From IMG/VR virus record IMGVR_UViG_3300009420_000021, positions 1 through 43,775 of that record: a DNA stretch of 43,775 nt. The stretch is one strand, 5' to 3'. Shown here piece by piece: positions 1 to 43,775 of this stretch. Within the stretch, counting starts at the first letter, position 1, and each line of letters starts with the position of its first letter. Origin of the DNA: a virus. Both the position numbers and the translations under genes were made by a program. A model generated the notes under the pieces. The model made no database searches. It saw nothing but the letters and a program-made list of their open reading frames with translations, and was not told the origin of the DNA.

Positions 1-259
1 GTTCTATTTCTGTCTTTAACTTTTGAACATCTTTTGTCGTTTGTTGAACTGATGCTGGAGGTGTCCATTCATCAATCCAGTCATCGTTTTCTTCAATCTC
101 TTCCCAATGGGTTAATAGTTCTCTCTCAATAAAAGTAAGTCGTTCTGTAATACCAAAGTATCCCCAAACAGCAATGCCAGTAAAAGCAATTAGTGCTATT
201 AAGTTCTTCAGAGGTATTGTAAACTCACTACCTTCATTAAGTTTATTTGGTTGTGCCAT
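1..259 (-). CDS. Small single-pass membrane protein (3' end outside window)
   Basis: The ATG is at 259 and 86 codons are visible before the gene runs off the left edge. After a short polar N-terminus (MAQPNKLNEGSEFT) there is one hydrophobic segment at about residues 15-38 (LIALIAFTGIAVWGYFGI), then an acidic stretch rich in Glu, Asp and Trp and the start of a possible coiled coil. It begins one base after the stop of the neck gene, so it is co-transcribed with it. I do not recognise the family. A small phage membrane or virion-associated protein is the most that can be said; a holin-like role is possible but unsupported. Confidence 0.7.
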   Translation of the reverse strand, partial: MAQPNKLNEGSEFTIPLKNLIALIAFTGIAVWGYFGITERLTFIERELLTHWEEIEENDDWIDEWTPPASVQQTTKDVQKLKTEIE

Positions 260-260
260 A

Positions 261-1010
261 TTATCCTACAAAGAAATCCGCTGGAAGTTCATGCTCAAGA
301 CGTATGACCTCTTTTAATCTTGCTATGTCTTGTATAGCATCTTCATATATCTGTCTACCATTTAGTGTTACTCCACCGGGCATTACCATACCTTCAAACT
401 TGATAAGGTTTGATCCCCACTGATGTTTGATTAGGGCTGTAGTATATTCTTTCAACCATAAGTCATTCCAAACAGCGGTATGAGAGTTTCCATCTATAAT
501 GCTATAAACTTCAGCGACAATATATTCACCCGCTTTTATATCTTCTCCAAACTCACCATGAACATAAAGACGATTTTGTTTTCTGACATAATCTACTTGA
601 GGAGTTCCGTTTAATCTCATGTCAAGTAAAGACAGATACTGTTGAACTTGTTCATAGTAAGCAAGGTCTCCAACATAAGAATGCATATTGGCAATGTCAT
701 TCATATGCATTTGATACTTGACACTAAACATATTACGTGAGAACATACCACCTTGTAACTTGAATAGTTTCGTGACCTGTTGTACGTTAGAAGATATTGT
801 CACATACTTATTTGTCACATCATCCGTTGTAACTAGGTGTTGAATATATCCTCTATAGGTTGCTTCCGAATGAAACTCTCTAAAATATTGTAGTGCTTCA
901 TCTACACGATCACCTATTTGATCTTCGTCCACGTTGATTTCGATGACAGGATCACCTAGTCTGCGTAAGCAGTAGTCTATTAAACCTTGTCTTGTACTAG
1001 GGTTAGCCAT
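261..1010 (-). CDS. gp13: Neck protein, gp13-like
   Basis: A 249-residue protein whose N-terminus (STRQGLIDYCLRRLGDPV followed by EINVDEDQI) is the pattern I associate with the neck protein annotated gp13 in T4-like marine phages. In T4, gp13 and gp14 close the portal of the filled head and make the joining surface for the tail. The gene follows the fibre cluster just as 13 follows the fibre/whisker genes in T4. A perfect late promoter lies 22-29 bases upstream, overlapping the end of the preceding fibre gene, and an AGGAA ribosome site precedes the ATG. Assignment rests on remembered family pattern and synteny; it is shorter than T4 gp13 (309 residues). Confidence 0.75.
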   Translation of the reverse strand: MANPSTRQGLIDYCLRRLGDPVIEINVDEDQIGDRVDEALQYFREFHSEATYRGYIQHLVTTDDVTNKYVTISSNVQQVTKLFKLQGGMFSRNMFSVKYQMHMNDIANMHSYVGDLAYYEQVQQYLSLLDMRLNGTPQVDYVRKQNRLYVHGEFGEDIKAGEYIVAEVYSIIDGNSHTAVWNDLWLKEYTTALIKHQWGSNLIKFEGMVMPGGVTLNGRQIYEDAIQDIARLKEVIRLEHELPADFFVG

Positions 1011-1031
1011 GTGTCGTTCCTATTTTACTAG

Positions 1032-1039
1032 TATTTATA
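1032..1039 (-). promoter_or_regulatory. T4-type late promoter for the neck gene
   Basis: The minus strand reads TATAAATACTAGT, very close to the T4 late consensus TATAAATACTATT. With T4 spacing, transcription would start near 1026, giving a leader of about 16 bases before the ATG at 1010. The box sits right at the stop codon of the upstream fibre gene, so it separates the neck/head genes from the fibre unit. Confidence 0.8.
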
Positions 1040-2080
1040 TCAGTTTAAAAGAGATCCTGAGGCATTGTACACATCGATACGATAGTGAGAACCATGCTGT
1101 CCATCAAGTTTGTCTGCATCTAAGTTATTACCAGCACCATCTCTTGCAAGCATTTCAGTGTATATTGCGGCACCATATTCAGATCTTAGTTTTGTGGCTG
1201 TAAGTAGAGTAGTTACATTAAACGCCGCACCATCAGCCGTACCGACTGTTAGTATACCATCTGCCGAATCAAATGTTGTGCTTGCTACTCCAGCAACTGC
1301 TACTGTTCCAGCACTATCAACAAATCCTTGAGCGTCAATAGTTAGAACAGGGACTAGAGAACCAGATCCATACACACCCGCCGTAATTGTAGACGCCGAA
1401 GACTTGGATACAAGTGTTCCTGATGTTGGCAAAGTGACACCAGTGTTTCCAGTAGTTGTTAGAGTGGTTGTATGTGCGCCACTTGTTATGAAACTACCCG
1501 CAAGAGTTAAGTCTCCTGTGAGGCTAATACCTCTATCAGCATTGTTAACATCAAGTGTAATAGTTCTATCTGCCGATAATGCTGGATTTGCATTGTTAGA
1601 AAGTATAAAAGTTTCGAAGTCTGTTGTAGTAACATCTCTAAGACCAAAAGTAGTAACATCATTCATAGCAAGTGGACCATTAAAATCCCCACCATTTATG
1701 ATAGGACTAGTCAGAGTTTTGTTAGCAATGGTTTGTGTTGCTTGAGTACCCACAAGATTATCACCACTAACACCAGAACTAAGTTGACTAAGTGTTGTAG
1801 TAAGAGTGTTGTTACTTAAGTTTAGAGTTTTTCCAGTAAGTGTCTGTGTTCCAGTTCTTGTGGCAATAATGTCGCTATCTATTTGGATAACTCCATCCAA
1901 AGAATGTGCCGCCGCTGTTACAGTTAATCCAGCCGAACCTGTTAGAGTTCTGATATAGTTACCACTAGTACCAGAATCTAACTTTATTGTTGTTGTTCCG
2001 ATAATAGACACAATTCCAGCGGAGTCAACTGGAGCCTCACTAAATGAGGTGCCTAAAAAGTTACTTAGTTTTTGTACCAT
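1040..2080 (-). CDS. Tail fibre-like structural protein
   Basis: A 346-residue Ser/Thr/Gly/Asn-rich protein with fibre hallmarks. It has two TLTGKTL/NKTLTSPII turns, a module GSGSLVPVLTIDAQG...VAGVAS that also occurs three times in the 1302-residue fibre at 6998-10906, and a C-terminal LDGQHGSHYR motif of the kind found at trimeric phage-fibre ends. It lies 18 bases after the 977-residue structural gene and just upstream of gp13, the position of fibre/whisker genes in T4. The role in host recognition or whisker formation is inferred; no enzymatic domain is visible. Confidence 0.75.
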   Translation of the reverse strand: MVQKLSNFLGTSFSEAPVDSAGIVSIIGTTTIKLDSGTSGNYIRTLTGSAGLTVTAAAHSLDGVIQIDSDIIATRTGTQTLTGKTLNLSNNTLTTTLSQLSSGVSGDNLVGTQATQTIANKTLTSPIINGGDFNGPLAMNDVTTFGLRDVTTTDFETFILSNNANPALSADRTITLDVNNADRGISLTGDLTLAGSFITSGAHTTTLTTTGNTGVTLPTSGTLVSKSSASTITAGVYGSGSLVPVLTIDAQGFVDSAGTVAVAGVASTTFDSADGILTVGTADGAAFNVTTLLTATKLRSEYGAAIYTEMLARDGAGNNLDADKLDGQHGSHYRIDVYNASGSLLN

Positions 2081-2098
2081 TTCTATACCTTCTTATGG

Positions 2099-5032
2099 TT
2101 ATGCTTGGGCTTCGCCCCATCTTAACTGAATAGTTCCTTTCACGTCACCTGATTTGGTGAAAGCATTAATAGCAAGAACGTCTGGACCATCTGGATATTT
2201 AAAGTCACCACCTAAAGGAGCGCCTGATAATTCTTTTAGATCCATAAGGTTCAAATCAGTTACTAAGGCATCCGCTCTAGATGCATTAACAACGAAAGCG
2301 AAGATACGCTCTCCCGGAAGTGCATAAGATCCACTGCTCCACGTAATATCATCTTTCTCTGCTACTTGAGCAAATGATGGCTGTCCACCCTCATTCACAG
2401 CATTCAAAGATTTCCATGTTGCATCTTGGAAGTTTCTAGGATTAATAATACCCTGAACAACCACCTCACCAGAAGTTGACGATCCACGAGACATTCCAAC
2501 TGCACATTGCTGTAGTAGGAGTTGAGACCTGTTTAGTAGTTCTTTGGCACCCAATCTTCCGACTGAAGAGTTTGATACTGAAGGAGCCAATCTAATCATG
2601 AATGACGTGATGGGTGTTGAACCAATCTTGTCACCTGATGTGTTGTGAGAGTTTGCGTAGTTAAAGATGTAACCTCTATCTGTATCAAAGCCGCCATCCA
2701 TCACTAGGGCAGAACCCCAATGAGAAAGAGTTGGCGAACAAGTGTTAGAGATTTCAATAATACCAGTGTTACTACTGTGACCTATCGCACCACCCGCTGT
2801 AAGGTTATTTGTTGTACCTTGTAAGTATTGAGATAGTGTTGCCGCACGAGTACAGCCTGTGAAGTTTCCAGCACCGTCTGTCACACTACGACCTGTGTAT
2901 GAAATGATTTCGTTATCAATCATTAATACACCAGTATCATCAAACTCTTGTAAGTTAGCCCCCGGAAGTGTTGTAGCATTACTATCTACAGTATTTGTTA
3001 GGTGCGTAATAGGTGAGTCATTCTCAATAGAATATCTAACAGGAAGGTTACCTGATCTCATGTAGGCTTCATCATTGACGTTGTTATTCTTCATTCTGTG
3101 AATGTATAGCCACCTACCATCGTCACCTCTAACCATAAAGTGAATGAAACCAGCACCATACCAAGAGTATTCAATGCCAATCATTTGCATCTTGTTAAAG
3201 TCCCAATGATATCCAGAACTACCTTGACCATTAGCTTTATCCATGTTCCACTTAGATTGTGGCACTCTAACCTCAGTTACTTTTTGTGCTCTTACACCAG
3301 CTTGAGTAATACCTCTATAGTCTGGTGTAATAAACGCTGAAGTGTTACTAACAACTTGAGTTACAAAGTGTGTCATACCCCTAATAGCTATTTTAGAACC
3401 AGCCCGAAGTTGTTCACTTAATCTAGTGTTAAGTCCAGTAATAGCACTACTATTTTGAGTTACTGATATAGTTCCTGTTACGTTTTCTGTACAAGATCTT
3501 CTACAACAGAACATTTGATTACCATCGAATTCTAGGTAGATACCATTCTGATCATCAAACATACCCGCCCGAACAGCGGAACCAACCCATCCTGTCACAT
3601 TTACTTTACAAACTTCTGCTAATACGGCAGTAGTATCACCTAGAACAGATTTAGCGGCAACTCTAAATGTATAGTCATCTACAATAGATGATACAACGTA
3701 GGTGTCAGCATATCCAGAAGTTAGCACTCCACTAACTTTAATATCTGCCCCCGCTTGAAGACCGTGATCTATATCGTCTGTTCTCATAGTAATAGCAGAC
3801 CCCACTGATGTACCAGCGGCTGTAATACTTTGAAGATCATAGTTAGGAGCAAATAGTGTTCCTGATGACCATAAGAATCCTTTACCTGACTGATACCTGA
3901 AGAATCTCTTAGACTGTCTTACAACAGCCGCCGCATAAGTAGGTGTTTTTGTAGAAAGAATAACACCACCATCCGAAGGTCTGTGTAGAATAGTTGCGTT
4001 AGAAACAGCAAACAACGTAACGCCAGATGGACTTCCAACCGCCGCACCAGATCTTGCAGTGTAAGTAAAAGTTCTCAAAGTTGGTGTTGACTTAATAACA
4101 AATGGACCCGTAGCATTAGCGGCATTAGTTCCACTAGCCACAGTCGTGTGTATAGGACACCCCGGAATTAATCCATGAGGATTAGTAAACGTGAGGGTTA
4201 TTACGCTTGGATCTGCACCATTCGATGCGGCTGATGCCACTGGAATAGAAGCGTTAGCATAAACGCCACCTTTTCTACCAATAGTTTCTTCTGTTTTCAA
4301 AGACTGTCCACCAGTAGTTCCAACTGTACCACGAGCAAAATATGTGACAGTAGTAGTATTTGGGACAGTATGTAATATGAAGCTTCCGTCAGCACGAGAG
4401 AACCCTGCTATACCAGCACTCAATCCCGAAACGTTTACAACGTCACCAACCACTAAGTTGTGAGCCGCTGAGAATACTATTGTGATAAGACTATTAGATG
4501 GACTAGACGTTTGATAATCTGTTACGATACTATTAACTGTAACATCAATCCCCGGCTCATCATACGTAGATGGATATCCTTTAATGGTTCCGTAGCCAGC
4601 CCATTTAGTAGGTTGTAGACCATATTCAAAGTCAGCGTCAATCAATGACTCAGGATTTGATACACGCATTCTTTCGATAGCGTCTGTTCCAAACTGCCAA
4701 GGTCTAATAGTTTGTCCATACTCAACTTGAGGTTCAGCAAAGATTTGTAAACCGTCTGAGGCTGACATACCTGATGTAGTTTTACCAAGAGTAATAGTGG
4801 TATACCCACTGGTGAGAGTGTCCACTGTAGGAAAATCTGTGTTAGTTCCTTTTGTAAATACTGCTGTGGTTCCAGCAAAGGATGCGTCACCAAAGTTGTA
4901 TATAATAACATTGTCAGTTACGTTTGTTATTAGAAGGAGAGTGTCAAGAGTATGACGCCCCGGAACAACAATAGTGCCAGCACCCGCATTCCCCGGTGTA
5001 AAAACGTAATCTCTTAGTAGTATTTTCGCCAT
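2099..5032 (-). CDS. Large virion structural protein (T4-like marine phage family)
   Basis: A 977-residue protein. The N-terminus (AKILLRDYVFTPGNAGAG, then LLLITNVTDNVIIYNFGD) and the following SLIDADFEYGLQPTKW motif are characteristic of a conserved virion protein of T4-like marine phages. The middle holds repeated beta-rich units with AAHNLVVGDVV-type and NPHGLIPG-type turns, suggesting Ig- or OB-like domains in tandem. The C-terminal third contains a concanavalin-like Gly/Asp-rich region. The ATG at 5032 has an AGGAAA ribosome site. It probably decorates the baseplate or forms a fibre base; the precise role is unknown. No late promoter is immediately upstream, but a perfect TATAAATA lies within the preceding gene at 5167-5174. 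Confidence 0.75.
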   Translation of the reverse strand: MAKILLRDYVFTPGNAGAGTIVVPGRHTLDTLLLITNVTDNVIIYNFGDASFAGTTAVFTKGTNTDFPTVDTLTSGYTTITLGKTTSGMSASDGLQIFAEPQVEYGQTIRPWQFGTDAIERMRVSNPESLIDADFEYGLQPTKWAGYGTIKGYPSTYDEPGIDVTVNSIVTDYQTSSPSNSLITIVFSAAHNLVVGDVVNVSGLSAGIAGFSRADGSFILHTVPNTTTVTYFARGTVGTTGGQSLKTEETIGRKGGVYANASIPVASAASNGADPSVITLTFTNPHGLIPGCPIHTTVASGTNAANATGPFVIKSTPTLRTFTYTARSGAAVGSPSGVTLFAVSNATILHRPSDGGVILSTKTPTYAAAVVRQSKRFFRYQSGKGFLWSSGTLFAPNYDLQSITAAGTSVGSAITMRTDDIDHGLQAGADIKVSGVLTSGYADTYVVSSIVDDYTFRVAAKSVLGDTTAVLAEVCKVNVTGWVGSAVRAGMFDDQNGIYLEFDGNQMFCCRRSCTENVTGTISVTQNSSAITGLNTRLSEQLRAGSKIAIRGMTHFVTQVVSNTSAFITPDYRGITQAGVRAQKVTEVRVPQSKWNMDKANGQGSSGYHWDFNKMQMIGIEYSWYGAGFIHFMVRGDDGRWLYIHRMKNNNVNDEAYMRSGNLPVRYSIENDSPITHLTNTVDSNATTLPGANLQEFDDTGVLMIDNEIISYTGRSVTDGAGNFTGCTRAATLSQYLQGTTNNLTAGGAIGHSSNTGIIEISNTCSPTLSHWGSALVMDGGFDTDRGYIFNYANSHNTSGDKIGSTPITSFMIRLAPSVSNSSVGRLGAKELLNRSQLLLQQCAVGMSRGSSTSGEVVVQGIINPRNFQDATWKSLNAVNEGGQPSFAQVAEKDDITWSSGSYALPGERIFAFVVNASRADALVTDLNLMDLKELSGAPLGGDFKYPDGPDVLAINAFTKSGDVKGTIQLRWGEAQA

Positions 5033-5041
5033 TTTATTTTC

Positions 5042-6967
5042 CTATCCTAACGCAACTGCGAATGCTATTGCTTGACTTTGTGTACTAAATGTTGCAACAT
5101 CCGCTGAATCACCCTTGTCACCCTTTTGGCCTCTTTGACCAATAGACGAATATAGTTGCCAATTATTATTTATATGTATTAATTCTATTATAGATTGACC
5201 TAAATCGAGTTCAAAATTATCTGCAAATCCCTCAATAGTCTCTCCATTTCTATTAACGATAACAGAGTTAGTAGAGTAGTTCGCAACGTCTATGAGTCTC
5301 ACATAATCTCCTGTTACGGGATTTTGTGGAAGGGTTACATTAACTACTCTTGAAGAAGTATCGATTGCATATCTTCCAGCCGATACTGCCGTAAAATCAG
5401 ATTCGTATATTGTATAGTTCGTAGAGAATACTCTAAAGTCAGAGTCAAATCCTAAGTAACTTCCTCTGAGTTTTCCGAAGTTCCAAGTTCCAAGTTGAAA
5501 TCCATCACCACTAGTATTGATGACTGAATCTGGAACAGAAGAGTCTAAACCATCTTGAATAAGATTTGTGAATGTTGTCCACTCACCATTAGTAGCATCT
5601 CTGAAGAAACCAGCCCTTCTCTTTGGACCAGCCGCTGAGTCTCTGTATCTACCCACAACCCCGATATCAACAGCATCACCATTGTTCGAGTCTGCAAGTT
5701 TGATTAGAGCGTTTGTAACTCTGAGGTCAGTTGTGGTGTTAAGAATATAACTGCCGCCAACTGTAAGGTTTGCTCCAACTGTAAGGTTTCCTGAAGTAGT
5801 CATAGTTGCGAATGTTGGGTTTGCTGATGTGCCAACATCTTGTCCAATGGCAACAGAACCATTAGTAATAGTGACACCAGTTCCATTACTGAAGTGTGCT
5901 CTTACTTCACCAGCATTGGGGCCAGTGTATGTTATAACTCCTGTGGCAGAATTGTAAGCTAAACCACCATCACCACCAGCGTCAGTAACCGAAACAGCCC
6001 TTTTAGCATCACTGTCTGCCCTAGCAGTTGTATAATAAAGATTAGAACCTTCAGACACATCTGATGTTAAGATGGAAGCATTAATATAAGAGTCTACTCT
6101 AGCACTTGTATAGTAAAGGTTTGACCCTTCACTCAAGTCTGTTGTGGATCTGGCACTAAGAGACGCCGCTGATAGTGTACCAAATAATGAACCTGTGGCA
6201 GTGATATTACCCGCCGCAATTATATCCTGACCTCTGATATTCTTATCAACACCAAGTCCACCTGAGATCATGAAAGCCGCATTAGTTTTTGATGCCGCTT
6301 CAGTTCCACTATGAATAGTAAATCTACCGTCTGTAGACATAGTAAGACGATCTGTCCCACCAGTTAAATTAAATGGAGCTTTCCCCACACCACTTTTTAT
6401 TTTAAGTTCAGTGTTAGCCCCTTCAAATCCAATAACCATATCGTTATCAGCGGATGTTCCTATAACACCGATACCATGATTAAACTGTCCACTAACTCCT
6501 AAACTTAATACCGCTGATCTACTCGAATCACTGGACGCAAAGTTTAAAACAGATTGTGCTGAATCGCCTAACAGCCCATCATCGTTGAATGATATGCCAC
6601 CATACTGAAGACCAAACATTTTAGATGAGTCTATAATAGGATCTACAAGAGTTTTATTAGTAAGTGTTTGAGTTGAAGTTAACCTAACATACTCAGGAGT
6701 TCTTAAGGTGATATAAGCAGAGTCTACTAATGCAGTTGCGTCTGTGTTGACTCTACCAGTAGTATAGTATAGATTACTACCTTCTGATAAACCACCAGTG
6801 TTATGATTAGATAGAGTGGATACTTGACCAGTGACATTTCCAACAACACCGCCCGTAGCAGTAATGGCGCCCACAACTGTTGCGCCACTGCGAACACGTA
6901 GGTTATTAATATTTGCACTATCAGTTACAAATAAACCGTTCTTAACTTTAAAATCTTTTTCTGCCAT
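5042..6967 (-). CDS. Tail fibre protein with EGSNLYYTTAR modules and short collagen-like tail
   Basis: A 641-residue fibre. Three copies of a [LV]SEGSNLYYT[TS][AG]R module occur, shared with the large fibre at 6998-10906. A TLTNKTLVDPIIDSS repeat near residue 110 and an NPTFATMTTSGNLTVG segment near 390 are also typical of marine phage fibres. Near the C-terminus, GQRGQKGDKGDS is a short collagen-like Gly-X-Y run followed by a 20-residue cap. Together these point to a trimeric fibre shaft. The CATAAATA element at 6995-7002 gives it a plausible own late promoter. Exact attachment site and receptor are unknown. Confidence 0.8.
   Translation of the reverse strand: MAEKDFKVKNGLFVTDSANINNLRVRSGATVVGAITATGGVVGNVTGQVSTLSNHNTGGLSEGSNLYYTTGRVNTDATALVDSAYITLRTPEYVRLTSTQTLTNKTLVDPIIDSSKMFGLQYGGISFNDDGLLGDSAQSVLNFASSDSSRSAVLSLGVSGQFNHGIGVIGTSADNDMVIGFEGANTELKIKSGVGKAPFNLTGGTDRLTMSTDGRFTIHSGTEAASKTNAAFMISGGLGVDKNIRGQDIIAAGNITATGSLFGTLSAASLSARSTTDLSEGSNLYYTSARVDSYINASILTSDVSEGSNLYYTTARADSDAKRAVSVTDAGGDGGLAYNSATGVITYTGPNAGEVRAHFSNGTGVTITNGSVAIGQDVGTSANPTFATMTTSGNLTVGANLTVGGSYILNTTTDLRVTNALIKLADSNNGDAVDIGVVGRYRDSAAGPKRRAGFFRDATNGEWTTFTNLIQDGLDSSVPDSVINTSGDGFQLGTWNFGKLRGSYLGFDSDFRVFSTNYTIYESDFTAVSAGRYAIDTSSRVVNVTLPQNPVTGDYVRLIDVANYSTNSVIVNRNGETIEGFADNFELDLGQSIIELIHINNNWQLYSSIGQRGQKGDKGDSADVATFSTQSQAIAFAVALG
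5167..5174 (-). promoter_or_regulatory. Possible internal late promoter for the 977-residue gene
   Basis: The minus strand reads TATAAATAATAATT, a perfect eight-base late box inside the 3' part of the preceding fibre gene. A start near 5161 would give a leader of about 129 bases to the ATG at 5032. It encodes an Asn run (NNN) in the fibre, so it could be chance in A+T-rich sequence. Confidence 0.35.
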
Positions 6968-6994
6968 AGTTCACTTTCCCCAAGGCGTTACTTG

Positions 6995-7002
6995 TATTTA
7001 TG
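6995..7002 (-). promoter_or_regulatory. Probable late promoter (CATAAATA variant)
   Basis: The minus strand reads CATAAATACAAGT, one mismatch to TATAAATA with a good downstream match. It overlaps the stop codon of the 1302-residue fibre, and a start near 6989 would give a 22-base leader carrying GGGGAAAG before the ATG at 6967. Confidence 0.5.
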
Positions 7003-10000
7003 ATATTACAGTTTTCACTGGCTTAACTTTTATGTTACCCATTCCAGTTGATCTTGTAAATATTAGTCTAATATCAGCACCAACAACATCAGCGGTTAAA
7101 GTTCCAATGTCACTGTCATTTGAGAACGAACTTGTCATGCCATACTCTGTATAGAACACATTCGTTTTATTATATGTTAGTAACAACTTTGATAGTTGAA
7201 CATTCCCACCAGCACTGTCATCCATATGAACAAGATACTCTATAGACTTAAAGTCGCTATCGTGTGTCTCAAGATCAATGACTGTAGCCGCACCATCTAC
7301 TATAGAAATGTCGGTTGGCTTTGTGAACAATTCACCGCTAGTATTTGTTACTTTACTAAACACTGCGCTATAGGCAGAGTCCATATCAACTTTACCATTG
7401 GTAATCCCAATACCATTACCACCAGTAAAGTGTGCTCTAGTTTCAGATGCCGAAGCTCCAGTGTATGTGAATGTGCCTGAAGCAGAGTCATAAGCAAAGC
7501 TTCCATCTCCACCAGCATCAACGGCTCTTATAGATTCTCTGGTTCTAGACTTAGTATAATCAGAGTCGAAGAGAGTGGTTGGGAAAGATCCCCCATCCGC
7601 TGTGTTTATCGTGAAGATACCTTTGTCACTATCAAATGATGTTGAGGATACTCCAGCAACAGATACTGTAGAAGCAGAGGTAATTTGTCCTTGAGCATTG
7701 ATTGCTAGAACAGGAACTAAAGAAGCAGTACCATAACTAGCCGCTGTTACACCAGTATTAGTTATGCTTAGAGTATTACTATCAGCCGCATAAGATATTC
7801 CTGTTCCACCTATAGCCGCCGCATCTAATGTTGTATTGAAGTCACTATCAAAGTTACCTTGAGTATAGACACTTTCAACATCAAAACTAAACACACCAGT
7901 AGAAGAGTTATATGATAAGTCTCCACTTGCGCTAAGATGTGCTCTGACTTCTGCCGCACTTGGACCCGTGTAGGTGAACGTTCCTGAAGCAGAGTCGTAA
8001 ACGAATTGACCATCACCGCCAGCATCTACGGCTCTTAGAACATTTCTCGCTCTAGTTTTTGTAAGATCACTATCAAGGATAGTAGTTGCGAATGAATTAC
8101 CATCCGCTGTGTTTATCGTAAATATTCCTGTGGCTTCAACGAAAGCGGCACTCGACACACCAGCTACAGATACTGTTCCTACAGAATCTACTTGTCCTTG
8201 AGCATTCACTTTAACTATAGGTACTAGAGATGCAGATCCATACGTGCCAGCAACTACTGTAGTATCAGTAATCTTTATTTCGCCAGTACCATTGTTATAT
8301 GTTATACCAGTGCCACCTGAGAAATGAGCACGTACTTCAGCGGAACTTGGACCAACGTAATTTATAACACCACTTACTTTATCATAAGTTAATGATCCAT
8401 CTCCACCACTATCAATTAAAGATATAGAATTCTTTCCATCAGAATCTGCTCTTGCTTTAGTGTAGTAAAGGTTCGTGCCTTCTGAGAGATCAGTAGTACT
8501 ATAGGTGGATAAAACGTTTCTAATTCTACCAAATGGTTTATTTAGATCCCAAGTGTCTGAAGTAGCATTGTATTGTATAAGAGCATTAGACCCTGTTACA
8601 GTAATACCAGCACCATTAGAGGCGGCACTATCAGCCGCACTATCTGCTAATATAATATTTTTATCGTTGATTGATATCGTTGTCGAGTTTATAATTGTCT
8701 GAACACCATCTACTTGAAGGTTACCAGCAATAACAACCTTACCAGTATTGTCTCCAACACCAGCGGGATCAATAACAAGTGTGGCTGGACCAGCAATATA
8801 GCCAGTTGTAGTTATGTTTCCATATGTTCTATTACCAGCAATGTATGAATTGGTATCAGAGTCGTTACGTGCAGTTGTGTAATAAAGATTACTGCCTTCT
8901 GTTAGATCAGTAGTTGTACTAGAAGTTTCATCTATAAGTTTTACCCAGTTTCCAGCATGAGCATAATATCCTTTTCCTGTCGCATGAACATGGGCAAACA
9001 TTCCATGAACTTGGGACGCTGAAGGTAAGTCGCTTTCATTATCATATACGTTGGAGTAAAGTATTTTATTTGCGCCAAAACTAACCCCGTAATCACCAGT
9101 TCTTAATACTTCATTTCCATTATAGTAGAGACGTACTTCACCTTCGCCAGCACCCGCATCACTATCGGCGAGGCCAAAAGTTTCTATTAATTTAGTTCCA
9201 GTAGGACCAGCAATCCCAACATTAGGTCCAAGTATTGCTATATGATTATAAGAATCTTGAGAAGAGAATAGAGTATTAGTATGCCCTGATAGGGTTTCAT
9301 GTGGTGTAGAAGTTATTGATGATGCTAATGTGCCAAAAGCATTAACTGTACTTCGAAAGGTTCCAGTGGTTACAATATCAGCAATAGCAGAGTCTACTCT
9401 AGCCTCTGTAAAGTATAGATTACCAGAACTTTCAGCAAGATCATTTGTGCTAAAAGATTTTAAACCAATGCGAGTATTGAACGTATTACCATCTGCCGTT
9501 CCAATACTAACTGTAGCATTATTGGAGTCGAATGATAATGTTGACACGCCAGCAACAGAGACAGTGCCTATGCTATCAATATGGCCTAGACTATTAACTG
9601 ATATTGTTGGTACTAGGGAAGCACTGCCATATGCTCCAGCGGTAACACCTGAGTTAGTATGAACTACTTGACCTGTGGCTGGGTTATAAGATAACGCAAC
9701 ATCTGCGCTAATAGCATTTTTGGCGTCAGAATCTGCTCTTGCTGTTGTGTAATAAAGATTACTTCCTTCAGTTAAATCACTGGTGGTATTAGAAGTCATT
9801 GCAAATTTAACTACATTACCAGCACTATCTAATACTCTTAACTGACTATTATGGTCTTCTAATCTTACACCACCAAGATAAAGTGTTTTACCAGATAAAT
9901 ATAATTCTTTCCATTTTTTGGTAGGAGATCCTAAATCGTATGCACTATCTACGCTTGGTATTAGACTACTTCCAATAGGATTAGTTTCGTCTATAAGTTT

Positions 10001-10906
10001 TAACCAATTTCCACCATGAGCATAGTACGCTCTTTGTGTTCCATGAACATGAGCAAACATTCCATGATAACTACTCGCTGAAGGTAAGTCCCCCTCACTA
10101 GAATATACGTTGGAGTAAAGTATTTTATTTGTGCCAACATCAATGTTACCAGTAGCAGTCAACCCACCCGAAACAGCTATTGCTTTGTTTAGATCCCAAG
10201 TGTCTGAAGTGGCATTATATTGTATGGTGGCATTAGCACCAGTGACAGTGATACCAGCCCCATTAGCCGCCGCACTATCTACTGCACTATCAGCTAAAAT
10301 AATATTCTTATCATTAATCGAAAGGGTTGTTGAGTTTATAGTTGTCTGAACACCATCTACCTGAAGATTACCCGCTATGACAACCTTGCCAGTGTTATCT
10401 CCAATACCCGCTGGATCAATAACAAGTGTGGCTGGGCCTCTTAAATGGTTAGTTAATGTTAAGTTAGTAAAAGTTGGACTATCACTTGAGTCTACTGGTT
10501 GACCAATTTCTATTACACCTGTGCCACTAGTATAAGTTACGCCAGTGCCGCCACTTATCAGGTTTCTAGCATCACTATCAAACCCTTTATGAATAAAGTT
10601 ACCCGTAGACGAATCGTATCTAAGGTAAGTTCCGTTTGAAAGATTTATATTGCTATTTACATCATTGAGTGAAGTTATTTTGGAATTAGTGATAAGTGCT
10701 GTAGCATCACTATCAAAGTTTCTATGAATATACTTTTGAGTTGCTGAGTCAAATATAAGATACGAACCACCAGCAAGACCCACTACACCATTAACATCAT
10801 CAAGAGTAGTGATACGTCCTGTGGAAACCTGTCCTATTCTGTTGGGAGTTCCAACAGTTATTTTCTTAACAATCGTTGTCCCGGCTGATACGATGCGAAT
10901 AGCCAT
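6998..10906 (-). CDS. Giant modular tail fibre protein
   Basis: At 1302 residues this is the longest gene in the window. It is built from recurring modules: four DL[TSA]E(G/S)..LYYT-type repeats; three SASLVP...VAGVS...TADG units; two roughly 83-residue GPATLVIDPAG...SDTWDLNK units; and two HGMFAHVH..YYAH.GNW units rich in His and aromatics. The sequence is dominated by Ser, Asp, Thr, Gly and Ala with almost no Cys, typical of a long beta-structured trimeric fibre. The C-terminus (FTRSTGMGNIKVKPVKTVIS) lacks an S74 chaperone. It begins 10 bases after the Ig-like gene. Internal duplication suggests growth by recombination between modules. The host receptor is unknown. Confidence 0.8.
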   Translation of the reverse strand: MAIRIVSAGTTIVKKITVGTPNRIGQVSTGRITTLDDVNGVVGLAGGSYLIFDSATQKYIHRNFDSDATALITNSKITSLNDVNSNINLSNGTYLRYDSSTGNFIHKGFDSDARNLISGGTGVTYTSGTGVIEIGQPVDSSDSPTFTNLTLTNHLRGPATLVIDPAGIGDNTGKVVIAGNLQVDGVQTTINSTTLSINDKNIILADSAVDSAAANGAGITVTGANATIQYNATSDTWDLNKAIAVSGGLTATGNIDVGTNKILYSNVYSSEGDLPSASSYHGMFAHVHGTQRAYYAHGGNWLKLIDETNPIGSSLIPSVDSAYDLGSPTKKWKELYLSGKTLYLGGVRLEDHNSQLRVLDSAGNVVKFAMTSNTTSDLTEGSNLYYTTARADSDAKNAISADVALSYNPATGQVVHTNSGVTAGAYGSASLVPTISVNSLGHIDSIGTVSVAGVSTLSFDSNNATVSIGTADGNTFNTRIGLKSFSTNDLAESSGNLYFTEARVDSAIADIVTTGTFRSTVNAFGTLASSITSTPHETLSGHTNTLFSSQDSYNHIAILGPNVGIAGPTGTKLIETFGLADSDAGAGEGEVRLYYNGNEVLRTGDYGVSFGANKILYSNVYDNESDLPSASQVHGMFAHVHATGKGYYAHAGNWVKLIDETSSTTTDLTEGSNLYYTTARNDSDTNSYIAGNRTYGNITTTGYIAGPATLVIDPAGVGDNTGKVVIAGNLQVDGVQTIINSTTISINDKNIILADSAADSAASNGAGITVTGSNALIQYNATSDTWDLNKPFGRIRNVLSTYSTTDLSEGTNLYYTKARADSDGKNSISLIDSGGDGSLTYDKVSGVINYVGPSSAEVRAHFSGGTGITYNNGTGEIKITDTTVVAGTYGSASLVPIVKVNAQGQVDSVGTVSVAGVSSAAFVEATGIFTINTADGNSFATTILDSDLTKTRARNVLRAVDAGGDGQFVYDSASGTFTYTGPSAAEVRAHLSASGDLSYNSSTGVFSFDVESVYTQGNFDSDFNTTLDAAAIGGTGISYAADSNTLSITNTGVTAASYGTASLVPVLAINAQGQITSASTVSVAGVSSTSFDSDKGIFTINTADGGSFPTTLFDSDYTKSRTRESIRAVDAGGDGSFAYDSASGTFTYTGASASETRAHFTGGNGIGITNGKVDMDSAYSAVFSKVTNTSGELFTKPTDISIVDGAATVIDLETHDSDFKSIEYLVHMDDSAGGNVQLSKLLLTYNKTNVFYTEYGMTSSFSNDSDIGTLTADVVGADIRLIFTRSTGMGNIKVKPVKTVIS
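8540..8788 (-). repeat. Direct repeat A, copy 2 (fibre module)
   Basis: About 249 bases closely matching 10188-10436. They encode the GPATLVIDPAG...ATSDTWDLNK module of the giant fibre. Most differences are at synonymous positions, so the duplication is under protein-level constraint. Confidence 0.8.
8931..9072 (-). repeat. Direct repeat B, copy 2 (fibre module)
   Basis: About 142 bases matching 9990-10131. They encode NKILYSNVY...HGMFAHVH...YYAH.GNW.KLIDE. The His/aromatic-rich unit lies next to module A in the first array but is separated from it in the second. Confidence 0.8.
9990..10131 (-). repeat. Direct repeat B, copy 1 (fibre module)
   Basis: N-terminal-side partner of 8931-9072, with the same length and the same HGMFAHVH core. 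Confidence 0.8.
10188..10436 (-). repeat. Direct repeat A, copy 1 (fibre module)
   Basis: N-terminal-side partner of 8540-8788. The encoded proteins differ at only a few residues (for example DSAVDSAAANG against DSAADSAASNG). Confidence 0.8.
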
Positions 10907-10916
10907 TAAGGTCTCC

Positions 10917-11273
10917 TTAGTTTCTGGTGACCGAAGGCGATACGGTGATCTGTCCTTCTAATATTCTTTCAACAAGAGTGTTTGAAGCACTATCGTTAGA
11001 GGAGATCTCTACGTCATAAACATAACGACCAGATTTCATCGCACTGGTCTGAGCATTAGTTAACTGTAAATTTAATATACCGCCACTTGCTGGTGATGGT
11101 ATTACAACTGCAAACGTAACCGCATCTGAATCACTTGATGAGTAAGTTTTACGGATTTGCCCTTTACCAGTATATCCAGCCAAGGATTTCTTTGCTTGAT
11201 TTTTATCGACTAGCTCTAGTTGTATACTAAAGTCTGCGCCTTGATTTAGTGTGAAATCTTCGTACTGCGACAT
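10917..11273 (-). CDS. Ig-like baseplate/fibre adaptor protein (BppU N-domain type)
   Basis: A 118-residue protein with the pattern NQGADFSIQLEL..., LAGYTGKGQIRKTY, GRYVYDVEI and LEGQITVSPSVTRN. This is the one-domain beta-sandwich seen in many phages (QGA...F; GYT...QIR; G.Y.YDLE; LEG.VTVSPEVTR), related to the N-terminal domain of lactococcal baseplate protein BppU. It likely links a fibre to the baseplate. It precedes the giant fibre by 10 bases and has its own late promoter at 11308-11315 and an AGAG-type ribosome site, so it probably opens a fibre transcription unit. Confidence 0.7.
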   Translation of the reverse strand: MSQYEDFTLNQGADFSIQLELVDKNQAKKSLAGYTGKGQIRKTYSSSDSDAVTFAVVIPSPASGGILNLQLTNAQTSAMKSGRYVYDVEISSNDSASNTLVERILEGQITVSPSVTRN

Positions 11274-11307
11274 ATGTAAATCTCTTATTTATTTTCAACT
11301 TTACCTT

Positions 11308-11315
11308 TATTTATA
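11308..11315 (-). promoter_or_regulatory. T4-type late promoter
   Basis: The minus strand reads TATAAATAAAGGT, overlapping the stop of the glycosyltransferase gene. A start near 11302 gives a leader of about 29 bases to the ATG at 11273. Confidence 0.75.
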
Positions 11316-12006
11316 AGAAATATTTCTCTAAACTTTTATAATGTTGGTCTTCACACTGAGATAAAATACATATTGTTCTATCAGGATCGTAGTTCAATAG
11401 GCCATCATCTAACTTATCGTCAGATAACCAACCTTTCGCCCTATGATAGTAGTCACGTTTGAAATCAAAACAAGACAGGTTGCTGTATTCATGAGTAATG
11501 AACCTGTCTAATCCATAGTAGTGTATGATATTATAATCAATATTTTCTATAAACTTATCGTATATTTCTTTATGCTGTTTGGTATATAACAACATTATAG
11601 ATGTATTTATGCTAGTTGTGGGGATGGTTAAAATGTTATCAGGTGTTCCATCATAAAGATAATCCTCACCAATATCTTCACCATTGATAATTCTCAGCGT
11701 GTCATCAATGTCATCAAACATATAATCTATGTTGTTTTGTATCACAACATCTAAGTCAAGATACAACGTTGGGTCATCAAAGTCAAGATTAAAAAGTTCT
11801 ATTTTCCACCAATAAGTTTCTAAGTCTAGACTCTTATCGATAAAAATAGTATTGACTTCTTGCTGAACATCCGATATACAATAAAAAGAAAATGGTAGAG
11901 TACAGTTACGCTCTACCATTCTATGTAATCTATTGACGTGTTCTTTAGAGTACTTTGTGCCTACACAGACGCATACTATATTAACTTTCTGTTTCAAGAT
12001 CCTCAA
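11311..12006 (-). CDS. Glycosyltransferase, GT-A type (phage/marine family)
   Basis: A 231-residue protein. The N-terminus VNIVCVCVGTKYSKEHVNRL fits the beta-strand opening of a family of small phage and marine glycosyltransferases, followed by FYCISD. The nucleotide-sugar/metal DxD motif is LYLDLD at residues 84-86. W66-W67-K precedes it and a second acidic region follows, with ITHEYSN near the acceptor side. No ATG can begin the full domain. The frame opens after a TGA at a TTG (12006), with another TTG at 11997, so a non-ATG start is needed; it overlaps the upstream gene by 26 bases. Donor and acceptor are unknown. It lies in a cassette with another glycosyltransferase and an oxygenase-like gene. 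Confidence 0.75.
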   Translation of the reverse strand: MRILKQKVNIVCVCVGTKYSKEHVNRLHRMVERNCTLPFSFYCISDVQQEVNTIFIDKSLDLETYWWKIELFNLDFDDPTLYLDLDVVIQNNIDYMFDDIDDTLRIINGEDIGEDYLYDGTPDNILTIPTTSINTSIMLLYTKQHKEIYDKFIENIDYNIIHYYGLDRFITHEYSNLSCFDFKRDYYHRAKGWLSDDKLDDGLLNYDPDRTICILSQCEDQHYKSLEKYFL

Positions 12007-12664
12007 TCACCTCTTCCCAAAATGCATCAGCCTCTGCAAAAACAAATGATACAGTGATACGATAACAGTCTGTATAAGCGGCATGATAGCATAGGCTATC
12101 TGGAGTATGATACTCACCAAAGTAACTCATCTTTGCTTGCCAGCCTTTCTTATCTTGAACTCTAATACGTTCTTTCTTTTCAGTATCCCAATAGTCGAAC
12201 CATCCTTCACCCGTTTCTGAATAGGTTATAATGATGTTAAACCCTGAAGCATTAGCATTATTGTGCCAAGAGATAAACCCACCCGGTGGATAGCAAGCAT
12301 TAAGGGCATTATTTCTACAAGAAAGAAACTCAATAAGTTTTGAGTTCAAATTTGACGTAGCTTCTTTAATAATCTTTCCATCTTTATGTTGTCCATCAGT
12401 ATGCTTAAGTCCAGTAAATCCTTTTAACACTACTGGAAATCCATCGTGCCTATCACCCATAAACATAATCTCTTTCAGATACTGATCTGAAACATAGTCT
12501 TCTGCTTTATCGTCTTTGTTAGTGATGTAAAGTTCTTTTGCAATTAGTGGATCATCATCAGGCTGATCTCTCTTAAGCAATACATCTTTATATTCATCTA
12601 ATATATCTAAAAACTCTTTATTTTTTAGATCAATATCTCTCACATAGTTGTGTTTAATGTTCAT
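11981..12664 (-). CDS. 2OG-Fe(II) oxygenase-like (double-stranded beta-helix) protein
   Basis: A 227-residue protein. The ATG at 12664 overlaps the upstream stop (TAATG) and is preferred over an in-frame TTG at 12742. The core PPGGFISWHNN (residues 126-136), NIIITYSETGEGWF and CYHAAYTDCYRITVSF (192-207) follow a 2-oxoglutarate oxygenase layout: first His H134, distal His H194, and R202 for the 2OG carboxylate. The usual Asp of HxD is Asn here (H134-N-N136), so iron binding may be altered. Possible roles are hydroxylating a sugar or protein acceptor made by the flanking glycosyltransferases, or acting on fibres; both are inferences. Confidence 0.65.
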   Translation of the reverse strand: MNIKHNYVRDIDLKNKEFLDILDEYKDVLLKRDQPDDDPLIAKELYITNKDDKAEDYVSDQYLKEIMFMGDRHDGFPVVLKGFTGLKHTDGQHKDGKIIKEATSNLNSKLIEFLSCRNNALNACYPPGGFISWHNNANASGFNIIITYSETGEGWFDYWDTEKKERIRVQDKKGWQAKMSYFGEYHTPDSLCYHAAYTDCYRITVSFVFAEADAFWEEVIEDLETES

Positions 12665-13515
12665 TATAAAAACCCTTTTTCTCCATATTTGTCCATCCAA
12701 TTCGAATAGTGTATCACTATGGGGTCTGGATCTGTCTTCCAATAATCTCTACTAGGATCTACCACATGACAGTTATAACCATCATTCCCTATCTGGTTAG
12801 GCAAGCCAAAAGCCGTAAAGTAGTTCCAACGATAGTTATCATCAAAGAACTTCCACTTAAGAAATTCATATTTAGGCGAATGATAAATCAGCCACCACAA
12901 AGTAAGTTGATCCCATTGTCTAAAGTTTCCTACTTTAATGTTATCAAACTCTATAGGGTTCCATTCACCATCCCTTTGTTTAAAAAACAAGTTATACCAA
13001 TCCAGCATAAACTCTTTTATTAATGGATTTCTGGTATCATATAATGCAACACCACCACAATGAGCAAGATGATCTGGAGCACCTTTCCAACCATCATCAT
13101 AAAGATTTGGCCCCCAATCCCATTCAGCAAAATATCCATAGCCACCTTCTTTTGTGAGATTAACATAAGCCATATCATACTTACCATCTTCAAGATGATC
13201 AAACACATTAGAGATATCTTTGTGAACAATCTCTATGTCAGCATCCATATAGAAAGTTAAATCATAAGGAGAGTTAGCCATGCCCCACATTTTTTCTCTA
13301 TTAGTATTACTAGGAGTAGGCAACACTTGATCGAAATCTCTAAAATAATTTTGACAACTAGGATCATCTATAAAACGTTGTTCTGTAAAGAGAGTGATTT
13401 TTGCTTCTGGATAATGATCTAGAAGGGATTCTTTTAGATTGTCGGCACTCATCAAAAACTGTTTACGTTTAGTCGCTACAGTTAAAAATCCTTTAGTCGG
13501 ATTTTTCTTCTTCAT
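12664..13515 (-). CDS. Glycosyltransferase, GT-A type
   Basis: A 283-residue protein with a nucleotide-diphospho-sugar transferase fold: FLTVATKRKQFLMSADNL at the N-terminus, ITLFTEQ as the second strand, and YMDADIEIV with the metal-binding DxD at residues 91-93. Downstream are HCGGVALYDTRN and QWDQLTLWWLIY, typical of the acceptor side of GT8-like or related enzymes, and a C-terminal VIHYSNWMDKYG. Start ATG at 13515 overlaps the preceding gene by 23 bases and its stop overlaps the oxygenase-like start, so this is a tightly coupled operon. Substrates cannot be read from sequence. It could modify fibre proteins, host lipopolysaccharide or phage DNA. Confidence 0.75.
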   Translation of the reverse strand: MKKKNPTKGFLTVATKRKQFLMSADNLKESLLDHYPEAKITLFTEQRFIDDPSCQNYFRDFDQVLPTPSNTNREKMWGMANSPYDLTFYMDADIEIVHKDISNVFDHLEDGKYDMAYVNLTKEGGYGYFAEWDWGPNLYDDGWKGAPDHLAHCGGVALYDTRNPLIKEFMLDWYNLFFKQRDGEWNPIEFDNIKVGNFRQWDQLTLWWLIYHSPKYEFLKWKFFDDNYRWNYFTAFGLPNQIGNDGYNCHVVDPSRDYWKTDPDPIVIHYSNWMDKYGEKGFL

Positions 13516-13945
13516 TCATAATCTCCATTAATAATATAGTAGCATATGCTTGCATTTCAATAGCATTTTTAGCTTTTCTGATTTTAGATTTCAGTGTGCG
13601 ATTAGTAGATTCTTTTACCTGAGGGATTTCAAAAGTCTGTAGTTTATAATTAAATAAATCTTCAAGTCTTTTAGATTCATTGACTTCTTTTTGTTTTTTA
13701 ATTTTACTTTCACGTTCTGTTTTATGACGATCTAAACGGTCTTGAGTAAACTCATTAATTTTAGCCATAGTATTTTGTTCTACAACTTCTTCATAGTCTG
13801 AAGTTATTTTTCCATCAATATCATATTTGGAAACTTTAGCAACACTTGTTGAATAAGAACCATCATCATGTGTAATATTCAATCTAACAGTTAACCTGTC
13901 TTTTGCGGCGTTTTCCCAAAATGGATGTACCCATTCTTTTTTCAT
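13493..13945 (-). CDS. Hypothetical protein, possible fibre-associated chaperone
   Basis: A 150-residue protein. The N-terminal part (KKEWVHPFWENAAKDRLTVR, then ITHDDGSYSTS) looks like a small beta domain. A highly charged, predicted helical segment with many Lys, Arg and Glu follows, and then a helical C-terminus (SKIRKAKNAIEMQAYATILL). It lies directly between the aromatic-repeat fibre and the first glycosyltransferase, 12 bases after the fibre. The position resembles tail-fibre assembly chaperones, which usually follow their fibre gene, but I do not recognise the family and the role is a guess from context. Confidence 0.5.
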   Translation of the reverse strand: MKKEWVHPFWENAAKDRLTVRLNITHDDGSYSTSVAKVSKYDIDGKITSDYEEVVEQNTMAKINEFTQDRLDRHKTERESKIKKQKEVNESKRLEDLFNYKLQTFEIPQVKESTNRTLKSKIRKAKNAIEMQAYATILLMEIMNEEEKSD

Positions 13946-13957
13946 TATATTAATCTC

Positions 13958-16159
13958 CTATGATATTCTTACGTATAATGTATAAGTTTCGTTTGTTTCG
14001 TTAGCAGATTGTATCGTCTCGCCAGCGAAGTTTCCAGTAAAGTTTCCAAGGTAGTCTGTTATATATGAGGTTTCAAAATCTTTACTATATTCAGTTGCGT
14101 AGTTACCTTCATATGTATTAACGTAGTTCCCTTCGTAATCTAAAGTATATTGTGTTGTATACTCTCCAGTGTATATAGATTCATATTGAGTTACATAGCC
14201 CGAACCTTCAAAGTTCCTAGAATATGTCGCACTAAAATCTCTTACATAACTGTTCGCAAACTCTTTTTGATAATCGCCAGTGTATGTTGTGGTATAGGTG
14301 GCAGAAAACTGGTTTGCAAATGTATTAGTAAAGTTTCCAGTAAAGTTTCTGGTGTAAGTTGGATCGACATTTCTAGTATAAGCAACAGTTGGTCCCGCTC
14401 CAGAAAAATTACTTGCGAAGGCTCTGGTGTATACATCGTATACGACCTGTCTATACGCCAAATACTGAATCTGCGATATTACCTTAGCGTAGCTTACCCC
14501 GCCAGTTGTCTGAGGGGAGGTATAAGTACCTGAAAAAGTGCCGCCACTTTCATAGACCTGAGGATTGCCGGGGTTAACTATGAAATTCTGCTCTGGCACT
14601 GTCGCCCTTAAATAAGCCGCCGTGCGGCCTGAACCTTGATAAAAGTAGCCGCCGACAGCCGGACCTATGTAATTCGGTCCAAATCGACTTTCACCAAGAT
14701 AATAACCCGCCGTGTATTGTGCCACTGGGTTAACAACATTTGAAACATATGCTTGGAAAGGAGTAAAAGCGGTGGTTTGGTAATTTGGGTCAGGTGATGG
14801 GCCACTATATATCACTGGGCCACTATATTGTATTGATGGGCCTACGTATACCGATGGCCCCACATAGTATTCTATCACTGTTCTGAGATAAGTATTGAAA
14901 GTTTCCCGAACATACATACCAAACTGGGTTTGGCGTTCATAATTTCCACCGGGTCCGGCATAGTAATCATGTCGAATAGCTTCGTATCCGGCATCAACAT
15001 TTCTGGTATAAGCAATAGTTGGTCCCGCTCCAGTAAAGTTTCCAGTAAAGTTTCTCTGGTATCCACTTGCAAACGTATTGGTAAAGTTTCCAGTAAAGTT
15101 CCTAGTATACTGAGTCAAATAGCCAACATCTTGAGTACTAGCATAGTTAGATACATAGTTAGCCGCAAAATTTCTTGCATAAGTTGTTACATATCCACCT
15201 TCATAACTACCAGTATAGGTGGCGGCAAATGTTCCACCAAAATCTCTAGAATAATCTACGCTAAATTGTGCAGTACTAACAGATATATAAGCAAGATCAG
15301 TTATAGAAGTATAGTTTGTTGTATAGGCCACTGTTGCTGATGCGGTGTAACTAGATTGAAAGTTTACTGTACTATCTCTTGTAAAATTGGCATCAGCGGT
15401 GGTGTTCTTAGTGTCAGTCGCAGTACCTTTGGCAACCCACGTTCCAGTATCAGTAGGAGCACCCTGCGAAGAGTTCCTGAGTTGATATGAACCTATCTTA
15501 GATGCCGCTATACGTGTCTTTGCTCTTTGTCCAAATGAGAACTTAATTTCAGCATCAGACATTTCCTGAATACCAGCAAAGGATGCTTCGTTCTTTAGAC
15601 GCATAGGTTTAACAGCCGTTGGTGCAGTTCCACCAGTTCTTTTCCATAACTTATGTGCTATAGAAGCCCCATCAGTTCTAGTATCTATAAATGCCGTTTG
15701 CTGTTCTGTCCAATCACCACTTGGTGCTGATGTGGATAGTCGGTATGATCCGGGGTATTCGTTAGTAAATATTTTACTTAAGTATCTATCAACAGCCTCA
15801 TTTAGATCTATGTCTGGCATCATCTTCATGCCAGTTTCAGATGCTGAGTCCACCCACATAATAGGTCTAAACACATTGGCATCAGTTTCTGCCGCCGTAC
15901 CGTTTGTCTGATAGATTACAGTATTAGTTGTACCTGTGGTAATGCTTGTAGAGGGATGTGTTCCTACAGCCTGATTAAAAAATGTATTAGAATATGTTCC
16001 TACAGTATCACCAGTTGTGGCTCTGTTCAAAGATCCTACTTCCGCTGAATCAGCGGTGCTCAAGTGTAGTCCTACTTGATACGCAATATAGTTCTCTTCA
16101 GTAGTCGTTAACTCTTGAATATTACCATTAGCATCTTTTAACTTAAGAGGTGTTGCCAT
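13958..16159 (-). CDS. Fibre protein of aromatic tetrapeptide repeats with inserted cassette
   Basis: A 733-residue protein in three parts. Residues 1-250 contain an SAEVGSLNRATTGDTVG segment and a SFGQRAKTRIAASKIGSYQL block common to marine phage structural proteins. From about 280 to 385, and again from 587 to 715, the chain is a near-perfect four-residue repeat beginning with Tyr or Phe, such as YTRNFTGNFTNTFA and YVNTYEGNYATEYSKDF. Between them, residues about 389-586 are a different domain rich in Tyr-x-Gly-Pro, bounded by 37-base direct repeats. It has its own late promoter at 16197-16204. Fibre function is inferred from composition and position between other fibre genes. Confidence 0.75.
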   Translation of the reverse strand: MATPLKLKDANGNIQELTTTEENYIAYQVGLHLSTADSAEVGSLNRATTGDTVGTYSNTFFNQAVGTHPSTSITTGTTNTVIYQTNGTAAETDANVFRPIMWVDSASETGMKMMPDIDLNEAVDRYLSKIFTNEYPGSYRLSTSAPSGDWTEQQTAFIDTRTDGASIAHKLWKRTGGTAPTAVKPMRLKNEASFAGIQEMSDAEIKFSFGQRAKTRIAASKIGSYQLRNSSQGAPTDTGTWVAKGTATDTKNTTADANFTRDSTVNFQSSYTASATVAYTTNYTSITDLAYISVSTAQFSVDYSRDFGGTFAATYTGSYEGGYVTTYARNFAANYVSNYASTQDVGYLTQYTRNFTGNFTNTFASGYQRNFTGNFTGAGPTIAYTRNVDAGYEAIRHDYYAGPGGNYERQTQFGMYVRETFNTYLRTVIEYYVGPSVYVGPSIQYSGPVIYSGPSPDPNYQTTAFTPFQAYVSNVVNPVAQYTAGYYLGESRFGPNYIGPAVGGYFYQGSGRTAAYLRATVPEQNFIVNPGNPQVYESGGTFSGTYTSPQTTGGVSYAKVISQIQYLAYRQVVYDVYTRAFASNFSGAGPTVAYTRNVDPTYTRNFTGNFTNTFANQFSATYTTTYTGDYQKEFANSYVRDFSATYSRNFEGSGYVTQYESIYTGEYTTQYTLDYEGNYVNTYEGNYATEYSKDFETSYITDYLGNFTGNFAGETIQSANETNETYTLYVRIS
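14367..14403 (-). repeat. Flanking direct repeat, right-hand (C-terminal) copy
   Basis: A 37-base sequence encoding GAGPTVAYTRNV, matching 14997-15033 with two mismatches. Together they bracket the non-tetrapeptide cassette of the fibre. Confidence 0.8.
14997..15033 (-). repeat. Flanking direct repeat, left-hand (N-terminal) copy
   Basis: Partner of 14367-14403, encoding GAGPTIAYTRNV. Same orientation, about 630 bases apart. Confidence 0.8.
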
Positions 16160-16196
16160 AGTTTATTATACCTATACATTACTAATCTGTCAAGGG

Positions 16197-16204
16197 TATT
16201 TATA
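16197..16204 (-). promoter_or_regulatory. T4-type late promoter
   Basis: The minus strand reads TATAAATACCCTTG in the 58-base gap before the aromatic-repeat fibre. A start near 16191 gives a leader of about 32 bases to the ATG at 16159. Confidence 0.75.
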
Positions 16205-16217
16205 CAAGTTTTTTAAT

Positions 16218-17039
16218 TCAGTAATCCCAACTTACTTCGATATTCATCTCGAAACGAAAAGCTTTGTTATACACGCCTCTGAAATTAATACCGCCAACGT
16301 GACCTCCCGGAAATGAGTGGCAGTATGCATCACCCATTTGATCATAGTAAGAGGTAGAGGGTCTTTGGATGCTAGTATATGTCTTGCCTCCATAGGTGTT
16401 GGATTGAGTTGCACCACCATGACCAACACGACTAGACGTTTTAATATGCCAACGAGCATTAGACGTATTGTTAAAAGTACCATTTGTTCTTGTAGTCAAT
16501 CTTGTTAATTCAATTCTATAATGATGATAAACCGCCTCACTCAAAACACTAACGCCACTGCCGTTGTCATAATACTTTCCACCAAAATACATCGGTATCG
16601 CCGCTCCATCACGACTTTGAGAGGAAAGCTCGCCATTACCAAATTGTTTTGGCTGGTAGCCCCCAATACCATCTGGAGGACGTTGAGACTCTAAGGCGAA
16701 CTGTCCTTCGTAAGATCCTTCTCCAGCATTAATCACATCTCCACCAAGACCAACGCCACTGGAGTTCTGTAATTGAAAACTTATTCTTCCCTGACCCCCA
16801 TCAGAACCTGATACGTTTTCATGAAATCTGAAATCATCGATATCAACAAAAATCTTCCTTACACCATTAGGAATAGCGAACCCACTAGCACTTGTGCCGC
16901 CCTGTGAATATGTGCTATGTTGATATGTCAGCCAACTGGAGTTGTAAGTCCACCATCCACCACTAGTTGTGTTTGCTGGAATACTGTATCTTGGTTCGCC
17001 ACCGCCAACTATAGGAACTCCGTTTGATAAAAACGCCAT
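16218..17039 (-). CDS. Gly-rich fibre tip / receptor-binding candidate
   Basis: A 273-residue protein rich in Gly, Ser, Tyr, Trp and aromatic pairs. The N-terminus AFLSNGVPIVGGGEPRYSIP is followed by KIFVDIDDFRFHENVSGSDG and repeated Gly turns. The end, FRFEMNIEVSWDY, terminates on a beta strand as in jelly-roll tip domains. It lies 4 bases after the S74 fibre in the same transcription unit, so a role as distal adhesin or tip subunit is plausible. I do not recognise the exact family; no catalytic motif is evident. Confidence 0.6.
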   Translation of the reverse strand: MAFLSNGVPIVGGGEPRYSIPANTTSGGWWTYNSSWLTYQHSTYSQGGTSASGFAIPNGVRKIFVDIDDFRFHENVSGSDGGQGRISFQLQNSSGVGLGGDVINAGEGSYEGQFALESQRPPDGIGGYQPKQFGNGELSSQSRDGAAIPMYFGGKYYDNGSGVSVLSEAVYHHYRIELTRLTTRTNGTFNNTSNARWHIKTSSRVGHGGATQSNTYGGKTYTSIQRPSTSYYDQMGDAYCHSFPGGHVGGINFRGVYNKAFRFEMNIEVSWDY

Positions 17040-17043
17040 TTAA

Positions 17044-19245
17044 TTAACCCTTTAATTCTTCTATTTCTTGCTTCAATTCTTTAATCGCTTCAATAAGAAC
17101 ACCAACCATTTTACCGTAGTCAACAGCTTTCATACCATCTCCATCAGTGCTAACAACTTCTGGAAGAACTTTTTCTACTTCTTGGGCAATCACACCGACT
17201 TTACGGCCCTCTGGTTTACCATCCAGTATATTGATAGAGCCAATCTTATTATACCACACGCCACGTAGTTGTGATACTAGATCTAAGCCACTCTCAACTG
17301 TTACAATGTTTTCTTTTGTGCGGATATCAGATACTGAGTTAACATCACCCTGAACTGTTAGGTCATCACCAGAGAATGTAGAGTTTAGAGTTGAAGTGCC
17401 AGTATATATTTTTAGTGTATCTGTTGTTGCAACGTCAAATCTTATATCTTGATCAAAAGACAAGGGGTCGGCTCCATCAGCATATTGTCCTAGATCGATT
17501 AGCCCATTTCCAGCACCAAGTTGAATAGCGAAGCCAGATTTTATGTATGCAGTAGTGTTTGCCATCACAGTCAACGCATCGGAAGCGTGAATTTCTTGCG
17601 TTGAGTTCTCTAGACCAAACCGAATCTCTTCAGAAGACGATGTGCCTTGCATATGAATATCATCACCAGTGGCTCTCAGGAACATATCCCCCGTACTAGA
17701 AATAGTAGAAATACCACTAAGATCAGCATCTAAGTTAAATTGTGTCCCACTAAGGCTAATATTTGTACCACCAGTATAAGTTGTATTCGTATCAGTATTA
17801 ACAACTGATTCAGATGCTGTGGCAAGGCCAGTGACGTGACCATAAGTATCAAGTGTAATATCTTGGATGTATGTTCTACCACTATTATTAGAAGATGCTT
17901 GTGAAGAAGTATCTGTGTGACTAAGAACTTCACTACTAATACTTAATCCACTACCAACTTTTACACCACCTTTAGTGCCAGCCGCCGCTGTAGGCAACGT
18001 GTAGGTGAAGTTATTAGCACTATTCGCAATACCATTTAGTTTACTTTGTAGCGCAGTAGTAAATGCTTCTGTATTAGCATTACCCTCATATGCAGTTTTA
18101 ATCTGAGCGGCTGTCTGATCTGCCGTTGCCCCTGTTTCTATCCCTGCTAGTTTTGATCCCAATGAGGATACGTCATATCCATCTACTGTTCTACCACCAA
18201 CCATAGTTATGTTACCAGATAGTGTGAGTCCAGCGCCACTAATATTGGTAGCAAAGGTTGATCCACTATCATTCATTCTGAGACGTTCTACGCCACCAGT
18301 GAAGAAGGTTAAGGTATCACTATCATTACCCGCCGATCTCTCAGCAAGAACTTTAGTATCACCATCAACATCAATAAGTCCACCTAGACCTGACCAAGCG
18401 GCTCCGCTATAGCCTTCGAATGAAGCATTAGTAGTATTGTAACGTATCTGACCCTGTTCAGATGAAGGTCTTTGTGCTGTCGTACCCGCTGGTATTCTAG
18501 TGGCACCAGTGCCACTTTGCATTAGGTTTGTGAATACCGCACTATCGTTCTGTCTAGCGACTCGTTTTAAATCAGATGAAGCACCACCATCAGTCTGGTT
18601 AGTTCCTATCTCCCAAAAGTCTCCTAGTTCATTCCATTGTATAACAGCACTATCCAAAGATGGTCTGTCAACTGCTAGGCCAGCCCTGTTAGTATTAGTA
18701 ACTGTGGCACCATCGTTTGTTACAACAAAAGAAGCCGCATTTCTAGTAGCACCCGCTGTGGTAAAAGCCCCACTTACTGTAAAGTTTGTGGCTGTAATAC
18801 TTCCAGTAACATCAAGTTGCCCAACAACATTAGTAGAATCTAGATTGGCTATACCGTGTACAGTAAGATCACTATCTAAAGTAAGATTACTTGCTGATAA
18901 AGAAGTTATTCCCCCATCAATCTGAAGTTTACCACGAATAATATTGTTTGCTGAACTATCGCTTAGTGTCATCCTTGGTGATAGTAACTGTGTAGTATTG
19001 ATTGAGTCTAGGCGTCCATCTATTTCACCTATTGCAGTCGAAACTGTGGTTGCGGTAGTACCCATGGCACCCGCTGTAATGGTTCCTAATTCGGCATCAA
19101 GTTCTTTTATAGCCCCAGTGACTTCTTTAGAAGTTGTAGTTAAAGTTGAAACGTCACCAACTGAGTCAACAAGGGAGTTAAACCTATTACGTTGAGTATT
19201 GAATGTATCCGTTAACTGGACTGTGGGTATCTTTGAATTAGCCAT
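17044..19245 (-). CDS. Tail fibre with C-terminal S74 intramolecular chaperone
   Basis: A 733-residue fibre. Residues 639-733 form a peptidase S74/ICA domain. It opens with SDIRTKENI, where Ser639 is the expected autoproteolytic nucleophile, followed by QLRGVWYNK, VGVIAQEVEKVLPEVV, a DG..AVDYGKMVGVLIEA helix and a Lys/Glu coiled-coil end. In this family the chaperone trimerises, folds the fibre, then cuts itself off before the Ser. The N-terminal part has FNSLVDSVGDVSTL and KEVTGAIKELDAELG coiled-coil segments, then beta-rich repeats. The gene overlaps the 71-residue gene by 8 bases. Confidence in the S74 domain is high; the target receptor is unknown. Confidence 0.9.
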   Translation of the reverse strand: MANSKIPTVQLTDTFNTQRNRFNSLVDSVGDVSTLTTTSKEVTGAIKELDAELGTITAGAMGTTATTVSTAIGEIDGRLDSINTTQLLSPRMTLSDSSANNIIRGKLQIDGGITSLSASNLTLDSDLTVHGIANLDSTNVVGQLDVTGSITATNFTVSGAFTTAGATRNAASFVVTNDGATVTNTNRAGLAVDRPSLDSAVIQWNELGDFWEIGTNQTDGGASSDLKRVARQNDSAVFTNLMQSGTGATRIPAGTTAQRPSSEQGQIRYNTTNASFEGYSGAAWSGLGGLIDVDGDTKVLAERSAGNDSDTLTFFTGGVERLRMNDSGSTFATNISGAGLTLSGNITMVGGRTVDGYDVSSLGSKLAGIETGATADQTAAQIKTAYEGNANTEAFTTALQSKLNGIANSANNFTYTLPTAAAGTKGGVKVGSGLSISSEVLSHTDTSSQASSNNSGRTYIQDITLDTYGHVTGLATASESVVNTDTNTTYTGGTNISLSGTQFNLDADLSGISTISSTGDMFLRATGDDIHMQGTSSSEEIRFGLENSTQEIHASDALTVMANTTAYIKSGFAIQLGAGNGLIDLGQYADGADPLSFDQDIRFDVATTDTLKIYTGTSTLNSTFSGDDLTVQGDVNSVSDIRTKENIVTVESGLDLVSQLRGVWYNKIGSINILDGKPEGRKVGVIAQEVEKVLPEVVSTDGDGMKAVDYGKMVGVLIEAIKELKQEIEELKG

Positions 19246-19453
19246 TTGTACCGTTCTCTAATAGTTTTTGCAACATCATTTTTATATCACTTACATCAGA
19301 TTTTAGTTGATCTATTTCAGCACGTTCTTGCTTCTTAGCCTCTTCAACTATTCTCTTGTGTCTACTTTTACTCTTATTTATATTCAAAATCATATTAGTA
19401 TTAGGATCTCTGACTAAATCAGGGTAATCTTTCACAGGTATATAATCAGTCAT
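19238..19453 (-). CDS. Small conserved phage protein
   Basis: A 71-residue protein: MTDYIPVKDYPDLVRDPNTN, then a Lys/Arg-rich stretch and a C-terminal predicted coiled coil (ERAEIDQLKSDVSDIKMMLQ). The N-terminal pattern Y-I-P-V-K...LVRDP..N is one I associate with short proteins next to fibre genes in T4-like marine phages. It overlaps both neighbours (TAATG at 19453; 8 bases at the other end), so translation is probably coupled. A linker or assembly factor between the gp10-like proteins and the fibre is possible; the function is unknown. Confidence 0.65.
   Translation of the reverse strand: MTDYIPVKDYPDLVRDPNTNMILNINKSKSRHKRIVEEAKKQERAEIDQLKSDVSDIKMMLQKLLENGTNG
19375..19382 (-). promoter_or_regulatory. 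Possible late promoter for the S74 fibre
   Basis: The minus strand reads TATAAATAAGAGT inside the 71-residue gene. The start would be near 19369, about 124 bases before the fibre ATG at 19245. It matches the late box perfectly, but its location inside a gene makes chance possible. Confidence 0.45.
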
Positions 19454-21123
19454 TATGATGTTGCTATTGTTCTCAAGTTTGCGAAACGTGGAATTCTTGT
19501 AGATTTCTCAGCGTTCATTGTTATTTTTATTTGGTATTCATCGAAAGCCGCAAGATCAAATACATTGAACTCATACTCTGAGAACATACTTAGGTTATCA
19601 GAAGGTGGAATATCAATGTAGTTATTACCCTTAGTTGTCCTACTATCTTTAGAAAATACTGTCCAATCTTTTTCAGAAAGTTTTGCACCAGTAGAGTTTA
19701 AACTAGTTCTAAACCAAACGTCAAAGTCTGCCCCGATAGGTCTTACCGCATCAACAAGTGCTACAATAGATGTTGAAGAGTTTGAAAGAACATAAGGCGT
19801 GGTTATGTGTTTACTTGCGTTTGTTCCACCAACAGCATTTGTTTCAGCCGTATATGCAACAGTAGAGATCTTGTTTCTATTAGTAAGAGTTCCAGTGCTA
19901 TCTTGCTGATGGTCAATAAAGAAAGAAACTGTTTCAAGAGAGGCAGTGTTGATATTAAAATATGGTGCTACGTTTGCGTTACTTGTATTCATGTTAACTG
20001 TAATATTAGTAGATGCCGCACCACTTAGCTTCAAGGCTTCTTGCTTTTTAGCGGCAATAACTGAAGGTGTGCTAAGTAGTTGGGGTCTGTCTAGATTAAG
20101 AGTTACATTATTTACAGCGTTATATCCAGTGGCAGTATCTTGCCAAGCACCTAATGAAGTGAAGTTTCCTGAGGCTGTAACATTCGTACTTGGTGGAGCC
20201 ATGAATGGGAGTTTCAACATCATCTCATCTATCTCATGCTGTTCTGTAGCATATAGTCCTGTGCCGCCAGCCCTTATTGATGCTGTCGCACTTGCTGAAT
20301 CCATCTTGAATGTATATCCAAAAGGATCAGCCTTAGTGATAGTTCTTTGACCAAGAATACTACTACCCTTTACACCATTTACTGTTCCCGCTGAATCAAA
20401 ACCACTAGCATCTGTAGATAGAGTAACCACATCACCAACTCTAAATCCATGTGCGGGGTGTAAGACAGAAAGATCTGAATCACCAGCGGTGAACCTTAGG
20501 GGATCAAAAACATAATCGCCTAGTTGATTTTGTATCAAACTCTCTGTAAGTTTTTTCACAGGTGGGATATTAGTTTTGAGTTTAGCAGTTGCCGCAAGTG
20601 AAGTATCAAACTGTGCTCTATATACTTTGAAGGTCAGGTCTTTATTATTATCACCTTCCCAAGTAGTGCCATTAGATGACGCATACAGTGCTCCGTTAGA
20701 AGTATTGACTGTAGAGTTATACCTTGCTGTAGTAGTCCCAAAGTTAAAATCTCCATTCTTTGCAAAGTAAGTTTTGTATGTATCACCTGATGCAGAAGAA
20801 TAAATGCACACTGATAATAATGTATTACTAGGAACGTATATAGGAGACGTGAACTCGAACTTATATTCTGTTGCCGCAGAAAATGTTGTAGCCGCTTTAG
20901 CACCAACAGCCGCCGCCGTTGCTACTACTCTACTTCCGGGGACGTATCGTTTTCCAGAAGGTTGTCCACCCTCAGTAGTTGGCCTAAGTTCCAAAGTGAT
21001 TGGTAAAGTAGTATCTGCCGAATAGAAGAAAATACCAATGCCTGTTAGAACACTAGCCTCATCAACCACAAAGGTTTGTGCCGTAGGACTTTTCTGTTCT
21101 GTTAGTTGTAAAATACCAGTCAT
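19453..21123 (-). CDS. Baseplate-periphery structural protein (gp10-region family, part 3)
   Basis: A 556-residue beta-rich protein. It begins TGILQLTEQKSPTAQTFVVDE, then GIGIFFYSADTTLPITLELRP, a pattern I recall from the C-terminal part of very large structural proteins of T4-like marine phages. Later segments include HPAHGFRVGDVVTLS and a C-terminal YEFNVFDLAAFDEYQIKI strand pair. It overlaps the preceding gene by one base (TAATG). Its position between gp8 and the fibres corresponds to T4 genes 9-12, so a role in the outer baseplate or fibre attachment is likely but not proven. Confidence 0.65.
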   Translation of the reverse strand: MTGILQLTEQKSPTAQTFVVDEASVLTGIGIFFYSADTTLPITLELRPTTEGGQPSGKRYVPGSRVVATAAAVGAKAATTFSAATEYKFEFTSPIYVPSNTLLSVCIYSSASGDTYKTYFAKNGDFNFGTTTARYNSTVNTSNGALYASSNGTTWEGDNNKDLTFKVYRAQFDTSLAATAKLKTNIPPVKKLTESLIQNQLGDYVFDPLRFTAGDSDLSVLHPAHGFRVGDVVTLSTDASGFDSAGTVNGVKGSSILGQRTITKADPFGYTFKMDSASATASIRAGGTGLYATEQHEIDEMMLKLPFMAPPSTNVTASGNFTSLGAWQDTATGYNAVNNVTLNLDRPQLLSTPSVIAAKKQEALKLSGAASTNITVNMNTSNANVAPYFNINTASLETVSFFIDHQQDSTGTLTNRNKISTVAYTAETNAVGGTNASKHITTPYVLSNSSTSIVALVDAVRPIGADFDVWFRTSLNSTGAKLSEKDWTVFSKDSRTTKGNNYIDIPPSDNLSMFSEYEFNVFDLAAFDEYQIKITMNAEKSTRIPRFANLRTIATS

Positions 21124-21941
21124 TAGAAGCCACCCATTGATCTTTTGTATGTTCCAGTAGCAACAGCAAAGGTATTATCAGCACCACTACCTGTGCCACC
21201 AGACTTTTTGAAATCATTCACATAACTTTTTTTATCATAGTAGTTATGATATACTGTTTTACCTGTGTGAGTTGTTTTATATGATATCACAGGTGCTGTG
21301 TGATTATCGTTTCTTCCCGGATCATCATTTGCTGGTGGAGAAGGGGGATCATTATAAAACTCTTGCTCAGTATAACTATATGTTTCTGAGAATGATTTAG
21401 ACTCACTAACACTATACTGATACCAATCTTCATATTGACCATTAGCAAAAAACTTAGTTGCCGCATAGGATAGTGCTTCATTTCTAGACATAACTGAAAC
21501 ATCAAGCGCACTAAAGTTTGTGCCATCTGTTTTAGTATTCCAGTTCAAGGCGGCATTAGATTGTAGATAGAATAATCCTTTTAATGATCCATCAGAACCA
21601 CTTATTAAAGGATTATTTGCTCCACCATTTGTTGCGCCACCAAGAGCGGTTGGAAAAGAAGTTGATGCCACATAAGCATCTCCTGTTTCTTTTATGTTAG
21701 AATCTCTTGCGGCAGAAGTGTAGTCAGTTAAACTATAAGAAGTGTTACAGTATTTGGTAATCTGTTTATCACCAAAGAAAATCCAATGAGGTGTATTGGG
21801 TCTTAATCCTTGAAATTCGAAAAACATAATCTTAGGTCTATGTACTTCAATCTCAGTATAGCCAAGTCTATCTTGCTTCACAACATCTCTCGACTGTGTA
21901 ACATTTCTAGTTCCTGTTTTATTTACTGTTCTGTATGGCAT
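21123..21941 (-). CDS. Baseplate-periphery structural protein (gp10-region family, part 2)
   Basis: A 272-residue protein. The N-terminal half carries PKIMFFEFQGLRPNTPHWIF, a motif that in related phages lies in large baseplate-associated proteins. The C-terminal half is rich in Tyr, Ser and Asn with a PPSPPANDDPGRNDNH linker and a Gly-rich end. It sits 16 bases after the 984-residue gene and overlaps the next by one base. The three genes 24912-19453 probably make one assembly in which this is the middle piece. No enzymatic motif is seen. Confidence 0.6.
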   Translation of the reverse strand: MPYRTVNKTGTRNVTQSRDVVKQDRLGYTEIEVHRPKIMFFEFQGLRPNTPHWIFFGDKQITKYCNTSYSLTDYTSAARDSNIKETGDAYVASTSFPTALGGATNGGANNPLISGSDGSLKGLFYLQSNAALNWNTKTDGTNFSALDVSVMSRNEALSYAATKFFANGQYEDWYQYSVSESKSFSETYSYTEQEFYNDPPSPPANDDPGRNDNHTAPVISYKTTHTGKTVYHNYYDKKSYVNDFKKSGGTGSGADNTFAVATGTYKRSMGGF

Positions 21942-21957
21942 ATCTTTACCTTAATAT

Positions 21958-24912
21958 TTAACTATATGAGCCAGTACTTATTGTAGTAGTACCTTGTGAA
22001 CTTATTTCTGTTGTGCCATCTGGCAATAGTGAAGAGTTGGATTGTGAAGCATATGATTTATCCACTATTCTTTTGTTTGTCCAATGATCTCCATCTGGAG
22101 TTAATTCGGCTGTACCCACACTCTGTGGAAGATCAAACTGATTGACTGATATCACACCAGTAGCTTCTGTTTGTCCAAAGTCTGATACAACCTCTGTATA
22201 TTTAGGCCAAATGTTATTGCCTTTTATTACACAAGTATCTAAAGATAAATCTGAGTCATATGATAGACTAACAGACTTATTGAAAAATAGTGGCATAAGT
22301 TCATTAGCATCATTGTGAATGGTTGCCCTATAATCGTCATCATACCATGCAGTTTGACGCACATCACTGAAGTTATCTCCTGTGATACCTTCTGTCTGTC
22401 TAATAAATGTAGCATTGGTTGGATCGTAGACTTCTAATGAAGCAAGCTCTGCTTCCATTAATGTTAAAGCAGAAAGTCTTTCAACGTTGTTAAGTCTGTT
22501 TTCCATTTGACGTAGATCTTGCATTTTAAATCCACGATTATCGTAACGAGATGCGCTTAAGTCTTCTTCGTTAAAAGTAAAAGGATTTAATGCTATATCA
22601 TAGAGGCGCATATCTCTTGAGTTTATACCCGTAGGTTCATTCATACTATAAGAGGGTTTCCCCTTATGATAGTTTAATGTCCCTGAAGGAGACAGTGTTA
22701 ATATGTCTCTTCTAGGCAACCAATACTTAACAGTTCCTACATTAATAGTAGATTGACTTTTAGGAAGATCTTCTATACGAGCAATACCACCTGAGAAAGT
22801 TGAGTTTGCAGGATTTTGTAAAGATCTCATATCTATTACATCTGCTAGGTGATGTGTTTCACCCTGAGTTGTAGTATATTTTGGTATCTCGCTAAAGGTA
22901 ACATCGCTATAAGAAGCGGCTCCACCAAAGTAGCCTGTTGCTGATGGTGTGTCATGCTGAAAGTATTTGTATTGAACTGTAACATTTCCAGCGGGTGCTG
23001 AAACACCAGACTTTAGTTTACCTGATCCGGGGCCATAGTAGTTATCTCTTTGACCATTATCTAAAACAAACTTATAGGTTATGTCTTCACTAGTTGTTGC
23101 GTCTGTTACTTTATAGAACCTAAAGATATCTGCTTTGGCGAGTGTAAATACTCCACTACTTAATGATATGGTTTCTGATTCCCAAGATGATGCGGCAGTG
23201 CTTGGCTTTAGAGATTTATTCTTACGTGTCAGAGTTTTATTCTGATAAGCAATGACATGACCATTACCAGTTGCTGGTCCAGAAATTGTGGCCTGAGTGT
23301 TACCACTATTTAAAGATACTGTGGGTGTAGATAATGCTCCACCAGTATTTACTTGATATAACCAATCGGCTGTTTCTGTAAACGTATCAGTTCCAGCATT
23401 AATAACTACAGTGCTTCCTGTCTTATTGACTGTATATACAGTGCCTATAACAGCGGTCACAGTGCTTATCTCTTGTACTCTTGAACTAGGTAACTCAAAT
23501 AACAGATCATTTTGTTCTCTATTATAAACATCAAATCTATTTTGAATGGATTTTAAGTTCGCATAGTTGTTCGCATCGACACCAATACTTCTGATATCAC
23601 CTGTGCTAAATGCTGTATTAGTTATCTTGATATCAAATATATTAATACGGAAGTTTGTTTGTATAAGTTGTATGCCACGCACACGTGCAGTTCCGAAGTT
23701 AGTGCCACCTCTATTGACCGCACTGTATAGGTTAACTTCTGTAAAGTCTTCAACGTAACCTACTAGACCGAAAGCACTATCAGCCTGAACAAAGTTACCT
23801 AAGTTAGTTCCCACTTTCTCAGTAGTTCTAGTCAGCAAATCATTAGTAAGACTTCTGGGCTTTTGCACTCTAAGTGGTAGATTAAAATCTCTTTCAATAC
23901 GAGAACCATTGACAAATGCTGTGCCACTAGAGACTTTAAACTGTAAGAAATCGTTGTCGCTATCTCTTATGATATTTAAATCAAACTCACCTGTTACTCT
24001 TTGTTCAATAAAATCTCCTGATTGAGAATATGTTCTAGCATCAATAATGCTACCTATTTTAGATAGGATCTTATCAGGAGTTCTTGTTAAAGATACAGCA
24101 CCATTACGAACCTTGTATACTTCGTAGAAAGTATCACTTGATGTAATATCAGCCTTAGTAGTCAAAGTCAAAGTTATTCGTAGACGATCCGCACCGGGGG
24201 ATGTTAGGTTGGGTGTTGATCCTGAGTTGTCAAAGAGTGCTACATTATCAGCGGTAGTTACAATCTCTTCTACTACTTTAAATCCAACAGTTCCTGAAAA
24301 TACGGCACTATACTTTGAAAGAACTAAAGTCTGTGCTTCGACCATAACTAAATGTTGTCCAGCAAATGTATCGAACTGTGGTATCTCTACAATAGAAGAC
24401 TTGCCCACAGCATCGTTTGCCGCTAGGATAGTCACATTACCTAAAGTCGTAGTAAGAGTTGAGCCTGAACTGAATGGTTTTGATACTGAAGTATTGGTTG
24501 CTGTAGAAGAACCTCCAGCTTTACCTTTAGTCATTTTTACAAATAGTGTTGCGGGATCAGAACCAGTTGCCGCTACTACTTCTTTAACAACAGCAAACAA
24601 ATCGCCATCGTTTATTTCTGTGCCTTTTAACTGTGCAAATCCTGATGGAAGAGAACTAACTTTTAAGTATGTGTATGAAAATGCATTGACACCAGAAGCC
24701 AGATTACCACTGTTGTTGAAAATAGCACCTTCGTTGACGATGAACTTCGCAAGTCTACTAAGCTCTTGCTGAACTATGGTTTGAGATTGGGTTAGTTCAC
24801 GTGCTTGTAGTGCTCTGCCGTTATTAAACAATATACGATGGTAATGATCACTATCTCTATAGTCATCATTGTACTCGCTTAAAAATGTTGTACTAGTAAG
24901 ATTAGTAGCCAT
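21958..24912 (-). CDS. DUF4815-type virion structural protein (gp10-like, part 1)
   Basis: A 984-residue protein. The N-terminus FLSEYNDDYRDSDHYHRIL, then FNNGRALQARELTQSQTIVQ, is the hallmark of the DUF4815 family found in T4-like marine phages. The family is thought to form part of the outer baseplate. The central region has extended beta repeats, and around residues 770-830 there is a DMRLYDIALNPFTFNEEDLS segment followed by a helical LRQMENRLNNVERLSALTLM stretch. An AAGGG ribosome site precedes the ATG at 24912. Placement after gp8 mirrors T4 gene 10. Calling it gp10 is by position and not by alignment. Confidence 0.75.
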   Translation of the reverse strand: MATNLTSTTFLSEYNDDYRDSDHYHRILFNNGRALQARELTQSQTIVQQELSRLAKFIVNEGAIFNNSGNLASGVNAFSYTYLKVSSLPSGFAQLKGTEINDGDLFAVVKEVVAATGSDPATLFVKMTKGKAGGSSTATNTSVSKPFSSGSTLTTTLGNVTILAANDAVGKSSIVEIPQFDTFAGQHLVMVEAQTLVLSKYSAVFSGTVGFKVVEEIVTTADNVALFDNSGSTPNLTSPGADRLRITLTLTTKADITSSDTFYEVYKVRNGAVSLTRTPDKILSKIGSIIDARTYSQSGDFIEQRVTGEFDLNIIRDSDNDFLQFKVSSGTAFVNGSRIERDFNLPLRVQKPRSLTNDLLTRTTEKVGTNLGNFVQADSAFGLVGYVEDFTEVNLYSAVNRGGTNFGTARVRGIQLIQTNFRINIFDIKITNTAFSTGDIRSIGVDANNYANLKSIQNRFDVYNREQNDLLFELPSSRVQEISTVTAVIGTVYTVNKTGSTVVINAGTDTFTETADWLYQVNTGGALSTPTVSLNSGNTQATISGPATGNGHVIAYQNKTLTRKNKSLKPSTAASSWESETISLSSGVFTLAKADIFRFYKVTDATTSEDITYKFVLDNGQRDNYYGPGSGKLKSGVSAPAGNVTVQYKYFQHDTPSATGYFGGAASYSDVTFSEIPKYTTTQGETHHLADVIDMRSLQNPANSTFSGGIARIEDLPKSQSTINVGTVKYWLPRRDILTLSPSGTLNYHKGKPSYSMNEPTGINSRDMRLYDIALNPFTFNEEDLSASRYDNRGFKMQDLRQMENRLNNVERLSALTLMEAELASLEVYDPTNATFIRQTEGITGDNFSDVRQTAWYDDDYRATIHNDANELMPLFFNKSVSLSYDSDLSLDTCVIKGNNIWPKYTEVVSDFGQTEATGVISVNQFDLPQSVGTAELTPDGDHWTNKRIVDKSYASQSNSSLLPDGTTEISSQGTTTISTGSYS

Positions 24913-24921
24913 GGTTTACCC

Positions 24922-26328
24922 TTAAAGTTTAATAACGATTTTAATATCTTCAGTTTGATTAGCGTCTCTAGCAATCTTTGCTTGATTATTTAGGAACAAT
25001 AATTCACCAGAGTGTATGTCTATCTGCCTAGCAACTCTGCTACCAACAGTGAAAGATCCTGATTTGCCTGAGATTGTTACGGTCTCAGCATCTCTGAATG
25101 GAGTAAATCCTGTGGTCTCATCTTGATGATACCATAGTGTTGCAGAGTCATCAAAGTAGTCAATCCATGCTTTGGCATTACTATCACCATTGATTGTAAC
25201 ATCATCAGCCCAAGATAGACCCCCTGCGATAGCAGAAGTCAATACAAGTTGCTTAACGGCTCTTCCTTGTGATAGTTGGAACTTAGTTCCACTAGCAGAA
25301 TCTTTTAGATTTTTAAGTAGACCAACTTGACGATATTCGTTGTTAACAATGAATGTTCCACTAACATTACCTTCAGGCTTAATGTTAAACATCATGTTAG
25401 TCGATCTCAAGTCTGAACGTGCATCTGCGCCCATACCACCGGGGTTGGCAAATATTGGGAATACTTCCGCTGTAACTCCTGAGGTCAAACTTGTTGCCGC
25501 AACTCTAACAGAGGCTTGATTGTAGCCAGTGCCTAAAGCAGGGATGAATGGTGTTCCACCAACACTACCTACGCCAGCACTATCACCTACTTCAACTGCC
25601 GCCAACTTACCTGTGGCATCAAGAATACCATGGGCTTTTGCGCCACTACCATCACCAACAACAGTGAGTATCGGTGCCGCTGAATACACTCCAGTGTTAG
25701 GTGCTACACGATATCCTATTACCTGACCATCAACAGCCGCATTTTGTACAGACTTTTGTGCGAAGTTAGGATCAGTTGCCGCCGCTGAGTCAACAAACTT
25801 AACAGGCATAAAGTTAGAAGTCAAGAACCTATTTGAATCGGCAGTAGTAATTGTGTACATATATTTCCAGACATACCCATCACTTTCTATTGGAAGAGAT
25901 GTATTAGTATGATCTGGCACGAACTGTGATACTACAGCCGCTCCAAAACTATTTTTACCTTGACGAATACAAACATATATGTTATTGTCAGAGGTTCTTA
26001 CATAGTATGAAGGAGTTGGTTGTCCAACAATGTTATCATTGAAGGCTGGATAAACTGTATTAGTTGTCCAATCAGTCAAAGGTACTACAAAGGAAAATGC
26101 TTCGACTGCTTTTACTGATTGAAGATTGTATCTAAACTGTTTACGATCTCTTTCAGTATTGCTTGGAGACACTGTAGTATCAGTATTAGCAGATGGTTGC
26201 CAGATCTGAGAGTGACCAATCCCAATGTAGAAATAGTTATCAGAGTCACCACGATTTGTACCTTGGTTCTCATCAAATATTTGCTGTGCAAACTGTCTTT
26301 TTAATCTGTCTGTAATAATTGCTGGCAT
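24922..26328 (-). CDS. gp8: Baseplate wedge protein, gp8-like
   Basis: A 468-residue protein that follows the T4 gp8 outline. The N-terminal RLKRQFAQQIF helix is followed by NYFYIGIGHSQIW (T4 has IFITFGRSEPW) and later by SDGYVWKYMYTI (T4 has GDGYVWEYLFEI). It is longer than T4 gp8 (334 residues) because of beta-rich insertions such as APILTVVGDGSGAKAH. In T4 gp8 is a dimer within each wedge, joining gp10 to gp7/gp6. Gene order here (25, 6, 7-like, small protein, 8, gp10-like) matches T4 closely, which strengthens the call. Confidence 0.75.
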   Translation of the reverse strand: MPAIITDRLKRQFAQQIFDENQGTNRGDSDNYFYIGIGHSQIWQPSANTDTTVSPSNTERDRKQFRYNLQSVKAVEAFSFVVPLTDWTTNTVYPAFNDNIVGQPTPSYYVRTSDNNIYVCIRQGKNSFGAAVVSQFVPDHTNTSLPIESDGYVWKYMYTITTADSNRFLTSNFMPVKFVDSAAATDPNFAQKSVQNAAVDGQVIGYRVAPNTGVYSAAPILTVVGDGSGAKAHGILDATGKLAAVEVGDSAGVGSVGGTPFIPALGTGYNQASVRVAATSLTSGVTAEVFPIFANPGGMGADARSDLRSTNMMFNIKPEGNVSGTFIVNNEYRQVGLLKNLKDSASGTKFQLSQGRAVKQLVLTSAIAGGLSWADDVTINGDSNAKAWIDYFDDSATLWYHQDETTGFTPFRDAETVTISGKSGSFTVGSRVARQIDIHSGELLFLNNQAKIARDANQTEDIKIVIKL

Positions 26329-26338
26329 TGTCTATTTC

Positions 26339-27340
26339 CTATACGACTGCATATCCATAACCACCGATAATATTCCAACCGTTGGTTCCGTCCCAAATGA
26401 GTTGTGCTGTATCTAGTGGATCAAAGTTAATACTTGTTCCTTGAGCAAAGGTTGCTGGTGTTACTGATACTGTACCTGAACCACCCCCACGTCTTGCAAA
26501 TGTCTTCATTTCACCATTGAGTGTGCCATCAGCTAATGTAACTGTGCCTGAAGAAGATCCTGTTAGAGATATAAATCCAGCACTTACTGAAGCCGCCGCA
26601 CTATTTGCCGCTGTAGCATAACTAACAGCCGCTTTACTTATCTTAACAGATCCAGTTCCTTTAGAAGTTAGATCTAAGTTTAGATTAGCATCTGAACCTA
26701 TAGCTTCTATAACAGGTGATGTTCCAGCCGCTTTAGAAGACACTTTAACATTATTTCTAGAAGGTGTAAAAGTGTTCGTAAAGGATATGACTGCATTACT
26801 AGCAGAATCGGTTAAGTACTCATGAACTTTAGGTCTTTGCACAACAGGATCTGTCAACGTTTTATTTGTTAATGTTGCTGATGTATTATTCATAACCATA
26901 GTATCACTTGCAGATAGTGCTGGTAATGTTATATTACGATTTGCACTCAATGCTCCAGCAACAAAAGTATATCTGTGACTAGAGTCTGCATCCCACAATC
27001 TCATATCATGTAGTGATGGATTATTGAGTTGTGGGTTAGTTAGTGTCTTATTACTCATAGTTTGTATAGCGGTGTCAACCAATACTATACCAGAAGAATC
27101 TCCGAAATCTATATTGATTTCAGAGGCAGGGTTAACGGCTCCAAGCTTAGTACGTCCACCAGCACTTATAATGTCCATTCCACTATCAGTAAGTTGTGAT
27201 GTGCCAGCACTAATGGTAGATCCACCTAAAAAATTATACAGTTCTGTGAAGTTGGCATTAATCTTTGTACCAGCACCACGTAATGTATCACCCGTCCTGT
27301 CATTTGCAGATGTACCCGTATTGATTGTCTGTTTTGCCAT
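26339..27340 (-). CDS. Fibre-like structural protein with ANDRTGDTLR N-terminal domain
   Basis: A 333-residue protein. The N-terminal NTGTSANDRTGDTLRGAGTK, then INANFTELY, is a recurrent attachment module of T4-like marine phage fibres. Two NKTLT.P repeats follow (SNKTLTNPQLNNPSLHDMRL and TNKTLTDPVVQRPKVHEYL), and a C-terminal domain ends in GWNIIGGYGYAV. It has its own late promoter at 27366-27373. It is inserted between the gp7-like and gp8 genes, which are adjacent in T4. It is probably a short fibre or a baseplate decoration. Confidence 0.7.
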   Translation of the reverse strand: MAKQTINTGTSANDRTGDTLRGAGTKINANFTELYNFLGGSTISAGTSQLTDSGMDIISAGGRTKLGAVNPASEINIDFGDSSGIVLVDTAIQTMSNKTLTNPQLNNPSLHDMRLWDADSSHRYTFVAGALSANRNITLPALSASDTMVMNNTSATLTNKTLTDPVVQRPKVHEYLTDSASNAVISFTNTFTPSRNNVKVSSKAAGTSPVIEAIGSDANLNLDLTSKGTGSVKISKAAVSYATAANSAAASVSAGFISLTGSSSGTVTLADGTLNGEMKTFARRGGGSGTVSVTPATFAQGTSINFDPLDTAQLIWDGTNGWNIIGGYGYAVV

Positions 27341-27365
27341 AACTTACTCTCTACCTAGTTTATTA

Positions 27366-27373
27366 TATTTATA
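27366..27373 (-). promoter_or_regulatory. T4-type late promoter
   Basis: The minus strand reads TATAAATATAATAAAC, overlapping the stop region of the gp7-like gene. A start near 27360 gives a leader of about 20 bases to the ATG at 27340. Confidence 0.75.
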
Positions 27374-28433
27374 CGTGATTAAAGGGGTAATGTGCTGAAT
27401 CTGCACTATTATCTGAGTCAAATAGTGTTGAGAACTTGCCCATATCCATAGTTGATTGTATTGTAATAACGCCATCTGAATCCATATCCATAGTTGGAGA
27501 CCCTGATGCAAGACCTGAGTCACTCATGAACGTTCCTGAAAGACCAAGAATATCATAAGTGCTTCTCTCAGGCATAGATGAATCTAATGTGCGAGTTCCG
27601 ATATCTCTAAACTCATTGCCAGTTGCGAAACGTCTGATGCCCAAAGCACTATCTTGTAGAAGAAGTGTCTGAGAGGTTTCAGCACCTATCGACATAGTAG
27701 CAAATGTCTCTGAACTTACCGCCTCTGCTATCGGATCACCAATCTCATCTTGAGCAATAGAAAGACCAACAGTGTTTACAAGTTCAAGTAAAAGTTCCGC
27801 ACCAAGATACACACCCGCTGGATGCACAAATAACTTGTAGGTATCAATCCATTCGTTAAGAGGCAGACCTATTCTAATAAGAACTGACATAACTTGATAT
27901 AGTTTATCATCTGTAATGAACTTACGTGACTCAGGACCAATGACTGATGCTGGTTCTTTTATTTGTTGACTACCCGTATTAATACTATCTTGTTCATAAT
28001 CAATCGAAGGACCGACTTTGAATATATCGTTTTTAGGATATATGATTTGAGGATCTTGTGCAAAGAACCCTCTAAAGAATTGTTCGATACTATACTTAGT
28101 ACCTTTAGATCTATAAAGAGTATTTGAAAACTTAATGGCTTCTCTTTTATTAAGGAACCCACCAAAGTATGCCTGACCTAAAAGAAGTTCATCTTCAAGG
28201 TATTGTAGTAAACTTTCTGGAACCTGTGTAGCATCTCTGGAAGAAGATAACCTTTTAATCTGCCCAGAAGGATTATCGGCAGAATCCATAAACTCGTAGT
28301 AGGCTTCAAACAAACTTTTTAGTTTAGGAAAATCTTCTTGAAAGTATTCTGGTAATACTTTATCGATCTCACTATTTAAGAGATTTATATTAGTACGATT
28401 ATTATCCAGTAATGTTTGATCTCTTTTAGCCAT
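27369..28433 (-). CDS. Baseplate wedge protein, gp7/gpI-like
   Basis: A 354-residue protein. Residues 20-110 read as a helical tail-protein-I-like domain: LPEYFQEDFPKLKSLFEAYY, later NKREAIKFSNTLYRSKGTKY followed by SIEQFFRGFF. The R-S-K-G-T-x-x-S-I-E pattern is shared with P2 gpI and related wedge proteins that pair with the gp6/gpJ protein. It directly follows gp6 with a one-base overlap (TAATG), as gp7 follows gp6 in T4. It is much shorter than T4 gp7 (over 1000 residues), so it would be a minimal gp7. The assignment is by context and weak motif. Confidence 0.6.
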   Translation of the reverse strand: MAKRDQTLLDNNRTNINLLNSEIDKVLPEYFQEDFPKLKSLFEAYYEFMDSADNPSGQIKRLSSSRDATQVPESLLQYLEDELLLGQAYFGGFLNKREAIKFSNTLYRSKGTKYSIEQFFRGFFAQDPQIIYPKNDIFKVGPSIDYEQDSINTGSQQIKEPASVIGPESRKFITDDKLYQVMSVLIRIGLPLNEWIDTYKLFVHPAGVYLGAELLLELVNTVGLSIAQDEIGDPIAEAVSSETFATMSIGAETSQTLLLQDSALGIRRFATGNEFRDIGTRTLDSSMPERSTYDILGLSGTFMSDSGLASGSPTMDMDSDGVITIQSTMDMGKFSTLFDSDNSADSAHYPFNHV

Positions 28434-30439
28434 TAGTTAATTGCACTTACTGTTACAGCGGTTGTTGTCGATCTATCTGTATCGAAGTTTAATATCTCGT
28501 TTCGTGTTGGCGCTAGAGCACTTTGATTAGAAGGAACTGCCGCTAGTTTAATAAATGTTAATCCAGCGGATATACTTGTAGGATTAAAATAGTTAATCGT
28601 AACTACACCTGTTGCGGCGATATAGTTTCCTACATTATCTACTAGTATTGCCCCGCCAGCAATGGCTACAATCTGAATAATATTTGAACTTAGTTTATTT
28701 CTAAGCATACACGTTTGACTTTGGAATGTAAATTCATTACTTGTAATAATATATTCGTTATCATCAGGTGCCGCAATCGATACTGGAAACTGTAACTGTT
28801 GATTAATAGAAACTTTGGCGGCTGATAGTTTTGACTTAATGTATGTAGTGTTTTCACCACTAAGATCGTTTAACACCATATAATTTGCCGCATCATTATA
28901 TCTTTGACTGACAACAAAGTCAACTATTTTATTAAGGTTAGTAGCAGATGTTGTAAGAGGATTTGAAAGCAACTTGTTTATAACACTGATCAAAGTCGGT
29001 GCTGTAGGCGTAAATCTTTGTTGCAGTCTAACATTCGATCTTGATGAGAGAACAGCGGGAGAAGATTCATCTACAAGAGATAGGACATTCGATCTTCTGA
29101 ATGCCTGTTTAAAGTTACCAGTATTTGTAGTAAAGTATCCAGAAATAATAGTATTAATAGAATCTTGTACAGCATTTAAAGTTAAGTCTGTGAGTTTTGG
29201 GTTGAACTGAAAGAACGTATCCATTTCAACAAATGTTTGAATAGGATCTATAAATCTAATATTGAAAGATACAATAGACAGTTGTGTGGCTAGATCTCGT
29301 ATTGCCTGTTTTGTTGTGGCAATAGTTTCTGTAGTAACATCACTCTCAAACAATATTGATATGTATACAGCACCAAACTCAGGATCTACCGCAACTTCTC
29401 CACCCCATGTAGCAATGTCTTGTATGAGAGTAGAATAACTCTGAAGTATAAGTGATGAGTAATCTTCTGCCGTGACCATACGGTTTTGAGTAGCATATCT
29501 GAAAGGCGCATTCTTACGAATAGATTCTATGCTTTCTTTCTCTTCACCACCAATAGAGTTCACATATGTCACAACATTAATATCAGAAGTTATGTTTCCT
29601 GATGTGAACTGTGCTGAAGGAACAAACACACTAGCACCATTAGCAACAGCACCTTTTACTGATAGGTATTCAACTTCAATACGATTACCAGCACTAGGAG
29701 CAATACCGAATGTTACACCATCACCAAAAGATAGTTCGAAGTATCCATTAGGAGATTCTTTTAGAATATAGATTGTTGAGTTGGCGCTAAGAGTGGTGGC
29801 ACTTTTAATGTTCTGATATGTTACAAAGTCTGTTGACGTAGCACTCGTAAATACTTTTATCGTAACAGTATCCGCATCAGCCGTTCCATCTGGAATAACA
29901 TAAACAGGGTTATCTTCGTATTCTCCAACTAGGAATGTTTTTGTTTTCAGTGTACCTTCAAAGATTGGAATGCGATTTGATCCAGCATTTGTTTTAAACT
30001 CATAGAAACCTGTGCCATCATCTGTAGCAGAAAAGTTTTCTACATTCTGGAAGCTGTATGTCGCATCATCTACACTTGAAGTGAATTTGGTGTATGCTGG
30101 TAGAATAATAGTTTGCTCACGGGCAACAGCGGTTGAGTTCAAAGTAAGTCTAACCTTTGCCTGAGATGATGTATCAGTGTCTGGTACATACCCTATACCT
30201 TCTGATAGGGAAACAACTGAACTTCTTAACTGTGCAGTCGGAAGGTATGATTCATTAAGAGCGAAGTTTGCTATAAGAGCATTGAGATGTGTGTTGTAGG
30301 CTAGAACATCAAGGATGTTTGAAAGACCTGATGCCTCAAAGTTATAATCTTTAAACTCATCTTTATTAGCAAGATAATCTTTTAGATTACTCTTGATATT
30401 GTTAAAGTCTAAGGCTGATGATTTAATCGTTGTTGCCAT
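28433..30439 (-). CDS. gp6: Baseplate wedge protein gp6
   Basis: A 668-residue protein with the gp6 signature at the N-terminus: SSALDFNNIKSNLKDYLANK, GLSNILDVLAYNTHLNALIA, then NESYLPTAQLRSSVVSLSEG. The middle contains the gpJ-like core (IRKNAPFRYATQNRMVTAED and YVNSIGGEEKESIE), where the wedge protein forms the ring around the hub. Length matches T4 gp6 (660 residues). It follows gp25 with one base between stop and ATG. In T4 gp6 dimers make the inner baseplate ring that triggers sheath contraction. The identification is strong. Confidence 0.92.
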   Translation of the reverse strand: MATTIKSSALDFNNIKSNLKDYLANKDEFKDYNFEASGLSNILDVLAYNTHLNALIANFALNESYLPTAQLRSSVVSLSEGIGYVPDTDTSSQAKVRLTLNSTAVAREQTIILPAYTKFTSSVDDATYSFQNVENFSATDDGTGFYEFKTNAGSNRIPIFEGTLKTKTFLVGEYEDNPVYVIPDGTADADTVTIKVFTSATSTDFVTYQNIKSATTLSANSTIYILKESPNGYFELSFGDGVTFGIAPSAGNRIEVEYLSVKGAVANGASVFVPSAQFTSGNITSDINVVTYVNSIGGEEKESIESIRKNAPFRYATQNRMVTAEDYSSLILQSYSTLIQDIATWGGEVAVDPEFGAVYISILFESDVTTETIATTKQAIRDLATQLSIVSFNIRFIDPIQTFVEMDTFFQFNPKLTDLTLNAVQDSINTIISGYFTTNTGNFKQAFRRSNVLSLVDESSPAVLSSRSNVRLQQRFTPTAPTLISVINKLLSNPLTTSATNLNKIVDFVVSQRYNDAANYMVLNDLSGENTTYIKSKLSAAKVSINQQLQFPVSIAAPDDNEYIITSNEFTFQSQTCMLRNKLSSNIIQIVAIAGGAILVDNVGNYIAATGVVTINYFNPTSISAGLTFIKLAAVPSNQSALAPTRNEILNFDTDRSTTTAVTVSAIN

Positions 30440-30440
30440 G

Positions 30441-30887
30441 TTATCTTAACCTTGATAGGGAAGTCGTGAACGTCACAACTTCTTCTGTGTTTACAATTTG
30501 AAACTCTATTGTTATTGATATAGAGTTTCTTTCTTCTTGATAATTTACATCAATAGCCCTAATAATTGCTCTTGGTTCATAAGCATTTATAGCTCTGACT
30601 ATATTTTCACGTGCATCATCTTCAATATCGTCATCGGCTAATTCGAATAGTAGTGCTCTTATATTTCCACCAAAGAAAGGCTCGAATGGCTTCTCAAAGA
30701 AGTTAGTCATAACAAGATTTTTTACTGACTGCTTAACAGCCGCCGCTTCTTTCTTAGTGAATATTTCACCATTAGGTTTAGCAGTAAAGGATAAATCAAT
30801 ATCTTTATACTCAGTCTTCCTACTTACTATTAAAGCAGACTTACTAAGATTGCCATCCTCTTTTGATAATACTCTATTGGTTGCCAT
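30441..30887 (-). CDS. gp25: Baseplate wedge protein gp25
   Basis: A 148-residue protein of the gp25/GPW family: YKDIDLSFTAKPNGEIFTKK, AVKQSVKNLVMTNFFEKPFEP, FGGNIRALLFELADD, then the family-typical ENIVRAINAYEPRAII. T4 gp25 is 132 residues. It sits at the sheath/baseplate interface and initiates sheath polymerisation; homologues exist in type VI secretion systems and contractile toxins. A perfect late promoter at 30910-30917 precedes it, starting the unit gp25-gp6-gp7-like. Confidence 0.93.
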   Translation of the reverse strand: MATNRVLSKEDGNLSKSALIVSRKTEYKDIDLSFTAKPNGEIFTKKEAAAVKQSVKNLVMTNFFEKPFEPFFGGNIRALLFELADDDIEDDARENIVRAINAYEPRAIIRAIDVNYQEERNSISITIEFQIVNTEEVVTFTTSLSRLR

Positions 30888-30909
30888 AAGTTCTTCTCTA
30901 TTTTACCTT

Positions 30910-30917
30910 TATTTATA
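30910..30917 (-). promoter_or_regulatory. T4-type late promoter for gp25 unit
   Basis: The minus strand reads TATAAATAAAGGT in the 25-base gap and the end of the upstream spike gene. A start near 30904 gives a leader of about 17 bases to the ATG at 30887. Confidence 0.8.
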
Positions 30918-33372
30918 CGATTTTTGCGAAGGAAACATTAAAACCATTACTCCAAGTTCCAGCATCATCTGCACCCGCTTGTCTCCATTCACTCTCATCA
31001 TAGTGAATAAATGTTGAATAGCCACCAATACCGGGGCGAACACCACGTGCCTTTGCGTTTCTGACTAGTATCCTAATATAACGTTGATACAAGATCTTAT
31101 TCTGTGAAGGATTGATACGAACCCCATCAAGCAGTAAGAAGTGATCTGCCGCTTCACCAACAGGATGATTATTAGTCCCACTATCTCTTTTCGCTCTACC
31201 ACCATCTGATGTGATCTGTGCTGTGTAACCTTCACCAAGCTCTCTCACTGCTTCAGCAATGGAGTCTACTATTCTTTGATCAGGCCAGTGTATTCTATCA
31301 TTCCCTCTAGTGTGAGTAACAACATTGTCAGTTGGCGGTGTGGCAGATTTATTCCGCACACGTTCCTCTAAAGTCTCTGTGGTTTCTAATAGACATTCGA
31401 TAAACTCACCTTCAGATAACAACTGTCTATTATATTCAGTAGATATTTTTCTTCTGAATGTGCCTGTCCACTGATCATCAATGTCTGGCATGACTATGAT
31501 TAGTCTTGAACTCAATACAACCTGATCACCCACACACTCTAAAGTGTCATAAGATAAGATCATCTCATCGAAGAAACTAACGTCCTTTAAGTATTCTGCG
31601 ATATCGAATAAGTCTAGGTTATTTGGCTTACCTTTTCTATTGATTGCTTTATAGACTACGGCCTTTCCTTTAGCCTTTAGATCATTTATACTATTGGGTG
31701 TTATTATTTCCGAAGCACTTGGTCTGTAGACGCCCTCAGATACTACGAGATTAACACCTCTAAATCTTTCATTGTTATTCTGTATTTTTTTAAGTATAAG
31801 TGAATGAGCATATAAGTTCTTAGCAATATCTCTTTTTACTGAAAGAGACTTTATAAACTTAAGGTTTGTAGAGTCATCAGACCCTAAGAACTTGGCTATA
31901 GTAATATTGTCAGACAACTTAGTCTTGATTGTAATATCATCTTGTCTTAAAGGATTATACTTCTCTTCAGGTACAATACTTAGAGCGGATCTTTTGGTTA
32001 TAAATGTTGCGGAAATCTGTGGTGAGTAAATGTTTGCTGGCATAGTACTTAACACAGGAGTAGATTCCTGTCTTACCGTTCTACCAGTTCTCTCTGGTAG
32101 GGGGTTGTTATAATCAGAACAAATAAGATTTTCTTTTAATAGTTGCCCCACAAACTGAGCATTACCAGAGTTAACAACATCTCTTAACTTTGATCTGGCC
32201 TGTCCTGTTGTCATATAACCATTAGACACGCCACTATAGTCATTGGACTTATCAATGAAGTTCTTAATGTAGTCACCCTTGTCAATGATTACCTTACGAA
32301 TACCGCCAGCGGCCTTTAACAAATATGTAAGAACCTTAGTTGAGGTTGGCGCTGTGATAGAAGGAGTTGCTGTGTCTGTAATAGTTCCAGCCGTACCAAC
32401 ACCACCACCACCATTGGGATCAGCATAGTTTTGAGATTGTGCCACAGTTGCTGTAGTAGCAGTTCCTTTTAAATCTCCATGAAATGTAGGAGCCTTAACA
32501 CCTTGATCAAAGATAGCACCATTACCCACAAAGTCCATTGCAGTGCCGCCTATAACCCCTGTGCCGCCTTGTAGTGTCATGTTGTTAGCAGAGGCAGTGA
32601 AGTTATCGGCAGACATATTAAGATAATCTTCTGATGTAACGTCCATCGTTCCACTTGAAAACAAACCAACATTGCCATTGATGTTATAATCTAGATTACC
32701 TTTGACGTTGTGTTGATGACCGCCCAAGAATACATCCGTAACCAATCCAGTAGAGTATGTTGTTATTGGTCCTGTTACAGATGACTGTGATCCATTACCT
32801 ACGTGCTTTTCTTCAGACCCTCTTATAGTTTCAACCTTATTACCGTTCACTTTAACATTATAGTCTAGGCAATCAACATTGAACTCTCCGACAACTTTAA
32901 TGTTTAGGTTGCCTTTATAGACTAGCTGTGCGTCTCCCTCAACGATAACTTCATTAGAGCCACCAATGACTTCTACTTTTCTTTTCTTAGTGCTAATAAT
33001 AATACTTCCATCAGGAGTAAGTTCAATACCACTACCTTCTATATGCTTGATAAGGATACGTTCATTACCATCAGTGTCATCTACTTCCCATACATGACCC
33101 TTTTCTGATTTAGATACTTGGTTCTTACCATAAACAGAAGAAACTTTATTACCCGTTTCCAACTCAACGTCATCATACTGAGCGAAAAACTCTAGGTCAT
33201 TTCTGGCAACGCCTCTTGCTTCCTTGGAAATATTGCTTGAAAAGAAGTAGTCTGTCTCTGGATACTGACCAGTAGGATCTTCTGGACGATTTTTAGACTT
33301 GCTAGAAACTCTAGCATCTATAATTTCCTGAGGAATTCCTGAAAGGTTATTTGGATATTTACCATACGCCAT
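30913..33372 (-). CDS. Baseplate hub spike: gp5-type beta-helix fused to M15-like peptidase
   Basis: An 819-residue protein. Residues about 120-300 are a run of V-x-G-x repeats (VEVIGGSNEVIVEGDAQLVY, NLNIKVVGEFNVD, YNVKVNGNKVETIRGSEEKHV) like the triple-stranded beta-helix of T4 gp5 and VgrG spikes. The middle part is a separate hub domain. The C-terminal 90 residues look like a zinc M15 D,D- or L,D-peptidase: TNNHPVGEAAD gives H736 and D743 (SxHxxGxAxD pattern), and FIHYD gives H790. A spike with a murein peptidase would help the tube cross the cell wall. The T4 gp5 OB fold and lysozyme are on a separate gene here (34867-35805). The peptidase call is from motif only. Confidence 0.75.
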   Translation of the reverse strand: MAYGKYPNNLSGIPQEIIDARVSSKSKNRPEDPTGQYPETDYFFSSNISKEARGVARNDLEFFAQYDDVELETGNKVSSVYGKNQVSKSEKGHVWEVDDTDGNERILIKHIEGSGIELTPDGSIIISTKKRKVEVIGGSNEVIVEGDAQLVYKGNLNIKVVGEFNVDCLDYNVKVNGNKVETIRGSEEKHVGNGSQSSVTGPITTYSTGLVTDVFLGGHQHNVKGNLDYNINGNVGLFSSGTMDVTSEDYLNMSADNFTASANNMTLQGGTGVIGGTAMDFVGNGAIFDQGVKAPTFHGDLKGTATTATVAQSQNYADPNGGGGVGTAGTITDTATPSITAPTSTKVLTYLLKAAGGIRKVIIDKGDYIKNFIDKSNDYSGVSNGYMTTGQARSKLRDVVNSGNAQFVGQLLKENLICSDYNNPLPERTGRTVRQESTPVLSTMPANIYSPQISATFITKRSALSIVPEEKYNPLRQDDITIKTKLSDNITIAKFLGSDDSTNLKFIKSLSVKRDIAKNLYAHSLILKKIQNNNERFRGVNLVVSEGVYRPSASEIITPNSINDLKAKGKAVVYKAINRKGKPNNLDLFDIAEYLKDVSFFDEMILSYDTLECVGDQVVLSSRLIIVMPDIDDQWTGTFRRKISTEYNRQLLSEGEFIECLLETTETLEERVRNKSATPPTDNVVTHTRGNDRIHWPDQRIVDSIAEAVRELGEGYTAQITSDGGRAKRDSGTNNHPVGEAADHFLLLDGVRINPSQNKILYQRYIRILVRNAKARGVRPGIGGYSTFIHYDESEWRQAGADDAGTWSNGFNVSFAKIV

Positions 33373-33373
33373 A

Positions 33374-34867
33374 TTAGTTTCCTACATATCCATCTACTAG
33401 TTGTTTCTGTGTCAAAGGTGCAGTCGTATTGGGATTATAATCTTTTATATTTTCTTTACCGAATACATTCTTTACATTAAGAGATACGTTCCACCAAGGA
33501 GATTCAGTGGATCTTATAATATCATGAATCCCAAATACCTGAACCCCCGGCTTGACATTAAATATGCTCTGAAACATCTTTCGAATAGTATTCATCTGTG
33601 CAGTACTAGCCATATAGTTTGGTTCTTCAAGAGCAATCAATATACTTCTCTCTGAATGATCTGGCACACCACTGTAGTAAAATCCTGTTCCTTTTATATC
33701 TACTGGTCTTCCTCTAAAAAGCACACCAGCATAGTTGATGTAATAGTGTGGCTCGAACCCTTGATCATATTTATCAACGTATAACTGATGCCATTCTTCA
33801 ACTGTCGTTGTGCTACCATCGACTGTGGCAAAGGCTTCTACTATAACTTCAGTAACTTCTCTGGTCATATTAGCAAGTTCAGTTTCTAGTTCAGTTATGT
33901 CTGCTATAGGATCAAATATCTTTGAGTTAATATCTGTAGTTGCTTCACGCCACACATTGTTGTAGTCATCGGTTCTTTTACTTGGTATATGCACTGAGAC
34001 TGCGGCTGGTTCTAAAACTGTGGATGCTCTGTTATCTATTTTCAATATAACATTTTTTAAATCAGCATCAGACTTATCAGAATATTTTTTTAATATCTTA
34101 ACAGCATTATCGATATCACCATTATTTTTTGATGTGACAATATCTTTTACATCTTCAGGTGGAACGTTATATGTAACGTCACCCTTTTTTGCTACTGAGT
34201 TTAAAAGAACTTCAGTTGATTGGAAAGTTGTCTCTACCAAGTTTTCTATTGTGCCATTAAATCCAGAAGAAGAGTTATTCAGTACTTTAGATCTAGAGTT
34301 GTTTTGATTTGAAATGGCATTGATTACTTTATTACTTGTGCCTTTTTTAGTATTTAATACATCACCCAATACGTTGTCCAAAATATCATCTCTGGCAAGT
34401 TCTGTTGATACATTATTACCAACAATAGTTTTTACCTCACTAGATGAAGAGGTTGTTGTGGATTTAACAACTTCAGCCAAGGCTTCTGGGAACGGAGCAC
34501 TAACAGCCACGTCAAGAAAACCATCCGAAGACAATCGACTATCTCCTGTGATCGTAGTCAAGTCTGCCGCATCACTCCCCACATCTTTTATTAGATCAGC
34601 CGATTTAGCACTTGGATCTAACTTGACAACACCTAAAGACTTTTGTATCTGATCTGGCACAGAGCCTTCGACACTAGACACAATATCTCTATCGGCACTG
34701 GCTAAAGATTGAAATCCACCAGAGGTTGTATTATCAGGTTTATACTTAAAACTAACAGAAGTATCATAAACTTCTCTCAGTTCTCTTGTAGCACTACTAG
34801 AAGATTGCTGACCTAATAGTTTACTTAAAGCATTCATACCATCTTGTAATAAATCTTTAGAGGACAT
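33374..34867 (-). CDS. Baseplate hub protein with degenerate amidase/PGRP domain
   Basis: A 497-residue protein. The first 290 residues are Ser/Asp-rich and mostly helical with no recognised domain. Residues about 338-455 follow the type-2 amidase/T7-lysozyme outline: EVIVEAFATVDGS (T7: AIFVHCSATKPS), EEWHQLY, PHYYINYAGVLFRGRP (T7: YHFIIKRDGTVEAGR), HSERSILIALEE (T7: HNSIGVCLVGG), STAQMNTIRKM and GIHDI. The first zinc His is replaced by Glu344 and the Cys ligand is not evident; H448 aligns with the third ligand. Catalysis is therefore doubtful and a peptidoglycan- or hub-binding role is likelier. It overlaps the lysozyme gene by one base and precedes the spike gene by one. Confidence 0.65.
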   Translation of the reverse strand: MSSKDLLQDGMNALSKLLGQQSSSSATRELREVYDTSVSFKYKPDNTTSGGFQSLASADRDIVSSVEGSVPDQIQKSLGVVKLDPSAKSADLIKDVGSDAADLTTITGDSRLSSDGFLDVAVSAPFPEALAEVVKSTTTSSSSEVKTIVGNNVSTELARDDILDNVLGDVLNTKKGTSNKVINAISNQNNSRSKVLNNSSSGFNGTIENLVETTFQSTEVLLNSVAKKGDVTYNVPPEDVKDIVTSKNNGDIDNAVKILKKYSDKSDADLKNVILKIDNRASTVLEPAAVSVHIPSKRTDDYNNVWREATTDINSKIFDPIADITELETELANMTREVTEVIVEAFATVDGSTTTVEEWHQLYVDKYDQGFEPHYYINYAGVLFRGRPVDIKGTGFYYSGVPDHSERSILIALEEPNYMASTAQMNTIRKMFQSIFNVKPGVQVFGIHDIIRSTESPWWNVSLNVKNVFGKENIKDYNPNTTAPLTQKQLVDGYVGN

Positions 34868-35805
34868 TATCTAGCTCCTGATGATAAGTTAGAGGATACA
34901 GAAGCTATCAAAGTTGCCTTGTATTCATCATAAGCCGCTCTAGCCGCTAATGGTCTTGATCTACCACTATTGTTATTATAGTTTGCTGGATCTGCTCTTT
35001 CAAATATGTGAAAGAAATGAAATGTGGAATTTGTATCATCCTTATCTCCATCAAAGTTAGTTATATTCATCTCATTACTTAAATGATTCCAACAATCATG
35101 TGGTACGCCTGTCTTCATATCATATATTAAAAACTTTAACTGTAGGAAAAGATCGTAGGGATCTTCGTTTAAGTCAGAAGCATATGCCTCAACTCTTTGC
35201 CATCTACCCACTCCTGAGTTCCATTGAGCAATACCTCTAGAGTCTTCTGAGCCAGCCGACACAGCTTTAGGATCAAAGTTGCTTTCTATTTCTAGGTTAC
35301 CACAAACACCAGCCGCTGATTTTATCGGAAGGCCATTACTAATTAAAAAGTCCATGACCAAAACTCTTAACTGTCTTATTTCAGCACTACCATTTTCATA
35401 CATCTGACGTTGTTGTTCAGATACTGTAACACCTTCTTTACCAATGTTTTTAGAATCAAGAAGATTTACTCTTCCAGATTCAGCCGCCGCTTTTACTTGA
35501 GAAGAAGAGGGCTGTTCTATATGACTCATAGAACCAATTATCATAGGATTTTGAGAAGCTTTACCGTCCAAGAAGATCCCAAATACTAAAGCATTATTCT
35601 TCAACTGTGGTATTCTACCTACACCAGATACTCCACCCTCTGTAGTCGGCATGACTGTTTCAGCCCAAGGTAGAAACTTATCTTCAACTTCTTGAGAGTG
35701 TACACCAAATATTCTTACTTGAAATCTACCAGCCTGTTGAGGATCATTACCATTAATAACTCTCGCAACAAACCACCTATTATTATCGCCATAGTATTCA
35801 TTCAT
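34867..35805 (-). CDS. Hub OB-fold protein with tail lysozyme domain (gp5 N-terminal equivalent)
   Basis: A 312-residue protein. The ATG at 35805 overlaps the upstream stop by 8 bases; an in-frame TTG at 35826 is less likely. Residues 8-95 are the gp5 OB fold (WFVARVINGNDPQQAGRFQV, FLPWAETVMPTTEGG, NALVFGIFLDGKASQNPMII). Residues about 142-300 are a phage tail-lysozyme domain: AAGVCGNLEIESNFDPKAVS with candidate catalytic Glu174, then SRGIAQWNSGVGRWQRVEAY. In T4 these functions and the beta-helix are one protein, gp5; here the helix is separate. It would cut the glycan strands of murein during tube penetration. Confidence 0.85.
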   Translation of the reverse strand: MNEYYGDNNRWFVARVINGNDPQQAGRFQVRIFGVHSQEVEDKFLPWAETVMPTTEGGVSGVGRIPQLKNNALVFGIFLDGKASQNPMIIGSMSHIEQPSSSQVKAAAESGRVNLLDSKNIGKEGVTVSEQQRQMYENGSAEIRQLRVLVMDFLISNGLPIKSAAGVCGNLEIESNFDPKAVSAGSEDSRGIAQWNSGVGRWQRVEAYASDLNEDPYDLFLQLKFLIYDMKTGVPHDCWNHLSNEMNITNFDGDKDDTNSTFHFFHIFERADPANYNNNSGRSRPLAARAAYDEYKATLIASVSSNLSSGAR

Positions 35806-37153
35806 TAGAAATACTCCGACTAGCAAGTTTACATAGATCTAGAGAAACATTATGTTTCCCACCCGCAACATCTAAACAATGGCGTTTAGCAAGTATCACA
35901 AATCTTCCAGATCTCTTCTCATCAATTCTTCCCCCAACAACATGACTTATATCATTTTTATATATTATCATAGATATCTGATGCCCGACACAAGTTTCTA
36001 TGTTGTTCATTGAAAATAGTATTCCGGGGACATTTATGTTATATTTGTTTTTTAGCAAATGTGCTATAATACTTCTTTTAGTCAATTTAAAAGTTTCATT
36101 TACTTCGTTGTATTCTTGATCAAATCCATTAGCATCATCATAGGGATTGGTGACTACTCTAGTATGTATCTTTGAATTAAAATCAGTTATTTTGGATTGA
36201 TCTATTTTTTTAGGATCTGATATAAACTTACTATCAAAGGCAATGAAGTTTTGATCTTTTGGAAGTAATTCTGCTTCTATTAACTTACTGAAATACCTGT
36301 TCATATCCTGATGATATATAAAGTTTATTCCCGTAGTTGCATTAATAGATTCGTACTGAGACCCCATTCCCCCCGCTAATGCTAGGTCTAAAGTATTCTC
36401 TGCAAGACCTGATTCGAAATGTGTTATGTTCGTAGCTTGAGATTCTATATCATTCTTATTGACGTTTTCCTGATCGTATACGAATGGTTTCATATGATTA
36501 AAGGATTGAGTATTAATAATAGTTTCAAGATCAGTCAAGTAAAAGTTATCATCTACTATAGATGAGTAAAAGAAAAATGGATAGCCATTAGCTGTAGACA
36601 TTTTAGTCAATATAGTTTTAATAGCAGTTAGTGGATCTTGATAAGGAACAATGTATCTAAAGGATGCTTGTGCGGCTTCTTTTTTGCTTTCAATAATAAG
36701 TTCTCTACCAAGTTTATCTTTTACAATGTTTTTTATTATTTGCTCACCAGTTCCTGTGTATGCTTTACTAAACTTGTTTAAGTCGTTATAGAACTTTATA
36801 TCTTCAACCAAAGATAGCGATACTATTGAGGAGTAATCGTTAGATTTTATACTATCAGTAATTTCTTCTACAACAAAAGTTTTAATTATTGATTTCGTAG
36901 TTTGATCAGGAACTACAAACTCTAATACTATTCTTTCAGTTCCATTAATATCTGCTTGTGTATAAATGTCTTGATCATCTTGAAGAATAATATCTCCTGT
37001 CAAATATCCAAGTGTTAAGTTTTCGTATATATTGAATTCAATAACAATGCCAGAGTCGGATGCATTAGAGAATATTAATGGCTCACTGAATCGTTCAGAC
37101 TCCATTCTAATACTAATTATTTTTAGTTGTTCCGCTGATACTATATCTGACAT
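35798..37153 (-). CDS. Baseplate hub protein, gp27-like
   Basis: A 451-residue protein beginning SDIVSAEQLKIISIRMESER, followed by short beta strands (GIVIEFNIYENLTLGYLTGD) as in hub proteins that form the trimeric torus linking tube and spike (T4 gp27, P2 gpD, VgrG N-part). A TAIKTILTKM helix and a C-terminal FVILAKRHCLDVAGGKHNVS strand fit the hub fold. Length is near T4 gp27 (391). It lies directly upstream of the OB/lysozyme gene, as hub and spike genes commonly do. I infer the fold from position and pattern, not from a clear family motif. Confidence 0.6.
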   Translation of the reverse strand: MSDIVSAEQLKIISIRMESERFSEPLIFSNASDSGIVIEFNIYENLTLGYLTGDIILQDDQDIYTQADINGTERIVLEFVVPDQTTKSIIKTFVVEEITDSIKSNDYSSIVSLSLVEDIKFYNDLNKFSKAYTGTGEQIIKNIVKDKLGRELIIESKKEAAQASFRYIVPYQDPLTAIKTILTKMSTANGYPFFFYSSIVDDNFYLTDLETIINTQSFNHMKPFVYDQENVNKNDIESQATNITHFESGLAENTLDLALAGGMGSQYESINATTGINFIYHQDMNRYFSKLIEAELLPKDQNFIAFDSKFISDPKKIDQSKITDFNSKIHTRVVTNPYDDANGFDQEYNEVNETFKLTKRSIIAHLLKNKYNINVPGILFSMNNIETCVGHQISMIIYKNDISHVVGGRIDEKRSGRFVILAKRHCLDVAGGKHNVSLDLCKLASRSISNE

Positions 37154-37154
37154 A

Positions 37155-38213
37155 TTAACTTCTTAATAGTTTCTGAAATTCGCTGTTTACTTGAGATACA
37201 ACATTAGGTTTAAATATGTTTATTCTACGCAAGGTATCATTAGATTCGATGAGACGATCCAAATGTGTAACTGGAGTATGACTTACAAACGATGTTCTGT
37301 TTTCTACACCACCACCAGCAACTATAGTTAAATCAGATTCTTCACCACTTGCATTATTATAGTGATGAGGAGCATTATACTGATTAACATTACTATGTAT
37401 TATTAAACTTCGAACTAGGTCATCGTCCCATAGCAACACATTTGGTTGATTACGTTGAGAGTAAATGGTTGTGCTGTTAGGAAGACTGAAGCTTGAAAGT
37501 ACTGAGGTTGCTGTAGCCTGTGTTCCATTTGCGATGTTAGGTTCTGATATAATAACTCTGGGAGCACTCGTATATCCTTCACCACCTGTTGTGACTGCTA
37601 TAGATTGTATTGTCTGTGAGACTTTGACTTCACTACCATCCAAATAGGTCATAACTGCTTGCCCAGTTGCACCTGTTCCACCACCCCCAGCGAGGGTTAT
37701 AGTAGGCGGTGAGGTGTAACCAGTGCCACCATTAGTCAGAGATATTGACCTAACATCAATAATAGGCTTCACTGTTATCTGTCCAAGATCATAGTTCTTC
37801 TCTAAAATCTTACCTTTGAACACTGTACCAAACTCATCAGAGTTAACACGATCCGCAACAAGATCTCCAATATAAAACTCTCCATGCATTGCCGCTGTAG
37901 ATTTTAATATTCTATTAGGATAATATACTTTAGCAAGATCATTTATTTTATAATTGTCCTGAGGCCAACCTTGTATACGCAACTTTTCATTTAACAAAAA
38001 GAAAGTCCAATACAAATCGACATTGCCATATAACTCATATGAAAGAATATCAGGTCTTGATGCATCATCGATATAATACTCTTCGTAGAATGTTGCGTCA
38101 TCTGCTATCTGATCAACAAGATCTATGTAAGCAGTTAAGTTTTGAAATGCTGTATCAGAAGTCTCTGTTCCAAAATTATAATTAACAACTGGAAAGTTTC
38201 TAAAAAATGCCAT
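37155..38213 (-). CDS. gp53: Baseplate wedge protein gp53 with inserted GGxGYTSxP repeats
   Basis: A 352-residue protein using the ATG at 38213, one base after the upstream stop; an in-frame TTG at 38249 inside the gp48 gene is rejected. RPDILSYELYGNVDLYWTFF, then LLNEK, matches the T4 gp53 core (RPEELANAIYGNPQLYWVLL, MCND). Residues about 150-240 are an insertion with two beta units, GGTGYTSPPTITLAGGGGTG and GGEGYTSAPRVIISEP, absent from T4 gp53 (196 residues). gp53 locks adjacent wedges around the hub. Co-transcribed with gp48 and the hub genes. Confidence 0.85.
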   Translation of the reverse strand: MAFFRNFPVVNYNFGTETSDTAFQNLTAYIDLVDQIADDATFYEEYYIDDASRPDILSYELYGNVDLYWTFFLLNEKLRIQGWPQDNYKINDLAKVYYPNRILKSTAAMHGEFYIGDLVADRVNSDEFGTVFKGKILEKNYDLGQITVKPIIDVRSISLTNGGTGYTSPPTITLAGGGGTGATGQAVMTYLDGSEVKVSQTIQSIAVTTGGEGYTSAPRVIISEPNIANGTQATATSVLSSFSLPNSTTIYSQRNQPNVLLWDDDLVRSLIIHSNVNQYNAPHHYNNASGEESDLTIVAGGGVENRTSFVSHTPVTHLDRLIESNDTLRRINIFKPNVVSQVNSEFQKLLRS

Positions 38214-38214
38214 G

Positions 38215-39240
38215 TTAAAATCCCGTCCCAAACGTATAGTCTTCACCAAGTGCGGCGGCTTCTTCTATAATATCTCTCTTAGTCAAAGGTCTTTCTTCAA
38301 CAAAGTTTAGTGATATATCAGTTTCTTGAAAGTTACCATCTTTATGAAACGCCATTCCTGTTGCGTTATAAACAACATCAACACCTTGCAGAAAAGATGG
38401 CAATATTCTTGTAGCAACTTTCTTCTTATCATAAAATAACTTTATGTTAAATTTACTAGGAAATCTAAGTGCCGCTGTTATCGCATCATCAGATGTGTCA
38501 GGATACATTTCTTCTCTAAAAAACTGAACTATTCTTTTTACTTCCTCTGCTTCTTCTGGAGAGGTTGGTATCATTTTAAACGAAAATCTAAATTGCCTTA
38601 TACCAATACCTCTTAGAGTAGATCTTCTATTAGGGTTTAAGGCTATTCCTGTTTGAGTTTCGATAGCACCTTGTGCTTCAGCATTTATTTTACTAGACAC
38701 TCTAAGTGCGGCAACTTGAGCACCCTCGCTCTGTAAACCTTTACTGAATGCTTCTTGTACAGAAGCAAAATCAGGAAGAATGTTTCCAGCAACGGCACTA
38801 GCAACACCGCCACCAGTTCTTCCACGAGCTAATGCTTTTTCTGCCGCCGATCCAATGATACCAAGATCAATTCCAGTATACTCTACAGTATCTTGAAACT
38901 GTAATGCTTGAGGTAAATATAACGAAGCTTTGCGACCAGCACCAATACGTGGTGGAATTTTACCTCTTTTAGTTTTTTGTACACCCAAAAAAGCCGCCAT
39001 ATTAACTTGATTAACTTGTGTTTTATTAGGATCAGCATTAGCATCTGGTTGTGCGGAGTTTACTGCATTAACACCTTCTACTCCCGCTTTAAACCCTGTC
39101 TGTGCTAGAGTAAGATAAGCTTCTTGAACTGCTTCAAAAGTGATACGTCCTTTATATCCATCATCTTCTAATGGGAATTTAAAACTGCTTTTAGCCAGTT
39201 CTTTATTGCCAGCCGCTCCATAGCGTTTGTAATATGCCAT
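38215..39240 (-). CDS. gp48: Baseplate tail-tube cap, gp48-like
   Basis: A 341-residue protein close in length to T4 gp48 (364). The C-terminal half holds FRFSFKMIPTSPEEAEEVKR, then IVQFFREEMYPDTSDD, which is the tube-like fold pattern shared by gp48/gp54, and a RFPSKFNIKLFYDKK strand. The N-terminal part has an AELAKSS-type lead and LTLAQTGFKAGVEGVNA helix. T4 gp48 sits on the hub and starts the tail tube. First gene of the minus-strand baseplate unit; AAGGA precedes the ATG and a perfect late promoter lies at 39274-39281. Confidence 0.8.
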   Translation of the reverse strand: MAYYKRYGAAGNKELAKSSFKFPLEDDGYKGRITFEAVQEAYLTLAQTGFKAGVEGVNAVNSAQPDANADPNKTQVNQVNMAAFLGVQKTKRGKIPPRIGAGRKASLYLPQALQFQDTVEYTGIDLGIIGSAAEKALARGRTGGGVASAVAGNILPDFASVQEAFSKGLQSEGAQVAALRVSSKINAEAQGAIETQTGIALNPNRRSTLRGIGIRQFRFSFKMIPTSPEEAEEVKRIVQFFREEMYPDTSDDAITAALRFPSKFNIKLFYDKKKVATRILPSFLQGVDVVYNATGMAFHKDGNFQETDISLNFVEERPLTKRDIIEEAAALGEDYTFGTGF

Positions 39241-39251
39241 TATCGATCCTT

Positions 39252-39259
39252 GATAAATA
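39252..39259 (+). promoter_or_regulatory. Probable late promoter for gp4 (GATAAATA variant)
   Basis: GATAAATATAAAAAG has one mismatch to the late box. A start near 39265 gives a 25-base leader carrying AAGG before the ATG at 39290. It faces the minus-strand promoter at 39274-39281. Confidence 0.5.
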
Positions 39260-39273
39260 TAAAAAGTTACTAT

Positions 39274-39281
39274 TATTTATA
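39274..39281 (-). promoter_or_regulatory. T4-type late promoter for gp48/baseplate unit
   Basis: The minus strand reads TATAAATAATAGT, a perfect box and near-consensus downstream. A start near 39268 gives a leader of about 28 bases to the ATG at 39240. Confidence 0.8.
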
Positions 39282-39289
39282 AGGTATTT

Positions 39290-39781
39290 ATGGCTTACTC
39301 AGGAACCTATAAGGTTAAAAATAGATCTAAGTATAAGGGAGCGGCTGATAAAGTAGTCTTCAGATCCCTTTGGGAGAGAAATGCTTTCAAATGGTGTGAT
39401 GATTGCAGTGAAATTGTAGGATGGTCTTCCGAAGAAGTTATCATTCCTTACTTCTATGAGGTAGATAAGAAGTACCATAGATACTTCATGGACTTAAAAC
39501 TTACCTATAAGAATGGTAAGACAATACTAGTTGAGATCAAACCAAACAAAGAAACATCACCTCCAAAGTTTAATGGCAAGAAGTCTAAACGTTATATTAC
39601 TGAAGGTATGACCTATGTAAAGAATATGAATAAATGGGCGGCGGCTCAGAACTATGCCGCTGATCGTGGTTGGGGATTTCAGATATGGACTGAGAATGAA
39701 CTTAGTGCCATGGGTATCTTACCTAAACCTAGAAAGAAGATAGTTCCGCTAAAACCATTAAGAAAACCTAAGAAAAAATAA
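39290..39781 (+). CDS. gp4: Head completion protein gp4
   Basis: A 163-residue protein that aligns by eye with T4 gp4 (150): MAYSGTYKVKNRSKYKGAAD; VVFRSLWERNAFKWCDDCS; IVGWSSEEVIIPYFYEVDKK; KYHRYFMDLKLTYKNGKTIL; VEIKPNKETSPP. The fold is TnsA/restriction-endonuclease-like, with candidate active-site residues in the D..L...VEIKP segment. In T4, gp4 (also called gp50) acts at the end of head filling, before neck attachment. It has a basic C-terminal tail (KPRKKIVPLKPLRKPKKK). It is the first gene of the plus-strand unit. Confidence 0.93.
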   Translation: MAYSGTYKVKNRSKYKGAADKVVFRSLWERNAFKWCDDCSEIVGWSSEEVIIPYFYEVDKKYHRYFMDLKLTYKNGKTILVEIKPNKETSPPKFNGKKSKRYITEGMTYVKNMNKWAAAQNYAADRGWGFQIWTENELSAMGILPKPRKKIVPLKPLRKPKKK

Positions 39782-39854
39782 CATACTCACCCAACTCAAT
39801 GACCTCTCTTTAATTATATACACGTTTTAATGATTCGTCAACCCCTAAAATAGA

Positions 39855-39862
39855 TATAAATA
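39855..39862 (+). promoter_or_regulatory. T4-type late promoter abutting a start codon
   Basis: TATAAATAACAACATG: a perfect box whose T4-spaced start site (+1) falls at 39868, which is the A of the next gene's ATG. No Shine-Dalgarno sequence lies between. The flanking gap 39782-39867 holds nothing else recognisable. Confidence 0.6.
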
Positions 39863-39867
39863 ACAAC

Positions 39868-40452
39868 ATGGCTAACTTATTTAAGAACTTAGAAATAGAA
39901 GCATTCAGAGCGGGTATCACCCCTAGAACAAAAGAGTCTAGGGAATGGTTCCGTAAACGTTTGGCTAGTATGGGTAAGATCAATCAAAAAGAACTTATGA
40001 CCTCAGACTCAGTAAAGCTTGCTAACAAGCAACTTGTAGGGTCTATGCAGATGTTCTACTATCAAGCAAAGCATAGGGATAAACTTCCTTACTTCGATGC
40101 CTTTCCTTTAGTGATTGTTCTTGGTCCAGCGGAAAAGGGATTTCTAGGAATGAACTTACATTATCTCCCGCCACCATTGAGAGCAAAGTTCTTAGATGCT
40201 CTTATGGATATAACTACTAATAAGAAATATAATGAGTCCACACGCTTTGATGTTACATACGATATGCTGAAGGGTGCCGCTAAATACAAATACTTTAAGC
40301 CATGTGTTAAACATTATCTAACAGCACAGGTTAGAAGTAAGTTTGCTAGGATACCAGCACCTGAGTGGGAAATCGCAACCTTCTTACCGACTGCTAGTTG
40401 GCAGGGTGGTTCTGCTTCACAAGTGTACAAAGACTCTAAGGGAATGATTTAA
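39868..40452 (+). CDS. Conserved T4-like phage protein of unknown role
   Basis: A 194-residue protein: MANLFKNLEIEAFRAGITPR, then TKESREWFRKR at the N-terminus; GPAEKGFLGMNLHYLPPPLR in the middle; KYKYFKPCVKHYL and PEWEIATFLPTASW towards the end. I recognise this as a protein conserved next to baseplate/tube genes in T4-like marine phages, but not its function. It lacks transmembrane segments or obvious catalytic motifs. It lies between gp4 and the tube-like gene and overlaps the latter by one base (TAATG). It has no visible ribosome site. Confidence 0.75.
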   Translation: MANLFKNLEIEAFRAGITPRTKESREWFRKRLASMGKINQKELMTSDSVKLANKQLVGSMQMFYYQAKHRDKLPYFDAFPLVIVLGPAEKGFLGMNLHYLPPPLRAKFLDALMDITTNKKYNESTRFDVTYDMLKGAAKYKYFKPCVKHYLTAQVRSKFARIPAPEWEIATFLPTASWQGGSASQVYKDSKGMI

Positions 40453-41171
40453 TGTCTAGTATCGACCAGTTAAAAAGTTTAGTATCCAGAAAAGATGGTA
40501 TAGCACGTCCAAACGTGTTCAGAGTAAAGTTCCCATCTATCCCGGGTGCTACCTCAGAAGAAGTAAATCTTCTCTGTAAGGACGTTGTACTCCCCGGTAA
40601 GCAGATTATAACCAATGAACGTAGAATTGGTATGCAGACGCACAAGGTTCCGTATGGGTATGGTGTCTCAGATATCTCTATGACGTTCCAAGTCTTAAAT
40701 GATTATGGCATCAGAAAATACTTTGATGTGTGGCAAAGTATTGCTGTTGATCAGGATGGACAAACCGCTGGTTATCTTAGAGGTAGAGAAGGTTACGGAA
40801 AACAGATTGTTATTGAACAGTTGAAGAAAGGTATAGGTCTTCCCATCTATTCTACACCACTTGGTATTCCTAAACTACCTTCAGAAATACAGAATAGACT
40901 GCCTAAGTTTGGTCCTATAGATCTTGCTCAAGGCCAGTTTGACTTAGACTTCGTAACAGGGGATGATGTGATATACTCATGTACATTGTTTGACGCATTC
41001 CCTACCACAATGAATGATATTACCTTAAACAATGAAATGGATGGGGTAGTAGAATTAAACGTACAACTATCGTACACAAAATGGATTCCAAATGAAGTTG
41101 AATCCACTAGCAATATTGAGAAGTTCTTAATGACTCAAATCGGAACAGCAATAGGAAAGATATTTAATTAA
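40452..41171 (+). CDS. Tail tube-fold protein, gp54/gp19-like (tube initiator)
   Basis: A 239-residue protein with the T4 gp19-type tube fold: RPNVFRVKFPSIPGATSEEV, LLCKDVVLPGKQI near the N-terminus, VSDISMTFQVLNDYGIRKYF in the middle, and CTLFDAFPTTMNDITLNNEM (the common tube-protein C-F-P-x-x-x...L segment), then VELNVQLSYTKW at the end. A main tail tube gene normally lies beside the sheath gene, which is not in this window. Next to gp48, gp26 and gp29 this is more likely the initiator gp54, although it is shorter than T4 gp54 (320). Confidence 0.75.
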   Translation: MSSIDQLKSLVSRKDGIARPNVFRVKFPSIPGATSEEVNLLCKDVVLPGKQIITNERRIGMQTHKVPYGYGVSDISMTFQVLNDYGIRKYFDVWQSIAVDQDGQTAGYLRGREGYGKQIVIEQLKKGIGLPIYSTPLGIPKLPSEIQNRLPKFGPIDLAQGQFDLDFVTGDDVIYSCTLFDAFPTTMNDITLNNEMDGVVELNVQLSYTKWIPNEVESTSNIEKFLMTQIGTAIGKIFN

Positions 41172-41185
41172 AGGATTGAATTGAG

Positions 41186-41893
41186 ATGGCACTACCTAAA
41201 CTAAATGATAAACCAAAGTATGAACTCGTTATACCTTCAACAAAACAGAAAGTAAAATTTAGACCTTATCTTGTAAAGGAAGAAAAGGTTTTAATGTTGG
41301 CAATGGAAAGTCAAGATCAAATACAAATCTTTGAAGCCATTGCTGATACTATTGAAGCCTGTGTTGATGATGATATTGATAAAAATGTATTAACTACATT
41401 TGACATAGAATATATGTTTGTTAAAATTAGAACGAAGTCAGTAGGAGAAAGTATTAAACTTATACCAAAATGTAGTGAATGTGAAGCAGAAAACGAAATT
41501 AGTATTGGCCTAGACGAAATTATAGTAGACATTCCAGAAGGAAACAATATTATTAAAATAAGTGATGATATCAATATTAAAATGAGGTGGCCTTCGTTTC
41601 TCAGTGTATTAAGTGATGATGTTATAAATGACAAGTCTGAAACTGAACAAACCTTTAAGATGATTAGTAAATGTATTGAATCTGTTATGACCGAAGATGA
41701 GAATATGATGTTTAAAGATGAACCTAAAAAAGATCAAATGGAGTTTATCGAGTCTTTGAATAATGAACAGTTTAATGCAATACGTGAGTTTGTAGAAAAG
41801 ATGCCATCGTTAGAACATGATGCTTCTTATAAATGTAATGCTTGTGAACATGATAATGAACTTAAACTAAAAGGAATGAGTGATTTTTTTTAA
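41186..41893 (+). CDS. gp26: Baseplate hub assembly protein gp26 (T4_baseplate family), zero-frame product
   Basis: A 235-residue protein of the T4 gp26/gp51 family (T4 gp26 has 208 residues). It opens PKLNDKPKYELVIPSTKQKV, then KFRPYLVKEEKVLMLA, the family signature, followed by an acidic helical body. Two CxxC pairs (C96/C99 in KCSECE and C217/C220 in KCNACE) look like a zinc ribbon. AAAGGATTG serves as ribosome site. The stop TAA at 41891-41893 is immediately preceded by a run of T. The -1 frame continues for 64 codons to the tape-measure start (see 41890-42084). This is the position and layout of a tail-assembly chaperone upstream of a tape measure. Confidence 0.85.
   Translation: MALPKLNDKPKYELVIPSTKQKVKFRPYLVKEEKVLMLAMESQDQIQIFEAIADTIEACVDDDIDKNVLTTFDIEYMFVKIRTKSVGESIKLIPKCSECEAENEISIGLDEIIVDIPEGNNIIKISDDINIKMRWPSFLSVLSDDVINDKSETEQTFKMISKCIESVMTEDENMMFKDEPKKDQMEFIESLNNEQFNAIREFVEKMPSLEHDASYKCNACEHDNELKLKGMSDFF
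41870..41875 (+). promoter_or_regulatory. Shine-Dalgarno-like frameshift stimulator
   Basis: AAAGGA inside the gp26 reading frame, 8 bases upstream of the T run. There is no start codon in either frame that would make it a normal ribosome site for the extension. In E. coli dnaX an internal Shine-Dalgarno at about this distance promotes -1 slippage. Confidence 0.55.
41884..41891 (+). other. T8 slippery run at the end of gp26
   Basis: Eight T residues read GAT TTT TTT TAA in the zero frame. Heptamer T-TTT-TTT (41884-41890) permits both tRNAs to slip back one base and continue as TTA ATA TCT. The -1 frame has a TGA at 41881-41883 and the zero frame stops at 41891-41893, so the change of frame can occur only inside this run. 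Confidence 0.75.
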
Positions 41894-42084
41894 TATCTCT
41901 TTCTCATGATAACCTAGTTAACTACTACCAAGTTAACTTTCAGTTGATGCAGAATCATAATTATTCGTTAGAAGACGTTGAAAATATGATGCCATGGGAA
42001 AGAGAAATCTACCTATCAATGTTGATAGACCAGATTAAAAAACAAAATGAAGATGCTGAAAGGCAAAGGATGAACAATGGCTGA
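41890..42084 (+). CDS. -1 frame extension of gp26 (predicted frameshift product, 299 residues in total)
   Basis: After -1 slippage the frame is open for 64 codons: LISLSHDNLVNYYQVNFQLM, QNHNYSLEDVENMMPWEREI, YLSMLIDQIKKQNEDAERQR, ending MNNG. The M-M-P-W-E-R-E-I-Y helix and charged end look like a real protein and not random translation. The stop TGA (42082-42084) overlaps the tape-measure ATG (42077) by 8 bases. An independent start (ATG at 41947) would make only 45 residues and has no ribosome site. The layout matches gpG/gpGT of lambda and E/E' of P2, in which the longer product binds the tape measure during tail assembly. Confidence 0.75.
   Translation, partial: LISLSHDNLVNYYQVNFQLMQNHNYSLEDVENMMPWEREIYLSMLIDQIKKQNEDAERQRMNNG
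41916..41938 (+). other. Perfect hairpin downstream of slippery run
   Basis: AGTTAACT (41916-41923) and AGTTAACT (41931-41938) are self-complementary copies that form an 8-bp stem with a 7-base loop (ACTACCA). It begins 25 bases after the slippery heptamer, farther than usual frameshift stimulators, so its role is uncertain. Confidence 0.5.
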
Positions 42085-43723
42085 AGATAACAACTTTAAA
42101 GATCTCGTAAAAAGCATGAAAGCTAATACGGAAATGGCAACGCATAATAACGATGCCATTATGGATTTGAATAAAACCTTTTCTGATTATTTTACTATGT
42201 TGTCACGACAGACTAAAGATCAAGAAGAAAATTCCAGAGAGAGTAAAAAATCTACTAGAGTTGCAAAATCATCACCTAAAGATCATTTTGGTTTAGGTAA
42301 TAATAGCATGAACTTTCTTGGAGGATTTGCTGGTGTAGGAAAAACTATAGCATTAGTAACCGCTGGAGTTGCATCTTTCGGTCTTGCCTTTGCTGGTCTC
42401 AGAGGTTGGGAACTACCAGCTTTAAAAGCCCTATCTAAGTTAACTGTGATATCTAGTCAAGATGGCGTTATTTTTAAAGGTATTCAAGCTCTTAGGGCAG
42501 GGGCATTAGCAACGTTTGGATTTTTAAATCCTGTTGTTCCTGATCCGACACGTGTTCCTATTTCAATGCAGATACAAGCGCAACTTACAAAAGTAAAAAC
42601 TGGTTTTTTGAAAGCGTTTGGATTAGGACCAAACGGATTACCTTTTGCAGAAAGAGGATTTTTTGGAAAGGGTGGTACGGCTGTAGGAAAAGGTGGTATT
42701 GCTATTGGGGTTATAACTACACAAATAGGAAAGTTACTGAAACCACTTACCGATGTTGGTGCTGGCATTGGTAAATTTATTGGTGGCGCAGGTGCTGATG
42801 TGTTTGCATCTATCGCAAAATTCGGTGGTAGTGCTGGAGCATGGTTAGGGATAGTAGGAAAAATATTTAAACCTATAGGTATTATATTCTCCCTTAAAGC
42901 CGCTTTCGATAAATTTATGAGCAGTGACAAGGATATGGCGGGTGCAACCTCAGATGGTATTTCTTGGTTCTTTAGTGATTTTTTTGGAGCACCTCTAGAT
43001 CTATTAAAAACTCTACTAGGAAAGGTGTTTGGACTTTTAGGTTTTGATGATGTGAAAAATACTTTAGATAATCTTAGTATAACAGATAAGCTTTTCGAAT
43101 TTTTCAATAAGATTTTAGCAGTCCCAACTGCGATGTTTAGATTTTTTCTTACTCTGTTTAAATCTCCTAGCGAAGCATTTAAGGGTTTGATGGAAGATCT
43201 TGGTAATATAGCAAAACCTTTTTTCGATTTGGTTAGTTGGCTCACTGACTCGGTGTCAAATTGGGTAAAAGGTGTTGTGAATAAAATAAGGGCAAAAATT
43301 GGATTAGATCCATTAGAAGATGTCGTTTATGAGGGTATAAATCAGCAACAACTTAATAGTATTGTCAGTTCCGATAAGAATAAAGATGGCATACTGTCAA
43401 AAGCAGAACTTGATGCCAATCTCCCTAACAGCTTTGGTGGGAAACAGTTGAGGGCGGCTATTGACGCTCTTAGTTCAAATCAATTCAAAATGTTAGGTGA
43501 TAGTATATCATACTCAGCCGCACTTTTAGGAGAAGGTCTTTCAGTCAATAAAAGATTTGACGATATAAACGCCAAAGGGTTTGGATATAATCAGTTCTTA
43601 AATGCTTCAACTAATGTTGGCGATACTATTAATGTTCATAAATATCAAGGTCCATCAGTCCCATCAATGTCGGCAGTCGATAGAAGACAACTCAATCAAA
43701 TAAAAAATTCCATGATGCAATAA
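42077..43723 (+). CDS. gp29: Tail tape measure / hub protein, gp29-like
   Basis: A 548-residue protein (T4 gp29 has 590). Residues 1-65 are polar and helical. A hydrophobic segment at 91-108 (IALVTAGVASFGLAFAGL) and long Gly/Ala/Phe/Lys-rich amphipathic stretches follow (GKFIGGAGADVFASIAKFGG; PIGIIFSLKAAFDKF), as in tape measure proteins. Residues 433-444 form a canonical EF-hand loop (DKNKDGILSKAE). It follows the gp26 frameshift extension with an 8-base overlap; AAAGGATG serves as ribosome site. Length sets the tube length, so a tail slightly shorter than T4's is expected. The identification rests on position, composition and length. Confidence 0.8.
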   Translation: MAEDNNFKDLVKSMKANTEMATHNNDAIMDLNKTFSDYFTMLSRQTKDQEENSRESKKSTRVAKSSPKDHFGLGNNSMNFLGGFAGVGKTIALVTAGVASFGLAFAGLRGWELPALKALSKLTVISSQDGVIFKGIQALRAGALATFGFLNPVVPDPTRVPISMQIQAQLTKVKTGFLKAFGLGPNGLPFAERGFFGKGGTAVGKGGIAIGVITTQIGKLLKPLTDVGAGIGKFIGGAGADVFASIAKFGGSAGAWLGIVGKIFKPIGIIFSLKAAFDKFMSSDKDMAGATSDGISWFFSDFFGAPLDLLKTLLGKVFGLLGFDDVKNTLDNLSITDKLFEFFNKILAVPTAMFRFFLTLFKSPSEAFKGLMEDLGNIAKPFFDLVSWLTDSVSNWVKGVVNKIRAKIGLDPLEDVVYEGINQQQLNSIVSSDKNKDGILSKAELDANLPNSFGGKQLRAAIDALSSNQFKMLGDSISYSAALLGEGLSVNKRFDDINAKGFGYNQFLNASTNVGDTINVHKYQGPSVPSMSAVDRRQLNQIKNSMMQ

Positions 43724-43753
43724 AAAAAGGATGACCATTTCTGATCATCCTTT
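43722..43753. terminator. Stem-loop terminator between convergent or adjacent units
   Basis: AAAGGATGA (43726-43734) pairs with TCATCCTTT (43745-43753), a 9-bp stem with a 10-base loop, starting just after the tape-measure stop. On the minus strand the stem is followed by a run of T (complement of A at 43722-43728), a classic intrinsic terminator for transcription coming from the right. On the plus strand the stem is followed by TTTC only, so termination there would be weaker. Confidence 0.65.
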
Positions 43754-43767
43754 CTAAAAAGAGGGTA

Positions 43768-43773
43768 AAGGAG
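43768..43773 (+). promoter_or_regulatory. Ribosome binding site for next plus-strand gene
   Basis: AAGGAG at the last bases of the window, after the stem-loop. It is a strong Shine-Dalgarno sequence suggesting that another plus-strand gene starts just outside the window. Confidence 0.5.
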
Positions 43774-43775
43774 AA

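Follow-up and report, generated by a model that had tools for sequence, protein, structure and literature searches.

A gp26-like gene of a T4-like phage with a conserved T-run site at which a -1 frameshift would add a gp51-like part

Whether one gene may supply a T4-like phage with both a gp26-like and a gp51-like protein is the question raised by a locus near the end of the window, the 43,775-base virus record that was analysed here over its full length. The gp26-like gene on the plus strand (41186-41893) starts with ATG at 41186, comprises 235 codons and ends in the zero frame with GAT TTT TTT TAA. Its T8 run lies at 41884-41891 and contains the slippery heptamer T_TTT_TTT (41884-41890), directly 3' of which stands the zero-frame stop TAA (41891-41893); in relatives the corresponding stop lies 2-11 codons from the site. 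The nearest upstream stop in the -1 frame is a TGA at 41881-41883 that adjoins the run, and entry into the -1 frame is therefore confined to 41884-41891. Read in the -1 frame from the T run, the sequence gives FF LISLSHDNLVNYYQVNFQLMQNHNYSLEDVENMMPWEREIYLSMLIDQIKKQNEDAERQRMNNG, then the stop TGA at 42082-42084. This plus-strand extension (41890-42084, 64 codons and TGA) would yield a predicted fusion product of 299 residues, and it ends 8 bases past the ATG (42077) of the next gene. Each of these positions, as an earlier note on this DNA had given them for the run, the two flanking stops, the 64 open codons and the 8-base overlap, was rechecked and found correct. The locus thus has the layout of a -1 site, with an X_XXY_YYZ heptamer in the zero frame, a -1 stop directly upstream and a zero-frame stop directly downstream. 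T8 occurs only once across both strands of the window, and among XXXYYYZ heptamers (X = A, T or G) in all window ORFs of at least 100 aa, this is the only one that opens at least 30 codons beyond the zero-frame stop. An open stretch of 64 codons would by itself arise by chance with a probability of about 0.006, and the sequences of relatives provide far stronger evidence than such estimates from within the window.

The two parts of the locus belong to recognizable families. The window gp26 matches PF12322 (T4_baseplate, E=1.5e-61) over positions 2-218 of 219, that is, over the full domain, as well as phrog_150 (E=8e-64), and is 41-46% identical to gp26 of named Kyanoviridae. The -1 extension alone matches phrog_634, annotated as baseplate hub assembly catalyst (E=3.4e-25, positions 56-117 of 121), a match by which it is identified as the C-terminal part of gp51 of the T4 gp51 family; it also matches the final 50 positions of phrog_150 (231-279, E=2e-9). 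When the extension was used as a tblastn query, matches were obtained in 1399 phage records, the largest groups being Synechococcus, Escherichia and Klebsiella phages. The AlphaFold model of the window gp26 has a pLDDT of 90.7. A fold search of the PDB with this structure returned no significant match to solved tail-assembly chaperones, the HK97 chaperone 2ob9 being a weak match (E=2.6, prob 0.38, TM 0.47 on target), and a sequence search of the PDB for a solved homologue likewise gave nothing significant. The best named Foldseek matches in a viral library were other gp26-type baseplate proteins, which add no new function.

T4 clarifies how the two parts are related. In T4, 44RR and Thanatos-2, genes 26 and 51 are two separate, divergent genes, as the earlier note had said of T4; what can be sharpened is their relationship. 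Both T4 proteins match PF12322 (gp26, 8.8e-64; gp51, 3.9e-52), and gp51, a continuous protein, does so over 1-219 and matches phrog_150 over 13-280, a span that includes the extension. T4 gp26 ends in ...FFELL, at the same place as the short form. Direct BLASTP of T4 gp26 against gp51 gives 2e-6, and profile comparison of the window gp26 with T4-type gp51 gives 2e-12; in the predicted folds of the latter two the elements follow one another in largely the same order, with three extra C-terminal helices in gp51. On these comparisons T4 gp26 and gp51 are homologues within one family in which gp51 carries both parts, and T4 thus has two genes where the window phage would use slippage.

The alignment of relatives for which the earlier note had asked bears most directly on the site. 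With the window gp26 as reference, 98 homologous sequences were located, a few of them near-duplicates, and 95 carry the slippery T_TTT_TT in zero-frame register shortly ahead of the gp26 stop, with a homologous extension in the -1 frame; the three exceptions are of the Ackermannviridae type. The named Kyanoviridae that share the run are C48C1, Mosig, Melnitz-3, S-PM2, P-SSM2, ACG-2014j/e and AG-345-F15, and in these and 80 IMG/VR loci gp26 ends in the same run, and every contig that reaches far enough shows the extension in -1. The codon that precedes the run is NNT and the first Phe codon is TTT without exception, and from gp26 codon usage a naive P of about 10^-34 is obtained for the slippery form, a value that ignores kinship and overstates the significance because the sequences are related. 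By comparison, only 5 of the 54 Phe-Phe pairs found elsewhere in the same genes take the slippery form. The extension is under purifying selection, with a median dN/dS of 0.12 (142 pairs of homologues), and its 11773 differences in 262 pairs are distributed 3623/1740/6410 over the three -1 codon positions, an excess at the third position.

The same sequences bear on two ways in which the frame relation might arise without ribosomal slippage. Homopolymer runs are prone to errors, and the true gene could in principle be a single uninterrupted frame. However, among the 95 sequences the run consists of six Ts in 43, seven in 16, eight in 35 and nine in one, and the extension is in the -1 frame in all of them; since this relation holds in named phages as well as in viral contigs that were sequenced independently, for run lengths from 6 to 9 and for different bases after the run, an assembly or sequencing error can be excluded with near certainty. 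RNA polymerase might instead slip on the run, giving mRNAs with other than eight Us from which a normal ribosome would read the fusion. T8, which is long enough for this to be plausible, is found in 35 relatives and T9 in one. However, because 43 of the 95 have only six Ts, transcriptional slippage is very unlikely as the shared mechanism; the seventh base is a C in 35 of the 95, and the conserved phase of the heptamer, together with the Shine-Dalgarno-like element described below, is a mark of ribosomal slippage. In the window phage itself, with its T8, transcriptional slippage could supplement or replace the ribosomal kind.

A further possibility is that the extension is a separate gp51 gene, translated from its own start or by termination-reinitiation just past the gp26 stop. 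This is the annotated layout in many cyanophage records; in those of S-PM2 and P-SSM2 the annotated gp51 begins 3 nt past the gp26 stop. Start codons that follow the site within a few codons, as in some cyanophages including these two, speak against slippage. The first ATG lies at extension codon 5 in 17 of 92 relatives, and 54 of the 92 have some start (ATG, GTG or TTG), either ahead of the site or among extension codons 1-12. However, the other 38 have no start codon there, and in the window the earliest -1 start codon is TTG at 41944, the 19th codon of the extension. The codons ahead of it are constrained, with differences among relatives of 941/562/1753 by codon position over columns 3-20, and this third-position excess in the LSHD.L.NYY.TNF region implies that the region is translated; as TTG 41944 falls only after it, an independent start is hardly possible in the window. 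In addition, a separate gp51 start would leave unexplained the in-register run of at least six Ts in 95 of 98 sequences, and the Shine-Dalgarno-like stretch is too distant from such starts. Independent initiation of gp51 is possible in cyanophages with an early ATG, and as an explanation of the locus at large it has an even smaller probability than transcriptional slippage.

If ribosomal slippage is the preferred reading, elements that stimulate it may be sought on either side of the run. The earlier note had placed AAAGGA 8 bases upstream of the T run, and it is found at 41870-41875 on the plus strand; relatives have GAGGGA, AAAGGA or GAAGGA at positions -14 to -9 before the heptamer. Pairing of this stretch with the anti-Shine-Dalgarno sequence of 16S rRNA averages -6.3 kcal/mol, compared with -5.0 kcal/mol when the peptide is recoded synonymously (paired t -6.9, p=5e-10 among relatives, with kinship ignored), and control windows differ in no such way from their recodings; the AAAGGA of the window has a value of -5.6 kcal/mol. 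The perfect 8-bp hairpin that had been noted downstream is also present (plus strand, 41916-41938, with arms 41916-41923 and 41931-41938 and a 7-nt loop), but its proposed role as a stimulator is doubtful. A distance of 24 nt separates it from the T run, more than is usual for a stimulator, and its stability is ordinary for such a sequence (z -1.0 to -1.5). The RNAalifold consensus of 92 relatives was empty, the stem positions being scattered, although the downstream folds of individual relatives are slightly more stable than a synonymous null (mean z -1.4, a value inflated by kinship). The hairpin was accordingly rejected as a conserved stimulator, and the better-supported one is probably the upstream Shine-Dalgarno-like stretch.

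The reading frames, homology, conservation and coding constraint, all directly observed, permit a model to be proposed for the slippage, its efficiency and the roles of its products. In this model most ribosomes would terminate at TAA 41891 and release the 235-residue gp26-like protein, the short chaperone product and putative equivalent of TAC-N. Some ribosomes would slip back by one base while two Phe-tRNAs occupy U_UUU_UUU; both tRNAs can re-pair there, and the next codon would be TTA (41890-41892). The AAAGGA stretch upstream would probably hold the slipping ribosomes, which would add 64 residues to give the 299-residue protein, a full-length counterpart of T4 gp51. If the lambda G/GT pair is a guide, the tape-measure protein would be coated by the short form, and the long form would connect this protein to the tube or hub. 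It is thus very probable that one gene gives a gp26-like short form and a gp26-gp51-like fusion through -1 ribosomal slippage at T8, as the earlier note had proposed for gp26 and a gp51-like function; the proposal is borne out by the homology of both parts, the near-invariant slippery site, the dN/dS of the -1 frame and the one-frame fusion that T4 gp51 represents.

The design of heptamer and extension extends well beyond the Kyanoviridae. It is also found in Emdodecavirus, Pootjesviridae, Menderavirus, Schizotequatrovirus, Ishigurovirus, Chrysonvirus and Cronobacter S13, in the Sinorhizobium phages phiM19 and phiM9, in Aeromonas ZPAH1, 65 and phiAS5, in Vibrio R11Z, in Pelagibacter HTVC008M, in Pseudoalteromonas XG4 and in a record of 244,834 bases, probably KVP40 (Schizotequatrovirus). 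In the three Aeromonas phages 65, phiAS5 and ZPAH1 (L130, L131 and L094) the extension is intact in -1 after TTTTTTC; gp51 is unannotated in 65 and ZPAH1, and only a 123-nt piece of it is annotated in phiAS5. A different junction is seen in the Ackermannviridae type, where gp26 ends in NTT TTC NNN TAA and a gp51-like extension lies in -1 with no standard heptamer (loci L097, L110-L127 (Ackermannviridae-type), L096, L098 and L136). Here the tetramer U_UUC would be the sole possibility for re-pairing, by one Phe-tRNA; in Kuttervirus the junction reads ATT TTC ATT TAA. The extension of this type is conserved and matches phrog_9633, until now of "unknown function", which has a weak link to phrog_634 (E=0.0027). 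If it is expressed, the superfamily may perhaps make its chaperone pair in three ways, a tentative reading in which heptamer slippage is represented by the window phage, single-tRNA tetramer slippage by the Ackermannviridae type and two homologous genes by T4.

Directly upstream of the gp26-like gene lies a tail-tube-type gene (phrog_45, E=4e-32), and head-closure (gp4-like) and DNA end protector (gp2-like) genes are also upstream. The 548-aa gene on the plus strand that overlaps the extension by 8 bases (42077-43723) had been called the tape measure; its position agrees with this, but comparison with Pfam and PHROGs gave no significant family match, the best tape-measure match having E=0.57, and the gene is a candidate by position only. 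Its product weakly resembles phrog_27688, a family whose function is unknown (E=5e-4). In HTVC008M a putative tail tape measure is annotated at the same position, one small ORF further on. Elsewhere, on the minus strand (35798-39240), lie genes for a tail protein (phrog_350), a baseplate wedge subunit that is glycine-rich in the middle (phrog_232) and a tail tube cap (phrog_230); the wedge and cap ORFs overlap at 38215-38249, and the wedge gene may actually begin at an internal ATG rather than at the TTG.

Several published observations can be read in the light of this locus. In T4, both gp26 and gp51 have been classed as chaperones of hub assembly (PMC3004832). Cyanophage gp51 has been described as about 20% of the length of other gp51 proteins and without the first ~200 aa, and gp51 was reported missing in Aeh1 (Sullivan et al., 2010, PMC3037559). 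Aeh1 does not occur by name among the matches listed, and the Aeromonas phages ZPAH1, 65 and phiAS5 were examined in its place. The "short gp51" of cyanophages, treated by Sullivan et al. as a reduced gene in an article from which the word frameshift is absent, is exactly the extension described here, and the missing part would be supplied from gp26 by the frameshift. A single gene with two products would then stand behind both the "baseplate hub subunit" gp26 and the "gp51" that appears as a stray gene or is missing, in Kyanoviridae as in several further T4-like lineages. On this reading it is explained why cyanophage gp51 (PMC3037559) is short of its first 200 residues, and a gp51 can be proposed for phages that were thought to have none. 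The reading corrects the annotation, a gene annotated as joined having been found in none of the named records examined, and supports a chaperone role for gp26.

The frameshift principle has been known for decades in other phages and since about 2022 in T4-like phages, whose tail-assembly chaperones were identified by Vladimirov, Gautam and Davidson (2022, Virology 566:9-15). The genes of that study, which come in short (TAC-N) and long (TAC-NC) forms as is proposed for the window gene, are presumably the gp26/gp51 genes studied here. According to PMC10885494, which summarises the study, some T4-like phages do without frameshifting and have a short gene alongside a long one, and PMC12846349 names the study as the source for poly-T frameshift signals in the TAC-N genes of T4-like phages; by these citing papers, the chaperone identity of the genes and the two-gene solution of T4 are already published. 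In the Vandenendeviridae and Andersonviridae, phage families other than that of the window, a conserved poly-T -1 site ends the short chaperone frame as it does here, a likeness at the level of the site; that site is an invariant GTTTTT, and the extension is usually misannotated as a separate hypothetical gene (PMC12846349, 2025). T4, 44RR and Thanatos-2 differ in that the long form is a separate one-frame fusion gene, whereas the window phage has one gene with a -1 shift. As in the model proposed here, lambda gpG/gpGT and P2 E/E' combine a short chaperone with a rarer -1 fusion; their gene lies just before the tape-measure gene, as the window gene would if the 548-aa candidate is one. The slippery sequence of lambda is GGGAAAG, compared with T_TTT_TTT in the window, and the likeness rests on layout, not on sequence similarity. 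No new mechanism is thereby established; the locus is a well-supported further case of the known frameshifted chaperone design.
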